From Desulfomonile tiedjei (GTDB lineage Bacteria; Desulfobacterota; Desulfomonilia; Desulfomonilales; Desulfomonilaceae), in assembly GCA_016218715.1 (NCBI GenBank), contig JACRDG010000048.1, positions 434,001 through 498,000 of the forward strand: a DNA stretch of 64,000 bases. Reading direction: 5' to 3'. A program made the position numbers and the translations under genes. Within the stretch, counting starts at the first letter, position 1. The number at the start of each line of letters is the position of its first letter. Positions 1 to 64,000 of this stretch are shown piece after piece. The notes beneath the pieces are model-generated. The model saw only the letters and a list, made by a program, of their open reading frames with translations, was not told where the DNA came from and made no database searches.

Positions 1-3000
1 ACCGTATCCGAATCGCTCTTCGGCCCATCGGCTCCGGTATTTCCCAGATCGTCGGTGAAGATAATCAGGTTCGCCGCGCTGCCCGAATAGTTGAGCACGG
101 GAGTGAACGTCATGCCGTTCAACGCCTCATTGATCGCGTCGGTGGCACCGACGAAGGTCATCGTCGCGTCTGCCGTCCCGTCACCTGCGCTGAAGGTCAA
201 ACCAGTGGTCTGTGCGAGCGAAAGGGTCCCATTGGCACCTGTGAGACGCACCTGAACGGGCGCGGTGCCTGCATCCGGATCTGAAATCGAGAGGGCGTTA
301 CCATTGCCGGTACTCAGAATCAGGGGTGCGTTCTGCACCGTACTCTGAGCGGAGGGAACCTGGTTTACCGGTGGATCGTTTACCGGATCGCCGACGTCAA
401 TGCCGACGGTCCCCGCGACAGTACCCACGGTCCCTGCAGTATCGGTCACCACGTACCGCACGGTATCGGGACCGTTGTACCCTGCAACGGATTGATACTT
501 CACCAGGGGTGTCGTTTCTGCATCCGCCCAAGAGATGACCTGATTCAGCGTCACGGCCTCTCCGGCGTCGATCACGTTGTTTGCGTTCGCATCGCGGAAC
601 AGTGTCCCGTGCTGCGGCAGAACGGTTAGGGTGATCGATTGGGCCTGGTCTCCATCAGGATCGGTGAAAGTCCATCCGTCAAGACTCACCACGGTTCCCG
701 CATCTGCGTACAAGGCGAAATCGCCCGCAACGGGCGGGTCTTGAACTGCGCTGACCGTTACCAAAAGGGTATCAGTGTCAAATTTGGCTCCATCAGCACC
801 GGTGTGGCCGAGATCGTTGGTAAAGACGGTGACTCCACCCCCCAGGCCGTTGTAGTTGGGCGAAGGCACGAAACGCATGCCGTTCAATGCCGTGTTGATA
901 GCGTCAATGGTGCCGGAAAAAGTCACGGAGGAGTCTGAGGTTCCGTCACCTGCGCTGAAGGCCAAACCAGTCGTCTGTGCGAGCGTAAGGGTTCCGTTGG
1001 CACTACTGAGCTGCATTTGAACGACCGCGGTCCCTGCATCAGAATCGGAAATCGAGATCGCGTTCCCATTCCCGGGACTGAATACCAGAACGATGTCCTC
1101 CAGAATCGTTTGGTTCGGCGGGAAGTGGTTCACCGGCGGGTCGTTCACAGTATCGCTCACCGTGATGCTCCCGGTCCCAGCAACCGTTCCAATCGCTCCT
1201 CGCGTGTCGGTCACCAGGTACTGCACGGCGTCAGGACCGATATAGGCCCCGGTGGAGACATATTTCACCAGGTGGGAAGTGCTGGCGTCGGCCCACGTGA
1301 TCACCTGATTCAGCGCCACAGCCTCGCCGGCGTCGATCGCGTTATTTGTGTTCGCATCACGGAAGAGCGTACCGCGATCCGGTAGATTGGTTACGGTGAT
1401 GGATTGGGCCGGGTCGCCGTCCGGATCGGTAAAATTCCACCCGTCAACGGGGACCGCCACTCCCTGTGCCCCGTTCAGGGCAAAGTTCCCCGCGACCGGC
1501 GGTTGGTTCGGGGTCGTGCCCGGGACATATCTCCATGGCTCATAGCCGAGCCCCGAGCTCTGCGCGAAGAAATAGAGGGTCCCGTTCACATTCGTCATGT
1601 GAATCGGGGAGGCGCTGCTGCTGCCGGGCCAGATGTCCTGGACCATGGACGTGCCCCCCGCTGTCCCGTCAGTCTGCCACAACTCTATCCCGTGAACCGC
1701 ATCATCCATGACAAAGTTCGCGGTCCCGCCCACGTTCATCATCTGGACCCACCATGTCCAGTAATGGACCGGCGAGGGGTCGGCCACCATGAAGGTACCT
1801 CCAGGAGTACCGTCGCTCCTCCACAGGGTGTCGCCGAGGGCGTTGTCATAGGAGATGAAAAGCAAAGCGCCATTCACATCCGTCAGGTTGAAGGGGTAGT
1901 TCCCTTGGGAGCCGGGGCCGATATTCTCCACCAAAGCCGTTCCTGTGGTGGTGCCATCGCTTCTCCAGAGTTCTTCGCCGTTGACGCCGTCATTGGCCGC
2001 GAAATACAGGGAGCCGTTCACGGGGGTCAGGTAATGAGGCGAGCCCGAGCCGGCTCCGGTCTGTATGTCCTTCACCATGACGGTTCCCGCAGTAGTCCCG
2101 TTGGATTTCCAAAGTTCCCTGCCGTAAAGTCCGCCGGTGTCCTCTCCCGTGAAATAGACCTCTCCGTTCAGGACCGCGAAAGTATCCCAGTCTGTCGGGT
2201 CCAACGAATCCGTGCGGACCAGGACGTCGGTCCTCACGGGAAACGTGTCCGCGGCTGTCCCATCGCTCCTCCACAGGTACCCATCGACAGAGGGCGCTCT
2301 GAAGAAGAGCGTCCCGTTGCCGTTCGTCAGCACCGTGGGATTCCCGGAATCAGCACCAGGCCACAGGTCTTCGACCATAACGGTTTGGGCTGCAGTTCCA
2401 TCGCTCTTCCAGAGTTCCCATCCATGAACCTCGTCGTTGGCGCTGAAGAACAGGACATTATTAACGGCGGTCAAGTTTGCAAAGGGGAGTGCTGACAGAC
2501 CGCCCGGCTTGGAAAACTCCGCCAAGAGCTCGGTCCCCAAGTCTGTGCCGTCGGTTCGCCAGAGTCCTCCCGCTGAGGGGCTGTCTGACGCAACAAAGTA
2601 GAGCGCGCCGTTCATCACGCTCAATTCGAGAGGTCCACCAGAATCGGGACCGGGAATGATGTCGGTGACCAGTCGAGTAATTCCGGTCAAAGGATTGTAC
2701 GCGCGGAGCTCCATGCCCGATGTGGAGTCTGATCCGGAGAAGTAGATCTCCCCATTGAACTCCACGAACGCCTTGTTCAGCGTACTGTCGTACAGGTCAG
2801 AGGAAAGCGGAGCCAGAGACTCAGGGTCTGCGAGGGGGCCCACGTTTCCGAGCGCTGCCGCATCAAAGATCGCCACGGGTGTTGCAGCTTCGCGCGAGGC
2901 GTATTCAAGACTCCAGTTTCCTGCTTTGCCGCCGGTGGCATCTGTGCTGGCGAAAACATCGGCTCCGGTGTACGCGGCAATACGATCGACGAGCGCCTTA

Positions 3001-3458
3001 CCAGCAGGATTTTCCGCCACCGAGCATCCGTACAACTGGATCTGTGCCTGGTCGCCGAGGTTATCAGCCAGCGCCTGCAGGTCGGGGTGGTGCGCGTCGA
3101 CGGTAGAGAGGTCGATCTGCTCGTTCCCTACGACCAGCTCACCGGGAGACCCATGAGCCACCACGGCCACCAGCCCAATCTTCCGCCCGGTCTCACGGGT
3201 CAGCTCTTCGAGTTTAGCCTCGATAGCAGCCAGGTTGTCGTGCTGGTCGTACAGCACGAGCTGTGCCTTCCCCGCCGCAGCGTCCGCGAGGACCCGGACG
3301 TCCGAGAACGTACTGGAAGCGACGATCACGTTCAAGTCGTGGTGCGTATCGAGCGAGCTGAGATCAAGGGAAGCGTCGAGCACGATCCGCTCCTCGAGTT
3401 GTTCGAAGATCAATTCAGGGTGATAGTACCTCGCGTTCCTATCGAGCCAACGACCCAT
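1..3458 (-). CDS. Giant surface/adhesin-like protein, N-terminal part (DUF4347 + ELWxxDGT repeats + cadherin-like modules)
   Basis: This reading frame is open from an ATG at 3458 to the left edge, so about 1150 N-terminal residues are seen and the C-terminus is missing. ATG 3458 follows GAGAGG at good spacing; an in-frame ATG at 3512 is the alternative. The N-terminus carries FEQLEERIVLDA (about residues 18-29), the LEPR-like head of large secreted adhesins. A DUF4347 domain follows (about 30-180), with AHGSPGEL near residue 99 and YGCSVAE near 143. Seven ELWxxDGT-type repeats (for example ELWKSDGT, ELWQTDGT) lie between about 2730 and 1540. Then come modules of about 255 residues (DNA period about 765 bp) with TDPDGD, DANTNNAIDAGEAV and YNGPDTVRYVVTDT, resembling cadherin/Ig-like adhesin repeats. 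A secreted or surface-bound role is inferred from the family; the ligand is unknown. Confidence 0.85.
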   Translation of the reverse strand, partial: MGRWLDRNARYYHPELIFEQLEERIVLDASLDLSSLDTHHDLNVIVASSTFSDVRVLADAAAGKAQLVLYDQHDNLAAIEAKLEELTRETGRKIGLVAVVAHGSPGELVVGNEQIDLSTVDAHHPDLQALADNLGDQAQIQLYGCSVAENPAGKALVDRIAAYTGADVFASTDATGGKAGNWSLEYASREAATPVAIFDAAALGNVGPLADPESLAPLSSDLYDSTLNKAFVEFNGEIYFSGSDSTSGMELRAYNPLTGITRLVTDIIPGPDSGGPLELSVMNGALYFVASDSPSAGGLWRTDGTDLGTELLAEFSKPGGLSALPFANLTAVNNVLFFSANDEVHGWELWKSDGTAAQTVMVEDLWPGADSGNPTVLTNGNGTLFFRAPSVDGYLWRSDGTAADTFPVRTDVLVRTDSLDPTDWDTFAVLNGEVYFTGEDTGGLYGRELWKSNGTTAGTVMVKDIQTGAGSGSPHYLTPVNGSLYFAANDGVNGEELWRSDGTTTGTALVENIGPGSQGNYPFNLTDVNGALLFISYDNALGDTLWRSDGTPGGTFMVADPSPVHYWTWWVQMMNVGGTANFVMDDAVHGIELWQTDGTAGGTSMVQDIWPGSSSASPIHMTNVNGTLYFFAQSSGLGYEPWRYVPGTTPNQPPVAGNFALNGAQGVAVPVDGWNFTDPDGDPAQSITVTNLPDRGTLFRDANTNNAIDAGEAVALNQVITWADASTSHLVKYVSTGAYIGPDAVQYLVTDTRGAIGTVAGTGSITVSDTVNDPPVNHFPPNQTILEDIVLVFSPGNGNAISISDSDAGTAVVQMQLSSANGTLTLAQTTGLAFSAGDGTSDSSVTFSGTIDAINTALNGMRFVPSPNYNGLGGGVTVFTNDLGHTGADGAKFDTDTLLVTVSAVQDPPVAGDFALYADAGTVVSLDGWTFTDPDGDQAQSITLTVLPQHGTLFRDANANNVIDAGEAVTLNQVISWADAETTPLVKYQSVAGYNGPDTVRYVVTDTAGTVGTVAGTVGIDVGDPVNDPPVNQVPSAQSTVQNAPLILSTGNGNALSISDPDAGTAPVQVRLTGANGTLSLAQTTGLTFSAGDGTADATMTFVGATDAINEALNGMTFTPVLNYSGSAANLIIFTDDLGNTGADGPKSDSDT

Positions 3459-3512
3459 GCGCGTACCTCTCAGTTTAAGTCGGATAGAGCTGTTGCCGCG
3501 GGAAGGCTCCAT

Positions 3513-3865
3513 CGACTGGCTGTGACGATTTCCCCGTCCTATTGGGTAACTACCTTGTTAAAATGAGGTTATTTCCTTTTGACCTTGCTAACATGAAAAT
3601 ATTCTTAGGACTATTCTATCAAACACCCGCTATTATGTCAACAAAATAGCTAATAATCCAAAGTGTTACGAGATCAACCGCACCAAAAAACATTCCCTTT
3701 TCAACAACAAACTGAAATTAAACGGACTAATCTACGAAGAGGGTGAGGTGGAAGCGATCGGTGGGGAGGGATTGCGGCGGCGAAACACGGCCTGCGCGCT
3801 CCGCTCCGATCCCGGAGGCGTTGTGGCAGAAAACAGTTGTGCGGCGGATCAAGGTGCTGTCCGAT
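3513..3865. other. Intergenic region between the surface-protein gene and hrcA
   Basis: These 350 bases hold the promoter of the surface-protein gene and a marked AT-rich tract. I see no plausible gene. No clear terminator for hrcA is visible. Confidence 0.5.
3613..3641 (-). promoter_or_regulatory. Sigma70-like promoter of the giant surface protein
   Basis: Read on the minus strand, TTGACA (3641-3636) is followed after 17 bases by TAGAAT (3618-3613), close to the consensus. It points at the start codon at 3458 and would give a leader of about 150 bases. It lies in an AT-rich stretch (about 3540-3730) that contrasts with the surrounding GC-rich DNA. Confidence 0.6.
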
Positions 3866-4912
3866 TCAGACCGGAGTCTCCACGACTTTCCGTAAGAGGT
3901 GGGTCAAAACGTGTGCCGTAGCTTGCACCAGACTGGCCATCTTCTGGTAGTTCATGCGTTTGGGTCCTATGACCGCTATGCTACCGAGCGCGGTGGCGTC
4001 CGCGCGGATGGGGTACGCAACGATGGAACATGACCCGATTTCTTCCAGGCCATGCTCGGAGCCGATGAGGATCTGCACTCCCTCCGCTTCCAGGGCCTTA
4101 TCGAGGATCTTCAGCAGATTGCTCTTTTCTTCAAAGGTTACCAGGAGCGCCTTCAAGGTGTTGATCTGCGCGAATTCCGGTTCATCGAGTATATTCGACT
4201 GCCCTTCGATGAAGATCTCGCGGGACGATTCCTGGTCCAGCATGATGTGTCCGAGACGGAGCGTTTTTGCCAGAAGCGCGTCAACCTGCGTCTTCTCTTT
4301 CTTGAGTTCCCGTTCCACCCGTGCGCGGGCCTGCCGCAGGTCGAGATCTTTCAACATGTCGTTCAACATGCGGCTGTATCGTTCGAGCGTTTCTTGATCG
4401 ATATTGTCCTCATCGTAAATCATCTTGCTCTGGAGGTATCCCGTGGTAGAAACGAGTACGACGAGGATGCGGTCTTCGGCCACCTTGATGAATTCTATGG
4501 TCTTGAAGGTCTGTTCTTGGACTGCCGCGGCCGCGACAACCCCGGCCTGACGGGAAAGCACTGCCAGGGCAGTGGAGGATCGCCGCAGCAAATCCCTGAC
4601 ATCGAGGCTGGCGCTGCTGATAAACGACTCGATCTCCGCCCGGTCTCGCTCGTCCACCTGCGCGGACTCCACAACGGTGTTCACGAAGTGTCGATAGCCG
4701 AGATCGGTCGGAATTCTGCCAGCGCTTATGTGAGGCTGGACAATGTACCCCGACTCGGTGAGATCGGTCATGACGTTGCGGATAGAAGCCGCGGAAAGAC
4801 CGATGTCCGTCTTTTTCGATACCGTTCGAGAACCCACGGGCTCGCCGGTCATTATGAATTCTCTGACAATAGCCTGGAGAATCTTTTCCGAACGCTGCTC
4901 GAGAGGAACCAT
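3866..4912 (-). CDS. hrcA: Heat-inducible transcription repressor HrcA
   Basis: The 348-residue product matches HrcA in full length. In the known family it binds the CIRCE inverted repeat and represses groE and dnaK operons, with GroEL modulating its activity. The N-terminal winged helix (about 1-75) shows QRSEKILQAIVREFI, GEPVGSRTVSK and LSAASIRNVMTDL, followed by GYIVQPHISAGRIPTDLGYRHFV. The GAF-like middle and C-terminal parts contain IGSEHGLEEIGSCSIVAYPI and IGPKRMNYQKMASLV. It is the last gene of a minus-strand run after the inositol-monophosphatase-like gene. It is not next to grpE or dnaK as is common, and I see no CIRCE element (TTAGCACTC-N9-GAGTGCTAA) in the window, so its targets lie elsewhere. 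Confidence 0.95.
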   Translation of the reverse strand: MVPLEQRSEKILQAIVREFIMTGEPVGSRTVSKKTDIGLSAASIRNVMTDLTESGYIVQPHISAGRIPTDLGYRHFVNTVVESAQVDERDRAEIESFISSASLDVRDLLRRSSTALAVLSRQAGVVAAAAVQEQTFKTIEFIKVAEDRILVVLVSTTGYLQSKMIYDEDNIDQETLERYSRMLNDMLKDLDLRQARARVERELKKEKTQVDALLAKTLRLGHIMLDQESSREIFIEGQSNILDEPEFAQINTLKALLVTFEEKSNLLKILDKALEAEGVQILIGSEHGLEEIGSCSIVAYPIRADATALGSIAVIGPKRMNYQKMASLVQATAHVLTHLLRKVVETPV

Positions 4913-5019
4913 GAGCCGTTTTCTCTGGGTGAAAATTCTGGTCTATCGCTACCCAGTTACCTTAGCCTTCGGAGAGTCGCTCGTCAAGGAAAACGCCGTG
5001 CTCTCCCCGACAGACCACC

Positions 5020-5835
5020 TCAGGGGAGACGTCTGATGAACTTCGTGAACGATTCCCACGTACCTTTCGGCGCGGCGATGAGCGGGTCTTCCACGCGCTT
5101 GCCGTCCATATGTTCTCCGACATGGAAGCGGCGGCCGTCGAGATAGCGGATCTCGCCCCCGGCAGCCTCGAGGATGATGCTCCCCGCTGCCAGGTCCTGC
5201 ACGTTGACGTTCTTGAGCACACAGGCGTCCGCTGCTCCACGGGCCACGTAGGCCATATGACCCGAGGAAGAGCCGAAGTTCCTTATCTTGCCCGGGAAAT
5301 TGCTCGTGAAATCCTGATGGAATCGGGAATACACGAGCAGGAGGCTCTCGTTATCGATGCTGGAATCCTCACGAACGCCGATCCCTTTATCGTTGAGCAC
5401 CGCTTCCCGCCCTGCATAGGCAGAGTACAGCTCACCAGTCACGGGAAGGTAGAGAAACCCGAGGACAGGCCAAAACTTCTCGAAGAGCGCGGCGCTTACC
5501 CCCCATACCGGCATGCCTGCCTGGAAAGAGGCCGCTCCATCGAGGCTGTCGACGATCCAGAGGAACCTGGGGCATTCCTCGCCGGACAAGGTTTCTTGCG
5601 AGATCTCTCTCAAGAACTCGTGCCCCTCGAAACTCCCTTTGATCTTGGCCGATATCAGATCCCATGCGGTGTTTTCCGCTTCAGTCACGAGGTCGTTGTC
5701 GAACTTGAGATGCCGATCTCCCCTCCCGTACAGATCCAGCAGGAGCTGACCGCTCTTGCGCAGGTTGTTTTCCACGAATTCTTTCAGGGTCCGAAGTTCT
5801 CGTTCGGTGAGGGATTGCACGTCTTCTTTGTCCAT
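5020..5835 (-). CDS. Inositol monophosphatase family protein with altered metal-site motif
   Basis: The 271-residue protein has the fold signature of the Mg2+-dependent inositol monophosphatase/FBPase family: WIVDSLDGAASF (about 92-103) stands where WxxDPxDGTxxF is usual, and VQDLAAGSIILEAAGG (about 212-227) matches the C-terminal WDxAAGxLIxxEAGG motif. The family removes phosphate from inositol phosphates, PAP or sugar bisphosphates. Differences from the consensus are DSLDGA for DPxDGT and VTEAEN for the usual TxAD, so activity or substrate may differ. ATG 5835 follows GGAGT. It lies between xerD and hrcA on the same strand. The substrate cannot be told from sequence. Confidence 0.75.
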   Translation of the reverse strand: MDKEDVQSLTERELRTLKEFVENNLRKSGQLLLDLYGRGDRHLKFDNDLVTEAENTAWDLISAKIKGSFEGHEFLREISQETLSGEECPRFLWIVDSLDGAASFQAGMPVWGVSAALFEKFWPVLGFLYLPVTGELYSAYAGREAVLNDKGIGVREDSSIDNESLLLVYSRFHQDFTSNFPGKIRNFGSSSGHMAYVARGAADACVLKNVNVQDLAAGSIILEAAGGEIRYLDGRRFHVGEHMDGKRVEDPLIAAPKGTWESFTKFIRRLP

Positions 5836-5905
5836 GGTTGACTCCGCTGAATGTGGTGGTTGATGATCTATTGGTCATTTTCCGCCGACTGTCAAGCAAA
5901 CCACT

Positions 5906-6817
5906 CTACCCCCTCGGATGGTAGGCCGCGTGGATTTTCTTCAGGCGGTGTTGCGCGACGTGAGTGTAAATCTCAGTGGTGGAGATGTCCGAATGCCCGA
6001 GCATAAGCTGGACCACCCGCAGGTCTGCGTCATTCTGGACGAGATGTGTGGCGAAGGAGTGCCGGAGGGTATGGGGTGAGATCTCCTTGGCGATGCCAGC
6101 GCGGAGCGCTGTCTTCTTCACGATCTTCCAGAAGGCCTGCCGGGTCATCGCGAGGCCGCGTCGCGTGATAAAGAGGAATTCGGTCCGCCTGGCTCCTGCG
6201 ATTCGCGGACGGCTCTCATCGATATAGGTCATGACCGCGCGGGAAGCCGGCAGTCCCAGGGGAACGACACGTTCCCGGGAACCCTTTCCCATGACCGTGA
6301 CGCATCCCACTTCGAGATCGATACGGGAAAACTCGAGCGTGACCAGCTCCGACACGCGGAGTCCTGTGGCATAGAGCAATTCCAGCATAGCATGGTTTCG
6401 CTTCCCTTCCGGTGTACCGGTATTGGCGGCTGAAAGGAGCCTTTCCACCTCTTCCAGTTCCAGGTAATGGGGAATCCTCTTGGGGAGCGCGGGCGCCTCG
6501 ACCTGTTCCGAGGGGTTTGCCTTGAGTTGATCGGTTTCCAAAAGGTACCGGAAGAGACCTTTGATACACGACACCTTCCGGGCCCGGCTCCTTGCGCTGA
6601 GGCCTCGGCGGTCCAGGGCCGCAAGGAATCCCAGGATGTGCTCGCGGGAAACGTCCGTGATCTTTCGTACGCCGCACCCCAGCAGGAATCGCATGAACCC
6701 CTTCATGTCGGATGCGTAAGCTTCCACGCTGAGACGTGCCAGCCCGCGATCGACGATCAGGTGGTCCAGGTAACCTGCCACGGCAAGATCAATCTCGGTA
6801 AGTCGGCTTTGAGCCAT
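5906..6817 (-). CDS. xerD: Site-specific tyrosine recombinase XerD/XerC
   Basis: The 303-residue product is a full-length Xer recombinase, which with its partner resolves chromosome dimers at dif near the division septum. The N-terminal SAM-like core-binding domain spans about 8-100. The catalytic domain carries all six active residues: R154 (ATGLRVSEL), K178 (GKGSRERVVPLG), H249 and R252 (SPHTLRHSFATHL), H275 (LGHSDISTTEIYTHV) and nucleophile Y284. The gene starts 19 bases after the glnD stop codon, so the two are probably cotranscribed. XerD is favoured over XerC by the overall look of the sequence, but that choice is not certain. There are no signs of a phage or integron integrase in the context. 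Confidence 0.92.
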   Translation of the reverse strand: MAQSRLTEIDLAVAGYLDHLIVDRGLARLSVEAYASDMKGFMRFLLGCGVRKITDVSREHILGFLAALDRRGLSARSRARKVSCIKGLFRYLLETDQLKANPSEQVEAPALPKRIPHYLELEEVERLLSAANTGTPEGKRNHAMLELLYATGLRVSELVTLEFSRIDLEVGCVTVMGKGSRERVVPLGLPASRAVMTYIDESRPRIAGARRTEFLFITRRGLAMTRQAFWKIVKKTALRAGIAKEISPHTLRHSFATHLVQNDADLRVVQLMLGHSDISTTEIYTHVAQHRLKKIHAAYHPRG

Positions 6818-6836
6818 AATGTTGCCCGACCTGGCG

Positions 6837-9503
6837 TCAGATAAAGCCCTCCTTGAGGTCGGCGAAATGTGCTTCTTCCCGGTCGACGAGATGTTCGTAC
6901 AAGGAGGCTCTGATTTCTTTCAGGCGATCGAAGTCCACGATTTTGCTGTCTGTTTCGTCCTGCACGTAGAAGATGTCCGCAGCCTGATCGATCTCCGTGG
7001 TGATCTTGGTGACGATGATGTTCAGCTCGAGCGCAGAGAGCTTCCGGGTGATGTCGTAGAGCAGTCCCGGCCGGTCGTGTGCATAGACTTCTATAATGCT
7101 GGCCCTGTCCGACGCATCGTTATCGATCTCCACCTTCAACGGGAAGCGTGGCGTTCCCGTAGGCCTGAATGTCCGCGCGCCCTTCCTCGCGTCCACCAAT
7201 TCGTGCACGTCAGCCTCTTCTTTGAGGACGGATTCCATGTCCTTGCGGAAATGATCCCATCGCTCGGGGTCGTCCAGGGGCCCCTCGGGTATGTCATTGA
7301 CGTGAAAAGTTGCCACGGCGATTGACCCTATCGTATGGCTCCATGCCCCGAGAATGTTGATTCTGTTCGCGGAGAGCGTGCCCGCCATCCGGAAGAACAA
7401 GCCCTGCCTGTCGAGGATAATCAGCGTGATCGAACTGTACCCGGGTCTCACATGATCGATCTTGGAGGCGATCAGATCCTGCGCCTCCATGGCCGTCTTG
7501 CCGCGTGCCAGCAGATATCGTCGGAGGTCGACGTATTGCTCGGCGATCACCCCGGGATAGAAGTCGAGGAAATACCGGGAACCCGCGGCCTCGACGAACG
7601 CATCCAGGTGCGGGCCGGCAAATTCCCTGGGGACCAGCTCCTTGATCACGGCTTTGATCTGGCGTATCCAGTCGGCCAAGTCTTCGCCGTCCTGCCCTTC
7701 CCCTTCCAGAACATCCAGCGTACGGTAGTACACCTCCTCGAGGAGCATATGCCTCCAGGAATTGTACGCGGTGGTTCCGACCGCTCGCAAATCCGCGAAG
7801 GTGAGCAAGAACAACAGGTCCAGTCGCCGTTTATGCATAACATTTTCAGCGAACCGTGTCACCAGTGCGTCGTCGTGGAGATCCTTCTTGAAAGCCATCC
7901 GAGTCATGGCCAGATGGTTGCGTATGAGGAAGCAGACCTCCTCGATCTGCTCGGCAGGCAGCCGGAGCCGTTCCAAAACCGGCCGAGCAATCTGTTCGCC
8001 GCGCACCTCGTGGCCGCCACCCGCCCCTTTGGCGATATCGTGAAACAGCCCTGCCAGATAGAGAACTTCAGGGTTCTCCAGCCTTGCGAAAATGGTCTTG
8101 AGCAGCGAATCCTGCTGATCCACGGCGGGGCGGGCAAAGGAATCGATCTCATCAAGGACTCCGATGGTATGCAGGTCCACCGTGTACTGGTGATAGACGT
8201 CGTGCTGAGGCAGGAACCTCACGCGGCCGAACTCGGGAATGAACCGCTCCAGGAACCCTATCTTGACCATCGCGTTCAGCGTCCGCGCGACCGTTCCGGG
8301 TATGCGCAGGATTTCCAGGAAGAGCCGATTCGCTTCAGGATCATGTATCAGGCTTTCATCCATAGAGCCGATCCGCTCACGAATCAGATCTACCAGCCTT
8401 ATGTCCAGGTCGCAGCGCGTTTCCGCAATCTTGTGAAACGCAATGAGGATTTCCCTTGGATCAGACCCGAATTTTTCCGGTTCGTAGTGGTTTATGCCGC
8501 CGGCCCCCATATAAAACGCGGAATCCAACCTGAGCCGTTTTATCCCGGAAGCCAATTTCGGCCGCAGGAACAACCGCGCACGGGCCAGGATCTGTCGTCC
8601 GAAAAAGTCCAGGGTGGAAGCGTGACGATAGTATTCACGCATGAAGGCCTCAACCCCGCGGCGCTCCGGGGTGTCCGCGAACCCCATCTGTTCGGCCAGA
8701 AGCGCCTGCGCGTCAAACTTGAGACGGTCATCACGTCTTGCAGCCAGAAAGTGAAGTCTCGCGCGCACTTCGGCCAAGAAACTCCTCCCGGCCTTCGCTT
8801 CGGCAACCGCCTCCGAGCTGCACATACCGGCTGCGGGAAGGTCAGCCAGGTCGGAGACCCCGAACATCATTTTGGCGAGCCACGCGATCAACTGAATGTA
8901 CCGGAGCGATCCCGGACCTTCTTTGAGGTGCGGTTCCAGCAGGTATATGGTATGACCGAATCTGTCCGAGGACTTACGGATCTCTGCCTCAATCCGCAGG
9001 TACAAATCCAGGGGATCGGCCTCCGCGAGCATCTGTTCTCGCTCGATTACCAGTTGCCGATAAATCCGCTCGTCTCCCCAGACCAGTCGGGTATCCATGA
9101 GCGACGTCAGGACCGCGAGGTCCTTCATTGCCTCTTGCCCGCATTCATCCACCGTCCGAACCGAGTGGCCCAGCTCGACCCGCGCGTCCCACAAGAGGTA
9201 TAGGATGCTGCGAATGCCGCGGTACACCCCTTCGGGCGCGTCGTCCGGTCTCAGAAAGAGCATATCGATGTCCGAGTACGGGCTCATCTCCGTTCGACCG
9301 TACCCTCCCAGGCCCACGAGCGCGATGTTCTCTTTCCAGTACCCGAGAAAGTGGTCGGACAGCTGGCCGAGAATATTGTCGTACACCGCGTGCATCTGAA
9401 AGTGACCCGGATCCGCGGCCCCTTCGTCACGGTAGGCTGAGAGCCCTTCACGAATCTTTGCAAGCTGATCCGAACGTTCGGAGGTAGCAAATATGAATCG
9501 CAT
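6837..9503 (-). CDS. glnD: [Protein-PII] uridylyltransferase / uridylyl-removing enzyme GlnD
   Basis: GlnD attaches and removes UMP on PII signal proteins in response to glutamine and so controls nitrogen assimilation. The domains are in the usual order: nucleotidyltransferase with GLGGYGRTEMSPYSDIDMLF near the N-terminus, a helical linker, an HD domain with GLFHDIAKG, and two C-terminal ACT domains (one near SSITLIILDRQGLFFRMAG, one near SIIEVYAHDRPGLLYDIT). With the ATG at 9503 the protein has 888 residues, within the family range. The frame stays open to a TTG at 9581, but that start would overlap rnhA, so the ATG is preferred. It sits in a minus-strand run with rnhA upstream and xerD downstream. 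Confidence 0.95.
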   Translation of the reverse strand: MRFIFATSERSDQLAKIREGLSAYRDEGAADPGHFQMHAVYDNILGQLSDHFLGYWKENIALVGLGGYGRTEMSPYSDIDMLFLRPDDAPEGVYRGIRSILYLLWDARVELGHSVRTVDECGQEAMKDLAVLTSLMDTRLVWGDERIYRQLVIEREQMLAEADPLDLYLRIEAEIRKSSDRFGHTIYLLEPHLKEGPGSLRYIQLIAWLAKMMFGVSDLADLPAAGMCSSEAVAEAKAGRSFLAEVRARLHFLAARRDDRLKFDAQALLAEQMGFADTPERRGVEAFMREYYRHASTLDFFGRQILARARLFLRPKLASGIKRLRLDSAFYMGAGGINHYEPEKFGSDPREILIAFHKIAETRCDLDIRLVDLIRERIGSMDESLIHDPEANRLFLEILRIPGTVARTLNAMVKIGFLERFIPEFGRVRFLPQHDVYHQYTVDLHTIGVLDEIDSFARPAVDQQDSLLKTIFARLENPEVLYLAGLFHDIAKGAGGGHEVRGEQIARPVLERLRLPAEQIEEVCFLIRNHLAMTRMAFKKDLHDDALVTRFAENVMHKRRLDLLFLLTFADLRAVGTTAYNSWRHMLLEEVYYRTLDVLEGEGQDGEDLADWIRQIKAVIKELVPREFAGPHLDAFVEAAGSRYFLDFYPGVIAEQYVDLRRYLLARGKTAMEAQDLIASKIDHVRPGYSSITLIILDRQGLFFRMAGTLSANRINILGAWSHTIGSIAVATFHVNDIPEGPLDDPERWDHFRKDMESVLKEEADVHELVDARKGARTFRPTGTPRFPLKVEIDNDASDRASIIEVYAHDRPGLLYDITRKLSALELNIIVTKITTEIDQAADIFYVQDETDSKIVDFDRLKEIRASLYEHLVDREEAHFADLKEGFI

Positions 9504-9547
9504 CACATGAACCTGACCTGTGATCCCAGCCCTTTTCCAGGCCGGGA

Positions 9548-10024
9548 CTATACGTGTGTAAGACTCCCGGCGCGTGCGCAACCCGATCGGAGCATTTCGT
9601 CAACAGCTTTCTTCGCTGCCTCATCGACTAGTTCGTTCTCCTCGTGGTTATTATGTCCGCGTACCCACTTCCACTCCACCTGGTGACGTTCCACCGCGGC
9701 CGACAGGCGGCGCCAGAGGTCCGCGTTCTTCACCGGTGTCTTTTGCGCGGTCATCCAGCCGCGTTTCTTCCAATTGTCCATCCACTCGGTGATTCCCTTC
9801 ATCAGATACTGGGAATCGGTGACCAACCTCACGCTGCACGGCCGCTTCAGGGTCTCGAGCGCCATAATGGCCGCGGTGATTTCCATCCGGTTGTTGGTGG
9901 TCCTGAGTTCCGCGCCGCTGAGGAGCTTGCTGACTCCTTTGGTACGAAGCAGCGCCGCCCAGCCGCCCGGTCCCGGATTGCCGCGGCAGGAGCCGTCGGT
10001 GAATATTTCCACCACATCTGTCAC
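9548..10024 (-). CDS. rnhA: Ribonuclease HI
   Basis: This 158-residue enzyme cleaves the RNA strand of RNA-DNA hybrids. The four acidic active-site residues fall at the same numbers as in the E. coli enzyme when the GTG at 10024 is used: D10 ([16 protein letters not shown]), E48 ([11 protein letters not shown]), D70 (VTDSQYL) and D134 (NELVDEAA), with H124 in [16 protein letters not shown] lies six bases before this GTG, which settles the start; the frame also extends to a GTG at 10051 without such a site. It precedes glnD with a gap of 44 bases. Confidence 0.95.
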
Positions 10025-10043
10025 GTTGAATCCTCTTTGTTCT

Positions 10044-10127
10044 CTGAGCACGCCATCTTACAAAGTGGGTGTCTCCCTTGGAGTCCCTGCTCCTGGCTGT
10101 TCAGTGGGGCCGGCATCTTGCCGGTCC
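10044..10127. repeat. Dispersed palindromic repeat, type B (GCCGGCA-TC-TTGCCGGY) with conserved flank
   Basis: The core palindrome is at 10109-10125. The flank to its left (GTGTCTCCCTTG...CTGGCTGTTCAGTGGG) recurs, in inverted orientation, at 23056-23126 and 36050-36125. This marks a mobile or amplified intergenic element of about 80 bases rather than a terminator, since no T-run follows. It lies in the 226-base gap between yjbQ and rnhA. Confidence 0.7.
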
Positions 10128-10250
10128 ATTTAGATCATGACAGTCCCCCGCCTCACGGGACTGTCCCGCCAATACAGCCAGTAAGGCCGCAGTGATGAAG
10201 GCAAACCGCGTGACACGCGAATGCGCGACCGTATTCATGAAACGGCGTAC

Positions 10251-10646
10251 TCAGCCCGGGAGTATCTTTACCATGACCGTACGCGATCTCGGACCGTCGA
10301 ATTCGCAGAGGAATATCCCTTGCCAGGTTCCCAGGACCAGCTCGCCTTTGGACAGAATCACATTCACCGAACTCCCCACCAGCGTGGCCTTGATATGCGC
10401 ATCGGCATTCCCTTCGGAATGGCGGTAATTGCGGTGATGCGGGACCAGCCCGGAAAGAGCGGTGTTGATGTCCTCCGGCACGGACGGGTCCGCTGCCTCA
10501 TTGATCGTGATCCCCGCAGTGGTGTGCGGCACGTACACGATCGCCACGCCGTCTTTCGTGGCGATCCTTGCAATGACCTCGCGCACCTGCCCCGTGATAT
10601 CGACAAATTGAATTCGAGATCCGGTCCTCACCAGCATCGTTTCCAT
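10251..10646 (-). CDS. yjbQ: YjbQ / UPF0047 family protein (secondary thiamine-phosphate synthase type)
   Basis: The 131-residue product belongs to the small YjbQ (UPF0047) family; members show weak thiamine-phosphate synthase activity and their true role is unsettled. Family motifs are VYVPHTTAGITINEAADPSV, PHHRNYRHSEGNADAHIKATLVG and GTWQGIFLCEFDGPRSR, which hold the conserved His and Glu residues of the putative active site. ATG 10646 is preceded by GAGGAG at ideal spacing; an upstream in-frame start at 10691 lacks this. It lies between ftsY and rnhA on the same strand. Confidence 0.88.
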   Translation of the reverse strand: METMLVRTGSRIQFVDITGQVREVIARIATKDGVAIVYVPHTTAGITINEAADPSVPEDINTALSGLVPHHRNYRHSEGNADAHIKATLVGSSVNVILSKGELVLGTWQGIFLCEFDGPRSRTVMVKILPG

Positions 10647-10731
10647 GAGCCGACTCCTCGATTGAAAGCAAAAGCTACCGTATTCGTTCACCGGGCTTAA
10701 GGCGGCTCTGCGCCCGGTGAACGGTTATATG

Positions 10732-11859
10732 CTACCGGTCCGCCGTATAGAAGAGTGCCTCGACGAAATCCGACGCCTTGAAGTCCCGCAAGTCGTCTTT
10801 CTTTTCCCCCACCCCGACGTACCGGACGGGTATTTCCAGTTCGTTGCAGATCCCCAGAATCACACCCCCTTTGGCCGTGCCATCCAGCTTGGTGAGCGCA
10901 ATGCCGGTCACCGGAACCGCCTCGTTGAACTTCCTGGCCTGAAGAATCGCATTCTGTCCCATGGACGCGTCGATGACGAGCAGGGTCTCGTGGGGCGCAC
11001 CCGGCAGCTTCTTCCCCAGCGTTCGATGCACCTTCTTCAGTTCCTCCACCAGAGGCACGCGGGTGTGCAGCCGTCCCGCGGTGTCCACGAGGACCAATTC
11101 CATGTCCTCTTTCAAGGCGCGGTCTACCGCCTCGAAAGCCACTGCCGAAGGATCCGCCCTGTCCTTTCCTTTGACCACCGGACAGCCGATTCGCTCCGCC
11201 CAGACCTCCATCTGTTCCACCGCAGCAGCTCGGAAGGTGTCTGCGGCGGCAAGGAGGACCTTTCTCCCTGCCTCCTGGTGGCGGGCTGCAATCTTCGCGA
11301 TGGTCGTGGTCTTGCCCGAACCATTCACCCCGACCACCATCACGACAAAAGGCTCGCTCCCGTACCCGACCCTGAGAGGGGCCTCCACGCGGCTAAGCAT
11401 CTCTTTCATCAAGGTTTTCAGGTGCCGGACCAGCGCGTCGGGATTGTCCACTTCCCGTCGTTTAACGCGCTCGGTCAGACCTTCGAGAAGCTGGTAGGCC
11501 GTCTTGACCCCGATGTCCGCGGTGACAAGCATCTCCTCGAGTCGGCCAAGCGTGGCCTCGTCGATTTCTCTCTTTCCCAGAAAGACCTCGTCCAGCCGCT
11601 GGAAGAATCGGCTGCGGGTTTTCTCGAGTCCGGTTTGAAGTTTGACCAACCCTTGCTCGTCTTCCGGGACTTCTCCAGGAGCCTCCGATGGTTCAGGAGG
11701 CGCGCTCACGGAGAGCCCCTCCTTTTCCGGTTGGGTCTCCTCCACCGCTCCGAGATCAGTCTCGGTGACGGCTGTTTCCTTATCGATTTCCGCAGCCGAC
11801 TCTTCCCGTCCGAACAGGCGCTTGAAAAAGCCGGGTTTCTTGGCTTTGTCCTCGCTCAT
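10732..11859 (-). CDS. ftsY: Signal recognition particle receptor FtsY
   Basis: FtsY is the SRP receptor GTPase that docks ribosome-SRP complexes to the membrane. The 375-residue protein has a short acidic A region (about 5-80, starting [14 protein letters not shown]), an N domain helix bundle, and a G domain with [15 protein letters not shown] (G1), [10 protein letters not shown] (G2), VDTAGRLH (G3), [10 protein letters not shown] (G4) and [12 protein letters not shown] near the end. ATG 11859 follows GGAAGAG at eight bases; a GTG three codons earlier is less likely. It heads the minus-strand series ftsY, yjbQ, rnhA, glnD, xerD. Confidence 0.96.
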
Positions 11860-11878
11860 GGTGTGCACTCTTCCATCA

Positions 11879-11899
11879 CATCCCCGAATGACGGGGATG
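11879..11899. repeat. Small hairpin upstream of ftsY
   Basis: CATCCCCG and CGGGGATG form a perfect 8-base stem around AATGA. It lies 20 bases upstream of the ftsY start, without a T-run. It could be a leader structure or an intergenic repeat unit. Confidence 0.4.
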
Positions 11900-11969
11900 C
11901 TCCATAGTTCGCTCTCGACTCGTTCAGGTTTGCGGGGAGTCTAGCAAGGCCGCCGCGGGGGGTCAAAGG

Positions 11970-11988
11970 AAATTACTTTAAGTAATTT
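11970..11988. promoter_or_regulatory. Perfect palindrome near divergent promoters
   Basis: AAATTACTT and AAGTAATTT form a perfect inverted repeat around one base. It lies between ftsY (leftward) and the promoter at 12001-12030 (rightward), so it may be an operator. No regulator can be assigned. Confidence 0.35.
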
Positions 11989-12000
11989 CTAGAAAATATA

Positions 12001-12030
12001 TTGAACTTTCTGAAAAAGTTGACATATAAT
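12001..12030 (+). promoter_or_regulatory. Sigma70-like promoter of the small gene at 12059
   Basis: TTGAAC (12001-12006) and a perfect TATAAT (12025-12030) are 18 bases apart, in AT-rich DNA. It would initiate transcription about 20 bases before the small gene at 12059. Confidence 0.6.
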
Positions 12031-12058
12031 GCAATTAATGCGCTCGCGGAGGAACGCC

Positions 12059-12247
12059 GTGTTCTGGAAATCCCATAGAACCCCCATAAGTATACCTGCA
12101 GAACTCCACGACAAACTGGCCCGAACCTCTCGTCCCATCGAACAGGTTGACAGTGAGGTCATTTCCGTCCGGTTCGTGCCCAAACACCGGCTCAAGGACG
12201 AGGAAAACGTCTCATCATATCAAAAATTCCTGGGTGCGGGAGCATAG
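12059..12247 (+). CDS. Small hypothetical protein, 62 residues
   Basis: I do not recognise this gene. A GTG at 12059 is preceded by GGAGGA at five bases, and a good promoter lies just upstream, so expression is plausible. The product contains SHRTPISIPAELHDKLARTS and ends SYQKFLGAGA; ISIPAELHDKL resembles the opening of ribbon-helix-helix antitoxin-like or DNA-binding small proteins, but this is only a resemblance. No partner toxin is visible next to it. The following gene is the amidase, 77 bases on. Confidence 0.45.
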   Translation: MFWKSHRTPISIPAELHDKLARTSRPIEQVDSEVISVRFVPKHRLKDEENVSSYQKFLGAGA

Positions 12248-12324
12248 GGGGGTTTGAAGCCCACCAAGGTTCATCTCCCCAAGGGGCGCAGGGGCTCCGG
12301 GATCGGCAAGGAAAGCGCGTGTTG

Positions 12325-13899
12325 ATGGCGACACGATCCCAGCTGATACGGGTGGCGTTACTAGCCGGGTTTCTGGCCGGCATGGTAGCGGCGACACCAG
12401 GGTACGCGGGTAAACGAGGCGCGCCGTCCTTCGACACCATCCGGAAGGCCTATGAAAAACTGTCCCACGACGAGAGTGCGACCCGGCAGCAGTGGGAGAA
12501 GCTGATCCATGCGTTTCTCGCCGTGCACAAGGATGGGAAGAGGAGCCGAAACGGGAGCCATAGCCTCTTCCTCGCGGGGCGGTGCTATCTCGGTCTGTAC
12601 CGCCAGAGCGGCCGGATAGAGGATCTCAACGAGGCGATCAAACACCTCGATAAGTTCGTTCGCATCCATCGCAAGGGGCCTTATCTCATCCTTGGCCTCC
12701 AGGGACTAAAGGAAGCGGACCTGCTCAAACGAAAGATAGATCGTTCCCGATCTATAATGGTGACTCGTCGAACAGACGACGTCCGCTTGCGGTCAGCGGA
12801 GCAATCCTGCTCGCCTCGTGTTGGTACGCTCCAGGAAGAGGCGGAGGTCCGGCAGGCCCCGGGTTCCCAGGGGGGAAAAGAGAAGGTGACAACGGGAGAC
12901 TCGGGATCTCCCACCGTAAAATCGTACGAACTTCCGGCAAAGCCAGCGGATTCCTACGCGAACGCCCAACCCGAGGCGAGCACTGCGGCGGCTGATGCTG
13001 AAACCGGTCTGGATCAGGAGAGCGCTTCATCGGGGTTTCCGCCTGGTTACAATCTGTGCGGGAACCCGTTTTACCGAAAACCCGACCTTACCCAACCACA
13101 GGAGCCCGCGCGGATCATAAGCGCGTCGCTGTCACCGCCGATCGTGCACGACGCGATCCCGCCCCCTTCCAAGCGAGCGGCAAAACGTCGTCAGTGGGTC
13201 GTTGCCATCGATCCGGGACACGGCGGGAAAGATCCGGGCGCTATATCAAAGGATGGTCTCCTAAAAGAGAAGGAGGTGACCCTCGCAATCGCCAAACAGC
13301 TCAAAGAGAGCCTCAAAAAGCAACTCCCCGGCATTACCGTGGAGTTCACTCGCACGGACGACAGCTTCGTCCCCGTTCAGGAGCGCACCGCGCTGGCGAA
13401 TTCGGCGAACGCGGACCTCTTCGTTTCCATACATTGTAATGCCGCCGAGGACACAAACTCCAAAGGAATCGAAACTTATTATCTGAATAAGGCGTGCTCT
13501 CGCATGTCCATGGCCGTGGCGGCCCGGGAAAACGGTATCCCCGTGAACCAGATGACCGAGATTGACGGGCCGATCCTCGACCTCACCCTCGCATCCAAGA
13601 AGGCTGAATCGGTAAGGTTGGCTCAGCGTGTTCACACATCGCTGATCCACAACCTTGCCGGATTGACCGACCTTCGCCTGGACCGAGGGCTCAAAGCAGC
13701 TCCGTTTTACGTGCTTTTCGGCGCGAAAATGCCTGCCATCCTTGTGGAATGCGGCTTCATCAACGGCAAGGACGAAGAAAAGCTCAAGAACGAGGCGTAC
13801 GTCAAGGCCATCGCGATCGGCATCGCAGACGGAATCTCACAACACCTACAGCGGCCTCCGCTCGGTCCCCGTATGACTAGAAAGACATCAATTCGATGA
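12325..13899 (+). CDS. N-acetylmuramoyl-L-alanine amidase (Amidase_3), secreted
   Basis: The 524-residue protein is a zinc amidase that cuts the bond between N-acetylmuramic acid and the peptide stem of peptidoglycan, as AmiA/B/C do at division. A signal peptide ends near TPGYA (about residue 28). A helical, TPR-like region follows (SLFLAGRCYLGLYRQSG), then a variable Pro/Ser-rich linker to about residue 285. The catalytic domain shows VAIDPGHGGKDPGA (first zinc His), the KEKEVTLAIAKQL helix containing the metal Glu, LFVSIHCNA (second His region) and PAILVECGFINGKDEEK (catalytic Glu). The start could also be the GTG at 12319. Its end overlaps the convergent SNF2 gene by 23 bases. Export to the periplasm is inferred from the signal peptide. 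Confidence 0.9.
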   Translation: MATRSQLIRVALLAGFLAGMVAATPGYAGKRGAPSFDTIRKAYEKLSHDESATRQQWEKLIHAFLAVHKDGKRSRNGSHSLFLAGRCYLGLYRQSGRIEDLNEAIKHLDKFVRIHRKGPYLILGLQGLKEADLLKRKIDRSRSIMVTRRTDDVRLRSAEQSCSPRVGTLQEEAEVRQAPGSQGGKEKVTTGDSGSPTVKSYELPAKPADSYANAQPEASTAAADAETGLDQESASSGFPPGYNLCGNPFYRKPDLTQPQEPARIISASLSPPIVHDAIPPPSKRAAKRRQWVVAIDPGHGGKDPGAISKDGLLKEKEVTLAIAKQLKESLKKQLPGITVEFTRTDDSFVPVQERTALANSANADLFVSIHCNAAEDTNSKGIETYYLNKACSRMSMAVAARENGIPVNQMTEIDGPILDLTLASKKAESVRLAQRVHTSLIHNLAGLTDLRLDRGLKAAPFYVLFGAKMPAILVECGFINGKDEEKLKNEAYVKAIAIGIADGISQHLQRPPLGPRMTRKTSIR

Positions 13900-16800
13900 G
13901 TTCTTCGCGGGAGAAGTGTTTCAGGAGGGCTTTGTCGTCTTGTCTGATGACGGAATCCATGAGACGTTTCTTTTTGGCGATGATCGCGTCGATCTTCTCC
14001 TCCAGGGTGTTCTCGGTGACGAGCTTGAAGACCTGAACACCGCGGCGCTGGCCGATTCGATGGACCCGGTCCGTGGCCTGCTCTTCACGCGCGGAATTCC
14101 ACCACCGGTCGTAATGAATCACCACGGACCCGCCGGTGAGATCTATCCCCAGTCCCGAAGCCCGAAGCGACCCGGTGAAAACCATGCATTTGGGATCCGT
14201 GTTGAACCGCTTCACCGCTTCGGAGCGTTTTTTCGTGTGGCCCTTGATCGTGGCAAATTCGAGCGAGTTGTCCCGGAGAAACGATTCTATCAGTTCCAGC
14301 ATCTTCACGTACTGGCTGAATATTACCACCTTCTGTCCCGATCCGAGGCTCTCTTCGAGCAGCTCGACGAAAAGGTCCCACTTTCCCGACGCGTACTTCC
14401 TGTAGTTCTTGGCTTCCCCTTCCAGTAGGGCCGGGTGGTTGCAGATCTGCTTGAGATAGTTCAGCACCGCGAAGACGTGCATGTACGGGACCTTCTGGTC
14501 CGGGTCTTTCAGAGTCTGGACCAGTCGCTGACCCTGGTTTTCCACCACGTCCCGGTAGAAGCGGATCTGGTCCTCGGTCAGCGCGCAGCGCCGTGTGTCT
14601 TCGATCTTGGAAGGAAGCTCCTTGAGCACCTGTCCCTTGGTGCGCCGTAGCGTGAAGGGATTGATCATGCGGGTGAGCTTGTCTTTGCGGTCCGGGTCCG
14701 CTGCTTCTTCGATGGGGAGCCGGAAGCGGTTCTCGAAGACCGAATCGGACATCAGGTATCCGGGGAGCACGATGTCGAACAAGGCCTTCAGGTCGTTCAG
14801 GCTGTTCTCGATCGGTGTGCCTGTCAGGCCCACTGTGCAGACCGACTGAAGCGCGGCCACCGCGGCATACGTCTTGGTCGACTTGTTTTTTACCGCCTGG
14901 ATCTCATCCAGCACGATGAGTTCGAACCGATAATCCGCCAGCATCTCGATGTCGCGCAGGGCAATGCCGTAAGACGTGATAATGAGGGTGTGCTCTTCAA
15001 AGGCTTCCTCGAAAGAGCGGTCCGTACCATGGTACACATGGGGGTTAAGGTACGGGCAGAATTCCAGCACCTTGTCTTTCCAGTGATTGAGCACCGTCGT
15101 GGGGCAGACCACCAGGAATCGGATCTTTCCGGGCCTGGCGGAAAGTCGATGGGAGAGCCCGGTCATCAGGGCCATGATCTGGTGGGTCTTGCCGAGCCCC
15201 ATGTCGTCGCAGAGGAGCCCGGAGAATCCATTCTCGTACAGGAACCAGAGCCACCCGAAACCGTTCTTCTGGTACCCGCGCAGCTTGCCCTTCATCGCAC
15301 CGATCGCGGGCAGTCTGTTCGGAGGCTTCAGCAGTTCCAGCCCCTGGAACCACTCCTTCAATCTGCCGGAAGAAAAATGTTTCTCGACCCGGTCGTGCAT
15401 GGCGAGGAGTCGGAGGTACTCCGTGCGACTAATATCGATGGAATCCCCTGCGCCAAGGATGCGCTCGGACAGCCCGTCCATCCAGACGAACTCGGCGGAC
15501 GTCGTATCCACCCAGCGGTCGCCGTTAATGACAAAGCGCCTTTTCATCCGGCGTGCTTCGAAGATCTCGCGGAACGACAGCGAAAAATCACCGAAGTCGT
15601 ACCTCACGTCCAGCGTTACGCCCTCTTCACTGAAATCCTTGTGATCGATGGTGACCCGCTGGTACTTTTCCAGGGTCGTGCGGTGCAACAGGGCCTTGTC
15701 CATAAATACCGTGGGATCGGATCGGAGCACCTCACCGTACTCGTCGAGGAATGCCGTGATCTTTCCCGGCGGAATAATCACGTGCTTCTGCGGAACGAAA
15801 TACTCCGCTGGTAAGCCGCCCACGTTTACCGCCATCCTGAAGAAACCCCAGTCAGGGAAAAAGTAGTACGTTCCGAAGAGCTGCTCTTCGAGTGCCGTGC
15901 GATCGAGGTACTCCTCGTTGGAATCCGCGTCCGGGTTCGGATTTTCCACCACGGGAACGATACACAGAGCCGACGATTCGGTCAGATCGATTCGATATCC
16001 GGTTTTGAGCGAGCGTTTGTGTATGAGAAGATCGCCGCCAATGGCGTCCTTTTTCTCCGCGGCCTCGATGATCGTCCCGACATGGCCCCGCGGCGGCACG
16101 AGCCGGAGGACGACGCTCTCTTCTTCGTCCAGCGCCTCTACGGTGAGCTGCTGTTTGTGTTCGAGGAAGCTGAAGTGGAAGGTTCCGCCACCCCGGCCGC
16201 AGATGAGGAATCCCACCTTCGCGATGCGGTGCCAGATGCTCTCCTCAATGTGCTGGCGGATCGATTTGAACCCTCTCCGATTGATGTCGTCTTCGGCCTC
16301 GGAATATTGCCACGGCCTGCGCCGCAGGGAAGGCACGTTGGGGTCCTTGAGCTTCCGACCGTACATCCTTCTGAAGAGTACCGGATCGATATCGCGGCGG
16401 ACGATGTCGAAGAATTCATGGAGAAACTCGTCCACCAGGCGTTCACCTGGCATAAACGCGAGCACTTCCTTGCGATCGCGGTCGAAAAAGGTAATGCGGA
16501 ATCCCTCTCCGCCGTGGTCCACTTGACACTTGAAACCGAGGAGGGAATCACCGAAATTCTTGAATCCGTACGAACTCAGTTCTCGCCAGAAGCTGTCCTG
16601 GAAGTCCTGGCCCAGGGTGCGCAAGCCTCCGGTCTCGGGATCGGGACGAAGCACGTACCGCACGAACGACACAATATGGTGACAGTAGGTACGCGTGAAC
16701 GAGCGGAAACACGCGCAAGACGCGCGGGAAAGTATCTTCGTTTCGGGATCGAGAGTGATATGGACGTTGAACCCTTTTCCGGACGGTTCTGTAACAAGCC

Positions 16801-16972
16801 CGAAGTAAGATTCTCTTCCGAAGTTAATGTGTGAAATTCGCGAGGCTTCTGCAAGCCTCAGCCCCTGTTCGAGAACCTCTGTATTAAATTGCTGTGTTAT
16901 CTCCGACGGGAGTTCACGCCCCCCACTTGCGCCGACCGAGCTTTTCTTTAATTGTATTACCTTTCCAAACAC
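13877..16972 (-). CDS. SNF2-family DNA translocase/helicase with N-terminal SWIM zinc finger
   Basis: The 1031-residue protein is a bacterial SNF2/RapA-like ATPase. An N-terminal SWIM zinc finger is visible as ASCACFRSFTRTYCHHIV (CxC...CxH, about residues 82-100). A long middle region follows, then the SNF2 ATPase: DDMGLGKTHQIMALM (Walker A), LIVLDEIQAVKN (DExx box), GLTGTPIENSLNDL, and the C-terminal helicase half with VIFSQYVKML, SGLGIDLTGGSVVIHYDRWWN and ATDRVHRIGQ. Such proteins remodel protein-DNA or RNA polymerase complexes; the exact role here is unknown. The GTG at 16972 is preceded by AAGGAG at six bases. It is a lone gene, convergent with the amidase. No defence partner genes (such as DISARM methylase) are adjacent. 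Confidence 0.92.
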   Translation of the reverse strand: MFGKVIQLKKSSVGASGGRELPSEITQQFNTEVLEQGLRLAEASRISHINFGRESYFGLVTEPSGKGFNVHITLDPETKILSRASCACFRSFTRTYCHHIVSFVRYVLRPDPETGGLRTLGQDFQDSFWRELSSYGFKNFGDSLLGFKCQVDHGGEGFRITFFDRDRKEVLAFMPGERLVDEFLHEFFDIVRRDIDPVLFRRMYGRKLKDPNVPSLRRRPWQYSEAEDDINRRGFKSIRQHIEESIWHRIAKVGFLICGRGGGTFHFSFLEHKQQLTVEALDEEESVVLRLVPPRGHVGTIIEAAEKKDAIGGDLLIHKRSLKTGYRIDLTESSALCIVPVVENPNPDADSNEEYLDRTALEEQLFGTYYFFPDWGFFRMAVNVGGLPAEYFVPQKHVIIPPGKITAFLDEYGEVLRSDPTVFMDKALLHRTTLEKYQRVTIDHKDFSEEGVTLDVRYDFGDFSLSFREIFEARRMKRRFVINGDRWVDTTSAEFVWMDGLSERILGAGDSIDISRTEYLRLLAMHDRVEKHFSSGRLKEWFQGLELLKPPNRLPAIGAMKGKLRGYQKNGFGWLWFLYENGFSGLLCDDMGLGKTHQIMALMTGLSHRLSARPGKIRFLVVCPTTVLNHWKDKVLEFCPYLNPHVYHGTDRSFEEAFEEHTLIITSYGIALRDIEMLADYRFELIVLDEIQAVKNKSTKTYAAVAALQSVCTVGLTGTPIENSLNDLKALFDIVLPGYLMSDSVFENRFRLPIEEAADPDRKDKLTRMINPFTLRRTKGQVLKELPSKIEDTRRCALTEDQIRFYRDVVENQGQRLVQTLKDPDQKVPYMHVFAVLNYLKQICNHPALLEGEAKNYRKYASGKWDLFVELLEESLGSGQKVVIFSQYVKMLELIESFLRDNSLEFATIKGHTKKRSEAVKRFNTDPKCMVFTGSLRASGLGIDLTGGSVVIHYDRWWNSAREEQATDRVHRIGQRRGVQVFKLVTENTLEEKIDAIIAKKKRLMDSVIRQDDKALLKHFSREELIELMSF

Positions 16973-17348
16973 TTAAAACTCCTTCGGCTCTTCTGGGGCC
17001 CGCATGCCTCGGGCCGTGGATATCACACCAATTTGGGGTTGTCAACAGCTAAAAACAAATTGAAAAACCATAAGCAACCTCGAATAACAGCGGGTTATTC
17101 TCGCCATCATTAACCTAATGAGTTACGCTAGCCCTTCCTTCCCGCGCTACCTCGCGAAAAATACTAAGATATCTGAGCCGCCGCGTGTGGGACTTGGGCA
17201 AGGCAAGCCCTGCCTATGAGGGAAGGTGAGCGCCTGCATGGGTGATAGACTTCATGCGATACGCCTGCCGTACGGCAGCGCGTACGGGCAACATTTTTCT
17301 GTTGACATATATCATCACGATATATATCGTCGTACCCAAGGAGGCGCC
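16973..17348. other. Divergent intergenic region between the SNF2 gene and padR
   Basis: An AT-rich segment (about 17025-17115) lies upstream of the SNF2 gene. The padR promoter and operator are at 17302-17330. No gene is seen. Confidence 0.5.
17302..17330 (+). promoter_or_regulatory. padR promoter with overlapping palindromic operator
   Basis: A perfect -35 TTGACA (17302-17307) is followed by TATATC (17323, 15 bases) or TATCGT (17325, 17 bases) as the -10. Between and over these elements lies a perfect inverted repeat, ATATATC (17307-17313) and GATATAT (17319-17325) around ATCAC. PadR regulators commonly bind AT-rich palindromes over their own promoter, so autorepression is the likely meaning. 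Confidence 0.6.
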
Positions 17349-17885
17349 ATGGACGTTCAGTCGGTTCTTCTCGGGTTCCTCATGAAGAAGAGCATGACCG
17401 GGTATGACCTGAAGAAAGCCTTCTCCATCTCCTTCTTGTTCTTCTCCGGCCTCAGCTACGGCTCCATCTACCCAGCGCTCAGGAAGATGGAAAATCAGGG
17501 GATGATCTCCAAGCGGTTGGAGATCCAGGATGGTGCGCCAAATCGTAAGGTCTACACCATCACGGAGGCCGGCAAACGCGCATTCCTCGACTCCTTGAGG
17601 TCGCCCTTTGCCTTTGAATTACCCAAGAGCACCTTCTTGATGAGGCTTTTCTTTTTCGCACATCTCCCCCCCGAGGAACGACGGGCATTCGCTCGGCAGC
17701 ACCTGGATTCCATCGAACAGTTGCGGGCACAGTTGGAGTCGGCCCGCCCCGAGGTAGAAGCTCACGCGGACCGGTTTCAGTACCTCTGTTTTCAGTTCGG
17801 CCTTCGGTTTTACCGGGACATGTCCGGCTACGTCTCCGAGCTCATCGACACCTTGGGAGTTGAGGAGATCGAGAATGGGGAATGA
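17349..17885 (+). CDS. PadR family transcriptional regulator
   Basis: The 178-residue protein has the PadR winged helix (about 5-80: VLLGFLMKKSMTGYDLKKAF, GLSYGSIYPALRKMENQGMI, NRKVYTITEAGKRAFLDSL) and a C-terminal helical dimerisation domain of the Vir_act_alpha_C type (about 95-175). Members usually repress nearby detoxification or efflux genes until a ligand binds. AAGGAGG stands seven bases before ATG 17349, which decides the start. Its stop overlaps the start of the membrane-flavoprotein gene, and the ABC exporter genes follow, so it likely controls the whole run to 25.5 kb. Confidence 0.92.
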   Translation: MDVQSVLLGFLMKKSMTGYDLKKAFSISFLFFSGLSYGSIYPALRKMENQGMISKRLEIQDGAPNRKVYTITEAGKRAFLDSLRSPFAFELPKSTFLMRLFFFAHLPPEERRAFARQHLDSIEQLRAQLESARPEVEAHADRFQYLCFQFGLRFYRDMSGYVSELIDTLGVEEIENGE

Positions 17886-19755
17886 ATCTCAGAGAGAGGA
17901 GCGTGCAGGGCTACGCCCGACCAAAGGTCAACAGATCTTTCTGTACGTGGCCCCGTTTCCCGCGTTGGCGTTCTTCAAGGTCTGGGCGTCTTTTGGAAGA
18001 GAAACCGGCAGCCTGCTGATCGTCGCGTGTGCCATGTTCGTCTATTGCGTCTTGGTTCTGGTCCTGGCGCGGCATTGGGACAAGCCGACGTACTTCGACC
18101 GGACGGTCTGCGCGTATTTCTTCCTCGTTGCAGCATCGCTTGCCCTTTGGCCCCAAGCGGCTGGCGCAATCCTCACGGACTACGCAGTGACGGGAATCTA
18201 CCTTTGTTTGTTCGTGACGGCTTTCATTCCGCCTGTGCTCGGGTTCGAGCCTTTCACGTACCACTACGCGAAGAAGCAAACGCCCCAAGTGTTCTGGGAC
18301 AACGCGATCTTCGTGGAGATCAACCGAATCATGACCTTCGCGTGGGCCGGCATCTTCGCGGTCTGCGTCGTCCTGAGCCTGTATCCTTGGGTCGTTACCC
18401 GCGCCATCATCCCCATCGCGCTGATCGTCGGTGTGGGCCTACCGTTTAATCTTCTTTTTCCCGACTATTACCTGAAACGCCTCGGTTTTCCCGCGATGGC
18501 CAAGATGCGAAGCTTTGCCAATCCTGCGGTCCCTGAGACGGCCGCCGTTCATCAGCCAAGCGCTATTTCTCGCGTGGCAGCCACGCCGGCTGTACCACCG
18601 GAGCCCAATCCTCCCCGCGCAGCATTTGCGACAGAAGCAGGGCCGCCGGCTCGTTCACCACTGAAGAAGGAGGCTATCATGAAAGTCATCGCGATCAACT
18701 CCAGCCCGAGAGGCAGCGGAACCAGCAAGACCATGATGATGCTGGACGCCCTGGTGGGTGGCATGCGCGAGGCGGGCGCGGAGGTGGAGACGGTCCACCT
18801 GCGTCAGAAGAAGGTCAAGAATTGCATCGGTTGTTTCACCTGCTGGACCAAGACCCCCGGCGTGTGCATCCACAAGGACGATATGACCAGCGAGCTGTTC
18901 CCCAAGTGGCTGGAAGCCGATCTCGCCGTCTACGCCACCCCGTTGTATCATTACACCGTGAACGCGGCCATGAAGGCGTTCATCGAGCGAACGCTGCCGG
19001 TCCTGGAGCCTTTCATGTATCGGGATCAGGGGACGACTCATCATCCACTGCGCCGGAACGTCCCCCAGGCGGTGGTCTTATCCGTAGCCGGGTTCCCGGA
19101 AGCATCCGTCTTTGCCCAGCTCTCCTCATACGTGAACTTCCTCTTTCGAAGAGGGCTCGTGGCCGAGATCTATCGGCCGGGTGCGGAAATGATGACTCAA
19201 CCCGAGGTTGCTGAGACGACGAAAGACATTCTCGAAGCTACCGCGCAAGCAGGTCGGGAATTGGTCCAGTCCAAAAAAATAGCCCAAACGACGCTGGAAC
19301 GGATCACGCGGCCGGTTGGAGACGATTTCGACACGTTCGCCAAAATGGCAAACGTGTTTTGGAAGACCTGCATCCAGGAAGGATTGACTCCGGCGGAGTT
19401 TGAGACGAGAAATTTAGTCCCGCGGCCTGATTCTGTCGAGACATTCATTCTGGTGATGACAATGGGGTTCAATCCTGAAGGAGCAGCCGGCGTTCGGGGC
19501 GTCATGCAATTCAACTTTTCCGGCGAGGTGAACGGGTCGTGTTACCTCAAGATCGAAAACGGAAGCATTGAAGGCAAGGAAGGGACTGCGGATCACGCCG
19601 ATCTTACCGTTGAGGCGCCGTTCGAAGTCTGGATGGACATCGTGACAGGGAAGGCCGACGGGCAGCAGATGTTCATGCAGCAGAAGTACAAGCCGTCCGG
19701 CGACCTTTCCCTGCTCCTACGCATGAAGGATCTGTTCGGAAAAGGGAAAACCTGA
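17875..19755 (+). CDS. Fusion: membrane domain + iron-sulfur flavoprotein (FMN reductase) + SCP2 sterol-carrier domain
   Basis: The 626-residue product joins three parts. Residues about 20-215 hold five or so membrane segments (for example LLIVACAMFVYCVLVLVL, IFAVCVVLSLYPWVV). After a Pro/Ala-rich linker, a flavodoxin-fold NADPH-dependent FMN reductase begins at residue 269 (MKVIAINSSPRGSGTSKTMM) and carries C317, C320, C323 and C331, a C-x2-C-x2-C-x7-C set matching the cluster motif of iron-sulfur flavoproteins. The C-terminal ~100 residues look like an SCP2 lipid-binding domain (NGSCYLKIENGSIEG, ADLTVEAPFEVWMDIVTGK). ATG 17875 follows GAGGAG and overlaps the padR stop. An AAGGAGG site sits just before internal ATG 18679, so a shorter soluble form may also be made. 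A redox/detoxification role is inferred. Confidence 0.8.
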   Translation: MGNESQREERAGLRPTKGQQIFLYVAPFPALAFFKVWASFGRETGSLLIVACAMFVYCVLVLVLARHWDKPTYFDRTVCAYFFLVAASLALWPQAAGAILTDYAVTGIYLCLFVTAFIPPVLGFEPFTYHYAKKQTPQVFWDNAIFVEINRIMTFAWAGIFAVCVVLSLYPWVVTRAIIPIALIVGVGLPFNLLFPDYYLKRLGFPAMAKMRSFANPAVPETAAVHQPSAISRVAATPAVPPEPNPPRAAFATEAGPPARSPLKKEAIMKVIAINSSPRGSGTSKTMMMLDALVGGMREAGAEVETVHLRQKKVKNCIGCFTCWTKTPGVCIHKDDMTSELFPKWLEADLAVYATPLYHYTVNAAMKAFIERTLPVLEPFMYRDQGTTHHPLRRNVPQAVVLSVAGFPEASVFAQLSSYVNFLFRRGLVAEIYRPGAEMMTQPEVAETTKDILEATAQAGRELVQSKKIAQTTLERITRPVGDDFDTFAKMANVFWKTCIQEGLTPAEFETRNLVPRPDSVETFILVMTMGFNPEGAAGVRGVMQFNFSGEVNGSCYLKIENGSIEGKEGTADHADLTVEAPFEVWMDIVTGKADGQQMFMQQKYKPSGDLSLLLRMKDLFGKGKT

Positions 19756-19919
19756 GGTTGGCTCCCAAGCTGGATGACGCGAAGCAGAGAATCTCGAGCA
19801 ATTGCCAAGAATCATGTCCGATGGGACGTCCACCTGGGCGGAAAGGCGAGGAGACTTGGCACCTACCATGAAGAGCACCCGACGTGAAGTCTCGTTAATC
19901 GGATGCCCATCGTGAGAAG

Positions 19920-20966
19920 ATGAAGATGAAGAAACGAATCGTGCTGCTGGCAGCTGCTCTCATCATCGTGGCAGCCGCACTTCTCGGGTGGCGTTACTTC
20001 TCCCGGAACGCAAACCATGCCGGGCAGATCTTCGTCAGCGGAAACATCGAAGCGACCGAGGTGGATCTCTCCTTCCGACTGGCCGGTCAGATAAAGACCC
20101 TGCCCATTGAAGAAGGTGACCGCGTCCAGCGCAACCAGGTGATTGCCACGCTGGACAGCGATCCGCTCATTGCACAGAAGGGCATTGCCGAGGCCGAGAT
20201 CGCTAATGCTCGCGCGGTGCTGGATGAAATGGAAACAGGGTTCAGGAAGGAACAGATCGAGGCCGCCCGAGCGCTCCACAATGCAGCGGAGAGCAAATTC
20301 CAGAACGCGCGGGACGAGTTTAATCGGTATCAGGCCTTGTTCAAAGAAGGGGCGATCTCCGCGTCGCAATTCGACGCGCGGGCGACTGCATTCAAGGTGG
20401 CCAAGGAAGAGTTTGAGAATGCCGGCCAACGTTTCTTGGAACTGGAAACGGGCCAGCGCGAGGAACGCGTGCGTGCGGCCCGCGCCACGCTCGACCGCGC
20501 AGGCTGGCAAGTGAAACGGATCCAGCTCGATATCGAGTATTCGACCTTGACCACTCCCGTTTCCGGAATTGTCCTGGTAAAGGCAAACGAGCAGGGAGAG
20601 GTCGTGCTCCCCGGCGCAACGGTTGCAACGGTCGCGGCGATTGACGAGGTGTGGCTCAAGGGCTATATCGGAGAAGTGGATCTCGGGAAGGTTAAGTTGG
20701 GGCAAGAAGCCGAAATCACTACCGATAGTTACCCTGGCAAGGTCTACCGCGGCAAAGTGACTTTTATCTCTCCACGATCGGAATTCACGCCGAAGAATGT
20801 GCAGACCAAAGAAGAGCGAGTAAAACAGGTCTTCCGCGTGAAGATCACGATCCCCAACCTCGATCAAGAGCTGAAGATCGGCATGCCTGCGGAAGGCTGG
20901 ATCCGTGTGAACGGGCAGTCCCAATCCGAGGCAGAAGAGCAGAAGCGTGCCCGACAGGCCCAGTAG
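19920..20966 (+). CDS. HlyD-family periplasmic adaptor (YbhG type)
   Basis: The 348-residue membrane-fusion protein links an inner-membrane ABC exporter to an outer-membrane channel. An N-terminal membrane anchor (about 5-26, IVLLAAALIIVAAALLGW) is followed by a biotinyl-lipoyl half-motif (GNIEATEVDLSFRLAGQI, EEGDRVQRNQVIATLD), a long coiled-coil hairpin (about 75-205), the second lipoyl half (TTPVSGIVLVKANEQGEVV) and a beta-barrel domain (GKVKLGQEAEITTDSYPGKVYRGKVTFIS). It is the first gene of a YbhGFSR-like set and overlaps the next gene by 20 bases. The cargo, drugs or other hydrophobic compounds, is inferred from YbhGFSR. Confidence 0.9.
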   Translation: MKMKKRIVLLAAALIIVAAALLGWRYFSRNANHAGQIFVSGNIEATEVDLSFRLAGQIKTLPIEEGDRVQRNQVIATLDSDPLIAQKGIAEAEIANARAVLDEMETGFRKEQIEAARALHNAAESKFQNARDEFNRYQALFKEGAISASQFDARATAFKVAKEEFENAGQRFLELETGQREERVRAARATLDRAGWQVKRIQLDIEYSTLTTPVSGIVLVKANEQGEVVLPGATVATVAAIDEVWLKGYIGEVDLGKVKLGQEAEITTDSYPGKVYRGKVTFISPRSEFTPKNVQTKEERVKQVFRVKITIPNLDQELKIGMPAEGWIRVNGQSQSEAEEQKRARQAQ

Positions 20967-21939
20967 CGAAGAGCTTGAGCGGCTAGTGATCCTGATCAGA
21001 GGGCTCTGCAAGGATTTTGCGGAGACCCGAGCGGTCCGCGACCTGAGCTTCGAGGTAAAGCGAGGCGAACTCTTCGGCCTTGTGGGACCCGACGGCGCGG
21101 GGAAGACCACTACCCTCAGAATGCTGGCCGGGATTCTCGAACCGACCTCCGGCGAGATCTGGGTGGACGGCATCTCGGTGGTTGACGATCCTGAGGGGAT
21201 CAAAGGTCATATTGCGTACATGCCTCAGCGATTCGGCCTGTATCAGGACCTGACGCTCATGGAGAACCTGATCTTCTATGCGGATCTGTTCATGGTCCCC
21301 AAGAAGGATCGCGGCCCACGGATCGAGCGTCTGCTCGGGTTCAGTCGGCTTGCGCCTTTCAAGGAGCGCCTCGCGGGTGCACTTTCCGGCGGAATGAAGC
21401 AGAAACTGGGACTGGCATGTGCGCTGATACACTCACCGAAGCTCCTCCTCCTTGATGAGCCGACCAATGGAGTCGATCCGGTCTCGCGCCGAGATTTCTG
21501 GACGATCCTGTACGATCTGCTCAAGGAAGGGATCTCGATCCTGGTCTCGACAGCCTATCTCGACGAGGCGGAACGGACCACCCGGGTCGGTTTGATGCAT
21601 GAGGGTTCGCTCATACGGGTCGGTCGACCGCAGGCGATCATGGGCATGGTGGAAGGGATAGTTCTGGAGCTTGTCCCGTCAGACGTGCGCGCGGCGCGAC
21701 GGAGGCTCAGGACCCTCCCTGAAATTCTCAGCGCCAATGTCTTCGGCGGTTCGCTTCATATCCGGGTGGGCCGGGAGGAGAACGTCGACGCGGTACGGAC
21801 CGCACTGGTCTCCGCAGGTATAGCAATACATTCTTTAAGACCGATCCGGGCATCCATGGAGGACGCGTTCCTGTGCCTCCTGCCGCAGGGGTCAATGGAA
21901 ATCGCGCGCCAACCAGGGAGCAGCGTTGCAGACGAATGA
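20947..21939 (+). CDS. ABC exporter ATP-binding protein (YbhF N-terminal half equivalent)
   Basis: The 330-residue ATPase has Walker A GPDGAGKTT, Q-loop in AYMPQRFGLYQDLT, signature LSGGMKQKLGLACAL, Walker B LLLLDEPTNGVDP and a switch-region serine-threonine stretch (ILVSTAYLDEAE) in which the usual H-loop His is replaced by A. A C-terminal extension of about 100 residues follows. Together with the next gene it corresponds to the two fused halves of E. coli YbhF, here split into two genes. GTG 20947 starts inside the adaptor gene. The altered H-loop suggests a degenerate nucleotide site, as seen in asymmetric ABC pairs; that is inference. Confidence 0.9.
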   Translation: MPDRPSSEELERLVILIRGLCKDFAETRAVRDLSFEVKRGELFGLVGPDGAGKTTTLRMLAGILEPTSGEIWVDGISVVDDPEGIKGHIAYMPQRFGLYQDLTLMENLIFYADLFMVPKKDRGPRIERLLGFSRLAPFKERLAGALSGGMKQKLGLACALIHSPKLLLLDEPTNGVDPVSRRDFWTILYDLLKEGISILVSTAYLDEAERTTRVGLMHEGSLIRVGRPQAIMGMVEGIVLELVPSDVRAARRRLRTLPEILSANVFGGSLHIRVGREENVDAVRTALVSAGIAIHSLRPIRASMEDAFLCLLPQGSMEIARQPGSSVADE

Positions 21940-22864
21940 CCGAGAAGTAACGGTCTCTGTCGAGGACCTGACGAGAGTATTCGGGACCTTTGTGGCGGTG
22001 GACCGCGTGAGCTTCGAGGTAAGAAAGGGCGAAATCTTCGGATTCCTCGGACCCAACGGCGCGGGCAAGACCACGACCATCAAGATTCTCTGCGGCCTCC
22101 TCAAACCGAGTTCGGGCAAGGCCAGTGTCGGCGGGTACGACGTCGCGACGCAACCCGAGGAGATCAAGGAGAATATCGGGTACATGTCTCAACGTTTTTC
22201 GCTGTACGAGGACCTGACCGTGCAGGAAAACCTCGAATTCTTTGGCGGGGTGTACGGGCTGGATCCGGCCAAACAGCAGGAACGGGAACGTTGGGTCCTG
22301 GAAATGGCAGGGCTCTCCGGCATGACACGGAATCGTACGCGAGAACTCCCTCTCGGCTGGAAGCAGCGGCTCGCGCTGGGGTGCGCGGTGCTCCACGAAC
22401 CGCCGATCCTCTTCCTTGACGAACCCACGTCCGGCGTGGACCCGGTGTCCAGGCGCGGTTTCTGGGACTTGATCAATACCTTGGCCATCCAGGGGGTCAC
22501 GGTCTTCGTCACGACGCACTACATGGATGAAGCCGAGTACTGCAACCGCCTTGCCTTGATGAACCGAGGAAAGATCATCGCGCTCGGCACACCGGACGAG
22601 CTGAAGAGCAATTGGATGAAGGAGGCGGTGCTCGACCTCGAGTGCGATGATTTCATGAGAGCCGCGGAACTGTTACGGGATGAGGAAATCTTCAAGGAGA
22701 CCGCGATATTCGGGCAGCTGCTGCATTTGGTTACGTCTGACCCGGAATCGGCCGCCCGCCGCGTGCGAGAAGTTCTCGGAAACGCGGGAATATCGGTTGT
22801 GAGAATGGAAGAGATCAGACCGAGCCTGGAAGACGTCTTTGTAACCCTCACCGCGGAAGAGTAA
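21926..22864 (+). CDS. ABC exporter ATP-binding protein (YbhF C-terminal half equivalent)
   Basis: The 312-residue ATPase has Walker A GPNGAGKTT, Q-loop in GYMSQRFSLYEDLT, Walker B ILFLDEPTSGVDP and an intact H-loop (VTTHYMDEAEYC). The signature is LPLGWKQRLALG instead of LSGGQ, which is also the form I recall for the second half of YbhF. It therefore pairs with the preceding gene, each supplying what the other lacks. The start is a TTG at 21926, overlapping the upstream stop by 14 bases; no in-frame ATG lies nearby. It is followed by a 284-base gap with REP-like repeats before the permeases. Confidence 0.88.
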   Translation: MQTNDREVTVSVEDLTRVFGTFVAVDRVSFEVRKGEIFGFLGPNGAGKTTTIKILCGLLKPSSGKASVGGYDVATQPEEIKENIGYMSQRFSLYEDLTVQENLEFFGGVYGLDPAKQQERERWVLEMAGLSGMTRNRTRELPLGWKQRLALGCAVLHEPPILFLDEPTSGVDPVSRRGFWDLINTLAIQGVTVFVTTHYMDEAEYCNRLALMNRGKIIALGTPDELKSNWMKEAVLDLECDDFMRAAELLRDEEIFKETAIFGQLLHLVTSDPESAARRVREVLGNAGISVVRMEEIRPSLEDVFVTLTAEE

Positions 22865-22960
22865 GAGGGCCGGCACCGCGTAAAAACCGTCGGCCTAAGT
22901 ACAGGATTTCGTGAATGCGGTGTAGAGCAGTTCTCCAGAGTAATCACGGATTGACTTCAG

Positions 22961-22989
22961 GGTGCCACTGGCTTGCCCAGCTCTGGCAC
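22961..22989. repeat. REP type A palindrome (diverged copy)
   Basis: The copy reads GGTGCCACTGGCTTGCCCAG then CTCTGGCAC, a diverged form of the type A palindrome that flanks the RAYT gene. It is preceded by TAATCACGGATTG, as is the copy at 30647. Confidence 0.6.
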
Positions 22990-23055
22990 GGATGAGAGCA
23001 GCCTGGATTGGGCAGTCGGAATAGCGCCCTCGGAGAGGACTGGTGTTGGAAGAAT

Positions 23056-23126
23056 GGCCGGCAAGATGCCGGCCCCACTGAACAGCCAAGAGCAAGCCCA
23101 AGGGAGACACGGTATTTGTGAAATGG
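23056..23126. repeat. Dispersed palindromic repeat, type B, inverted copy
   Basis: The core GGCCGGCAAGATGCCGGCC (23056-23074) is followed by CCCACTGAACAGCC and AAGGGAGACACGGTATTTGTGA, the reverse complement of the flank at 10044-10108. Confidence 0.7.
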
Positions 23127-23148
23127 AGTACTAATCAGGTCAGCTCCG

Positions 23149-24285
23149 ATGAACGTCTATAGAGTCATAGCGGTAGCACGGAAGGAAACCCGGCAGATTG
23201 TCAGGGATGCAAGATCGCTCTATCTGGCGCTGGGCATTCCGCTCATGCTGATGGTGCTCTTTGGGTACGCGCTCTCGCTTGACGTGGACAACATTCCCAT
23301 CGCGGTATGGGATCAGGATCGCTCAGCCCAATCCAGAGAATTTGTCGATAGACTCACCAGTTCGAAGTATTTCACCCTTCGGTTGGTCACCGATTCGTAC
23401 GGGAAAATCGTCCGGGCCATTGATTCGAATGCGATAAGTGTCGGCATCATTATCCCCCATGATTTCAGTCGGAAGATCAAGAAGGGCTCAACCACCAAGG
23501 TTCAGGCTCTCGTTGACGGCTCCGACTCGACCCGTGCCGGTCTGGCAATGGTCTATCTCGAGACCATCGTCGCGACGTACGCAGAGGACTTCAGGGCGGA
23601 ATCCCTCGTCAGGCAATCCGTGGCCGCTCGGATCGTTCCGCCTGTGGAACCGCGCATCCGGCTGCTCTACAACCCCGAGCTTCAGAGCCGAAACAACATC
23701 ATCCCCGGGCTGATCGCCATTATCATGATGGTCATCGCCGCGCTGCTCACCTCGCTGACCATCGTACGGGAACGGGAGACCGGGACGATGGAGCAATTGA
23801 TCTCCACTCCGCTCAAACCAAGGGAACTGATCGTGGGGAAACTTATCCCCTACTTCGGTCTCGGTTACCTGGATCTCGTAATGGTGTACCTCATGGGGCA
23901 GTACGTCTTCGAGGTCCCGTTCCGCGGTAGTCTGTTGCTCATGTTTCTTGTTTCGAGTGTATTCCTGATCGGGGCTTTGTCCATGGGGTTTCTCATTTCC
24001 GTGATCGCGTCCAACCAGTTCTTCGCAACGCAACTGGCGCTCCTTTCGACATTTCTCCCTTCGTTCCTGTTGTCGGGCTTTGTATTTCCTGTGGCCAACA
24101 TGCCGGATTGGCTTCAGGTGATCACGAACATCGTTCCGGCGCGCCACCTGATCACGGTCTTGCGGGCCATATACCTCAAGGCTGCAGGAATAGAAGTGCT
24201 TTTGGTGCCGACACTGGTTCTCGTGTTGTTTGCTTTCGTCGTCACCACGCTCGCCACCAGGCGACTTGGGAAGAGAGTGGTATGA
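23149..24285 (+). CDS. ABC exporter permease (YbhS/ABC-2 type)
   Basis: The 378-residue permease of the ABC2_membrane_3 family has one N-terminal membrane helix (SLYLALGIPLMLMVLFGYAL), a large external domain (about 45-180) and five C-terminal helices, for example IIMMVIAALLTSLTIV and LLSTFLPSFLLSGFVFP. The motif RERETGTMEQLISTPLKPRE between helices is typical. It forms the transmembrane pore with the next gene, whose start overlaps its stop (ATGA). Confidence 0.92.
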   Translation: MNVYRVIAVARKETRQIVRDARSLYLALGIPLMLMVLFGYALSLDVDNIPIAVWDQDRSAQSREFVDRLTSSKYFTLRLVTDSYGKIVRAIDSNAISVGIIIPHDFSRKIKKGSTTKVQALVDGSDSTRAGLAMVYLETIVATYAEDFRAESLVRQSVAARIVPPVEPRIRLLYNPELQSRNNIIPGLIAIIMMVIAALLTSLTIVRERETGTMEQLISTPLKPRELIVGKLIPYFGLGYLDLVMVYLMGQYVFEVPFRGSLLLMFLVSSVFLIGALSMGFLISVIASNQFFATQLALLSTFLPSFLLSGFVFPVANMPDWLQVITNIVPARHLITVLRAIYLKAAGIEVLLVPTLVLVLFAFVVTTLATRRLGKRVV

Positions 24286-25535
24286 AAGACTCGGGTACTA
24301 CACTGACCGACGGACCTGAGCTGCAAGCGCCGACGAGATTGCAGGCGCTGAGAAACGCCTTCCTGAGGTCGAAGCTGAGAATGAGCATCCAGCGCATCCG
24401 CCACATCGTTCGAAAAGAGTTTATCCAGATTGTGAGGAACAAGCAGAACTTCCGGTTCATCGTCATCGCCCCGCTCTTTCAGCTCATTGTCTTCGGGTCG
24501 GCCAGTCGAATGGACATCCGCGCCATAGATACGGTGGTTGCGGATATGGACCGCTCCACGCTCAGCAGGCAGGTGGTGGAAGCATTCTCGAGGTCAGGCT
24601 ATTTCCGCATCGTGGCTCAAGTGCCCGCCTATGACGACGTGGATTGGTACCTGAAGAAAGGGGAGGCCTCGATGGCGCTCCTGATCCCACCCGACCTGGA
24701 ACGGCGCATCCAGGCCAACCGGACAGCTCAGGTCGGTGTCCTGGTGGACGGCGTGGAGACCACGACCGCGGGAACTGTCTCGGGGTACGCTCAGTCAATC
24801 CTGCTGAGGTTTTCGTTGGATATCCTGAGCTCGCGGACGAACCGCATGCAAGGAAATCTCTTTGAATCCATTACCCCGCATCTGATCGTTCCGGAGGTAA
24901 CTGAAGCGAGCCGCGCGTGGTTCAATCCGAACCTCGATTCAAAGAACTTCTTTGTTCCCGGAGTCCTGGTGCTGATTATTCTTGCCTTCGCGATCGTGCT
25001 GACCTCTGCGGTGATCGTGCGGGAGAAGGAGATTGGCACCATCGAGCAGCTCATGGTCTGCCCGATCACGCGCCTGGAGCTTATCCTGGGCAAGACGATC
25101 CCCTGTTTCGTCATGGAGCTGGCGGTATTGCTGATCATTACGCCGCTGGCCCTGGTGTTTTACGAGATCCCCTTCAGGGGCTCGTACCTGTTCTTCTTTG
25201 GGACATGCATCATCTTCTTGATCACTTCTTCGGGGATCGGCATGACCATATCCTCGTTTTGCAAGACCCAGCAGCAGGCCATCCTCACCTCGTTCATGTT
25301 TCTGCAACCCGCGGTTTTGCTCTCCGGGTACGCGTTTCCCATCGAAAACATGCCGGACGTGGTTCAGTACCTGACGTATCTGAATCCATTGCGGTACTTT
25401 ATCGTCATCGTCCGGGGTGTCTTTCTCAAAGGAACGGGGTGGGAGATCTTGTGGCCTCAGGTCATCCCCATTGTCGTCATGGGCGTATTCTACATCGCCC
25501 TCGCGGCCCGGCTCCTCCAGAAGCGTGCTGATTGA
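24282..25535 (+). CDS. ABC exporter permease (YbhR/ABC-2 type)
   Basis: The 417-residue partner permease has the same layout: a short cytoplasmic N-terminus, helix FRFIVIAPLFQLIVFGSA, an external domain with VDGVETTTAGTVSGYAQSIL, then helices including VLVLIILAFAIVLTSAVIV and LTSFMFLQPAVLLSGYAFP, with REKEIGTIEQLMVCPITRLE between them. ATG 24282 overlaps the upstream stop codon in an ATGA arrangement; longer frames upstream run inside the previous gene. It ends the padR-exporter run. Confidence 0.92.
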   Translation: MKDSGTTLTDGPELQAPTRLQALRNAFLRSKLRMSIQRIRHIVRKEFIQIVRNKQNFRFIVIAPLFQLIVFGSASRMDIRAIDTVVADMDRSTLSRQVVEAFSRSGYFRIVAQVPAYDDVDWYLKKGEASMALLIPPDLERRIQANRTAQVGVLVDGVETTTAGTVSGYAQSILLRFSLDILSSRTNRMQGNLFESITPHLIVPEVTEASRAWFNPNLDSKNFFVPGVLVLIILAFAIVLTSAVIVREKEIGTIEQLMVCPITRLELILGKTIPCFVMELAVLLIITPLALVFYEIPFRGSYLFFFGTCIIFLITSSGIGMTISSFCKTQQQAILTSFMFLQPAVLLSGYAFPIENMPDVVQYLTYLNPLRYFIVIVRGVFLKGTGWEILWPQVIPIVVMGVFYIALAARLLQKRAD

Positions 25536-25940
25536 CGCGAGAAGCCGTCCGGAGTCCTCGCTTCTTGCAGAAGAGGGTAGCGTGCGTGAGAATGGTCGCG
25601 ACGTATACCGCTTCGCGAATAATCAAGTGGTACTGCCGGTGGGCGTTCCTGGGAGGCCTCCGGAGCGCAGTCAGGCTGTGCCGTCCGCAGCGGGGGAGAC
25701 CTCCCGGGAGAAGCCCTTGGTAAGCTCCTCGAATGTCACCGGTTATAAAGCGAATTGGTGTTAGAGGAGTTGCCAAAAGTTCTATCGTTTTCGATTTGGT
25801 CTTCGGCTTGTGGCGGTCATGGTTTGGGTGCGACTGCTGGCTTGCCTGGCAGTGCATGCTCCGAAAACTTCGCGCAACGCGCGGCTGGACCCGCCGGGAG
25901 TGGCATCGTATTTCAAGTCACACCGATTTGGAGACAGACT
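25536..25940. other. Intergenic region with a REP-like copy
   Basis: The region lies between convergent genes. It holds a type A REP-like palindrome at 25826-25856. I see no gene and no clear terminator with a T-run. Confidence 0.45.
25826..25856. repeat. REP type A palindrome (diverged copy)
   Basis: GGGTGCGACTGCTGGCTTGC followed by CTGGCAGTGCA matches the type A palindrome except for a few changes in the stem. Confidence 0.6.
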
Positions 25941-26786
25941 CTAACGCGGACTCTCGCACTTTTTCCGGCAGAATTCCACGAACGTCTTCACGATGGGGCG
26001 GACCGTCGCTTCGTCCCAGTAAAAGTAGAGCGCCAAAATGAGAGGATAGGAGCCGTCTTTGAGAGTAGCGGGGGAGGGCCGGACGGCCGGTGATTGTCCG
26101 TCCTTTCTCAGAGGGACAATTTTGATCAATTTCTGTTGCTCGGCCCTTGCCGCGTCTCTCAACGGCGCGTACGAAATGGCCGGGGGTTTTTTACGGGATA
26201 CCTCCCGGATGATGTGGTGGTAATAGTCTCTGGCCTTGGCATCCGAACTGAAATAGTCGTTTTCCATGACCGCGGCCCGGAGAAGCAGGGAGGTCCCGGA
26301 GGTCTGAGGACTGGTCAGGAGCGTTATCGGTTCTTCCGGACCGCCCACTTCATTCCAGCGTGTGTACATGCCCCGCAGTATCTTGCCGAGCTGATCGAGG
26401 GTCAGGTCCTTGATCGGGTTGTCCGGATGGGTTATCACCGCGATCGCCTCACGGCACACGGGCAGCTCGACCGGCTTGGCATCACTCAAAGCGGCTGCCT
26501 GCATTTCCTTGACGAGAATGGTCCGTGACGCCATCACCAGGTCTGCTGCCTTGTCGAACAGCGTGTCGAAGCCGGCATCCGTCCCTCCGCCTGCCACGAC
26601 CACCCCCACCCCAGGGTTGGCCGTGGAGAAGTCCTTGGCCCACGCGTCGCACAGACTCGCCATTGCGTTGGCCCCCCTCACCCGTATCGCGCGTTCGGTC
26701 GACTGGGCGTATGCGGACTGACTTCCTACCAGCAAAGCCACACTCAGGCACGCCAGGATCGCGGCCTCTACGCATCTCTGTCTCAT
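25941..26786 (-). CDS. Phosphate-binding-like periplasmic protein (PBP-like, PstS/SphX type), orphan
   Basis: The 281-residue protein has a signal peptide (about 1-27, LACLSVALLVGSQSAYA) and a periplasmic-binding fold: IRVRGANAMASLCDAWAKDF, VVVAGGGTDAGFDTLFDKAADLVMASR, AVITHPDNPIKDLTLDQLGKI and TSPQTSGTSLLL, the last two being typical of PstS-like proteins. It may bind phosphate or another oxyanion. No pstCAB or phoU lies next to it. ATG 26786 follows AAAGGAG at six bases. An alternative is a sensory or scavenging binding protein not linked to a transporter. Confidence 0.8.
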   Translation of the reverse strand: MRQRCVEAAILACLSVALLVGSQSAYAQSTERAIRVRGANAMASLCDAWAKDFSTANPGVGVVVAGGGTDAGFDTLFDKAADLVMASRTILVKEMQAAALSDAKPVELPVCREAIAVITHPDNPIKDLTLDQLGKILRGMYTRWNEVGGPEEPITLLTSPQTSGTSLLLRAAVMENDYFSSDAKARDYYHHIIREVSRKKPPAISYAPLRDAARAEQQKLIKIVPLRKDGQSPAVRPSPATLKDGSYPLILALYFYWDEATVRPIVKTFVEFCRKKCESPR

Positions 26787-27300
26787 GGAATCGCTCCTTT
26801 CTGAAAACGACGCGTGTTCGAGTCATTTTCACTAGCCGCAAACAGTTTTTTCGCAAAGAAGCTCTCGATTAGCCCGAGATACGATACGCCCCGAGACGGG
26901 GCGGTATTGGCTTGGTACTACCGTGCAGACTAAAGGTTTTGGACCTTGCTTGTTTGTTTCTTATCCTGGTTCCTTCCGAGGCGCGGGAAGTTGCCCTACC
27001 GGAAAATCTATAGTCAGTATACCGTATAATGCTGTCGAAGAGAAGCATACACTTACGCCGGATGAGCCCAAACAGCCGATCGTACAATAAATCTCTTATG
27101 CGCGTTCAGCGGGAAGAAACTTGGATTTTGTAATCGATTCTTCATGAGTGCTCAGTTTCGCAAATACGGTTTTTCTCCCGGGGTCCGGGTCCCCGGTGGC
27201 TCGGTGGGGCCGGCTTTTGCCAATCAGTCTTCCGGAGACAGTCCCCTCTATCGGCGCTACTCCGATTCATTGATTGAAGCCAAACCTGTATCGCACTGGG
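26787..27300. other. Intergenic region, 514 bases
   Basis: No gene can be supported. A degraded type B repeat is at about 27150-27225, with TTTCGCAAATACGGT, the end sequence also seen at 36139, and GGTGGGGCCGGC. Confidence 0.45.
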
Positions 27301-27876
27301 CTAGAGTTCGAGCTGAGCGCTGATTCCTCGCATCGCCTCAACGCTGATGGCGATGAATTCCTCGAGAGGGATCGAAATCTCTTCACACAATTTGATGTGA
27401 TCGCGATTCACCGAACGAGCGAACTCCTTTGCCTTCATCCGCTTCTTGACTGACTGGGGCTTCAGCGACGAGAGCTTCTTGTCCGGCAAGACGAGGGCGG
27501 CCGCGACGATCATGCCGGTGATGGTCTCCGCCGCGGTGAGCGCGAAGTGTATCGGCTTGCTTCGGGTCAGACCGAGGTTTTCCGCGTTATGATACTTGAT
27601 GACGTCTGTAATTTCCGGATGCACTCCTCGCTCCAGCAGGATCTTTTCGGTGACGAGGGTGTGCCGGGACATGGTGTCCCGCGTTTCGTCGTAGTCAAGG
27701 TCATGAAGCAGTCCCGCGAGACCCCAGAGGTCCGGATCCTCACCGAATCGCGGGGCCAGAGCCCGCATGATCGCTTCAGACGCAAGGCAATGTTTGCGCA
27801 TGCTGTCTGCTTCCAGACATTGCTCCATAAGAGCCAGCGCGTCCTGACGGGAAATGCCCCATTGATCGCCACTCAT
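27301..27876 (-). CDS. HD domain protein (HDIG-type phosphohydrolase)
   Basis: The 191-residue protein has the metal-binding HD pattern: RKHCLASEAIM (first His), GLLHDLDYDET (HD pair) and RHTLVTEKIL with VIKYHNAE for the later His residues. Such stand-alone HDIG proteins are metal-dependent phosphohydrolases acting on nucleotides; the substrate here is unknown. ATG 27876 follows GAGGAG. The gene is divergent from the nifS-like gene. Confidence 0.82.
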   Translation of the reverse strand: MSGDQWGISRQDALALMEQCLEADSMRKHCLASEAIMRALAPRFGEDPDLWGLAGLLHDLDYDETRDTMSRHTLVTEKILLERGVHPEITDVIKYHNAENLGLTRSKPIHFALTAAETITGMIVAAALVLPDKKLSSLKPQSVKKRMKAKEFARSVNRDHIKLCEEISIPLEEFIAISVEAMRGISAQLEL

Positions 27877-28109
27877 TTCGTCTCCTCTCATCTCTTGGAC
27901 CGGTCATCGCTGTGGCAGAGAGTGATTGCCAATGCCTATGGCCGGTTCACCACCCAGGTCGGGGGACAGTCAAGTCGGCATTATTCTTCGCAACTGCTAT
28001 ATCACAGCCCTACGAGGGACTCAATTGCGAAGGTCCGCACCCCCCGAGTCGTTCGCGGAGGGCGCGCTCGTTCAGACCCGCCGGGAATTACCCTTTGGGA
28101 AGCTGGTCG

Positions 28110-28138
28110 TTGACTTTCTGGTCGCATGTCATTAAGTT
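28110..28138 (+). promoter_or_regulatory. Possible promoter of the NifS-like gene
   Basis: TTGACT (28110-28115) and TAAGTT (28133-28138) are 17 bases apart, 63 bases before the start codon. The -10 is only a partial match. Confidence 0.35.
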
Positions 28139-28200
28139 TAGCGTAGCCCGTTTGAGGCTTGCCGTTTAGGGCTTCCAGGAATGTCTGCGGGGGTGACAGC

Positions 28201-29388
28201 ATGAAGACTATCAACTTGGATCACGTGGCAGCAGCGCCGCTCCTCCCGGAAGTGGTCGAGGCGATGATGCCTTTCTTGACGGGGAAGTTCGGGAACCCCT
28301 CGAGTATGCACAGTCTTGGCGAAGAGGTCACCGAGGCCATCGATGAGGCTCGCCGCCACGTTGCTCGGCTGATTAACGCAAAAGAACAGGAGATCGTCTT
28401 CACCTCGGGCGGCACCGAGTCAAATAATTGGGCCCTCAAAGGAGTGGTTCAGGCCAACCGTGCACGGGGAAATCACCTGATAACTTCTTCAATCGAACAT
28501 TTTTCCATCATGCACGCCATCAAGGCCCTTGAAAAACAAGGGGTCGAAGTGACGCGCCTTCCGGTGGACCAGTACGGAATCGTGGACCCATCAGACGTCG
28601 AACGAGCCATAACGCCGCAAACCGTTCTGATCTCCGTCATGCACGCGAATAATGAAGTCGGCTCGATCCAGCCGATCGAGGAAATCGGTAAGATAGCGCG
28701 TGCGCACAATATCCCGTTTCACACCGACGCGGTGGCCACTACGGGAGTGATCCCGGTCGATGTGGACACACTCAATGCGGACCTGCTCTCCTTGGCGGCC
28801 AATCCCTTCTACGGTCCTTTGGGGATCGGCGCGTTGTACGTGCGGAAAGGGATGAAGATTGCCCCCCTGCTGGACGGCGGAATTCAAGAAAGCGGGATGC
28901 GCGCTGGGACTGAAAACGTCCTGGGGATCATCGGTATGGGGAAAGCGGCTGAGATCGCGCTGACAGAGATGGATCGGCGCATCGCTCACCTGGTTCCCCT
29001 GCGAGACCGCCTCCTCAAAGGAATCCCGGCAACCATTGAAGATGTCGATGTCGTGGGTCATCCGACCCAGAGACTCCCCGGCAACGTCAGCGTGACGGTA
29101 CAATACGTCGAGGGAGAATCGATGTTGCTTTTTCTGGACATGGAGGGGATAAAGATAGCAAGTGGCTCGGCATGTATTTCCCGGACGCTCAAGGTCTCTC
29201 ACGTGATGCTGGCCATGGGGTGCGATGCCGCAACAGCGCAGGGCTCGCTGCTCTTCACGCTCGGGCAGGACAACACCTCCGAGGACGTGGAAGAGGTGCT
29301 GAAGGTCCTGCCCCCTGTTGTCCAGCGTTTGAGAGATATGTCTCCGCTCTACAAGAAAAAGGGCCCACATACGAAGGGCGTGGTCTGA
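28201..29388 (+). CDS. NifS/IscS-like protein lacking the PLP-binding lysine
   Basis: The 395-residue protein is a clear class V aminotransferase-fold relative of cysteine desulfurases: [70 protein letters not shown], and the cysteine loop [10 protein letters not shown] with C325. However, the lysine that forms the Schiff base with PLP is missing: the usual SxHKxxGPKG reads [12 protein letters not shown], with N201-P202 in place of His-Lys. The PLP-contacting Gln of the DAVQ motif is also replaced (TDAVATTG). It cannot work as a normal desulfurase but may still scaffold a cluster through C325, as proposed for Archaeoglobus fulgidus IscS, which also lacks this lysine. The IscU-like gene follows. 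Confidence 0.85.
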
Positions 29389-29518
29389 CATCGGAGATCG
29401 CCGGATCCACGGGCAAACTTAGCGGGCACGGGTCGCCCGAGACCATATGGTGAGATACCGACCCGAAGTGCAACCGTTCGCCGGGACGGGCGGGCTGGAA
29501 TCACGATGGGGGAGGTTT

Positions 29519-29544
29519 GGAGGGGGAGATGCGTCTCCCCCTCC
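29519..29544. repeat. Strong hairpin between the nifS-like and iscU genes
   Basis: GGAGGGGGAGA and TCTCCCCCTCC form an 11-base perfect stem around TGCG. There is no T-run, so it is more a processing or stability structure between the two genes than a terminator. Confidence 0.5.
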
Positions 29545-29645
29545 ATCCTGACCGGGCGCTGAGCCGCCTCAAGCCCGGTGGACTATTACTCCGAGGTTCG
29601 TGCGGGAGCGCGGACGAGCATCAGCGTTAGGCAAAAGGAGCTTAC

Positions 29646-30131
29646 ATGTATAACGAAGTCGTAATGGACCATTTCAAGAATCCGCGGAACGTAGGGGAGA
29701 TCCCGGATGCAGACGGCGTGGGCGAGGTTGGGAATCCTGCGTGCGGCGATATCATGGCATTCTATATCAAAGTAAACGGGAACATCCTGGAAGACGTCAA
29801 ATATAAAACTTTCGGCTGTGGTGCAGCCATCGCCGTTGCCAGCATGGTGAGCGAACTGGCCAAAGGAAAGACCATCGACGAGGCCCTGAACATCACCAAC
29901 AAATCGGTGATCGAGGCCCTGAACGGCCTTCCCAAGAAGAAGCACCACTGCTCGAACCTGGGGGCCGATGCGCTCCACCGCGCCATCGAGGACTACCAGG
30001 CCAAGCTGCATGGGCAGAAATTCGCCAAGCCCGTGGACAGCGCTGAGGTGTGCAACTGCCCCATCTGCGACGTCACCGACCCGGAAGAGGCTCCCTACTG
30101 TTCGAGCGCGTGCGACCATTCCCACAAATAG
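29646..30131 (+). CDS. IscU/NifU-N-like Fe-S cluster scaffold with Cys-rich C-terminal tail
   Basis: The 161-residue protein has all scaffold ligands: C33 and D35 (GNPACGDIM), C58 (TFGCGAAIAVASM) and C102 (KKKHHCSNLGADAL). IscU proteins assemble [2Fe-2S] or [4Fe-4S] clusters on these residues and pass them to apoproteins. After the normal end near residue 128 it carries a tail with C-x-C-x2-C-x10-C-x3-C (EVCNCPICD...YCSSACDHSHK) that ordinary IscU lacks; it could bind a metal or cluster. AAAGGAG precedes ATG 29646. It follows the lysine-less NifS-like gene after 257 bases with a strong hairpin. Confidence 0.92.
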   Translation: MYNEVVMDHFKNPRNVGEIPDADGVGEVGNPACGDIMAFYIKVNGNILEDVKYKTFGCGAAIAVASMVSELAKGKTIDEALNITNKSVIEALNGLPKKKHHCSNLGADALHRAIEDYQAKLHGQKFAKPVDSAEVCNCPICDVTDPEEAPYCSSACDHSHK

Positions 30132-30157
30132 TCCTATCGGCTCATTCCGTCGCGCGG

Positions 30158-30238
30158 TTGTGCTGAGGCGCCATTTCGAATGGAATCATTCGCAAGGCGC
30201 TTCGGCACGCGTCGACCCACAAACCGTCCTCAGCACAA
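30158..30238. repeat. 81-base inverted-repeat element
   Basis: TTGTGCTGAGG (30158-30168) and CCTCAGCACAA (30228-30238) are perfect inverted repeats, with an inner pair GGCGCC/GGCGC. It looks like a small foldback element just after the iscU stop. Confidence 0.5.
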
Positions 30239-30486
30239 TGCCATAGTACTCGATTTCACAAAGCAGCCGTAGAAGTTGGGGGGGCGGCACCTCGGGTAAC
30301 GCGGGGTTGCGGTTTCGGCCGCGGAGGGGTTTGTGAGACAGAAGAGTTAGTTATATTAAGCTATTCAATTGATGATCTATGAGACGGGTTCACTTTTTTT
30401 CATAAAGAGATTTAAAATTTCTTGACAACATATTCATAACGTGGTCTTTTCATCTCAGCGACAAACCAAACCTAATCCTTCCTTTG

Positions 30487-30513
30487 GCCCGTTTTCGAAC
30501 GGGCATTTTTTTT
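30487..30513 (+). terminator. Rho-independent terminator
   Basis: GCCCGTT and AACGGGC form a 7-base stem around TTCG, followed by A and eight T residues. It would end plus-strand transcripts, either read-through from iscU (356 bases upstream) or a short RNA starting in the AT-rich stretch. Confidence 0.8.
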
Positions 30514-30643
30514 GCCCTGTTCACACGATTTCGCACTCAAACGGTCAACCTGGCCAACCCCCACCCTGTGGCTCTCCCACGGGGAGAGGGGACTCTCAGA
30601 GCGGTTCTCGAAAGTAATCACGGATTGGCTTCCGGGTGCCGGG

Positions 30644-30672
30644 TGCCACTGCTGGCTTGTCCAGCAGTGCGA
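30644..30672. repeat. REP type A palindrome (perfect copy)
   Basis: CACTGCTGG and CCAGCAGTG pair perfectly around CTTGT (30647-30669), with GGGTGC before it. The sequence GTAATCACGGATTGG precedes it, as in the copy at 22961. Confidence 0.75.
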
Positions 30673-30707
30673 TCCCATTCCGACGGAACTTCTGAGAATC
30701 GCTATAG

Positions 30708-30731
30708 TGGCGCCGGCATCTTGCCGGTGAT
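30708..30731. repeat. Type B palindrome
   Basis: GTGGCGCCGGCATCTTGCCG then GTGA, the same core and neighbours as at 49363-49386. Confidence 0.65.
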
Positions 30732-30798
30732 TTCCCTCTCCCAAAAGGACAGCGTTGGGTTGGGGCGCAGCGAATCATCGTCGGAAAGGGCGATCGTA

Positions 30799-32178
30799 TT
30801 ACGTTCCAACCACACCGCGCAGCCCTCTGATGGCCGCAGCGATATCTTCCCGGGAACGCAGCTTGGCGAGGCGTTTGAAGATATAGCCCGGTCGCAGGTA
30901 GAACCGTCGGTACGCGTACCGGTAGAACGCCTGGGTCTCTTCGGGCGAGACGGTGGGGAGCCTCATTACTGCATGGCTGAGGTCGTACTTGGTCCAGTCT
31001 TTGGTGAGGAGATAGCCGTTTCGGTCTGCCCACTCGAACATCTCGGTGCCCGGATAGGGGGTGGTTATGTTGAGGATGATCAATTCCGGGTCGAGCTTGA
31101 TGGCGAACCGGAGGGTTTCTTCCATGGTTTCCCGGGTCTCGCCGGGATTGCCGATCATGAACGCGGCGCGCACGTCGATCTTGGCCTTCTTCGCGGCCTG
31201 CACCGCGGCCACCGCGCGGTCGAGGTCGGTCTTTTTCTTGATATTCTCGAGGATCGTGCGGCTCGCGGACTCGATACCGTACATGATCTGGTGGCACCCG
31301 ACTTCTTTCATGGCCAGGAGCAGGTCCTGGTCCACCGCGTCCACGCGGCTGAAGCAGCTCCAGGTGAGATCTATGTGCAGATCCCGGACCGCGCGGCAAA
31401 ACGCGTACACCTCTTTTTTGACGCTGGTGAAGGTATCGTCGTAGAAGCAGATCTCCCTGATGCCGTAGCGTTCCTGGAGAAACTTCACCTCCTCCGCGAC
31501 GAGACGTCCCGAGCGGACACGCAATCGCGGTCCGAAAATGCGGTAACAGAAGGTGCATCGGCCGGGACAGCCGCGGGTGGCAAGCACCGACGTCGCGGGG
31601 AGACGTTTGTACGCGCCTGCGGCTGGGAAATAGCGGGTCATGGGGAGCAGGTGGTACGCGGGGAGCGGCAGGGTGTCGAGATCGACGATGAGCCTGCGGA
31701 CCGGGTTGTGTACCGGTCGGCCGCCATCGAGGAACGAAACTCCGGCAACCTCGTGGATCGGCTTCTCGTTGGCCAGGTCGAGCATGGTCAGCTCGCCCTC
31801 ACCGCGAACCACCAGGTCCACCGCGGGGTCTGCAAGCACCTCCTCGGGCAATACCGTGGGATGGACTCCGCCAAGCACGACTTTCGCCGCGGGCCATTCT
31901 GTCTTGACCTTCCGGGCTATGGCGACTGCGGAATGGATCTGGGGCGTGGTGGCGGTGATCCCCACGAGATGGAACGGTCCCATGCCGGTGAACGCGGAGC
32001 CGATACTCGGGACAGGTATCCGTTCGGCCTGAGCGTCGAGGATGCGGACCTCATGGCCTGCTTGCTCGAGAACCGAGGCGATCCACCCGAGGCCCAGCGG
32101 GGGCATGATACTGGAAACCTCGTGCCAGATGCTGTCTTCCGGCGATCCCCACGGCGGGTTTATGAGCAGGACCTTCAC
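30799..32178 (-). CDS. B12-binding domain radical SAM protein
   Basis: The 459-residue protein has an N-terminal cobalamin-binding Rossmann domain (about 1-140, MKVLLINPPWGSPED, VLGGVHPTVLPEEVL, VDLVVRGEGE) and a radical SAM domain with the cluster motif RGCPGRCTFC (C-x3-C-x2-C) near residue 210, then MYGIESASRTILENIKKK and FMIGNPGETRETMEETL. Class B members methylate or rearrange unreactive carbon in lipids, cofactors and natural products. The DxHxxG motif of classical B12 domains is absent, as is common in this class. There are no biosynthetic partner genes beside it, so the substrate is unknown. It lies downstream of the CHAT gene on the same strand, 213 bases away. Confidence 0.88.
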   Translation of the reverse strand: MKVLLINPPWGSPEDSIWHEVSSIMPPLGLGWIASVLEQAGHEVRILDAQAERIPVPSIGSAFTGMGPFHLVGITATTPQIHSAVAIARKVKTEWPAAKVVLGGVHPTVLPEEVLADPAVDLVVRGEGELTMLDLANEKPIHEVAGVSFLDGGRPVHNPVRRLIVDLDTLPLPAYHLLPMTRYFPAAGAYKRLPATSVLATRGCPGRCTFCYRIFGPRLRVRSGRLVAEEVKFLQERYGIREICFYDDTFTSVKKEVYAFCRAVRDLHIDLTWSCFSRVDAVDQDLLLAMKEVGCHQIMYGIESASRTILENIKKKTDLDRAVAAVQAAKKAKIDVRAAFMIGNPGETRETMEETLRFAIKLDPELIILNITTPYPGTEMFEWADRNGYLLTKDWTKYDLSHAVMRLPTVSPEETQAFYRYAYRRFYLRPGYIFKRLAKLRSREDIAAAIRGLRGVVGT

Positions 32179-32391
32179 GGGTGCACCTCAAAAGCGCACG
32201 TCCGGGTCCCCGTTTTCAGAGGCCCGGACGTGCAGTCGAAAATGCTCGCCTGTTAATCCAATTATATCGCACCCTCATTCGGGGTCAAGACAAGATTCAC
32301 CGGAGCGATGACGGTGCGGTTGCCCGTACGCATTCGCGGTGCATGGTCTTGCCTTGCTCGATAGGTCCATAGAGCCCGGCCGACTGCCGCC

Positions 32392-35300
32392 TCACGACTC
32401 GTCTTGGTCAGATCCGCCAAATTCCAAAATCATGTCCAGTAGCTCGCCATGCTCTGGAAACTTCTTCAGCCACAGCGAACGGAATTCGCCTTCTCCCACC
32501 TGGTCCTTGATATTGACAAGGGCTGCCATGATCGCGTCTTTGAGCTGCATTTGCCAGTCTACGGCTATGAGCAGCGCCTGTCCCAGCCGCATCAACGCTT
32601 CATCATACCGGCCTTGCGCAGCATGCAGCAGTCCGTACTGGGCAAGCGTATTGACGGATTGGGGCGGATGGCCGAGCCGTTCGTAGATTTCGAGAGCCTT
32701 TCGGTACCATTGCTCGGCGTCATCGAAGCGGTTTCGCTCCTGTGCCACTCTCCCCAACTGGTGGTACTCACCGGCGGCATCGTGCTCCAGGCCGAGCCGT
32801 TCGTAGATTTCGAGAGCCTTTCGGTACCATTGCTCGGCCTCATCGAAGCGGTTTCGCTCCTGTGCCACTCTCCCCAACTGGTGGTAGTCATTCGCGGTAT
32901 AGCGCTCCAGGCCGAGCCGTTCCTTAATCTCGAGAGCCTTTCGGTACCATTGCTCGGCCTCATCGAAGCGGTTTCTCTCCTCTGCCACTCTCCCCAACTG
33001 GTGGTAAACACGCGCGGCATCGCGCTTCAGGCCGAGCCGTTCGCAGATTTCGAGAGCCTTTCGGTACCATTGCTCGGCCTCATCGAAGCGGTTTCGCTCC
33101 TGTGCCACTATCCCCAACTGGTGGTAATCACCGGCGGCATCGCGCTCCAGGCCGAGCCGTTCTCGAATTTCGAGAGCCTTTCGATACCAGGCCTCAGCCT
33201 CATCGAAGCGGTTGCGCTCCTGGGCCACCATCCCCAACTGGTGGTAGGAGACGGCCATGTTCCCTTCGAGATCGGAGTCATTTAGCCCCTGATAATAGCC
33301 CAATATAATCAAATAGCGCTGTTCCGCGAGATCAAGGCTGTTTTGACGGAGCATCTCGTTGGCCTCGTTAAGGAGCAGGAAACACTGAAGATCCCCTCGA
33401 TCGCGTTCTTCTGCCCGGGGTCGTTCCCGGCCCATGCGACGGAGGAGGCTGCTGCGCAACCCGCCCCATTCCGCCGTGCGATTCGCGCCGTCATAAAATT
33501 CACCAAGCGTCTGAGCGAGCCATTGGACCGAATCCCAGTCATCAATGGCTTCAGCTAGGCGTAGGGCCCGAAGGAGGTTGGCCTCCTGGGCCGCGACCCA
33601 GTCCAGCGCGTCACGTTTCCGTTGCACGACTTCCTCGAGAACGGCCCGGGCAAAGCCTGCAAAGAACCGCATGAATTCCCGATCCAGTGCGGTCAATCCT
33701 TCCTGGCCAACTTGGGACACCAGATGCCGGCGGAGGAGAGCAGGAAGGGTCGGGTGAATCTCGTACAGGGATCCGCCAAGCGGCCGCAGCATCCCGCCGC
33801 GTGCAGCCTCTTCCAGCACCGATCCCCACGATTCACGATCGAGGGCCTCGCCCGCGATTTCCCGATAAGCAGGCAAATCATCACTTCCGCCTGCAAGCAG
33901 CGCCAGCATATCGAGAGACACTACACTCGAGAACAGGCCGACCGCGGGCAGGTGCTTCCTCGTCTTTTCCGACATCTGCGAAAACGCGTACTCGAAGGAC
34001 GCGTCCGCGAGCGATTCACCGAGATTGTCAACGCTTTCACGCAAAGATCGGACTATTTCCCCGGGCGATTTCGTCCTCAGGTGGGGGAGCACCACCTCCA
34101 AGGAGCGCGGATGGCCTGCAAGGAGTTTCACGAGTTCGTAGTAATCGGTGTCCGACCGGAAATCCTCCGGGCTTTTGCCGACCATGCCAAGGACCACCTT
34201 AGCCATGCTGGAGGCATCTTCAACGGTCAGGCCTTCCACCTCCAAAGCGTTGTACCCCACACCGAGCCAGCTCTCATCCCACTTGCGGCTCGTAACGATG
34301 ACCCGGCCCCTGCTGTTACTCAGTTCTTTTAGAAACCGGGAAAACTTCGCCCGATCCTCGTCCGATGAAAAGGGTTCCGCACCCTCCGGGTACCCGGCCA
34401 CAGTCTCGAAGTTGTCCCAGACGAGAAGACAGGGATTTTGACAGAGACGATCCAGTGCCGCGTCAAATTGCTCGTCGGGTGAAAGGCGGGAAAAATCGGT
34501 CGCGTATCCGAAAATGCTTCCCAATACTTGCCCAAAGGTCGCGTTTTCCTTGAAAGTCGTGACGTAAACCCCGCCAGGGCAGCCGCCGGTCTCCGCGAAC
34601 CACCGCCCAAAGCCGTGCGCCAGCTCGGTCTTGCCCGTCCCGCCGATACCGTGGATCAACAACCACGGGCGAGCATTGTCCCGCAATTTCCTCTCGATCC
34701 CCAACATCTCCCGGTCCCGGCCGATAAACCCGAATCGCCCTTCAGGGAGCGCCTCCTTGATGTGTTGTACGTACGTTTGCCTCTCGGCCCGCTCGTCCTC
34801 AGTGCAGGTACCGGCCCCCGTTGGGATCGGAATGAACCCCGACTCCTGCTGGTACAGGGTGGGCACCATCCAGTCCCGCAGAGGAAGCGGCCCGACCACG
34901 GATTCACGCCGCGGCTCGGTCAGCAAGCATTTTCGTCCTTCGGCCACCGCCTCTGACAGCGCGGCATGGTTGACGAGCCGGTCGTAGAAGGATTTCATGA
35001 ACAGAGCGGTGGTATCCGAATGGACAGAGTACGACATACCCAACACGCCCCTCGCGCCCACCGCAATCATCTGGGATGCCACCGAACCGAACGGCTCGAC
35101 CTCACCCTCTTCCGAGGACTGGCACGCGCTGAAGACGAACAGCGGCACCCGGCAGTTGGTGAGGACCTCCGCAAGGTCCCGGCTGCTCACCAGGTTGCCG
35201 TCACCCTCCACCGTCTCGAAGAGAAGGTATCCGGTATCCGGTCTCATTGCGCTCGCCTTGCCCGCTGAGGACTTCCGCATGACCCCGTGCCCATCGAACT

Positions 35301-35979
35301 GAACGAGGTGATAGTACCCGGGTTGGTCGGTAAGCCGCTGGCGCAGCGCATCAAAGGTCGGAGGGCGTAGTACGTCGAGCTGGACCCCTGGCATGAAGGG
35401 CCGCAGGACTTCCAGCATCGGTCTGGCATCCGAGCGCACTGAAATGGCGTCGTCTATCTTGCGCGCGATGACGAGCAGAATGCGAAAAGGGCCTTTGATT
35501 TCATAGGGAGGCGGAACGGCAAGGGCATGAGCGGATCGCTGGCGATACAGTCCAGCCAAAGAAAAACCCAGATACCCGCGCCCTGGCGTGGAATCACGCA
35601 ATAATTCCCAGGGGATATTGAGGAAAACCGGGTCGTCCGAGGCGATGCACAACTCGCATTGGTCGAGCCCGTCTTGAACCGCTTGATGGAAAAAACCCCG
35701 AGGGTCCGGGTCGGAATTGCCCTTGATGAAGACCTGCTCGAACAGGCGCGCCCCCCACTTCTCCATCTTCAACTCGATCGCGGCAGCCCGATCCTGATAC
35801 GCGCCGTACGGATACCTGAGATACTCCTCCAAGTACCAACGGAGATCCTTGCGGTCCTGCCGCGACAGCGGATCGGAAAAGGGAACGGGCTCGGGGTACT
35901 GTCTCAGGGCATTCCCCCGCTGCCACGAGACTTGAACGGTACCGTCCGTCAGGTCCTCAATTCGCAGGATGTTTCTCAT
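32392..35979 (-). CDS. CHAT protease - STAND/NB-ARC-like NTPase - TPR protein
   Basis: The 1195-residue protein has three parts. The N-terminal CHAT (caspase-like) peptidase domain carries the expected His (FDGHGV, about residue 230) and Cys (FVFSACQSSEE, about 285). The middle STAND NTPase has a P-loop (HGIGGTGKTELAHGF, about 446), Walker B (CLLVWDNFET, about 522), sensor-like VIVTSRKW and a winged-helix-like segment. The C-terminal third has TPRs; five consecutive 40-residue units (QERNRFDEAEQWYRKALEI...) are nearly identical even at DNA level. ATG 35979 follows GGGAGGGG; a longer frame to 36057 runs into repeat DNA. Such proteins act as signal-triggered proteases in bacterial immunity and cell death; the trigger and target here are unknown and no partner gene is obvious. 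Confidence 0.88.
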   Translation of the reverse strand: MRNILRIEDLTDGTVQVSWQRGNALRQYPEPVPFSDPLSRQDRKDLRWYLEEYLRYPYGAYQDRAAAIELKMEKWGARLFEQVFIKGNSDPDPRGFFHQAVQDGLDQCELCIASDDPVFLNIPWELLRDSTPGRGYLGFSLAGLYRQRSAHALAVPPPYEIKGPFRILLVIARKIDDAISVRSDARPMLEVLRPFMPGVQLDVLRPPTFDALRQRLTDQPGYYHLVQFDGHGVMRKSSAGKASAMRPDTGYLLFETVEGDGNLVSSRDLAEVLTNCRVPLFVFSACQSSEEGEVEPFGSVASQMIAVGARGVLGMSYSVHSDTTALFMKSFYDRLVNHAALSEAVAEGRKCLLTEPRRESVVGPLPLRDWMVPTLYQQESGFIPIPTGAGTCTEDERAERQTYVQHIKEALPEGRFGFIGRDREMLGIERKLRDNARPWLLIHGIGGTGKTELAHGFGRWFAETGGCPGGVYVTTFKENATFGQVLGSIFGYATDFSRLSPDEQFDAALDRLCQNPCLLVWDNFETVAGYPEGAEPFSSDEDRAKFSRFLKELSNSRGRVIVTSRKWDESWLGVGYNALEVEGLTVEDASSMAKVVLGMVGKSPEDFRSDTDYYELVKLLAGHPRSLEVVLPHLRTKSPGEIVRSLRESVDNLGESLADASFEYAFSQMSEKTRKHLPAVGLFSSVVSLDMLALLAGGSDDLPAYREIAGEALDRESWGSVLEEAARGGMLRPLGGSLYEIHPTLPALLRRHLVSQVGQEGLTALDREFMRFFAGFARAVLEEVVQRKRDALDWVAAQEANLLRALRLAEAIDDWDSVQWLAQTLGEFYDGANRTAEWGGLRSSLLRRMGRERPRAEERDRGDLQCFLLLNEANEMLRQNSLDLAEQRYLIILGYYQGLNDSDLEGNMAVSYHQLGMVAQERNRFDEAEAWYRKALEIRERLGLERDAAGDYHQLGIVAQERNRFDEAEQWYRKALEICERLGLKRDAARVYHQLGRVAEERNRFDEAEQWYRKALEIKERLGLERYTANDYHQLGRVAQERNRFDEAEQWYRKALEIYERLGLEHDAAGEYHQLGRVAQERNRFDDAEQWYRKALEIYERLGHPPQSVNTLAQYGLLHAAQGRYDEALMRLGQALLIAVDWQMQLKDAIMAALVNIKDQVGEGEFRSLWLKKFPEHGELLDMILEFGGSDQDES
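32690..33260. repeat. Tandem 120-bp DNA repeats encoding TPRs
   Basis: Five consecutive 120-bp units start near 32701, 32821, 32941, 33061 and 33181. Most differ at only a few positions, many of them third codon positions or within one short variable patch. The outermost unit (33181) is the most diverged. Each encodes one 40-residue TPR-like unit of the CHAT protein. Confidence 0.9.
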
Positions 35980-36049
35980 TGCCCCTCCCGGAAGGTCGCA
36001 GTGGACCGAGGTACAGGACGCAGGCGTCCCGCCTGTCATTTCCTCATGG

Positions 36050-36125
36050 ACCGGCAAGATGCCGGCCCCAGTGAACAGGCAAGGCTAGGTGCCCCAAGGG
36101 AGACACCGTACTGACGAAAAGGCGT
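36050..36125. repeat. Dispersed palindromic repeat, type B, inverted copy
   Basis: ACCGGCAAGATGCCGGC (36050-36066) followed by CCCAGTGAACAGGCAAGG and CAAGGGAGACACCGTA, matching the copies at 10044 (inverted) and 23056. Confidence 0.7.
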
Positions 36126-36174
36126 ACTAATTACTACGTTTCGCAAATACGGTCACGAATTCAGAACAACTGCG

Positions 36175-36390
36175 CAGCCCCGAAGGGGCTGACCAACGGT
36201 AGCCACGGGTTTCAACCCGTGGAATGAGGGGGCCAATGGTTGTTCGATAACGACCCTGAAGGGGTCGACCAGGCACGAGCCCTGGATTGCGGGGTTGGTG
36301 GACCCCTTCAGGGTCCAGACCGTCTTCGTCGGGGCATTCGTTCCACGGGTTGAAACCCGTGGCTATTCAAGGTGCGTCCCTCTGGGACGC
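36175..36390. repeat. Nested inverted-repeat island (six palindromes)
   Basis: Palindromes lie at 36175-36191 (CAGCCCCGAAGGGGCTG), 36203-36222 (CCACGGGTT/AACCCGTGG), 36251-36267 (CGACCCTGAAGGGGTCG), 36300-36316, 36343-36362 and 36374-36390 (GCGTCCCTCTGGGACGC). The first half is repeated as the reverse complement in the second: 36203-36222 pairs with 36343-36362, and 36251-36267 with 36300-36316. The whole can fold into one large structure. Confidence 0.8.
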
Positions 36391-36466
36391 AACATGCAGC
36401 ACTGGTGGGTGTCGCAAAATACGCGACCGTATTTACGCCACAGAGCACTAAGTGGTCACCGGATGG

Positions 36467-37744
36467 TTACCGGTTGAGAGCTTTCTTGCCGATGTCTTTG
36501 CGGTAGTGGGCGTTTTCCCAATGTATTTTCGCGCACGCCTCGTAGGCCCGGTCGATGGCTGCGCCGATTCCCAAAGCCTTCGCGGTGACGCCGAGAACGC
36601 GGCCGCCGGCAGTAACGAGGTTCGAGTCGTTTCTGCCGGTTCCCGCGTGGAAGACTTTGACGTTCCCCAGAGCTTCGGCCGCTTCGATACCGGAGATCGG
36701 TTTGCCCTTCTCGTACGAGCCGGGATAGCCTCCGGAAGCCATGACCACACACACCGCGTCTTCCGGGTCCCATTCGATGGACATGCCGGCGAGTTTGCCG
36801 TCCAGCGCGGCGAGGATGAGCGGGACCGCATCGGACTTCATCCTGAACAGGAGCGGTTGCGCCTCGGGATCGCCCATGCGCGCGTTGAATTCGAGCACCT
36901 TGGGACGGCCATCCTTAATCATGAGCCCTGCATACAGGAATCCCAGATAAGGTGCGCCCTCGGCTTCCAACGCGGCGATAGTGGGGATCATGACGTCTCT
37001 CACGATCAGTTCGTGCAGCTCGGGCGTGACCACCGGCGCGGGCGAATAGGCCCCCATCCCGCCAGTGTTCGGCCCCTGGTCGTTGTCGAAGATGGGTTTG
37101 TGATCCTGCGAACTGGCGAGGGGGATCACCTCTCTTCCGTCGGTGAACGCGATGAACGACGCTTCTTCTCCTTCGAGGCATTCTTCGATCACCACGGTAT
37201 TCCCCGCGTCTCCGAACACTCTGTCCTTCATGATCGCAGTCAGTCCCTGCATGGCCTCGTCCCGGTTGCAGCACACAAAGACCCCTTTGCCCGCGGCAAG
37301 CCCGTCGGCCTTGACGACCACGCGATCCCGGATCGTGCTCAGATAGTCGGAGGCTGCCGCGAAATCGTCGAACACCTCGAATTCCGCGCTGGGGATCCGG
37401 TATTTCTTCATGAGACGCTTCGTGAAGACCTTGCTCCCTTCGAGCTGCGCGGCTTTGGCCGACGGTCCGAAGACCCTCAACCTCGCGTCGCGGAATGTGT
37501 CGGTCAGCCCTGCAACGAGGGGCGCTTCCGGCCCGACGACGGTCAGGTCGATCTTTTCTCCCAGCGCCATCTTCTTCAGGCCCGCCGCGTCATCGGCGGA
37601 GAGTGCAACGCACCGACATTTCGGCTCTCCCACGATCCCCACGTTCCCCGGAGCAGCGAGCACTTCGTCAACGAGATCCGATTGCGCGAATTTCCAGGCC
37701 AATGTGTGTTCCCGACCACCTGAGCCCACCACGAGAATCTTCAT
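36467..37744 (-). CDS. purD: Phosphoribosylamine-glycine ligase (GAR synthetase)
   Basis: PurD joins glycine to 5-phosphoribosylamine with ATP, the second step of purine synthesis. The 425-residue protein is full length: N-domain MKILVVGSGGREHTLAWK, VVGPEAPLVAGLTD, the ATP-grasp part with RDRVVVKADGLAAGKGV, EECLEGEEASFIAFTDG, SQDHKPIFDNDQGPNTGGMGAYSP and FNARMGDPEAQPLLFRMKSD. It starts 18 bases after the SNase-like gene and is probably cotranscribed with it. Confidence 0.96.
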   Translation of the reverse strand: MKILVVGSGGREHTLAWKFAQSDLVDEVLAAPGNVGIVGEPKCRCVALSADDAAGLKKMALGEKIDLTVVGPEAPLVAGLTDTFRDARLRVFGPSAKAAQLEGSKVFTKRLMKKYRIPSAEFEVFDDFAAASDYLSTIRDRVVVKADGLAAGKGVFVCCNRDEAMQGLTAIMKDRVFGDAGNTVVIEECLEGEEASFIAFTDGREVIPLASSQDHKPIFDNDQGPNTGGMGAYSPAPVVTPELHELIVRDVMIPTIAALEAEGAPYLGFLYAGLMIKDGRPKVLEFNARMGDPEAQPLLFRMKSDAVPLILAALDGKLAGMSIEWDPEDAVCVVMASGGYPGSYEKGKPISGIEAAEALGNVKVFHAGTGRNDSNLVTAGGRVLGVTAKALGIGAAIDRAYEACAKIHWENAHYRKDIGKKALNR

Positions 37745-37762
37745 CGTCCCCGCTCCCTCATC

Positions 37763-38236
37763 TCATTCGCTCCAGAGGCCTTTCTTCTGCTTCTGGGCTT
37801 CCTGTTCGAGTTCTATGTACGGTCTGACGTCGAATGTCGTCTCATCACGGTCAATCTTCGCGAGCCCTTGCCGGACTATTCGCGCGGTGATGTCGTCACC
37901 GGAGAGGTACACAAACCCTTCCTTAGTCCCGTCCGGCCCCTCCCGGAGCGTCTTGATGCGAATCCACTGGTCGAGCAGGGTGCTGGCCAGAAAGTCCTGC
38001 AGCGGCTTCTCTCCCGATTTGGGAACGATCAGCCCTGCCAGCCGGAATTGAATAACATTCCCCGAACCTCTCAGACTGAGGGTCTTGCTGTCCACAATCT
38101 TCGTGACGTTCCACAGGTACTCTCCGCCCTCCATGGGCGGTCGGCTTGCCAGGTACAGATAGCCGACGATCAGGAGGGTGACCGCGGCCACTCCGGCCCA
38201 GAGCTTCCATTCGCTTTCAAGACGTACTTTAGCCAT
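37763..38236 (-). CDS. Membrane-anchored thermonuclease-like (SNase/OB-fold) protein
   Basis: The 157-residue protein has one N-terminal membrane helix (about 11-29, LWAGVAAVTLLIVGYLYLA) followed by an SNase-like OB fold: KIVDSKTLSLRGSGNVIQFRLAGLIVP, EGFVYLSGDDITARIVRQGLAKI, and ELEQEAQKQKKGLWSE. In active nucleases the first motif reads VRLxGIDxPE; here it is FRLAGLIVPK, so the metal-binding Asp is gone and nuclease activity is doubtful. It precedes purD by 18 bases. The role is unknown; a structural or binding role is more likely than catalysis. Confidence 0.75.
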   Translation of the reverse strand: MAKVRLESEWKLWAGVAAVTLLIVGYLYLASRPPMEGGEYLWNVTKIVDSKTLSLRGSGNVIQFRLAGLIVPKSGEKPLQDFLASTLLDQWIRIKTLREGPDGTKEGFVYLSGDDITARIVRQGLAKIDRDETTFDVRPYIELEQEAQKQKKGLWSE

Positions 38237-38361
38237 CCCGGGATCTCCTCCAGGTTCGGGGCAGTGGTTCGAGAATATGGATCGTACAGATTGATTCGAA
38301 GACCGAAAAAGGAGTCAAGGCATCGAGCAATCCTCGGAATCCGACGAGAATGCGCGAGACG

Positions 38362-38568
38362 TCACTGTTCATCGATCACGTCGGTCAGCCTTTCAGCCTC
38401 GGCCTTGAATACTTCCTCTGCCTTGGCAAGGTCCGGGCCGACGTATCGATTCTGCAGCCTGCCGTCGGCAGGGGGGCGCACGATCACCGCATAGTCATCT
38501 GAATCGAGCTGGACCAGTTTGACGAACGAACCTCGTTTGCCCTGCGCCTGTTTGGTTACACTGAACAT
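38362..38568 (-). CDS. Small hypothetical protein, 68 residues
   Basis: I do not recognise this gene. ATG 38568 opens a compact, charged product (KLVQLDSDDYAVIVRPPADG, DLAKAEEVFKAEAERLTDVI) that looks like a folded beta-alpha domain and keeps normal codon usage. The frame extends upstream to 38640, but the extra residues look like non-coding sequence. No clear Shine-Dalgarno site is seen. It is followed by the SNase-like gene after 125 bases. Confidence 0.55.
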   Translation of the reverse strand: MFSVTKQAQGKRGSFVKLVQLDSDDYAVIVRPPADGRLQNRYVGPDLAKAEEVFKAEAERLTDVIDEQ

Positions 38569-38770
38569 GCGGCAACTATACCATACCACCCGAAAAAAAG
38601 GATCAAAAATGGTAATGCTACGGCGGACAAACGCAGTCACTCGAAATGACGCTGGGGGAGGTTACAAAAAATGACCGATAGGCCATTACTTGTTGGGGTT
38701 CTTCCCACAGATCGGATATGATGATATATATTGCCGGGTAATCCGGAATTGGGGAACGATGGAATAGGGT

Positions 38771-39520
38771 ATGCCACGCGAGACCATTATTGAGACACGG
38801 GACCTGGTGAAGGACTACGTCGACGGGCACAACGTCATTCATGCGCTGGACCAGGTCGATATCAAAGTCGAGGCCGGAGAAATGGTGGCCATCATGGGGC
38901 CTTCCGGGTCCGGGAAATCGACGTTGATGTACATTCTGGGTCTGCTCCAACCCGCGACCTCCGGCATCTACCTCTTCAAGGGCCAGAACGTCCTGGAATT
39001 CAGCCCGCAGCAACAGGCGCATTTCCGGAACATGGAGCTGGGATTCGTCTTTCAGAGCTGCGATTTGTTGCCCAATTCGACGGTGTATGAAAACCTGGAA
39101 TTGCCTCTCATCTATGCCGAATCCGACCACTCCACCCGGAGAAAAAAGATCCTCGACGCCCTCGAGCGGGTCGGTCTTTCTCACCGGGTCGATCACTGGG
39201 CCAATCGGCTTTCAGGCGGCGAGCGCCAGCGAGCGGCCATTGCCCGAGCGCTCGTTAACACCCCGTCCTTGATCCTGGGAGACGAACCGACCGGACAGCT
39301 CGACCAGAAAAACACCGAGATTGTCATCGAGCAATTGAGGGAAATTGCGGGGCAGGGGTTCACCGTGGTCCTGGTGACTCACGAGGGAGATATTGGCCAG
39401 GCCTGCGACCGGATCATCCGACTCAGGGACGGCAGGGTGGTCGACGAGAATGGCGCGGACAACGGTCAGCCGGAACCCAATCCTCAACTCGCGTTGACCC
39501 TTGCGGAGTCCGGTCGGTAG
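38771..39520 (+). CDS. ABC transporter ATP-binding protein, MacB/LolD type, orphan
   Basis: The 249-residue ATPase has Walker A GPSGSGKSTLMYILGLL, Q-loop GFVFQSCDLLPNSTVYENLELPL, signature LSGGERQRAAIARAL, Walker B LILGDEPTGQLD and H-loop VLVTHEGDI, the pattern of LolD/MacB/FtsE ATPases that drive type VII ABC (mechanotransmission) systems. No FtsX/MacB-like permease lies beside it, so its partner must be encoded elsewhere. Neighbours are unrelated and on the other strand. Confidence 0.88.
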   Translation: MPRETIIETRDLVKDYVDGHNVIHALDQVDIKVEAGEMVAIMGPSGSGKSTLMYILGLLQPATSGIYLFKGQNVLEFSPQQQAHFRNMELGFVFQSCDLLPNSTVYENLELPLIYAESDHSTRRKKILDALERVGLSHRVDHWANRLSGGERQRAAIARALVNTPSLILGDEPTGQLDQKNTEIVIEQLREIAGQGFTVVLVTHEGDIGQACDRIIRLRDGRVVDENGADNGQPEPNPQLALTLAESGR

Positions 39521-39538
39521 ATACCTCTCCTCTCGGGG

Positions 39539-39847
39539 TCAGAGGTGGCACCCACACGAGCCACCGGCCTCATCCTTATCGATTCTGTAAGTTAATTCTA
39601 CTGCGCCGTCGATCCTCTCGATCAGCCCGGCAGCCTCCAGGGTATCGAGAATGGTCTCGCATCGGGACCAATCGCTGGACAGGTAAACGGGCAACAGCTC
39701 CTTGCAGCGTTCAAGCTCACCGCCAAGTTCCATCGAGTACAACGCCATCAGGACCTGCTTGTGAATCAGGTCAAGCGAGGGATTGGACACCAGTCGCTGA
39801 AACGTCCTGTCATTGATGAGCAGGTGGCTCACCGCATCCATACACAT
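39539..39847 (-). CDS. Hypothetical protein with C-terminal CGCH motif, 102 residues
   Basis: I do not recognise this family. ATG 39847 follows GAGGAG at six bases, so it is likely translated. The product is helical (DLIHKQVLMALYSMELGGELERCKELLPVYL), then a winged-helix-like stretch (CETILDTLEAAGLIERIDGAVELTY), and ends GGSCGCHL, a metal-binding-like tail. A small metal- or redox-responsive regulator is possible but unproven. It is convergent with the orphan ABC ATPase. Confidence 0.7.
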   Translation of the reverse strand: MCMDAVSHLLINDRTFQRLVSNPSLDLIHKQVLMALYSMELGGELERCKELLPVYLSSDWSRCETILDTLEAAGLIERIDGAVELTYRIDKDEAGGSCGCHL

Positions 39848-39913
39848 GGTTCGACTCCTCGTTCGTTCGATCTGCACGAGAACAACGCGGATAGAGTTTC
39901 TAGAGGGGCTTTT

Positions 39914-39945
39914 GGGGAACTACTTTGAAAAAAAGGAGTTCCCCC
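39914..39945. repeat. GGGGAAC/GTTCCCC hairpin repeat
   Basis: GGGGAACTACTTT pairs, with one mismatch and one bulge, to AAAGGAGTTCCCC. The same design recurs at 43591, 53081 and, decayed, at 53781. This copy lacks the GAAGTAATCT leader. Confidence 0.55.
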
Positions 39946-39975
39946 CATTGTCGCGCACTTTCCTGTTTGTCCGCC

Positions 39976-40557
39976 TTACGGCTCTATCTTGGTTCCGAGC
40001 ACCTGCAGGTACTTGGCCAGCCATGCCGGGTGCCCAGGCCATGCCTGTGCGGTGACGAGATTGCCTTCAACATGGGCCTTGTCTATTCCCACGTCAACCC
40101 ACGTCCCGCCCGCGCAGTGGACATCGGGCCCGGTCGCGGGGTACGACGTGCACGTTTTGCCTGCCAGGACCCCCGCGGCGGACAGCACTTGAATGCCGTG
40201 GCATATGGATGCAATGGGCTTGCCCGCGTCCACGAAGTGGCGAACCGCCTTCAATACGTCCGCGTTGAGGCGAATATACTCCGGAGCACGCCCTCCGGGA
40301 ATGACCAGGGAGTCGTAGTCCTCCGCCTTCACGTCGGCGAAGGTGGCGTTGAGGGTAAAATTGTGGCCTCGCTTCTCGCTGTAAGTCTGATCCCCCTCGA
40401 AATCGTGGATTGCGGTGCGCACGAACTCACCGGCCTTTTTGCCTGGGCAGACCGCATGCACCGTGTGCCCCACCATGAGCAGCGCCTGGAACGGCACCAT
40501 GACTTCATAGTCTTCGACGTAATCCCCTACGATCATCAGAATCTTCTTTACGGCCAT
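39976..40557 (-). CDS. DJ-1/PfpI family protein
   Basis: The 193-residue protein belongs to the DJ-1/PfpI superfamily (glyoxalase III, deglycase-like or protease-like). The nucleophile elbow is SICHGIQVL with C119 and H120, and the N-terminal acidic residue lies in [23 protein letters not shown] completes the family pattern, closest to the PfpI/YhbO type. The exact activity is open in this family; stress protection is the usual inference. The gene is single, between the CGCH protein and the nucleotidyltransferase. Confidence 0.88.
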
Positions 40558-40658
40558 GACCCCCTCCTTTGATTGGCCTTTTGGGTTGTCCCTTGGACCG
40601 CAGTGACGGTCCTCTTCATACCGCGTCCGGCAACGTTGGCTCTGGCGCCGGTAAGCAT

Positions 40659-41414
40659 CTATTCATGCGACGCCCGCCGCGGAGCAGTCAGGCCCCAGCG
40701 CTCCGTGGCATAAGCCTTGAACGCCTCGTAGCTCTCGGGAGTGCCTATGTCGTAAAAAGCCCCTTCCTGAGTCAGTCCGAACAGCTCTTCGGCTCCGACC
40801 AGTTGCGGCAGGATCTCCTCCTCCATGGAAAAAGCCCGGTCTTCCGGCAGGTTCCGGATGAATGCCGCGGAGAGCAGGGTAAAGCCGGCATTGATCAGAC
40901 CCGGTCGAGCAGGGCCGCTCCGCTTTTCTTCGAAGCGGACCACGTGCCCCGCCCCGTCAATCTCAACCGCACCATACCGGCCGACGTCTTCCACGCGCAT
41001 GAGTGAGAGCGTCGCTGCGGCCTTCTTTTCGTGGTGGAAGCGCAGCAGGCGACCGAGATCCGCATCGAAAAAAGTGTCACCATTGATCAGAATCGACGGG
41101 TCCGTGGCAAACGGTTCCGCATGCTTTACCGCCCCGCCGGTTCCCATGGGTTCGTCTTCGCGTAGACAGGTGATGCGTACGCCGCTGATCCTCGGTTCTT
41201 TGAAATAGTCCTCAATCATATCCGCCATATGGCCGGCTAACAGCACGAACCGCCGCAACCCCTTCAACGAGAGTGACCCGATCAGTATTTCAAGGAACGG
41301 CACTCCATGAACCAGCGCCATTGGCTTGGGGCGGTCGGAGACCACGGGAAGGAGTCGCGTTCCCAGACCTCCGACGAGAATAAGTGCAGTGGATGCCAAA
41401 CCATCGGACACCAT
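40659..41414 (-). CDS. Sugar-phosphate nucleotidyltransferase (heptose-1-P guanylyltransferase type)
   Basis: The 251-residue enzyme has the nucleotidyltransferase GT-A fold: [28 protein letters not shown] at the start, [33 protein letters not shown] and [15 protein letters not shown]. This spacing is typical of D-glycero-D-manno-heptose 1-phosphate guanylyltransferase (HddC) and related mannose-1-phosphate enzymes that activate sugars for cell-surface glycans. No hddA or gmhB is adjacent, so the exact sugar is uncertain. Confidence 0.82.
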
Positions 41415-41469
41415 GTCCAGTCTCCTGCGAATATGATAGCAGGTCGCCAGGGGGGAATCAAAAGCCGTG

Positions 41470-42231
41470 CTATGGAGCCTTGGGAACGTATACTCTGCAA
41501 CGACAGCGCGGATCAGGTGCTACCGGCGCCACGTGAAATTGGTTGTGCCACAGGTCCATGACGAGCAAGCCCGCCAGCGCATCTTCGTGTCGACCTACGA
41601 GGATTTTCAGGGCTTCGGTTACCTGCACGGAAGCGACGGCCGTGGCTGCGGCAGACAGCACTCCCACGGTGGAAGCCCGGGGGTGGTCGGCCACCGCATA
41701 CGGATCGGGCCAGAGGCACCTGAGGCAAGGAGTTTTTCCTGGGATGATGGTCATCACATTCCCCACCGTCTCGACCGCGCCACCGAAAACGTAGGGAATG
41801 CCCAGCTCAAGAATGCGGTCGTTCACGAAGTAACGGGCGCTGATATTGTCCAAGGCGTCGACAACGAGATCGATCCCGGTGGTGAGTTCCGCAATGCTTT
41901 CCGGTCCAATAGCCCCAACCACCGGTTCGATCTGCACGGTGGAATTGGCGCGGCCGAGGTGCTGCGCCGCAGCTTGGGCTTTGGAGAGCCCGCTTCGGGT
42001 GTCTTCTTCGTCGTACAGGATCTGCCGGTGAAGGTTGTGAAGTTCCGGCGCGTCCAGATCGACGATCCTCAGCATCCCGACGCCCGCGCGCGCCAGCAGG
42101 ATGCTTATGAGCGATCCCAGCGCGCCGAGCCCTGCGACCAGAACCCGCGCCTTTTCGATCCTCTTCTGTCCTTCCTCCCCGATGACTCTCAGAAGCTCAT
42201 GACGATTGTAACGAGGGATGTCTTGAGCCAT
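41470..42231 (-). CDS. ThiF/MoeB/HesA family adenylyltransferase
   Basis: The 253-residue E1-like enzyme adenylates the C-terminus of a ubiquitin-like sulfur carrier such as ThiS or MoaD. It has the ATP site VLVAGLGALGSLISILLARAGVG, RIVDLDAPELHNLHRQILY, VDALDNISARYFVNDR and the zinc cysteines CLRCLW and PRCRCR. The usual catalytic Cys loop is not evident, as in some HesA/MoeB members. ATG 42231 has an AGGTG site close by, and a frame extending to 42288 is less likely. No thiS or moaD lies next to it, so pathway assignment (thiamine, molybdopterin or other) is open. Confidence 0.87.
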   Translation of the reverse strand: MAQDIPRYNRHELLRVIGEEGQKRIEKARVLVAGLGALGSLISILLARAGVGMLRIVDLDAPELHNLHRQILYDEEDTRSGLSKAQAAAQHLGRANSTVQIEPVVGAIGPESIAELTTGIDLVVDALDNISARYFVNDRILELGIPYVFGGAVETVGNVMTIIPGKTPCLRCLWPDPYAVADHPRASTVGVLSAAATAVASVQVTEALKILVGRHEDALAGLLVMDLWHNQFHVAPVAPDPRCRCRVYVPKAP

Positions 42232-42441
42232 GTTCACCTGCCCTTTCCGCCGCTCTTCACCGCGCGAGGCACGCGATTCCCTACTCATCAGATTAACCTT
42301 CTCACTGACCCCGTGTCACGCGTTTACCCCATGCCCTACACCACCGCGTGGAAGACCGTGCCAGTGAATTGAAATCATTGCATTTGCCAGAGAGTTTTGT
42401 TATTCTCGGTGCGCCTCAAAAGCCTGGGAGAGATGGACACC

Positions 42442-43203
42442 ATGGGGCGCCTCAAGGCGGAAAAAGGGGATCGGCTCTGGTTCAAAGTAACGCGTTTCCT
42501 GTTGCCGTATCTGACGTCCTTTTATTTCAAGTTCGTCGATCTCACCTCGAAAAAGGTATTCCTCAACCGGGACCAGGAAGACCAGGCCCGAAAGCAGGGG
42601 GGGTTCACCATGGCATGCTTTCACGGCACCATGTTGTTCCCCATCTACTACGGTCGCCGATACTCTGGCGTCATCATGGTGAGCCGTTCCTGGGATGGGG
42701 ACCTCGTTGACAGATGTCTCCGTCACTGGGGGTTCGATACCACGCGCGGCTCTTCTTCTCATGGTGGAAAAGAGGCTCTCGCAGATCTTATCCGCCTCGT
42801 CAAGACCAAGAATTACTGCTCGGGACTGGCCGTGGACGCGCCACGAGGACCCGCCCAACAAGTGAAGATGGGGACCCTCATCATCGCCCGTGAGGCGGGA
42901 CATCCCGTGCTCCCGCTCCTCTGTTGGACAACCCGTCACATCCAGTTCGGATCGTGGGATCGCATGATCCTGCCGCTTCCCTTCAGCACGATTGTGCTCG
43001 CTTTCGGTAAACTCACAAAGGTGCCCGATGGACTCACGCGAAATGAGTACGAGGGACTGAGACAGGAAATTGAGAACGATATGGTCGAGGTGTCGAATCA
43101 GGCCCAAGCGACTGTTGCCGGCCTCAAGGAAAAGAACTGGTGGCGGACATTTCGATTGGGCGGCACAAGAGCCTGTGTCCCGCGGGGTGGCGGAGAGAAG
43201 TAG
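42442..43203 (+). CDS. Lysophospholipid acyltransferase family protein (DUF374 type)
   Basis: The 253-residue protein matches the DUF374/LPLAT group: ACFHGTMLFPIYYGRR provides the acyltransferase His, then VSRSWDGDLVDRCLRHWGF, TRGSSSHGGKEAL, and LAVDAPRGPAQQVKMGTLIIAREAG, the typical DGPRGP-like motif with Asp-Ala for Asp-Gly. Such proteins transfer acyl chains to lipid or lipid A precursors at the inner membrane. GGAGAG precedes ATG 42442; earlier ATGs at 42397 and 42433 are less well placed. Confidence 0.85.
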   Translation: MGRLKAEKGDRLWFKVTRFLLPYLTSFYFKFVDLTSKKVFLNRDQEDQARKQGGFTMACFHGTMLFPIYYGRRYSGVIMVSRSWDGDLVDRCLRHWGFDTTRGSSSHGGKEALADLIRLVKTKNYCSGLAVDAPRGPAQQVKMGTLIIAREAGHPVLPLLCWTTRHIQFGSWDRMILPLPFSTIVLAFGKLTKVPDGLTRNEYEGLRQEIENDMVEVSNQAQATVAGLKEKNWWRTFRLGGTRACVPRGGGEK

Positions 43204-43240
43204 GCGAAAAAGCCTCCGCCGAGTATTCCTTCACAACCGA

Positions 43241-43579
43241 TCACTGGGCCTGTGGCGGACCGTCCGGCTGAGGCTCCGGGGTTTCGTCCTCGGCTGAAGA
43301 GGTGCAATTCTGCTCGGGATTGTCCGCGGTCGTCGGTAGCTCCGCGATCGCTTCAGGAGGGGCTTGGACAGCGAAGGTCTGCATCCATAAAGCTTCCGCT
43401 GCGTTCTGGGCCCGAACGCGGCGCGCATACCGGATCGCACGGAGTAAAACCCATACGATGCCGATTGCCATCGCTCCAACGTAGATTCCGGTCAGGACCA
43501 ACTCGTCCGTTATCTGAAGCTCCACATGGTCCTCGGGTTTCTTCCGTTGCCGCTCGGCCTTATACCAAGCCGCTTTCAC
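43241..43579 (-). CDS. Small single-pass membrane protein, hypothetical
   Basis: The frame encodes 112 residues with one membrane helix (about 29-47, LTGIYVGAMAIGIVWVLL), a basic juxtamembrane stretch (RAIRYARRVRAQ) and an acidic, Pro-rich tail. The helix and tail composition look like a real protein. The GTG start at 43579 lies close to a repeat hairpin and has no clear ribosome site, so the start is uncertain. It follows lon on the same strand. No family is recognised. Confidence 0.45.
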   Translation of the reverse strand: MKAAWYKAERQRKKPEDHVELQITDELVLTGIYVGAMAIGIVWVLLRAIRYARRVRAQNAAEALWMQTFAVQAPPEAIAELPTTADNPEQNCTSSAEDETPEPQPDGPPQAQ

Positions 43580-43580
43580 A

Positions 43581-43624
43581 GAAGTAATCTGGGGGGAACT
43601 TCTTTACACAAAGAAGTTCCCCCC
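43581..43624. repeat. GAAGTAATCT-tagged hairpin repeat
   Basis: GAAGTAATCT (43581-43590) is followed directly by a perfect 15-base stem, GGGGGGAACTTCTTT and AAAGAAGTTCCCCCC around ACAC (43591-43624). It lies after the lon stop; there is no T-run on either side. Confidence 0.75.
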
Positions 43625-43652
43625 AAAAGTACTCGTTTGAACGGGACTTGGT

Positions 43653-46157
43653 CTAGGCCCGCGCGGGGCGGCGCTTACTGTTCGGCGCCGGGACGGCCTT
43701 GCCCTTCTTCGCCGCGGAAGGCTTCGGCTCGGTTGCAGTTTTCCCCTTTGCAACCGCAGTTTTCTCCGGATTTTCCTGGAGAGCGATTTTCAGCACTTCA
43801 TCCATGTGTTTGACAAACTTGAAATCCAGCTTCCGCTTTATATGCAAGGGGATTTCATCTAGATCTTTCTCGTTCTGTTCCGGTGCGATCACCGTGAAGA
43901 TTCTCGCGCGGAGTGCGGCTAGAGACTTCTCTCTCAAGCCTCCGATGGGAAGGACACGTCCTCGCAGCGTAATTTCGCCGGTCATCGCCACATCGGATCT
44001 CACCGGAATGCCGGTGAGCGCGCTGACGATCGCAGTGGCCATCGTCACCCCCGCGGACGGACCGTCTTTCGGGATGGCTCCGGCCGGGACATGGACGTGG
44101 ATGTCCTTGGAAAAGTAAAACTTTTCCTTCATCCCGTACCGGGCTGCACGCGAGCGGAAGTACGACATGGCTGCCTGGCCCGACTCTTTCATGACATCGC
44201 CGAGTTGTCCGGTGAGCAGGAGCGAACCCTTGCCTTCCAGCGGCGTGGCCTCGATGTGAAGGACATCCCCGCCGTAGGGTGTCCACGCCAGGCCCGTTGC
44301 CACTCCCACTTCGTTCCCTCTCTGTTCCTGGTCGGGGATGAATCTCGGCACCCCGAGGAATTTACTGAGGTTCTTGGCAGTGATCCGCGGGATCTTCTTT
44401 TCTCCCTCAGCGATCTTCCGGGCGATCTTTCTGCAAAGATTCGCAATCTCTCGTTCGAGATTCCGGAGTCCGGCTTCTCGGGTGTACTGATTCACGATTC
44501 CCAGCACTGCCTCGTCGGTGATGTTGAAGTCTTCATCCGAGATGCCGTTTTCTTTGATCTGCTTCGGAATCAGGTACTGTCTGGCGATCTTGAGCTTCTC
44601 TTCGTCGACGTACCCGGAGAGTTCGATGATCTCCATACGATCCTTGAGCGCGGGGATGATCGGGTCTGCAAGGTTGGCCGTGGTGATGAACATGACTTTG
44701 GAGAGGTCGAACGGCACATTGAGATAGTGATCGCTGAACGCGTTGTTCTGTTCGGGGTCCAACACTTCCAGGAGCGCTGCCGAAGGATCGCCCCTGAAGT
44801 CCGCGCCGACCTTGTCGATCTCGTCGAGCATGAAGACCGGATTGTTGGAGCCGGCATTCTTCAGGCCCTGGATGATTCTTCCCGGCAACGCGCCGATATA
44901 CGTCCGGCGGTGGCCTCGAATTTCAGCTTCGTCACGCACGCCACCCAGGGAGATGCGGGTAAACTTCCGCCCCAGTGCGCGAGCGATGGACCGTCCCAGG
45001 GAGGTCTTGCCCACACCGGGAGGGCCCACGAAGCAGAGGATCGGGCCTTTCATTTGCTTGTTGAGCTTACGGACGCCCAGGTACTCGAGGATCCGGTCTT
45101 TGACCTTTTCCAGATCGTAGTGATCCTCGTCGAGAATGAACTTGGCGTTCTTGATGTCCAGCCGATCGCGGGTCGATTTGGACCACGGGAGTTCCACGAT
45201 CCAGTCGAGATACGTCCGAATAATCGAGGCTTCGGCTGCGTCCGGATGCATCTGGCCCAGCCGACTAAGCTGTTTCTCAGCCTCTTTCCCGACTTCCTTG
45301 GGGAGTCTCGCCTTCGCGATCTTTTCGCGGAACTCTTCGAGTTCTTTGGTCTTTTCGTCAATCTCGCCCAGTTCGCTCTGAATGGCCTTGAGCTGTTCTC
45401 TGAGGAAGTACTCCCGATGCGTCTTCCCCATTTCCTCTTTGGCCTGGGTCTGTATTTTGGCCTGCATGGCCGACAGCTCCAGCTCCTTGGAGAGGAGCTC
45501 ATTGACCTTACGCAACCGGTCCAGCGGGTCGATCACCTTCAGTATCGCCTGCGACTCTTCCACCCGGAGCTTCAAGTTGGATGCTACGAGATCCGCCAGC
45601 CGCCCAGGATCGTCGATCGCATCGAGGATCGCCACCGCGTCAGGCGAAATAATCCCCCGTAACTGGAGAATCTTCTCTGAATTCTCTTTCACCGATCGCA
45701 TCATCGCCTCGACCTCGAGCGTGATGGTCACGGCAGGCGGTTCCGGGATCTTTTCAATCTTCACCTTGAAGAATTCCGGTGATTCGAGGTAGCGCAGGAT
45801 CTTCCCCTTTGCCAGCCCTTGCACGAGGATTTTGACCCGCCCGTCGGGAAGCCGAAGCATCTTGACCACCATTGCGATGGTGCCGACGTCGAAAATGTCG
45901 TCCGGTCCGGGATCCTCTTCCGTAGAGACTTTCTGGGTTGCGAGGAAAAGCAGCCGGTCTCCTTCCATGGCTGTTTCGACAGCCTTGATCGACCGCTCTC
46001 TGCCGACCATGAGGGGGAGTATCATGTACGAGTAGATCACCACATCTCGAACCGGCAACAGCGGCATTTCTTCCGCAATGTCGGCAAAATCGATGGGAGG
46101 CGGCTTCTGGGGGTCGTCCGGCCCGTACTCGTCCTTTTTCATAGATTCATCTTGCAT
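43653..46157 (-). CDS. lon: ATP-dependent Lon protease
   Basis: Lon degrades misfolded and regulatory proteins. The 834-residue protein has the N-terminal substrate domain (about 30-225, [23 protein letters not shown]), the AAA+ module with [18 protein letters not shown] (Walker A), [12 protein letters not shown] (Walker B), and the Ser-Lys protease domain with GPSAGVTM (catalytic Ser) and [13 protein letters not shown] (catalytic Lys). The last ~35 residues are a Lys/Ala/Pro-rich tail not found in most Lon proteins. ATG 46157 follows GAGGA at seven bases. A TTGACA/TATATT promoter lies upstream; no sigma32-type site was noticed. Confidence 0.97.
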
Positions 46158-46521
46158 AGGTTTGGTCCTCTAGCCTGTCAAACGGTTGCCAATATCGGGT
46201 AAAATCGGCCTCGATGACGCGATGACGCACCGCCGGGCCTTCAGATTTAGGCGAAAATGTCCTTGCAACATACAAATATATGCGACAAATCCCCCCTGTC
46301 AAGCCGCATTCGTCCAATTTACGCAAACAAACGGTCTTTCGATTCCGGAATAGAGGAAACGCCGCTCAAGGAGCCGATACTCAGCGCCTTGCTCATGCGC
46401 GGACGGGCGGGGAATCGAGGGATTGCTGCGATAGGGCTGTCAGTTGAGGAATCTTGAGACCCTCTTCCCAACCGTCTCCCAGATGGAGAGGGCACAGGTA
46501 GGGGGATTGTTGGAATGTGTC
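46158..46521. other. Intergenic region between lon and PBP1A genes
   Basis: It holds the lon promoter and a CTCTTCCCAACCGTCTCCC stretch with GGAGAGGG, similar to the block at 49320-49350. No gene or terminator with T-run is evident. Confidence 0.45.
46275..46302 (-). promoter_or_regulatory. Sigma70-like promoter of lon
   Basis: On the minus strand TTGACA (46302-46297) and TATATT (46280-46275) are 16 bases apart, about 120 bases before the lon start. Confidence 0.6.
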
Positions 46522-49179
46522 TCAAAACTGATCGAGGTCAGAGCCCGCGCCATCCCAGCGGGAACCTTTGAACCGGGGCTCCACTGCCGTTGGAGTGCTG
46601 CCGGCCTTGAAGATCTCGGGAACACCTTCCGAAGAGGCCGTTATTAGGCCGGTTCTCGGGTCTATCTTCCGGATCTCGACTGACTGAGGCTGCGGGAAGG
46701 CCTTCACCGGCTTGTCCTTGAGTACCTCTTTCATGAACTGGCCCCAGATAGGCGCTGCAGCCTTACCTCCGGTCTCGCCGTCGCCGATCGAGACGTCGTC
46801 GTCAAAGCCCACCCACACCCCGCAGGTGTATTCGGGTGAGAACCCCATGAACCAGGCATCGATATTGTCGTTGGTAGTGCCGGTTTTGCCCGCGATGTCC
46901 GGGCGGCCCACGATCTTCTTCAGCACCGTCGCGGTCCCCTCCCGAACTACGTCCTGGAGCAGGCTGGTCATGATGTAGCACGTTGCTTCGTCCACGACCC
47001 GTCGGGCCAGCGGAGACCGTGCGCCGGGCGGTTCGTTCTCGCCCGGAATCGTGGAGGCCTTGTCGTGCGAGACTTTTTGCACGCGCGGCATTTCGGTTTG
47101 CATGGGATCGTCGAGCAGTACCGGCGGATCGTTCTGTTCGAGGATTTTTCCGTTGCGGTCCACGATCTTGGTCACGTACACGACCGGAACCGCGTACCCC
47201 ATGTTGGGGAATACCGCGAACGCGTTGAGCTGCTCTTCCAACGAGACGCTGGTGGAACCAAGGGCCAAGGTGAGATTAGGCACGAGTTGTGACGTGTAAC
47301 CCAGCTTTCGTCCGTACGCGATGGCATGTTCGAGGCCCACCTGCTGGAGGATCTTGATGGTGGGAATGTTCCGCGAATTGACCAGCGCATCCCTGAAAGT
47401 GACCGGTCCCTGGAATCCGCCCCCGTAATTCTTTGGCCTCCACACCTCACCGGTCCCCGGAACGGTCAGCGCGAGCGGTGAATCCAGGATCGTGTCCGCG
47501 CAGGTAAAGCCCCGGTTCAGCGCGGCAGCATAGATGACCGGCTTGAAAGAAGACCCGGCCTGCCGATGGGCCTGTGTCGCACGATTGTAATCCATCTTCG
47601 ATCCTGCCGCACCCGATCCACCCAAAAGCACCCTCACGTATCCCGATTTGTTCTCCCGCAACATGAGAGCCGACTGAACGACCGGTTCCTGTTCCAGTTC
47701 CAGCGGGAAGTACGTCACCATCTCCTCGCTGTATTCTTTATAGTTCTTCATCTCCGGGTCGGTCTTGCCGAACTTCTTCACATAGAGTTCCCGGCGCTTC
47801 GGGTTGGGGTCGACGAGGCGAACCTGGATCACGTCACCCACGTGGAAGGGCAGATCCCCCGGCGCGAAATTGCGGGTGCGCATCTCGGCTCTGATGAACG
47901 GCCTTCGGGCCCACCATTTTGGATTTAGGTCTAACTTGATCTGGCCGACGAATTCCCGCTTCACGTTGTCCTTGAGGTAGCTCCCCATACGAACGTACAC
48001 GTTCTCGCTATCGATATGGGTAATGACCCCTTCCGTGAGCTGCCCGAACTTGAGCGGCTCGTGCATGTTCCGGGTCTTCTCCTCGAGGAAATCCATGACC
48101 CCTTTCACGTTGAGGGTCTTGATCGGGCCACGGTACCCTTCCCGTTTGTCCAAATCCCTGAGGCCCAGATCCATGGCTTTTTGCGCGGCCCGCGTCAGGT
48201 CGAGGTCAATGGTCGTGTAGACCTGGAGCCCCTCGCTGTGGAGCATTTCCGGGCCATATTTCTGTTCCACGTATTTCCGCACGTGCTCTCTGAAGTCCGC
48301 AGCCACTCGCGCATACGGGTTCTGGCGGTCAACGAGTCGAACTTCTTCCTGGATCGCCTCATCATATTGAGCCTGGTTGATATAACCGTCCTCGAGCATC
48401 CTCTTGAGCACGTACGACCGCCGGTCCACAGCCTTCTTTAGATTTCGCCGTGGATTGTCTCTTCCAGGAGCCTGGGCCAGGCCTCCCAACATGGCGCATT
48501 CCGCAATCGTCAGGTCTTTGACGTGCTTGTCAAAATAGCCCCTGGCCGCGGCCTCTACGCCGTACGCGGAGCTGCCCAAATAGATCTGATTGAGGTACAG
48601 ATAGAGGATTTGTTCCTTCTGGAAGGCCTTTTCGATCCGCGTGGCGAGGATAGCTTCTTTGATCTTTCGAGTGAATGACTTTACCGGAGAGAGCAGCAGG
48701 TTCTTTGCCAGCTGCTGGGTGATGGTACTGGCTCCGGACTTAATCGACCCGTGTTGCAGAATCTCCTTGGTTGCCCGCGCGATGGCCAGAGGGTCCACAC
48801 CGGGGTGTTCCCAGAATTTCTTGTCTTCAGCCGCGACGTACGCCTGTTGCAAGATCTTGGGGATCTCGTCAATGGGGATCACGTAGCGTCTTTGATGTGC
48901 AAAATCCGCGATAAACTCCCCATTGGCAGCATAGACCTGGGTGACAATGGGGGGCGCGTAGTTCTTGAGTTTCTCGATACTCGGCAAGCTCTGGGTAAAG
49001 AAGAAATAGCTCTGCGTCGCGATGCCGACCGCTCCAGCTCCGCAACCGATCAGGACCAGGAGCACAAAACGAGCGATTCCACCAAAGAGACCCGACTTCT
49101 TCCTGCCGGTCTCCTCATGGGCATACAACTCCTGGAAAGGGTTTCTCTCCGATCTCTGTCGTTCAGAGGGGGGGTTCAC
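46522..49179 (-). CDS. mrcA: Penicillin-binding protein 1A (bifunctional transglycosylase/transpeptidase)
   Basis: The 885-residue class A PBP polymerises and crosslinks peptidoglycan. It has a cytoplasmic N-terminus, one membrane helix (about 33-58), the GT51 domain with AAEDKKFWEHPGVDP (catalytic Glu), GASTITQQLAKNL, IEKAFQKEQILYLYLNQIYLG, an OB-like insert typical of PBP1A, and the transpeptidase with GSSFKPVIYAAAL (SxxK), SRN motif region NSRNIPTIKIL and KTGTTND. The GTG at 49179 follows GAGG; no better start is seen. It ends at DQF near 46522 with no partner genes, and lon lies downstream on the same strand. Confidence 0.95.
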   Translation of the reverse strand: MNPPSERQRSERNPFQELYAHEETGRKKSGLFGGIARFVLLVLIGCGAGAVGIATQSYFFFTQSLPSIEKLKNYAPPIVTQVYAANGEFIADFAHQRRYVIPIDEIPKILQQAYVAAEDKKFWEHPGVDPLAIARATKEILQHGSIKSGASTITQQLAKNLLLSPVKSFTRKIKEAILATRIEKAFQKEQILYLYLNQIYLGSSAYGVEAAARGYFDKHVKDLTIAECAMLGGLAQAPGRDNPRRNLKKAVDRRSYVLKRMLEDGYINQAQYDEAIQEEVRLVDRQNPYARVAADFREHVRKYVEQKYGPEMLHSEGLQVYTTIDLDLTRAAQKAMDLGLRDLDKREGYRGPIKTLNVKGVMDFLEEKTRNMHEPLKFGQLTEGVITHIDSENVYVRMGSYLKDNVKREFVGQIKLDLNPKWWARRPFIRAEMRTRNFAPGDLPFHVGDVIQVRLVDPNPKRRELYVKKFGKTDPEMKNYKEYSEEMVTYFPLELEQEPVVQSALMLRENKSGYVRVLLGGSGAAGSKMDYNRATQAHRQAGSSFKPVIYAAALNRGFTCADTILDSPLALTVPGTGEVWRPKNYGGGFQGPVTFRDALVNSRNIPTIKILQQVGLEHAIAYGRKLGYTSQLVPNLTLALGSTSVSLEEQLNAFAVFPNMGYAVPVVYVTKIVDRNGKILEQNDPPVLLDDPMQTEMPRVQKVSHDKASTIPGENEPPGARSPLARRVVDEATCYIMTSLLQDVVREGTATVLKKIVGRPDIAGKTGTTNDNIDAWFMGFSPEYTCGVWVGFDDDVSIGDGETGGKAAAPIWGQFMKEVLKDKPVKAFPQPQSVEIRKIDPRTGLITASSEGVPEIFKAGSTPTAVEPRFKGSRWDGAGSDLDQF

Positions 49180-49362
49180 CTTGGCCTCCCGTCTCGTTCG
49201 GTCTCGGGGGTTCTAACACGGAACCCTCAGCCTGTCCAGACGTATACCAAAATATAGCTGATATTTCAAATAACTCTCGATGTCATTTCAAGCATTTTCA
49301 TATGTAGCGGCGTTTGAAGCACCCTCACCCAACCCTCTCCCAGAGGGAGAGGGAACTCCCAG

Positions 49363-49386
49363 TGGCGCCGGCATCTTGCCGGTGAT
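49363..49386. repeat. Type B palindrome
   Basis: GTGGCGCCGGCATCTTGCCG then GTGA, the same as at 30708-30731. Both copies stand next to a CTCTCCC/GGGAGAG-type hairpin block. Confidence 0.65.
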
Positions 49387-49447
49387 CCCCTTCTCCCTCT
49401 GGGAGGGCAGGGTGAGGGCCGGTCCTTGGATATCAGCGCAAAAGTTC

Positions 49448-49487
49448 TTGACAAACCCCTCTTGGTAAGTGATCCTTACTCACCAAG
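49448..49487 (+). promoter_or_regulatory. Thiolase promoter with overlapping palindromic operator
   Basis: TTGACA (49448-49453) is followed by an inverted repeat, CTTGGTAAGT (49461-49470) and ACTCACCAAG (49478-49487), matching at 9 of 10 positions. The palindrome covers the place where the -10 must lie, which suits a repressor such as the TetR protein encoded at 53136. Confidence 0.55.
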
Positions 49488-49536
49488 CTGCCGCACGTAC
49501 CGATTCATGTCTCCTTCATTGGGAGGGAACGAAACA

Positions 49537-50730
49537 ATGGACAACGAATTCGTGATCGTGGGGGCAAAACGAACCCCCTTCGGAAAATACCTCGGATCGC
49601 TCTCGGAGATGGAGCCCCTGGATCTGGCGGTCCATGCCGGTCGGGCCGCTCTGTCTGCTCAGGGGAAAGATCTGAGCGGCGAGATCGACCAGATCTTCGT
49701 GGGGAATTGCATCCCTGGCTCCTTTGAAGGGGCATCGGTCACCGGACGTCAGATCGGGCTCAAGTTGGGGGTCGATCGGTTCACCATTACGGTCGATACC
49801 GCGTGTTGCTCGCCTCTGACCGCGCTCCGGTTGGCTTTGTGGGGTTTGCGGCTCGGGGAGCTGTCGACGGCGCTTGTTATCGGCGTCGAGTCCATGAGCC
49901 GGGTGCCGCACAGCTCGCGCGAACTCCGGTCGGGTGTGCGCATTGGCGAGGTGAAACTCAAGGACTGGATCTTTCCCATCACGTACCCGGGCTACAATTC
50001 GGTGGCAGTGGACGCGTCCGACGGCGCGGTCAAGTACGACGTGCCCAAGAATATGCTCGATGCGTGGAGCATGGCGTGTCACCGGAAATGGGCCAACGCG
50101 CGGGAGGCAGGCAAGTTCGACGATGAACTGGCACCGATCATGGCCACCAAAGGACGAGAGCGGTTCCTTTTTGCCGCGGATGAGTCGCCGCGGCCTGAAG
50201 GCACATTGGCCGCGATCCAGCAGCTTCCCCTGATTTTCGGCTCCAAGACCACCACAGCCGGGAACGCACCGGGGCTCAACGACGGAGCCTCTGCGGTCGT
50301 GATCATGACCGCATCCAAAGCTCGTGCTCTGGGGCTGGAGCCGCTCGGGACCGTCGTGGAAGCCTCCGGCGAGACGGACATGCCGTACGGTATCTCGTGG
50401 ATACCGGCCCTCACTATCAAGAAGGTCCTGGAAAAAGCCGGCCTGAGCCTGGATCGGTGCGATCTCATCGAGATCAACGAGGCCTTTGCCGCAATGCCGC
50501 TCGTCAGCACCAAGATCCTCGCTGATGGCGATCGGGACCGGTGGTTTGAGTTACTGAAAAAGACGAACGTGAACGGAGGCGCCATAGCGATGGGCCATCC
50601 TGTCGGCGCGTCGGGCCTGCGTATCCTGATGACCATGATGTACGAACTGCGCCGCCGCGGGGGCGGCACCGGCGTTGCGGCCATCTGTGGCGGCCTTACC
50701 CAAGGCGAAGCCGTGCTACTGAAAGCATAG
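49537..50730 (+). CDS. Acetyl-CoA acetyltransferase / 3-ketoacyl-CoA thiolase
   Basis: The 397-residue thiolase cleaves 3-ketoacyl-CoA to acetyl-CoA and a shortened acyl-CoA. The nucleophile Cys is in VDTACCSPLTAL (C90 or C91), the His is in NVNGGAIAMGHPVGASG and the acid/base Cys in AICGGLTQGE. FVIVGAKRTPFGKYLGSL is the usual thiolase start. ATG 49537 lies ten bases after GGGAGGG; the frame extends to 49426, but the extra codons run through the promoter. It is the first gene of the acyl-CoA block. Biosynthetic use is also possible, but the neighbours favour degradation. Confidence 0.93.
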   Translation: MDNEFVIVGAKRTPFGKYLGSLSEMEPLDLAVHAGRAALSAQGKDLSGEIDQIFVGNCIPGSFEGASVTGRQIGLKLGVDRFTITVDTACCSPLTALRLALWGLRLGELSTALVIGVESMSRVPHSSRELRSGVRIGEVKLKDWIFPITYPGYNSVAVDASDGAVKYDVPKNMLDAWSMACHRKWANAREAGKFDDELAPIMATKGRERFLFAADESPRPEGTLAAIQQLPLIFGSKTTTAGNAPGLNDGASAVVIMTASKARALGLEPLGTVVEASGETDMPYGISWIPALTIKKVLEKAGLSLDRCDLIEINEAFAAMPLVSTKILADGDRDRWFELLKKTNVNGGAIAMGHPVGASGLRILMTMMYELRRRGGGTGVAAICGGLTQGEAVLLKA

Positions 50731-50765
50731 GAGCGCTCGCAAGAGCAGAGATATTTGGGAAGTCG

Positions 50766-50802
50766 CCGGGGGAGGGCCTTTTTGCAAAAAGACCCTCCCC
50801 GG
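50766..50802. repeat. Long hairpin downstream of the thiolase gene
   Basis: CCGGGGAGGG-type arms with CTTTTTGCAAAAAG in the middle form a nearly perfect stem. It lies 35 bases after the stop codon and has no T-run; it may attenuate transcription or protect RNA ends. Confidence 0.55.
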
Positions 50803-50828
50803 ACCCCGTCCCCAAAAACTCTTAGCTT

Positions 50829-50889
50829 GCAAGCGCTTCCAGCGCTTGCGGACTCATATGCTCGACCTGGTCGAATCGAACGTTGTTCG
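50829..50889. promoter_or_regulatory. Two palindromes upstream of the FadB/J-like gene
   Basis: GCAAGCGCT/AGCGCTTGC around TCC (50829-50849) is perfect, and CGAAC-GTT-GTTCG (50877-50889) is a second small palindrome. The latter is 63 bases before the start and could be an operator; neither matches the thiolase palindrome. Confidence 0.35.
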
Positions 50890-50951
50890 TGATTCTGACC
50901 GAACCGATGCAACAGAACATCTCGAAATGACTTTCGCAGAGGGAGAGCTCA

Positions 50952-53051
50952 ATGTCGGAAGTGACGTATTTGTTGGATAAGGAGTCAAGGGTAGCGACCC
51001 TGGTTATCGACACGGCCGGGCCGGTCAACACCATCGGGCAGCAGTTCCTGAAGGACCTGGAAACGGCAATGGCTCGCGCCGAGCAGGACGAGGTCCGGGG
51101 AGTGATCTTCGTTTCCGGCAAGAAGAAGAGCTTCCTCGACGGAGCGAACCTGAAGGAGATACTCACCGACGCGACCCCTCAGCTCTGCCGCATTACGGTG
51201 ACGCGATTCCAGCAAGCGTTGGCCTTTCTTGCGAAGAGCGCTTTTCCGGTCGTCGCGGTCTTGAACGGCCAAACCGCCATTGGCGGGGGATTTGAGCTAC
51301 TCCTCTGGGCGTGCGACCACGTGTTTGCTACTCCAGGATCGAAGATGGGGCTCGCGGAGGTCACCGTGGGTCTCTTTCCCGCGGGCGGCGGAACGCAGAC
51401 CCTGCGCCGGGCGGTTGGGTTCAAGACCGCGGTGGAGATGATCACCACCGGCCGCGTGGGTTCGGCTGACGCCTTTGCCACTGCCCCGTTCATGACCGTC
51501 TGTGAGTCCGGGGAGCTGCTGTCCCATGCCCGAGCCTGGCTGGAAGAGCATCAGGGGGTCGTCAATCGGAACTACGATCCCAGCTACCGGGAACCGGATC
51601 CTATCAGCGACGAGGAAAAACAGCAGGTGGTCAACAAAGCACGGTTTCGCAGCACCATCTGCCCCTACCGGCCGTACCTGCTTGCAGCCATAGAAGCTCT
51701 TGAGGCCGGCTTGACCCTCCCCTTCGAGGATGCGGTGCGCAACGAAGTGGATTTATTCGTTCCGTTGCTCTTCCACCCGAACGCCCGCAACAAGATCGAT
51801 CTCTTCTTCTTGACCACCAGTGTGGGACCGAAGCTGGCCAAGGTCGATCAGCGGCTCGCGGTCAAGGCCGACCGGCTTGCCGTTATCGGTGCAGGACTCA
51901 TGGGCCAGGGAATCGCGCAGGTCGCGGCAGATAGAGGGATATCGGTAACGCTCATCGATGTGGATGAGGCTCGGGTGAAAGAGTCGTTGGCAAACATCGA
52001 CCGCACCCTGGAAGACCTGGTGTCTCGCGGCCGATGGACTGCGGCCCGGAAGGCCGCTGTGATGGCCAACCTTACATGCGCAGCGGATTACAAAGATCTG
52101 AGAGACATCCCGCTCGTCATCGAGTGCGTCTTCGAGGATTTGACGCTCAAGAAGAAGGTTCTCGCTCAGGTTCAGGCGGAGAACCCCAACGCAATTTTTG
52201 CGTCAAACACCTCTACCATTCCCATGGCCGACATTTCCCAAGGGGCCGCGCGGCCGGAACAGGTCGTGGGGATGCACTATTTCTCTCCTGTGCCGTTGAT
52301 GCCGCTTCTCGAAGTGATCCAGGGCCCAAGTTCCAGCCCCGCGGCCGTGGCGACTGCGGTCACCTGCGGCAGGGCAATGGGGAAAACGGTGATCCTCGTC
52401 GGGGACGGTCCGGGTTTCTACACGAGCCGTACCTTCGGCCAGTACGTACTGAACGGATTCCGTCTCGTGGAAATGGGGCTCTCGCCGTGGGAGGTGGATC
52501 TCCTGGCCTTGCAGGCGGGATTCCCGCAAGGACCTCTCCATGTATACGGCACGGCAGGCGGCAACGTGATCTTCCACGCGAGCGGCTACATGGCGGAACG
52601 GTTCCCGGATCGAATGGCGATCCCCGAGAGCCTGGTTCGGCTGCATGAGGCCGGGTACGTGGGGGCCGGAAAACCGTCGTTCTATCTGGACCCGAGAAAG
52701 ATGCTCCCCGACGAATCGGTAATGCAGCATATCGTGCGAGTCGAGGGAGCGGCAAAGCCGTCCGACGAAGAGGCGAAAGACATCCTTCTCCTCGGCATGG
52801 CCAACGAGGCGTTCTGGTGCATGAGCAACGGCGTGCTCCGCGACTACGCAAGCATGGACCTCGGTGCGGTACTGGGAATCGGTTTCCCCGACTGCTGGCA
52901 TGGCCCCGCGCGCTACGTGAGCCTCAAGGGGCTGACAGCCGTTCGAGACCGGTTGCAGATGCTGGCGGACAAGTTCGGCATGCCCGGCTTGCGCCCGGCT
53001 CCTGAGTTCGACATGCTCGCCGCATGCGGCTTGGATTCATCGCTTATTTAG
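50952..53051 (+). CDS. Multifunctional enoyl-CoA hydratase / 3-hydroxyacyl-CoA dehydrogenase (FadB/FadJ-like)
   Basis: The 699-residue protein carries two steps of beta-oxidation. The N-terminal crotonase part (about 1-270) has the oxyanion loop AIGGGFELLLWACDH with the first catalytic Glu and MGLAEVTVGLFPAGGGTQ with the second. The dehydrogenase part starts with VIGAGLMGQGIAQVAA (NAD site), the SNTSTIPMADIS stretch and GMHYFSPVPLMPLLEVI with the catalytic His, then the C-terminal 3HCDH domain (GDGPGFYTSRTFGQYVLNGF). GAGGGAGAG precedes ATG 50952. It follows the thiolase after a hairpin, as in fadBA operons but in the order A-B. Confidence 0.93.
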   Translation: MSEVTYLLDKESRVATLVIDTAGPVNTIGQQFLKDLETAMARAEQDEVRGVIFVSGKKKSFLDGANLKEILTDATPQLCRITVTRFQQALAFLAKSAFPVVAVLNGQTAIGGGFELLLWACDHVFATPGSKMGLAEVTVGLFPAGGGTQTLRRAVGFKTAVEMITTGRVGSADAFATAPFMTVCESGELLSHARAWLEEHQGVVNRNYDPSYREPDPISDEEKQQVVNKARFRSTICPYRPYLLAAIEALEAGLTLPFEDAVRNEVDLFVPLLFHPNARNKIDLFFLTTSVGPKLAKVDQRLAVKADRLAVIGAGLMGQGIAQVAADRGISVTLIDVDEARVKESLANIDRTLEDLVSRGRWTAARKAAVMANLTCAADYKDLRDIPLVIECVFEDLTLKKKVLAQVQAENPNAIFASNTSTIPMADISQGAARPEQVVGMHYFSPVPLMPLLEVIQGPSSSPAAVATAVTCGRAMGKTVILVGDGPGFYTSRTFGQYVLNGFRLVEMGLSPWEVDLLALQAGFPQGPLHVYGTAGGNVIFHASGYMAERFPDRMAIPESLVRLHEAGYVGAGKPSFYLDPRKMLPDESVMQHIVRVEGAAKPSDEEAKDILLLGMANEAFWCMSNGVLRDYASMDLGAVLGIGFPDCWHGPARYVSLKGLTAVRDRLQMLADKFGMPGLRPAPEFDMLAACGLDSSLI

Positions 53052-53070
53052 TACCGCTTCGCTTTCAAAT

Positions 53071-53115
53071 GAAGTAATCTCTGGGGAACCTCTTTGAAAA
53101 GAGGGTTCTCCCCAG
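53071..53115. repeat. GAAGTAATCT-tagged hairpin repeat
   Basis: GAAGTAATCT (53071-53080) precedes CTGGGGAACCTCTTT paired with AAGAGGGTTCTCCCCAG (53081-53115). It lies in the gap before the TetR gene. Confidence 0.7.
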
Positions 53116-53135
53116 ACTTGATATGTGAGGGACAG

Positions 53136-53744
53136 GTGGACAGGCGAACCACACCGGGATCTTCTCCGCCCGGGCGGGTCAAGATAGCGGACGCGCTGAG
53201 GACTCTTCTCGCGGAGAAGGAATTCACCGCGATCACTACTGCGGAAATCGCGCAAACCGCAGGGGTTACCGAGGGGCTGATCTACAAGTATTTCAAAGAC
53301 AAACGGGATCTGCTCCATCAGGTGCTCGCGGAATATCTGGACTACTTCGTGAGCCGAGCGGAAGCGGATCTGATGGATGTCGAAGGTGCTCTGAACAAGC
53401 TGAGACGGCTCGTCTGGTTCCATGTGGACATGTATGCGGGGAACCGGATCTTTTCCCGGATACTCCTGCTGGAAGTGCGCAATTTTCCGGATTACTTCAA
53501 GAGCGACGCGTACCTGATGGTCAAGCGATACGCCGCTCTGGCCCTGACCATCGTTGAAGAAGGAGTCGCCAAAGGTGAGATCAGGTCGGATGTCCCGCCG
53601 ACCGCGATGCGGCAGTTTATTCTCGGCGCGATCGAGCATGCGTGCCTTCCCGGCGTGATCTTCCATCGCGAGATTCCGGTCGATGAGGTGACAGAACACC
53701 TTTGCACGCTCATTTGTCGCGGCGTCGAACGGCGGGAGAATTAA
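53136..53744 (+). CDS. TetR/AcrR family transcriptional regulator
   Basis: The regulator (202 residues from GTG 53136) has a TetR DNA-binding domain: RVKIADALRTLLAEKEFTAITTAEIAQTAGVTEGLIYKYFKDKRDLLHQV, followed by a helical ligand domain (about 85-195). Regulators of this kind in fatty-acid loci respond to acyl-CoA (FadR/PsrA/LiuR-like). A GAGGGACAG site precedes the GTG; the frame reaches back to a TTG at 53094, which lies inside a hairpin and is unlikely. It stands between the FadB/J-like gene and the CoA-transferase gene, and probably controls both and the thiolase. Confidence 0.9.
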   Translation: MDRRTTPGSSPPGRVKIADALRTLLAEKEFTAITTAEIAQTAGVTEGLIYKYFKDKRDLLHQVLAEYLDYFVSRAEADLMDVEGALNKLRRLVWFHVDMYAGNRIFSRILLLEVRNFPDYFKSDAYLMVKRYAALALTIVEEGVAKGEIRSDVPPTAMRQFILGAIEHACLPGVIFHREIPVDEVTEHLCTLICRGVERREN

Positions 53745-53765
53745 TCGTAACAATTCGCTCGCGGA

Positions 53766-53806
53766 GAAGTAATCTTGATCGAACCTCTTTGGAAGAGAGG
53801 TTTCTC
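53766..53806. repeat. GAAGTAATCT-tagged hairpin repeat (decayed)
   Basis: GAAGTAATCT (53766-53775) precedes GAACCTCTTT and AGAGAGGTTTCTC (53781-53806), a shortened copy of the same hairpin with mismatches. Confidence 0.55.
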
Positions 53807-53842
53807 GCCAGGAGGCCCCTGCCATAAAGGGAGAGTAGTACC

Positions 53843-55000
53843 ATGACCAAGGCCCTTTCCGGATTGAAGATCCTGGATTTGACCATGAACTTGCCCGGTC
53901 CGTACCTGACGTGGCTCCTTGCCAGTATGGGCGCGGAAGTGGTGAAGGTAGAGAACCCCCAGGGGGGCGATTATGCCCGTGCCCTGGGAACCGGCCGGTC
54001 AGGGGGTAGCTCGCCTTTCTTCGAGGCGGTTAACCGGAACAAGAAGAGCATAACGCTCAACCTGAAACATCCTGAGGCCCGGAACATATTCCTGGAACTG
54101 CTCGGGACCTACGACATCCTCGTGGAAGGCTTCAGGCCGGGGACCATGGATCGGCTCGATCTCGGGTTCGCTGCGACGTCGCAGATTCAGCCGCGGCTGA
54201 TCTACGTCTCCATATCAGGGTACGGGCAGGTGAGCCCCTATCGGCTCCGCGCAGGGCATGACCTGAACTACCTCTCTCTTGCGGGGATCATCGGCATGAC
54301 CGGCACCCGGGACGGGGAACCGGCCATTCCCGGCGTCCAGATAGCGGACATCGCCGGAGGGAGCCTCATGGGCATGACCGGACTGCTCGCCGCGGTGATC
54401 CAGCGCGGGCAAACGGGCCAGGGCCAATTCGTGGACATCTCCATGTTCGACGGTGCCCTCTCGATGGCGACCATGGTATTCAGTGGAGTCGAATTGGGAT
54501 TGGAGCCGGCCGAGCCGGGAAAGATGCTCCTCAACGGGCGGTTCCCGTGTTACGGGCTCTATCGAACCGACGACGGGCGGTTCATGTCACTGGGCGCCCT
54601 GGAACCGAAATTCTGGGCGAACTTCTGCGCTGCGGTGGAACGACCCGACCTTGTGAGCGGCCAGTTCGGGGGACCGGAGTTGGTCGAGGAAGTTAAGAAG
54701 ATCTTTCAATCGCGGACGCAGGCCGAATGGATCGACCTGATGAAGGCTCACGACGCGTGCTGCGAGCCGGTGATAAACATAGCTGAAACCGTGGAATCGG
54801 AACTGGTGCAGGCCCGTAACATGATCGGCCGCGGACCCGACGGCATGCGGCACCTGGGTTCTCCGATCAAGATGTCCGCATCGCCGCCGGCCGACAATGT
54901 TGCCGCTCCAGGGCTCGGCGAGCACACAGACGAGATCCTGTCCACCCTGGGGTTGAATGAGGAGAAGCTTCTCTCCCTCCGAGAGGCGGGAGTGATATAG
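53843..55000 (+). CDS. CaiB/BaiF family CoA-transferase, alpha-methylacyl-CoA racemase-like
   Basis: The 385-residue protein has the family III CoA-transferase fold: LKILDLTMNLPGPYLTWLLASMGAEVVKVE, TLNLKHPEARNIFLELL, DILVEGFRPGTMDRLDLG, SISGYG and AGHDLNYLSLAG with D140. The AGHDxNYLxLSG pattern is characteristic of the alpha-methylacyl-CoA racemase branch, which inverts the 2-methyl centre so that branched acyl-CoA can enter beta-oxidation. That fits the neighbours (thiolase, FadB/J-like enzyme, TetR). A true CoA-transferase role cannot be excluded. Confidence 0.88.
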   Translation: MTKALSGLKILDLTMNLPGPYLTWLLASMGAEVVKVENPQGGDYARALGTGRSGGSSPFFEAVNRNKKSITLNLKHPEARNIFLELLGTYDILVEGFRPGTMDRLDLGFAATSQIQPRLIYVSISGYGQVSPYRLRAGHDLNYLSLAGIIGMTGTRDGEPAIPGVQIADIAGGSLMGMTGLLAAVIQRGQTGQGQFVDISMFDGALSMATMVFSGVELGLEPAEPGKMLLNGRFPCYGLYRTDDGRFMSLGALEPKFWANFCAAVERPDLVSGQFGGPELVEEVKKIFQSRTQAEWIDLMKAHDACCEPVINIAETVESELVQARNMIGRGPDGMRHLGSPIKMSASPPADNVAAPGLGEHTDEILSTLGLNEEKLLSLREAGVI

Positions 55001-55087
55001 ACTAGGAACTGACTTTCTCTTGTTGGGTGGGAACCCATCAAGGATTGATATGGTCTAACTGGTATCAGGTCAAATTAGGAGGTCACC

Positions 55088-55420
<333 letters not shown>

Positions 55421-55959
55421 CTTTCTCCTGTTACAAGTGCTTGCCGTTGCTGACGGATGATCGGTGGTGCTCGATACTCACTGAGAGCATCGACAGGGCA
55501 ATGCAACGGCACCGGTACTCCTTGATAGCATTTGTGTACATGCCGGAGCACGTCCACTTGCTGGTCTTCCCTCGAGACTCCGCTTCCCCCGTCCATCAGC
55601 TCTTAAACGCAATAAAGAGGCCGTTTTCCTACCGAGTCAAACGATTTCTGACCGAAATCCGGAGTCCCCTTTTGCAGCAACTGACCGTACGGCAGCGGCC
55701 CGACGTCGAGACGTTCCGTTTCTGGCAAGAAGGCCCGGGTTATGACCGAAACCTCGTCACTCTGGAAACCGCATGGGCTGCAGCGGAGTACATCCATCTC
55801 AATCCCGTAAGGCGTGGACTGGTGGAGTCTGAATTGGATTGGCCTTGGTCCAGCGCTCGGCATTACAGCGGAGCAACTGGGGAACGCAATCGGGGACTGC
55901 CGTTGATTGTTCGGTTAGGGGAAATGTCTTTGACGTGAAGCCGTCATGAGGCCATGAGG

Positions 55960-55988
55960 AAGCACTGCTGAACAAGCCAGCAGTGGCA
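55960..55988. repeat. REP type A palindrome, right of the RAYT gene (inverted)
   Basis: CACTGCTG and CAGCAGTG pair around AACAAGC (55963-55985), the reverse complement of the left copy with one change in the stem, followed by GCACCC. Confidence 0.85.
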
Positions 55989-56010
55989 CCCGGCGTTTAC
56001 AACCCATTTC

Positions 56011-56265
56011 CTACTCACGAGGCAATTCCTCGGAGAGTTCTTCCGGTGTTTCTTGAAATGGGGAAACATGGAATCGTGAAAGGGCCTCAAGGAAATTCTC
56101 TCGGCTTACACCGGCGAGTTCGGCAGCTTTAGATTGAGAGACCAGACCTATCTCATACCATTTTGCTGCCGCAGCCAAACGCATCTCTTTCACGAAATGC
56201 TCCGGGCTGCTCCGGAGGACTGAAAACGCGTCATCCGGGAGGTCTATGGTGATCTGTGTTGACAT
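56011..56265 (-). CDS. UPF0175 family protein (antitoxin-like)
   Basis: The 84-residue protein shows the UPF0175 pattern: ITIDLPDDAFSVL, VKEMRLAAAAKWYEIGLVSQSKAAELAGVSRENFLEAL, the last part a helix-turn-helix, and PFQETPEELSEEL. The family is often found next to PIN or other toxins as an antitoxin-like DNA-binding partner. No toxin gene follows here; the RAYT element lies directly downstream. AAGGGG stands six bases before ATG 56265, which is preferred to ATG 56271. Confidence 0.85.
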   Translation of the reverse strand: MSTQITIDLPDDAFSVLRSSPEHFVKEMRLAAAAKWYEIGLVSQSKAAELAGVSRENFLEALSRFHVSPFQETPEELSEELPRE

Positions 56266-56444
56266 GCTCATCCCCTTGAATTCTCTCAGCGGTGATCTTA
56301 TGCAGCGCTGAGGCAACTATCTGTGTCTGTTCATGAAAATATCCTTTCCTTCAAAAGAAGACAATGGGGCATTTTTCTGGTTTGCCGGAAGGGGGAAGAC
56401 AAATGCACGAGCGGCCTGAGTGCGCCAAGAGAGTCCGAAGTTCC

Positions 56445-57062
56445 CTATTGCGTATCGTCCCCGTTGTTCAATACAGTCCCCACGCGCAGGTCGCCAGAAT
56501 AAGGTTTGATCTCATCGACAACAATCCCTGCCCAACTCTGTCGCCCCACCAGGACTAGCTTCTGACCTTTCTCAAGAGGAGCTGTGGCCTTTAGCGGCCG
56601 AAACCAACCTCTGCCAGGGTAAAACGTTATCGCATCGGTCTTGTAGACAACACGTATTGTCTTGCTGCCGAAACGACCGATTATCACTTTTTCGATTTCG
56701 GACACGACCCGAAAGGGCGATTCATTCAGCAGATCCATCGCCAGCACCAAGTCTGATCGAACGGAGACGGAGATGAAAGCGGCCAGGACGATGACGCAAA
56801 ACACGACTATTACAGGACTGTATGCGGGCCGATCATTGATTGGCTCCATGCGGCCCTCTTGTTCCCACCGAGGACGAGCCACATATCCGAGGTAGAGGAA
56901 TCCGATCACAATGAACGGAAACAACCCGTACCAGATCGGTATATCGAGAATTCGAGCACCTTCAAGATCGTTTTCCCGGCCGAAGAGAACAGGAATACCT
57001 ATGACCACGACAATAGCAAACAATCCGACGTAGATGCATATGAGTCTCGCCCGTGTGGTCAC
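56445..57062 (-). CDS. Membrane protein of unknown function, 205 residues
   Basis: I do not recognise this family. Three membrane helices are visible (about 7-27, ICIYVGLFAIVVVIGIPVLF; about 45-60, LFPFIVIGFLYLGYV; about 82-100, VIVVFCVIVLAAFISVSV), followed by a soluble beta-rich domain (about 105-195, DLLNESPFRVVSEIEKVIIG, KAQ-type loops, VLVGRQSWAGIVVDEI). GTG 57062 follows GGAGG at eight bases. It stands alone between the UPF0175 gene and the large histidine kinase. Confidence 0.75.
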   Translation of the reverse strand: MTTRARLICIYVGLFAIVVVIGIPVLFGRENDLEGARILDIPIWYGLFPFIVIGFLYLGYVARPRWEQEGRMEPINDRPAYSPVIVVFCVIVLAAFISVSVRSDLVLAMDLLNESPFRVVSEIEKVIIGRFGSKTIRVVYKTDAITFYPGRGWFRPLKATAPLEKGQKLVLVGRQSWAGIVVDEIKPYSGDLRVGTVLNNGDDTQ

Positions 57063-57178
57063 TCGCCGGCCTCCCTGTAACCATCCACAATCACTGTGGA
57101 GTGAAGACGGACAGACCGAATTTCTTCACCCCTTTAAACAAGAAAAGCCCAACACTCTGAGGGTGCAGACAGCCGCAC

Positions 57179-60100
57179 TCACCCTTTGGGCCGGGGATGG
57201 AACAGGACGGAGAAGGTGGTGCCGCCCGATTTCTTGCATTCTTCGGTTCCGCTGACGTATCGGCACAGGGAGATCTTACCGGGGCATTCATACAGATGGT
57301 CGCGGATCTGTTGGCATTGCCGACTCTCGAAGGATATGTCGAAGTACCCGTCCTCTGAGAGGATTTTCAACCGCATCAGCTCGAGGCCCTTCCCGCCCGC
57401 GTCGAAATCGAACGGGTTCTTCGTCGCGTACCGTGACGTGGCCTGGGTGTGATAGAAGGCCTTGAAGAGGAACTCACGGTCCGCGGCCGGAATGCCCACC
57501 CCCCGGTCTTCCACTTGCAGCAGAACCCCCGAAGGCACGCGGGTCAGGTACACGATGACCTCACCTTCATCCGGGGTGTTCTCGACGGCGTTCTTCAGCA
57601 GCGTCGCGAGGATCTCCCCGAAGATTTCCGGATCGATGACATCCGTTTCCACCGGTTCCAGCCTCGCGACGAGGTCTACGTCGCGGTGAGACGCCCTGCG
57701 TCTACTTTTTGAGATGATTTCGTTCACCGTCGGGATGAGCGGGAACGAGCGAGGCTGGTACGCGCGTGGGGTGACGATCTCTTGAACGATGTGCTGGATG
57801 TGCGTCAGGCGTCCCAAATTCCGCTGTATGCGTTCGAGCTTTTCGTCTCTCTTATCGTCCGGCAGGTCGGTGCTCGTGAGGTTCTTCAGTGAGGATTTGA
57901 TCACCGCGAGCGGCGTTTTCAGCTCGTGGGAGAGGTGATGAACCGCCCGTCGCCGTGCGCGCTCCATGGACTTGAACGCGGTGACGTCACGAGCCACATT
58001 GACCGATCCGATTACGCGACTGTTCTCATCGGTGAGCGGCGAGACTCGCAGGTCGAATACCCCTCCCAGATTCTCATCGGAAACCTCGGCCGAGTATTCG
58101 TTGCCCACCGCGAGCGAGCGCGTGTCAGGACACAACGCGAGCGGGGTTCTTTCTTCACCCGATCCTTTCGCGCAAAGCGCGCCGATAAACGATTCGGGAG
58201 GCACTCCCAACCGATCTGCCAGTGCCCTGTTTACTCGTACGATCCTGCGATCCTGGTCCAGAATGAGAATCAGGTCGGATACGGCATTGAACGTGCGTTC
58301 CCACTCGTTCTTTGCCCGGACGATCTCCTCCTGGGCTTTCATCTCTGCGGTCACGTCCAGGAACGTAGCGATAACCCGTCCATCGGCCAGGACTACGGAG
58401 CGAAAACTGGCAATCTTGGGGGAGCCGTCCTTACATACGGCCGTGAAGACGCGGGGACTCGCCTCGGTGCCGATTCCATATTCGATCTGGATGTCTGCGG
58501 TTTCCGTGCGCCAGATCGACGCGGCCTTGGCAGCGCTCTCACGGGTCATATACGCCGCGCGAAACCAGCTCTCCGCGTCCGGTAAATCCTCGAGCGTGTA
58601 GCCGAATATTTCGGTAAACTTGGGGTTGACGTATTCCGTGCGTTCATCCGCGGCCAACACCACGAGCCCGATCGGCGCCACGTCAGCCAGGGTCCTGAAG
58701 CGTTCTTCGCTCTCTTTCAGGGCAGCTTCCGCTTTCTTGCGGTCGGTGATGTCCCTGAGTATGGCGAGGGTCCCCACAGGCTTCCCCTCGTGATCGCGGT
58801 TGCGCGATGCACTGATGCTGATATCGAGAATGCGGCCGTCCTTGGTAAGTCGTTTCGTCTCGAACGCGCTGCAGGGGGTGCCGTCGCCGATGATGCGACG
58901 GATGATCGCCATCGTGGCCTCTCGTTCGGTCTCCGGGAGAAATGGAATTCGTTTGCCTTCCACTTCTTCCAGGGTCCAGCCGAAGGTCCGGGTAAACGAC
59001 GGACTGACGTACTGCGTTTTCCCCTCCATGTCGTAAATTACGATGGCATCCGCGGAGGAATTGAGGAGCGCACGATACAGCTCCTCACGAAGCTTGGATT
59101 CCTCGTACAGGTTCTTGAAACTCTCTTCTCGCTCGACCAGCCGTTCCTGAACGCGTTTCCTCGTAATTTCGACCGCGGCAAGATTGCCCAGCAGCGACAG
59201 GGTATCGAGATCCGGCCTGGAAAAGGATGTCCGGGTCCGGTTGAATGCGTAGAGCACGCCGAGGTTTGTTTGTCCTACAACGACGGGGACAGCGATCCCT
59301 GAAAAGAGCCCCTCTCCGCGGGCAACCTCGTGAAACTCCGGCCCCACTTCTTTGAAGTAATCCTCGACCATCAGCCACTGCCCGCTCTCCGCGACCTTTC
59401 CGCCCAGTCCCACGCCGACAGGGATACGGAGATTCCTGAACGCCTCGGTCACGATGCCGGAGACGGTGTGCATGTACAAATCGCCCGTGGTCTCGTCCCG
59501 GAGGGCAAGAAACGCTTTGTCCGCGGCGAGCAGTTCCCTGCTCTTGTTCACAAGCAGTGATAGATTCTCGTCCAGGCTGCGTTCGGCCCTCATCGCGACG
59601 GCCAGCTCGTAGAGGACCTGAAATTTCTGTAATTCCTCTGCGAGATTTGCCTCGGCCTGCTTGCGCGCGGTGATGTCCCGGAGATGGACGACGCTTCCGG
59701 TACGGTTTCCCGCCTCGTCAAAGAAGATCGCACCGCTGACGCTTACGTCGATGATTCTGCCGTCCCTGGTGTATCTCCTGGACTCCTCATCGGAAAAGGC
59801 TTCTCCATGGAGAACCATTTCGATCATCTTGCGCGTCTCAGGCCAGTTCTCGGGCGGAACGAAGTCGATCCGCTTCCCTTCCAGTTCCGGGAACGTCCAT
59901 CCAAAGACTCGCGTGAAGGCGGGATTGATGTACTGAGGCAACCCTTCAACATCGTAGACCACAATAGGTTCCGGCGATGCGTCCAGAAGGGTCCGGTAGT
60001 GCTTGCGCAGTCTTTCGGACTCCGCGTACAGTGCCCGATAGTTCTCTTCGCTCCTGCGCAGGGCTTCTTCGGTGATCTTGTAGTCGCTGATGTCCCGAAG

Positions 60101-61891
60101 GATGGCGAGCATCCCCACAGGCCGCCCATCGTGATCGTGATATCGTGAGCCACTGATGCTGATGTAAAGCAGGCGGCCGTCCTTGGTGTATCGCCTCGTC
60201 TCAAAGCCGCTGACGGGTGTTCCCTCCGCAATAAGGGAACTGATGAGGGAGAGGCTGCTTTCGACTTCAGTGTCGGGCATGAAGGGGATCTTGCGTCCCT
60301 GCAGTTCCTCTAATTCCCAGCCAAAGATGCGGGTGAACGAAGGGTTGGTGTACTCCGCCCTTCCTTCCATATCGTAGATGACGATCGCATCGGCGGAGGA
60401 GTTGAGCACCGACCGGTACAGCTCTTCTCGCAGGCGGGACTCCTCATAGAGCACCCGATAGTTTTCTTCGTTCCTCCGACGCGCCTCTTCGGCCCGCGTA
60501 GAGTCGGTTCTGTCGCGAAGAATCACGAAGAAGCCCGCCAGATGGCCCTGGTGATCGAAGAACGGGGCGCCGCTCACGTTGACGTCGATCACTCGCCCGT
60601 CTTTGGTATAGCGTCGCGTTGCTTGTCCTGAAAACCGTTCCCCCCGCCTGACCGTTTCGATCATTTCGCTGGTTTCCGGCCAATTTTCCGGAGGCACATA
60701 GGGAATGGTGCTTCCCGCGAGTTGTTCGAATGTCCAACCGAACACCTTTGTGTGCGCTTCATTGATGTATGTGGGCTTCCCTTCCGCGTCGTACACCACG
60801 ATCGGATCTGGAGAGGCATTGAGGAGTGAGCGGTAACGATCCTGGGCCTTCTTCGCCTTTTCGTAAAGGTTCCGGTATCGCTCCTGGCTCTCAAGAAGCG
60901 ACTCCTTGGCTCGGTTCCGTGTGATTTCCAGAGCGGCCAGGTTCCCCATTAGTGAGAGGGTGTCCAGATCCGAAGCGGAAAAACGTGTCTTCGTCCGATT
61001 GTATACATAAAGGACCCCAAGGTTGGTCTGGGCTATCTTGATGGGGACTGCAATTCCGGAGATGAGGCCTTCCGCACGAACCGGCCCGTGAAGGAGCGGC
61101 TCCACCTCCTGGAAATAGTCTTCGAGGGATGATCGTTCTCCGGTCTTGGCAACCGTGCCGCCATGTGCTTTCCCGAAAGGTATCCGGATTCGCCGAAAAT
61201 CCGCGGTCTGGATTCCTGACAACGTGTGCATGAACAGGTCGCCGTTTTTTTCATCACGCAGCGCGATGAACGCGGTGTCGGCCCGGAGCAATTCGCGGCT
61301 TTTTTCCACTACAAGGGAGAGGTTCTCATCCAGACTGCGTTCGGCGGTCATGGCAACTGCGAGGTCAAAGAGCGCTTGAAACTTGTTCAGTTCTGTTTGC
61401 AGCTCATGCTGGGCTCGTATCCGTTGGGTGACGTCCAGGAGCGTGCCAAGGACTGCCGGCCGGCCGTTGTAGTCGGCTCGCGATCCGTAGACTTCCGTAT
61501 AGATAGTCTCACCGTCCCGGCGAACGCCTCGAAATTGGAAGCTGATTGCCTCGACCTGGCCGGAGAAACGCTTCTTGAGATTTTCTTCCACCGCGGGCCA
61601 ATCTTCGGGGTATACGAGATCTCGCGGACCTTTCTTGTTGATGAGTTCTTCGACATCGTACCCGAAGATCCAGGCCAGTCTGGGATTGACGTATCGGAAC
61701 AGGTCCTCCTGAACCAGATAGACCCCGACCACCGATTTTTCCGTGAGTTTTCTGAACTTCGTTTCGGATTGCTGCAGGGCTTCTTCAAGCCACTTGTGTT
61801 CGGTCGCGCAGGCTTCCAGCTCGGCGACCCGGTGCCGCAGACGCTCCAGTTCCAGCACGAGCTCGTCTTTGGTTTTCTCCCGATCTGTCAT
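57179..61891 (-). CDS. Multi-PAS/GAF hybrid-sensor histidine kinase
   Basis: This 1570-residue soluble kinase has no membrane helix. Order of domains: coiled coil (1-40), PAS1 (about 42-160), GAF1 (170-330), PAS2 to PAS4 (365-750), GAF2 (765-920), PAS5 to PAS7 (945-1310), HisKA with the phosphoacceptor in VHHLSHELKTPLAVIKSSL, then HATPase with LLKNAVENTPDEG (N box), VEDRGVGIP (G1) and FDAGGKGLELM (G2). Before its end it has a Cys set C-x9-C-x6-C-x8-C. PAS3 and PAS5, and the two GAF-flanking parts, are similar, which suggests block duplication. There is no receiver domain; the divergent response-regulator gene at 62290 is the likely partner. The signal is unknown. Confidence 0.92.
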   Translation of the reverse strand: MTDREKTKDELVLELERLRHRVAELEACATEHKWLEEALQQSETKFRKLTEKSVVGVYLVQEDLFRYVNPRLAWIFGYDVEELINKKGPRDLVYPEDWPAVEENLKKRFSGQVEAISFQFRGVRRDGETIYTEVYGSRADYNGRPAVLGTLLDVTQRIRAQHELQTELNKFQALFDLAVAMTAERSLDENLSLVVEKSRELLRADTAFIALRDEKNGDLFMHTLSGIQTADFRRIRIPFGKAHGGTVAKTGERSSLEDYFQEVEPLLHGPVRAEGLISGIAVPIKIAQTNLGVLYVYNRTKTRFSASDLDTLSLMGNLAALEITRNRAKESLLESQERYRNLYEKAKKAQDRYRSLLNASPDPIVVYDAEGKPTYINEAHTKVFGWTFEQLAGSTIPYVPPENWPETSEMIETVRRGERFSGQATRRYTKDGRVIDVNVSGAPFFDHQGHLAGFFVILRDRTDSTRAEEARRRNEENYRVLYEESRLREELYRSVLNSSADAIVIYDMEGRAEYTNPSFTRIFGWELEELQGRKIPFMPDTEVESSLSLISSLIAEGTPVSGFETRRYTKDGRLLYISISGSRYHDHDGRPVGMLAILRDISDYKITEEALRRSEENYRALYAESERLRKHYRTLLDASPEPIVVYDVEGLPQYINPAFTRVFGWTFPELEGKRIDFVPPENWPETRKMIEMVLHGEAFSDEESRRYTRDGRIIDVSVSGAIFFDEAGNRTGSVVHLRDITARKQAEANLAEELQKFQVLYELAVAMRAERSLDENLSLLVNKSRELLAADKAFLALRDETTGDLYMHTVSGIVTEAFRNLRIPVGVGLGGKVAESGQWLMVEDYFKEVGPEFHEVARGEGLFSGIAVPVVVGQTNLGVLYAFNRTRTSFSRPDLDTLSLLGNLAAVEITRKRVQERLVEREESFKNLYEESKLREELYRALLNSSADAIVIYDMEGKTQYVSPSFTRTFGWTLEEVEGKRIPFLPETEREATMAIIRRIIGDGTPCSAFETKRLTKDGRILDISISASRNRDHEGKPVGTLAILRDITDRKKAEAALKESEERFRTLADVAPIGLVVLAADERTEYVNPKFTEIFGYTLEDLPDAESWFRAAYMTRESAAKAASIWRTETADIQIEYGIGTEASPRVFTAVCKDGSPKIASFRSVVLADGRVIATFLDVTAEMKAQEEIVRAKNEWERTFNAVSDLILILDQDRRIVRVNRALADRLGVPPESFIGALCAKGSGEERTPLALCPDTRSLAVGNEYSAEVSDENLGGVFDLRVSPLTDENSRVIGSVNVARDVTAFKSMERARRRAVHHLSHELKTPLAVIKSSLKNLTSTDLPDDKRDEKLERIQRNLGRLTHIQHIVQEIVTPRAYQPRSFPLIPTVNEIISKSRRRASHRDVDLVARLEPVETDVIDPEIFGEILATLLKNAVENTPDEGEVIVYLTRVPSGVLLQVEDRGVGIPAADREFLFKAFYHTQATSRYATKNPFDFDAGGKGLELMRLKILSEDGYFDISFESRQCQQIRDHLYECPGKISLCRYVSGTEECKKSGGTTFSVLFHPRPKG

Positions 61892-62289
61892 GTGGAGCGG
61901 TCTCCCGGCCGGTTCAGGGGTTGGGAAACAAAGGGAGGAGGTGACGGTTCTTCCAAGAATATCAATCTACTCAAATCCGCGGTAAAAGTCAAAAAAAGCC
62001 GCAGGGGTCCGGGAAAGCGCTGAACGGACGCGGCACGATGAACGGTCGAACCCGCCGGGAAACGCGATCCTGGTGTTTTCCGACCCAGGGCCTTGTCGCA
62101 ACACCACACATGTTCAGCATAGGAAACGAAAGACAGCCCGCGGAAGCCGGCGGATCGCGGGAATGACAGTTCGCGCGTTCGGCACCCCAATCCAAGAGGC
62201 TCTATAAACCATGCCGGCCTGAATCATCTTGACACGATCCTGGATTTTCCAGTATAAAAAGCCATATTTCACCATAAGGAGATCGCGTC
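61892..62289. other. Divergent intergenic region between kinase and response regulator
   Basis: It contains the response-regulator promoter at 62229-62258. The remainder shows no gene. Confidence 0.5.
62229..62258 (+). promoter_or_regulatory. Sigma70-like promoter of the response regulator
   Basis: TTGACA (62229-62234) and TATAAA (62253-62258) are 18 bases apart, 32 bases before the start codon. Confidence 0.65.
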
Positions 62290-62808
62290 ATGGGGGAAGG
62301 TGTCCTCACAGGTAAACGGATTCTCGCTGTTGACGATGAACCCGACATTCTCGCCGTTCTCCGAGATGAACTCGAAAGCCATGGCGTGAACGTCGACACC
62401 GCCCAGTCTTTTGAGATGGGCATCCAGATGCTCTCCTCCTATACCTACGATCTGGTGGTCCTGGACATCATGGGGGTTAGGGGCTTTGAACTCCTCGCCT
62501 TCGCTGTGTCGAAGGACCTCCCGGTCGTCATGCTCACAGCCCATGCCTTGAGCCCCGACGCGCTTAAGAAATCCATCGAACTGGGCGCACGGGCGTACGT
62601 GCCCAAAGACGAACTCGACCAGATTACCGCGTTCCTCGAGGATGTCCTGACTCTCAGCTACGAGTCGGCCTGGAAATCGCTTTTCCACAAACTTGGCGGC
62701 CTGTTCGGCAAACATTTCGGTCCGGACTGGCGGAAAACGCAAAAGGAATTCTGGGACGAATTCGAAAAGAAGCTGCAATTGGACAAGTCGACGATCATTG
62801 AATCCTGA
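62290..62808 (+). CDS. Response regulator with short helical C-terminal extension
   Basis: The 172-residue protein has a receiver domain (about 8-122): acidic pocket AVDDEPD (D15, D16), phosphoacceptor D59 in LVVLDIMGVRGFELL, switch T83 (MLTAHA) and K106 (YVPKDEL). Instead of a DNA-binding domain it has about 50 residues of helical, charged sequence (ESAWKSLFHKLGGLFGKHFG, RKTQKEFWDEFEKKLQLDK). It is likely phosphorylated by the kinase gene next door and may act through protein contacts. ATAAGGAG precedes ATG 62290. Confidence 0.9.
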   Translation: MGEGVLTGKRILAVDDEPDILAVLRDELESHGVNVDTAQSFEMGIQMLSSYTYDLVVLDIMGVRGFELLAFAVSKDLPVVMLTAHALSPDALKKSIELGARAYVPKDELDQITAFLEDVLTLSYESAWKSLFHKLGGLFGKHFGPDWRKTQKEFWDEFEKKLQLDKSTIIES

Positions 62809-62894
62809 TCCTGCCGTCCGGTATTTGTTCAGCCCAGAGAAACTCAGTGCATTGTCGCACGAATGCATGATCGAGCACTCAGGAAATCGATCGG

Positions 62895-64000
62895 TTACCT
62901 AGCCTCCGCATTCGGTTCAGCATACCTGCCGACAACGAAGATCTCGTACGTTTCGGGTTTCACCGAGCCGAAGGCAAACGGTAGCGGGCCCCAGCGATCG
63001 GAATAGAAGCCCGCGCCAAGGTGCTTTTGCACGGTTCCAATCCACCGGAACGGCATGACCGACCGCGTGTCGGTAAGACGAAACATGTCGGGAGTGAGTG
63101 CGCTCAGATTCGAGTTGTTCGACGGAACAACCATGAGGTCCCCCTCTTCAAAGACAGGGCTCCGGAAATCGAGGGGTTTGGCGCCACCAGCTTCCATATA
63201 GTACTGAAACCCCCAATGCCCCTGAAACCATATCGTGTGGTTGTACCCCTTGTAGTCTGCGAGGATGCTCCGTGCTGCAAGGCGCTGGCTCTCCGCCAAA
63301 GAGAAATCGGCCCACGTCACCGACAGCGCGAGCACCGCTGCCGGGATCATGGGATAGAAGACGCTCCCAAGCCGGTCGGTGACGTCCCCTTCCAACACTT
63401 CATCGAGCCGCCGAACCACAAGAATCCCCAGAGCCGGGACCATAGGGAGTACGGTTCTCGCGTTGGTTGACCAATTGAGGAACGTGGTGAACGTGAACGT
63501 CCCGAAGATCCAGAGAAACAGCAGGAGCGCGGCCGGGTCTCTGCGTTTCCACAGATCGGTTCCCGCGAGCAAAAGAACGTGCAGTCCTGCGGTAGTGAAG
63601 AGCGCCAATTCCAGGGTGACTCCCCACCGGATTCCGCCCCCCTGCTTCAGATCCAAAGAGCCGACGTTCCCCAGAGAGACCAGTATGCCCGTCAACACGG
63701 CCAGTGCGGCCAGACCCGTGACCCACGCCCGTCGGGGCCATAGTATTGGGGCGTAGAAAGCCGCTGCCGCGAGGCACCCTCCGGTAAACGACAATCCTAT
63801 CAATCCTCTGACGAGCCCATCCCAACCGCGAGTCTGACCAGCCACGACCGCATACGATGCGGCCCCGGCTAACAGGCCGGTGCCGTACAACCTGTACGTA
63901 AGCATTTCATAGCCAACGAGTACCGCAATGGGGATAAGCAACAAGAAAAGCCAGCGCCCGACAGAATGGGTACGGGCAAGTGAGTACACGAAGAGTAATG
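62895..64000 (-). CDS. Polytopic membrane protein, possible glycosyltransferase (GT39-like), C-terminal part
   Basis: The frame is open to the right edge, so the N-terminus is missing; a GTG at 63989 is not a likely true start. At least six membrane helices are seen (for example LFLLLIPIAVLVGYEML, LIGLSFTGGCLAAAAFY, LALFTTAGLHVLLLAG, LLLFLWIFGTFTFTTFL, VFYPMIPAAVLALSV), then a soluble C-terminal domain of about 130 residues with NHTIWFQGHWGFQYYMEAGG. The layout resembles dolichyl-phosphate-sugar glycosyltransferases of the ArnT/PMT (GT39) kind, in which the catalytic loop lies in the missing part. The assignment is weak. Confidence 0.6.
   Translation of the reverse strand, partial: LLFVYSLARTHSVGRWLFLLLIPIAVLVGYEMLTYRLYGTGLLAGAASYAVVAGQTRGWDGLVRGLIGLSFTGGCLAAAAFYAPILWPRRAWVTGLAALAVLTGILVSLGNVGSLDLKQGGGIRWGVTLELALFTTAGLHVLLLAGTDLWKRRDPAALLLFLWIFGTFTFTTFLNWSTNARTVLPMVPALGILVVRRLDEVLEGDVTDRLGSVFYPMIPAAVLALSVTWADFSLAESQRLAARSILADYKGYNHTIWFQGHWGFQYYMEAGGAKPLDFRSPVFEEGDLMVVPSNNSNLSALTPDMFRLTDTRSVMPFRWIGTVQKHLGAGFYSDRWGPLPFAFGSVKPETYEIFVVGRYAEPNAEAR

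Follow-up and report, generated by a model that had tools for sequence, protein, structure and literature searches.

A predicted non-catalytic IscS-like protein adjoining IscU in Desulfomonile tiedjei and its homologues lacking the PLP lysine

The sulfur source for the iron-sulfur clusters of anaerobes is an open question, and the annotation 'cysteine desulfurase' is easily taken as proof of a cysteine route. In E. coli, sulfur flows from IscS to TusA and from there to the DsrE-like TusBCD. Two papers describe IscS as the donor of sulfur to both IscU and TusA (PMC11302665, PMC2854127), and the E. coli enzyme carries the residues H104, D180, Q183, K206 and C328 (PMC9978102). The IscS of Archaeoglobus fulgidus (AfIscS) has Asp at the place of the lysine, and according to two papers it has no desulfurase activity, while its cysteine ligates the cluster on IscU (PMC7585200, PMC9769115). 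Structures of A. fulgidus IscS2 are available (4eb5, 4eb7, 4hvk, and 4r5f for the D199K mutant), and its motifs read HIDATAS and SSNDIYGP.

Here, a stretch of 64,000 nucleotides of Desulfomonile tiedjei DNA (the window) was analyzed, which harbors an iscS-like gene followed by iscU. Homologues with or without the PLP Schiff-base lysine at window position 202 are referred to as Lys+ and Lys-, respectively. We consider it fairly probable (about 0.75) that the window protein is a non-catalytic IscS of the AfIscS kind that works in a complex with IscU, the sulfur arriving either as sulfide or as sulfane sulfur on a carrier.

The window protein and its IscU partner

The iscS-like gene (28201..29388, + strand) encodes a protein of 395 aa with the IscS/NifS fold, which is predicted from its lost active-site residues to be catalytically dead. 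Residues were assigned by alignment to a Lys+ solved chain and by comparison with A. fulgidus IscS. The sequence-only reading had claimed that N201-P202 replaces the His-Lys motif, that the PLP-contacting Gln is Ala and that the catalytic cysteine loop and the TESNN, EH and NNEVG motifs are kept, all of which was borne out. N201-P202 (28801..28806, +) lies within residues 199-208 of the translation, at the place where His-Lys is expected, and the Schiff-base lysine is absent. In the stretch H174-T-D176-A-V-A179-T (HTDAVAT, residues 174-180; 28720..28740, +) the pocket Asp is retained and Gln is replaced by Ala179 (codon 28735-28737). The loop SGSACIS carries Cys325 (29173..29175, +), the persulfide or cluster-ligand cysteine, and TESNN, EH99-100 and NNEVG are retained in comparison with the homologues. 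As an account of the active-site losses, the reading was right about Lys, His and Gln, but it missed that the conserved Arg351 is replaced by Leu (29251..29253, +). This Arg is invariant among the collected Lys+ homologues and we take it to bind the substrate carboxylate; the His and Thr of the PLP site are presumably phosphate contacts. Because the Schiff-base lysine, the PLP-contacting Gln and Arg351 are all lost, the protein would not be expected to cut cysteine.

A lysine hidden by a sequencing error had been named as the finding that would overturn this assignment. The site is non-Lys in 12 of 12 distinct orthologues of 73-83% identity (L009-L014, L091-L094, L099, L100) and, clade-wide, in 112 of 221 full-length homologues, which rules out a sequencing error or frameshift.

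The predicted structure of the window protein has the IscS fold (mean pLDDT 87.2; below 50 in the cysteine loop, residues 323-330). With VIA-align, the model superposed on 4eb5, the A. fulgidus IscS-IscU complex, with Z 50.6 at 1.8 A over 372 residues and 46% identity. Z was as high or higher with active desulfurases (53.2 for human NFS1 and 51.3 for E. coli IscS, at 40% identity), so the fold alone cannot single out AfIscS. The best NCBIfam match was TIGR03402 NifS with 503.5 bits, below its cut-off of 530.75; the score for TIGR02006 (390.2 vs 643.2 bits) and that for NF010611 were likewise below cut-off, and among the 25 families listed only the subfamily model NF002806 was passed (309.2 vs 304). 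From the features of a desulfurase, the window protein thus has the IscS/NifS fold and the cysteine loop, and lacks the His-Lys motif and a score above an equivalog cut-off. Of the features of the AfIscS type, a replaced lysine, a retained cysteine and an adjoining IscU with its ligands were found.

This iscU (29646..30131, +; 161 aa) lies 257 bp downstream of iscS, a spacing that does not in itself establish co-transcription. It was assigned by Pfam and by TIGR03419 (193.5 bits, cut-off 187.9), and its ligands C33, D35, C58 and C102 are all retained. A cysteine-rich C-terminal tail, CNCPIC...YC...C (30006..30128, +), extends outside the Pfam NifU_N match (residues 1-120).

The proposed pairing with IscU extended to the homologues. 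In a count restricted to genes flanked by 1.4 kb or more on each side, 66/74 Lys- genes had a same-strand IscU no further than 1.2 kb away (none at the other 8/74), compared with 53/95 Lys+ genes. The Cys/Asp/Cys/Cys ligands were complete in 66 of 71 IscU copies near Lys- genes; the five exceptions are two copies from an adjoining Lys+ unit, two that are parts of a single split alignment, and an odd second copy. A tailed IscU as constant partner did not hold up, as tails vary: the IscU of L018 is tailless, and L356 has a separate Zn-ribbon-like ORF of 61 aa (3206-3391, -) in the interval between iscU and dsrE that resembles the cysteine-rich tail of the window IscU.

Several further observations were made on gene arrangement. 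In one Lys- subgroup (L208-L211, L223-L229, L234) iscU precedes iscS and the cysteine loop, where covered, reads TRSACA or TKSACA and not SGSACT; a ThiS-like gene lies near the Lys- genes of L223-L225. The Lys+ IscS of Methanolobus (L070, L076, L084, L086) adjoins an IscU in which the first ligand Cys is replaced by Asp (GSTxDGD), and M. acetivorans IscU3 has His at the first ligand position according to the literature. Elsewhere in the window, an ORF of 1221 aa (32392-36057, -) has a start that by eye is CHAT-like and NTPase-like, and contains many near-identical TPR-like repeats (HQLGxVAQERNRFDEAEQWYRKALEI).

Linked residue losses, distribution and phylogeny of Lys- proteins

Homologues were gathered by protein similarity, by locus position and by the DNA pattern HxDA[VTIA][AS] followed by YGP. 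Matches of fewer than 320 query residues, those with a stop within the alignment and identical copies were left out, which gave 221 full-length proteins, AfIscS and E. coli IscS included, in a set enriched for Lys- by the DNA-pattern searches (112 Lys-, 109 Lys+). The stop filter removed one Methanolobus protein, which was restored for the later trees. Gln, His, Arg at 351 and Cys were each found in 109/109 Lys+ proteins. Among the 112 Lys- proteins, Gln was present in none, Arg in none (with one gap) and His in 14, and Cys was retained in 111, the remaining one being a gap. As the DNA pattern requires a non-Gln codon at 179, an unbiased view of the Gln loss comes only from the similarity hits, where 29 Lys- proteins showed Gln in 0, Arg in 1 (one not covered) and Cys in 29, and 87/87 Lys+ proteins had Gln, His, Arg and Cys. 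Two exceptions to the linkage were observed: L396, a Lys+ protein from the Tumebacillus class, has Ala at 179, and the Lys- Methanolobus protein (L177/L364) retains Arg. The lysine is replaced by Gln in 53 of the 112 proteins, by Asp in 23, by Pro in 13, by Asn in 11 and by others in the rest, and P202 is just one among these many replacements.

Evidence against complete inactivity comes from the PLP pocket, which is partly intact: D176 and H100 were each found in 112/112 Lys- proteins and Thr at T237 in 102/112. Lys- proteins may therefore bind a PLP-like ligand and support some residual chemistry.

The missing catalytic residues, together with the intact paralogues that exist, might also be expected of a decaying paralogue without function. 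We regard this as very improbable. In all 15 pairs among six close copies pN/pS was 0.11-0.21 (dS being saturated except in one pair), which rules out a pseudogene and shows that the dead IscS gene is under purifying selection; the near-complete retention of Cys, the neighboring IscU with its ligands and the breadth of the clade likewise speak against decay.

Counts of genomes with the pattern are lower bounds, as G050 and G052 carry a Lys- protein (L112, L115) and were yet unmatched. In the phylum of the window, 51/395 genomes matched, of which 47 read as non-Lys IscS and four (G412, G127, G130, G353) are chance matches by eye. In the class of G420, a Dehalococcoidia MAG, 50/294 genomes matched; 28 of 30 loci inspected are Lys- IscS, while the other matches were judged from the matched letters only and G669, G492 and G712 were taken as chance. 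Matches were obtained in 23/196 genomes of the phylum of a Methanolobus, where all 24 loci are Lys- with Asp, and in 4/145 genomes of the phylum of an Omnitrophota MAG, with three of the four loci Lys-. In the class of a Tumebacillus 3/299 genomes matched the pattern and none had a Lys- protein (0/299). The groups that carry Lys- proteins are, as we assume, anaerobic.

For phylogenetic analysis the active-site columns were masked, and 115 rows were used, each less than 72% identical to the rows already retained, plus must-haves. The free tree showed two changes of the Lys state, with an AfIscS-type group (10 rows) apart from the window-type group (38 rows). This topology, and with it a separate origin for each Lys- group, was unsupported in the AU test: on 105 rows (after removal of 10 long or odd ones), the constraint of a single Lys- clade including AfIscS reached a higher likelihood with a p-AU of 0.976. 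A single origin that includes AfIscS is thus compatible with this test and favored by it, and the proposed relationship to AfIscS is in line with this result without being proved. In the Methanolobus protein L364, Lys is replaced by Thr, Gln by His and EH by ED. In a quick tree of 86 rows it was placed, without support, among Lys+ rows, and one Lys- clade including it gave a p-AU of 0.836 and was not rejected either; L364 may have lost the lysine separately, but it was therefore not counted as an independent origin.

TusA- and DsrE-like neighbors and possible sulfur routes

Clustering of the genes neighboring the collected loci revealed families of TusA-like and DsrE-like proteins. Copies without 1.4 kb on each side or with less than 38% identity to the window protein were left out of the context counts. 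In a first count within 3.5 kb, TusA was found at 16/49 Lys- vs 1/54 Lys+ loci and DsrE at 12/49 vs 0/54, while Rrf2/IscR-like genes were found at 2/49 vs 23/54. In a larger count on the same strand within 3.5 kb, TusA was found at 35/74 Lys- vs 2/95 Lys+ loci, DsrE at 23/74 vs 0/95 and Rrf2/IscR-like genes at 3/74 vs 34/95, the carrier profiles having been built from Lys- neighbors, so that divergent carriers beside Lys+ genes may escape. The two Lys+ loci with TusA are L360, which has a Lys- unit on the same contig, and L111, where the match reads as a longer TusA-domain protein. Thirteen loci (archaeal L383-L394, all 12 of which show the signal, and L364) were added after the signal was known; without them TusA remains at 22/61, DsrE at 15/61 and either carrier at 24/61 Lys- loci. 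Pfam confirmed TusA (PF01206) in three and DsrE/DrsE_2 in four of the proteins tested, and the cysteine of the CP motif is retained in the TusA sequences inspected. Two gene orders occur, iscS-iscU-dsrE-tusA (10 loci) and tusA-dsrE-iscS-iscU (9 loci), and the divergent Lys- locus of Methanolobus (L364) has the latter order.

These data suggest that TusA and DsrE supply persulfide sulfur to the dead IscS, whose cysteine would receive it and pass it on to IscU, the reverse of the flow in E. coli; we put this relay at somewhat short of even odds. The paucity of Rrf2/IscR-like genes near Lys- loci fits with it as well. On the other side, either carrier was found at 37/74 Lys- loci and the other 37, that of the window included, have neither nearby, and TusA and DsrE may act in another pathway. 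Fisher p values overstate the association, as the profiles derive from Lys- neighbors and the rows are related. The TusA/DsrE state changes five times over 62 tree rows, but Lys- may have a single origin, and the 1-2 pairs that are independent with respect to the Lys state give a phylogenetic test of the association no power.

The sequence-only reading had proposed external sulfide as the source, in line with the AfIscS model, in which the cluster forms from Fe2+ and environmental sulfide and IscS contributes a cysteine ligand only. Sulfide supplies the sulfur in M. maripaludis and for SMS (PMC7585200, PMC12192291), and in E. coli deleted for iscS, H2S feeds IscU anaerobically (PMC13015791); as the latter occurs without IscS, a platform supplied with sulfide would be chemically sound. 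The occurrence of Lys- proteins in groups that we take to be anaerobic, and the lack of any such protein among the pattern matches in the 299 genomes of the Tumebacillus class, are consistent with free sulfide. It leaves unexplained, however, why TusA and DsrE genes lie beside a large share of Lys- loci, and these genes agree no less well with a persulfide relay. We therefore retain sulfide as a rival route, possible though clearly below even odds; for the clade as a whole the gene neighborhoods make a TusA/DsrE carrier route slightly more likely than free sulfide.

As a third possibility, sulfur could be donated by a Lys+ desulfurase present in the cell, which might join a mixed complex. The sequence-only reading had asked for a second, intact IscS in the genome, and intact desulfurase-like genes are indeed present: Lys+ proteins are encoded by a NifU-NifS pair (C67) and an orphan IscS-like gene (C86), and by eye a class-V SufS-like ORF (C48) lies among xanthine-dehydrogenase-like genes. 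With intact desulfurases and a NifU-NifS pair in the genome, the iscS-iscU pair of the window could be dispensable. Such a donor would also fit three tandems in the class of G420 (L027 6001-9491; L357 3537-6750; L358 644-4085), in which a Lys+ iscS, an iscU that has lost the first Cys and the Asp, a Lys- iscS and an intact iscU follow one another, so that the losses are complementary. The tandem is confined to these three loci, though, and genomes that show the Lys- protein alone, several of them with a near-whole-genome contig, argue against the donor. On balance this source seems unlikely.

These genomes emerged from a survey of 80 of the 100 Lys- genomes first listed. A Lys+ DNA pattern matched in 57/80; five matches were chance-like, each of these genomes having another match. 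Among the 23 remaining, Lys+ proteins were recovered with PF00266 (E up to 1e-12) from eight Desulfobacterota genomes of the window's phylum, from G596 and from G815, which overturned the absence of a desulfurase suggested there by the pattern. In 13/80 genomes (G676, G703, G640, G600 and G611 of the G420 class, and eight archaeal genomes) no Lys+ desulfurase was recognised by the pattern followed by PF00266 at E up to 1e-12, where L349-L352 were read by eye as other aminotransferases and weaker archaeal PF00266 matches were left out. Some of the 13 may be incomplete; in G640, G839, G746, G854, G756 and G765 a contig spans approximately the whole genome. In all 13 the Lys- locus carries TusA and/or DsrE, which favors the relay.

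A separate observation concerns C108 of the window genome (G000; L126 4054-8067), a Lys+ ORF of 1337 aa that reads as a molybdopterin oxidoreductase-NifS fusion, with the intact (His-Lys) NifS-like part at the C-terminus of the oxidoreductase. Many relatives have open frames of ~1130-1190 aa at the NifS-like matches, and a Mo enzyme that supplies its own sulfur would be plausible.

Returning to the non-catalytic IscS that we prefer for the window, we infer from sequence its inactivity, its complex with IscU, cluster ligation and the sulfur source. The dead IscS would keep its fold and its cysteine loop and form the IscS-IscU complex, in which Cys325 may reach the IscU site and there either act as fourth ligand of the cluster or carry a persulfide that was formed elsewhere. 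With a protein unable to cut cysteine, sulfur would have to enter as sulfide or as carrier-borne sulfane sulfur. No tusA or dsrE was detected with the carrier profiles on the same strand within 3.5 kb of the window iscS; TusA-domain matches lie elsewhere in its genome (C8, C23), and the window pair may use either route. Only as a tentative and rather doubtful extension do we suggest that in many anaerobic bacteria and archaea this branch of ISC has given up cysteine as its source: the cysteine of a dead IscS would be loaded with sulfane sulfur by TusA and DsrE, and this IscS, a receiver and docking platform and not a desulfurase, would hand the sulfur to IscU. On this view the window would represent a branch with the carriers outside the operon.

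Significance and comparison with known systems

The 112 Lys- proteins should not be assumed to be desulfurases, and annotating them as such would mislead metabolic models. Cells with a dead IscS may feed cluster assembly with sulfur that IscS has not cut from cysteine, and genomes that show the dead form alone are natural test cases. Through the TusA-DsrE linkage, what was a structural peculiarity of a single archaeon becomes a pathway that can be tested. The window gene is probably a member of the AfIscS kind, which was previously known from archaea, and its clade is a variant of this kind by its spread among bacteria, the loss of a third residue, the complementary tandem and the TusA-DsrE linkage; a search of the open-licence literature found no description of any of these four, and thus no earlier link of a Lys- IscS with TusA or DsrE.

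Like E. coli IscS (TIGR02006) and NifS (TIGR03402), the window protein has the fold, the cysteine loop and several pocket residues; unlike them, it lacks Lys, Gln and Arg and stays below the curated cut-offs. M. acetivorans IscS1 (MA0808, from the literature) and Methanolobus L364 resemble it in the lost lysine, the retained Cys and the adjoining IscU, whereas L364 differs in its retained Arg351, in ED for EH and in the tusA-dsrE genes in front. With A. fulgidus IscS2 the window protein shares the replacement of Lys, His, Gln and Arg351, the retained Cys and the IscU partner, at 46-47% identity over the superposition (Z about 50.6). It differs from IscS2 in having Pro and not Asp at the lysine site, in being bacterial and in its genome with intact desulfurases. 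The window has neither dsrE nor tusA alongside, whereas at L361, whose IscS is very closely related to A. fulgidus IscS2, dsrE lies immediately upstream, and the genome of L361 contains a second Lys- iscSU (L383) with tusA and dsrE.

What the first reader, a model, noticed from the sequence alone, without database searches (positions are those of the whole stretch)
32392..35979. CHAT protease - STAND NTPase - TPR protein: candidate stand-alone immune or cell-death effector
One polypeptide holds the three parts of a self-contained sensor: TPR ligand-binding part, P-loop STAND switch and caspase-like CHAT protease with His and Cys both present. CHAT and STAND proteins are established players in bacterial and fungal immunity. 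Here the gene stands alone, without gasdermin, Cas7-11 or other known partners, and is set between repeat-rich DNA, so its target is open.
Basis: partly seen in the sequence, partly recalled or inferred. Interest (0 to 1): 0.8.

Follow-up and report, generated by a model that had tools for sequence, protein, structure and literature searches.

The report
Bacterial NLR-like caspase-type sensor protease
This gene encodes a single bacterial protein built like an animal or plant immune receptor (a sensor arm, an ATP-driven switch and a caspase-like protease), and most of its relatives in other bacteria carry a small membrane protein gene right beside them that is a good candidate for what the protease acts on.

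Summary
Window 32392-35979 (minus strand, 1195 aa) encodes CHAT protease, AP-ATPase-type STAND switch and TPR array. The catalytic pair H231/C286 aligns in all intact relatives; the modelled CHAT domain matches separase and the Craspase protease Csx29. Relatives are rare and scattered: 3 of 395 genomes of the phylum, one of them a remote match; none of 17 same-family genomes. They sit on plasmids, beside integrases, and in one case beside MADS/Ssp-type defence genes, so the gene behaves like a mobile conflict gene.

(1) The TPR units are near-identical 120-bp DNA repeats whose replacements concentrate at few positions; the same positions are hypervariable in unrelated relatives, as in fungal NLR receptors. 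(2) 'Stand-alone' is true here but not of the family: 11 of 18 loci carry a 117-155 aa membrane protein gene at the 3' side. Three sequence-unrelated partner families occupy that slot; one is weakly similar to EACC1, the membrane partner of known bacterial caspase systems. The window copy has no such gene adjacent.

Best reading: NLR-like sensor protease of a membrane-targeting conflict system, orphaned from its usual partner. New variant of a known kind; no activity shown.

The parts
32392..35979 (-). CHAT-STAND-TPR gene, 1195 aa (P0001)
   Evidence: open frame with ribosome-binding site; Pfam
34810..35979 (-). N-terminal caspase-fold region, residues 1-390 (separase/Csx29-like)
   Evidence: AlphaFold model of 1-420; VIA-align Z 21.1 to separase 5FBY (rmsd 4.0, 311 aligned), Z 19.7 to Craspase TPR-CHAT 8D9F (rmsd 3.8, 302 aligned)
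34903..35664 (-). CHAT domain proper (PF12770), residues 106-359
   Evidence: 68.5 bits, cut-off 24
35287..35289 (-). catalytic histidine H231 (FDGHG)
   Evidence: aligned in all relatives
35122..35124 (-). catalytic cysteine C286 (SACQS)
   Evidence: aligned in all relatives
33580..34728 (-). STAND (AP-ATPase-like) NTPase and helical part, residues 418-800
   Evidence: conserved motifs; weak APAF-1 and PH0952 sequence matches; 6MFV fold match
34627..34650 (-). Walker A, GIGGTGKT, residues 444-451
   Evidence: G449 and K450 invariant in the 14-row alignment
34414..34428 (-). Walker B, LLVWD, residues 518-522
   Evidence: alignment
32557..33405 (-). TPR superhelix, residues 859-1141
   Evidence: Pfam; pLDDT mostly above 85; Z 32.7 to LGN TPR 4WND, rmsd 2.6 over 315
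32659..33258 (-). five near-identical 40-aa TPR units, residues 908-1107, variable mainly at unit positions 1, 3, 4, 10, 32
   Evidence: repeat search; codon analysis; comparison with relatives
36126..36453 (.). MITE-like inverted-repeat element between purD and the gene (neighbour, not part of the system)
   Evidence: terminal inverted repeats; dispersed copies in the genome

Best explanation
An NLR-like sensor protease of a bacterial conflict (immune or cell-death) system. Proposed steps: the TPR superhelix binds a foreign or altered protein or peptide through the few hypervariable positions of its units (inferred); binding releases the AP-ATPase-type STAND module, which exchanges nucleotide and oligomerises (inferred from the class; motifs shown); this activates the N-terminal separase/Csx29-type CHAT protease (catalytic pair shown, fold by prediction, activity not shown), which cuts a substrate. 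In most relatives the best substrate or partner candidate is the small membrane protein encoded at the 3' side (co-occurrence shown, cleavage inferred), so the output would be membrane damage or growth arrest. The window copy belongs to a branch without that neighbour and must act on a substrate encoded elsewhere or on host proteins.
For: Domains, catalytic and Walker motifs conserved. Fold matches: CHAT to separase and Csx29; STAND-TPR to 6MFV. Sporadic distribution across phyla: 3 of 395 genomes of the phylum including a remote match, none of 17 same-family relatives; full-length relatives in Poribacteria, Planctomycetota, Actinomycetota, Desulfovibrio, Acidobacteriota and on Nostocales plasmids. 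Neighbours: integrases, MADS/Ssp-type defence genes, a caspase-nSTAND1-trypsin protein. The TPR units show high DNA identity with dN about equal to or above dS in several pairs, and the same variable positions in independent relatives, permutation p=5e-5 with P0001 left out. 3' membrane-protein gene in 11 of 18 loci; in the 7.3-Gb plasmid set each partner type is found only beside such a gene.
Against: No partner gene beside the window copy and no relative of one partner family in its genome (no positive control). No PADLOC system matches the whole protein. Defence-gene neighbours in few loci; others lie among housekeeping genes. Positions 3 and 10 also vary in a TPR outgroup, so the diversification is not fully specific. 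CHAT proteins also serve non-immune roles (HetF, DdvA). No biochemical evidence.
Confidence: 0.5

Rival explanations
1. A regulatory or developmental signalling protein rather than an immune one: CHAT used as a dedicated processing protease or protein-interaction module, in the manner of HetF (heterocyst development and division in Anabaena) or the CHAT-containing anti-sigma factor DdvA.
For: HetF is a CHAT-domain protein needed for heterocyst differentiation and reported as a divisome component (PMC8406250, abstract); DdvA (8ROT/8RW5) is a structural and the only sequence-level CHAT match in the PDB. The genome holds several other CHAT proteins of a different, TPR-first order, so CHAT is used broadly here.
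Against: Patchy distribution, plasmid carriage and absence from all 17 same-family relatives do not fit a conserved regulator. The order CHAT-STAND-TPR and the repeat homogenisation resemble NLRs.
Confidence: 0.2
2. Allorecognition or kin discrimination: the hypervariable TPR array tells self from non-self neighbours or incoming elements, as HET-type NLRs do in fungi, rather than sensing phage.
For: Near-identical TPR units with diversity at few positions parallel fungal NLR TPR repeats under positive selection (PMC4986451). CHAT-bearing NLRs controlling gasdermins are described in fungi (PMC12881547).
Against: No population data for this species; a single genome cannot show allelic diversity.
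Confidence: 0.15
3. An orphaned or decaying copy: without the membrane partner the protein may have no output and be kept only briefly.
For: Partner absent locally and one partner family not found in the genome. Several relatives look broken: CHAT-STAND and TPR in separate frames in Acidisarcina L044 and Nostoc L040, TPR region eroded in L064, frame shift in L029.
Against: The frame is intact over 1195 codons with all catalytic residues; codon composition matches the host (GC3 0.70). The closest intact-frame relative (L029) and the closest fragment (L033) also lack the small partner, so the branch may work without it.
Confidence: 0.1

Closest known systems
NLR/STAND receptors with N-terminal protease, including fungal CHAT-NLRs that control gasdermins
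   Same: Order effector - STAND - superstructure repeat; CHAT as effector; near-identical repeats with a few variable positions (PMC4986451, PMC12881547)
   Different: Bacterial; no gasdermin next to it; the partner in relatives is a small membrane protein of other families
EACC1-caspase two-gene membrane system (System 4 of Kaur et al. 2020, PMC7159879)
   Same: Caspase-superfamily protease with swappable C-terminal modules, including STAND and repeats, paired with a small single-TM protein; one partner family here is EACC1-like (hhalign probability 54%, 0 of 300 shuffles as good)
   Different: Partner on the 3' side, not 5'; protease is CHAT; Pfam scans of the partners list no EACC1 match; window copy has no partner; two other partner families show no similarity to EACC1
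Craspase TPR-CHAT protease Csx29
   Same: CHAT fold (Z 19.7, rmsd 3.8 over 302 residues) and TPRs
   Different: TPR-first order, no STAND, activated by gRAMP/Cas7-11 RNA binding; no such genes next to the window gene
SAVED-CHAT (PCaspase)
   Same: CHAT fold (Z 17.4, rmsd 2.2 over 191 residues); PADLOC partial match to its CHAT part
   Different: Sensor is a SAVED cyclic-nucleotide domain, absent here
STAND-TPR protein PH0952 (6MFV)
   Same: Top fold match over the STAND-TPR part
   Different: No CHAT domain

Membership tests
CHAT protease (PF12770) | profile match above cut-off | tested here: met
   68.5 bits against 24
CHAT protease (PF12770) | His/Cys catalytic pair in place | tested here: met
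   H231 and C286 align in all relatives
CHAT protease (PF12770) | proteolytic activity | not testable with these tools
   needs assay
STAND/NLR-like receptor | tripartite effector-NTPase-repeat order with Walker A and B | tested here: met
STAND/NLR-like receptor | ligand-induced oligomerisation | not testable with these tools
   needs biochemistry
Avs and other PADLOC-listed STAND defence systems | match to a defence-system model over the whole protein | tested here: not met
   only partial TPR, SAVED_CHAT, BovA and mad8 matches
EACC1-caspase two-gene system | EACC1 gene immediately 5' of the protease gene | tested here: not met
   purD is the upstream gene in the window; in relatives the small gene is on the 3' side
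EACC1-caspase two-gene system | partner belongs to EACC1 | tested here: inconclusive
   no Pfam EACC1 hit; one partner family weakly similar by profile comparison, above all shuffles; the window copy has no partner
Craspase (type III-E CRISPR) | gRAMP/Cas7-11 and Csx30 genes adjacent | tested here: not met
   neighbours are purD, an SNase-fold gene and a radical SAM gene; not searched genome-wide
Bacterial gasdermin operon | gasdermin gene adjacent to the protease | tested here: not met
   213 nt downstream hold no sizeable frame; upstream is purD; genome-wide not tested
SAVED-CHAT | SAVED domain fused to CHAT | tested here: not met
   only the CHAT half matches

The most novel reading that the evidence does not exclude
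A family of bacterial one-protein inflammasomes: CHAT-STAND-TPR receptors with homogenised, position-specific variable TPR arrays, whose 3' slot is filled by interchangeable small membrane effectors from at least three unrelated families, cut and released when the receptor is triggered.
Probability: 0.35. Interest if true: 0.75.

Novelty: new variant of a known kind. Interest (0 to 1): 0.5.

Why it matters
It would be a compact bacterial counterpart of NLR-protease-executioner death pathways, with sensor, switch and protease in one chain. The linked small membrane genes give the open question 'what does the CHAT protease cut' directly testable two-gene pairs, and the near-identical TPR units suggest how a bacterial receptor can keep changing what it recognises.

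Tried and rejected
Viral contigs: no relative of the protein or of partner family A3. The other CHAT genes of the genome are not close paralogues: five are TPR-first/CHAT-last, one is CHAT alone, one is a weak hit not examined further. The synteny test for an empty site failed: purD and the radical SAM gene are not neighbours in same-family genomes. Composition shows no foreign signal. Long antisense frames over the gene (for example 32449-33285) are shadows of the repeats. The three partner families are not detectably related to each other. The paper searches found no description of these 3' partners; subscription papers are not covered. In one search the script misread the window record, so its 'excluding None' line equals a run without P0001 data; only the 'excluding P0001' figure is used, and P0001 itself is taken.

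Full report
WHAT IS THERE. Window 32392-35979 on the minus strand encodes one protein of 1195 residues with an ATG start and a ribosome-binding site. Pfam finds a CHAT domain (68.5 bits) and TPRs. The middle third has Walker A (GIGGTGKT), Walker B (LLVWD) and the motifs shared with relatives. By sequence it touches APAF-1 and the STAND-TPR protein PH0952 only weakly, but the full-length model's best solved match is PH0952 (6MFV, E 8e-18, TM normalised by target 0.75). Mean pLDDT of that model is 74 with most TPR residues above 85 and pTM 0.46, so the relative placement of domains should not be trusted. A separate model of residues 1-420 (pTM 0.80) matches separase (5FBY, Z 21.1, rmsd 4.0, 311 residues) and the Craspase protease (8D9F, Z 19.7, rmsd 3.8, 302 residues), and over the catalytic part the SAVED-CHAT filament (8TL0, Z 17.4, rmsd 2.2, 191 residues). 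H231 and C286 align in all relatives.

SURROUNDINGS. The gene is monocistronic by layout: purD, then an SNase-fold gene, lie upstream, separated by about 490 nt that hold a MITE-like inverted-repeat element with many dispersed copies in the genome. A radical SAM/B12-binding gene with its own promoter-like site lies 213 nt downstream. No gasdermin, Cas or other partner is adjacent. In same-family genomes purD and the nearest radical SAM homologues are not neighbours, so no empty site can be shown. Composition matches the host.

RELATIVES. Searching the first 864 residues in 395 genomes of the phylum found three genomes, including this one and one remote match; none of 17 same-family genomes has it (one search lists only TPR matches there). 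Full-length relatives of about 30-40% identity occur in Poribacteria, Phycisphaerales, Actinobacteria, Desulfovibrio and on plasmids of Nostocales, Acidisarcina and Nonomuraea. The tree puts the window protein with Poribacteria (100/99), sister to the Nostocales plasmid group (96/97). This is the distribution of a horizontally moving gene. Neighbours include integrases, a MADS/Ssp-like methyltransferase/mad7/SspF cluster (L031), and a caspase-nSTAND1-trypsin protein (L041); other copies sit among ordinary genes.

TPR ARRAY. Five 40-residue units (908-1107) are repeated at DNA level, up to 93% identical. Among the last four units several pairs have dN equal to or above dS (for example 0.12 against 0.02 and 0.13 against 0.06), and replacements cluster at unit positions 1, 3, 4, 10, 32 and the 37-40 linker while the YHQLG and WYRKALEI cores are invariant. 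In six relatives with their own arrays, positions 3, 4, 10 and 32 are again among the most variable (permutation p=5e-5 with the window protein left out). Caveats: the dN/dS sample is tiny, and positions 3 and 10 (TPR positions 2 and 9, ligand-facing by general TPR knowledge, from memory) also vary in an outgroup. Fungal NLRs show the same pattern of highly conserved TPR, WD and ANK repeats with a few positively selected positions (PMC4986451).

A PARTNER IN THE FAMILY. Looking just 3' of the relatives gave the main new result. In L045, L032 and L044 a 149-150 aa protein with one hydrophobic segment starts 0-22 nt after the receptor genes (33-37% identity to each other). A profile of it, run over 291 genomes, hit six; apart from L045's own genome, in three (L064, L065, L066) it again follows a CHAT-STAND-TPR gene or its TPR end, one lies at a contig edge, and one broken copy has no such neighbour in the 6 kb taken. 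Two Actinobacteria loci of one genome (L030, L054) and Nonomuraea (L042) carry a second family; Nostoc SO-36 (L040) and Calothrix (L043, convergent) a third with two hydrophobic segments. In 72,556 plasmids each partner type is found only next to such a receptor. In total 11 of 18 loci have a partner; the window copy, L029, L031, L033, L034 and the L038/L041 plasmids do not (L029 has an RDD-family membrane protein further on, of unclear relevance). No Pfam, NCBIfam or PADLOC family covers the partners tested.

LINK TO A KNOWN SYSTEM. Kaur et al. (PMC7159879) described a two-gene system of a single-TM protein, EACC1, followed by a caspase-superfamily protein with variable C-terminal modules, STAND NTPases and repeats among them. 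EACC1 sequences were taken from public records, several of them directly upstream of a caspase-family gene, and compared with the first partner family: hhalign probability 54%, E 1.3e-4, and 0 of 300 column shuffles scored as high. The reverse comparison is weaker (17%), so this is suggestive only. The other two partner families show nothing.

MECHANISM. Shown: anatomy, catalytic and nucleotide-binding motifs, folds by prediction, repeat pattern, gene linkage in relatives. Inferred: TPR recognition of a ligand, nucleotide-driven oligomerisation, CHAT activation, cleavage or control of the membrane partner, and death or arrest as output. For the window copy the substrate must be elsewhere or a host protein. 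Immune function is the most likely role but not demonstrated; developmental, regulatory, allorecognition and orphan-decay readings stay open.

VERDICT. The protein is of a known kind (CHAT proteases, NLR-like STAND receptors). The order CHAT-STAND-TPR with 3' membrane partners is a new variant as far as the searches here reach. Interest 0.5: solid and testable, but the architecture itself would not surprise a specialist, and the window copy lacks the most informative part.

Noticed in passing
window 36126-36453: MITE-like inverted-repeat element with inner CCACGGGTT..AACCCGTGG palindromes; 36 partial matches to a 73-bp piece of one arm across the genome, three nearly full-length.
   Followed up: partly
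G000 contigs C62, C48, C15, C9, C101, C67, C70 (L047-L053): Seven further CHAT hits in the same genome; five are TPR-first/CHAT-last proteins, one CHAT without recognised repeats, one weak hit below the cut-off.
   Followed up: partly
L029:7368-11156: The Poribacteria relative carries an extra N-terminal class III nucleotide cyclase domain before CHAT, and its TPR end appears split by a frame shift.
   Followed up: partly
L031:501-7590: Phycisphaerales relative next to a tyrosine-integrase-like gene and MADS/Ssp-like genes (mad2-type methyltransferase, mad7, SspF).
   Followed up: partly
L041:13125-16085: Plasmid neighbour fusing caspase, nSTAND1 and trypsin domains in one protein.
   Followed up: no
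L043:6902-11077: Calothrix plasmid relative has ten TPR units, some 99% identical at DNA level, a sign of very recent repeat expansion.
   Followed up: partly
L032:12003-19191: Genes that look by eye like a Mu-type prophage (transposase, ATPase, coat-like proteins) lie just downstream of the Desulfovibrio receptor-partner pair.
   Followed up: no
window 57179-61891: 1570-aa sensor histidine kinase with many PAS and GAF domains.
   Followed up: no
window 13877-16972: SNF2-family helicase of 1031 aa.
   Followed up: no
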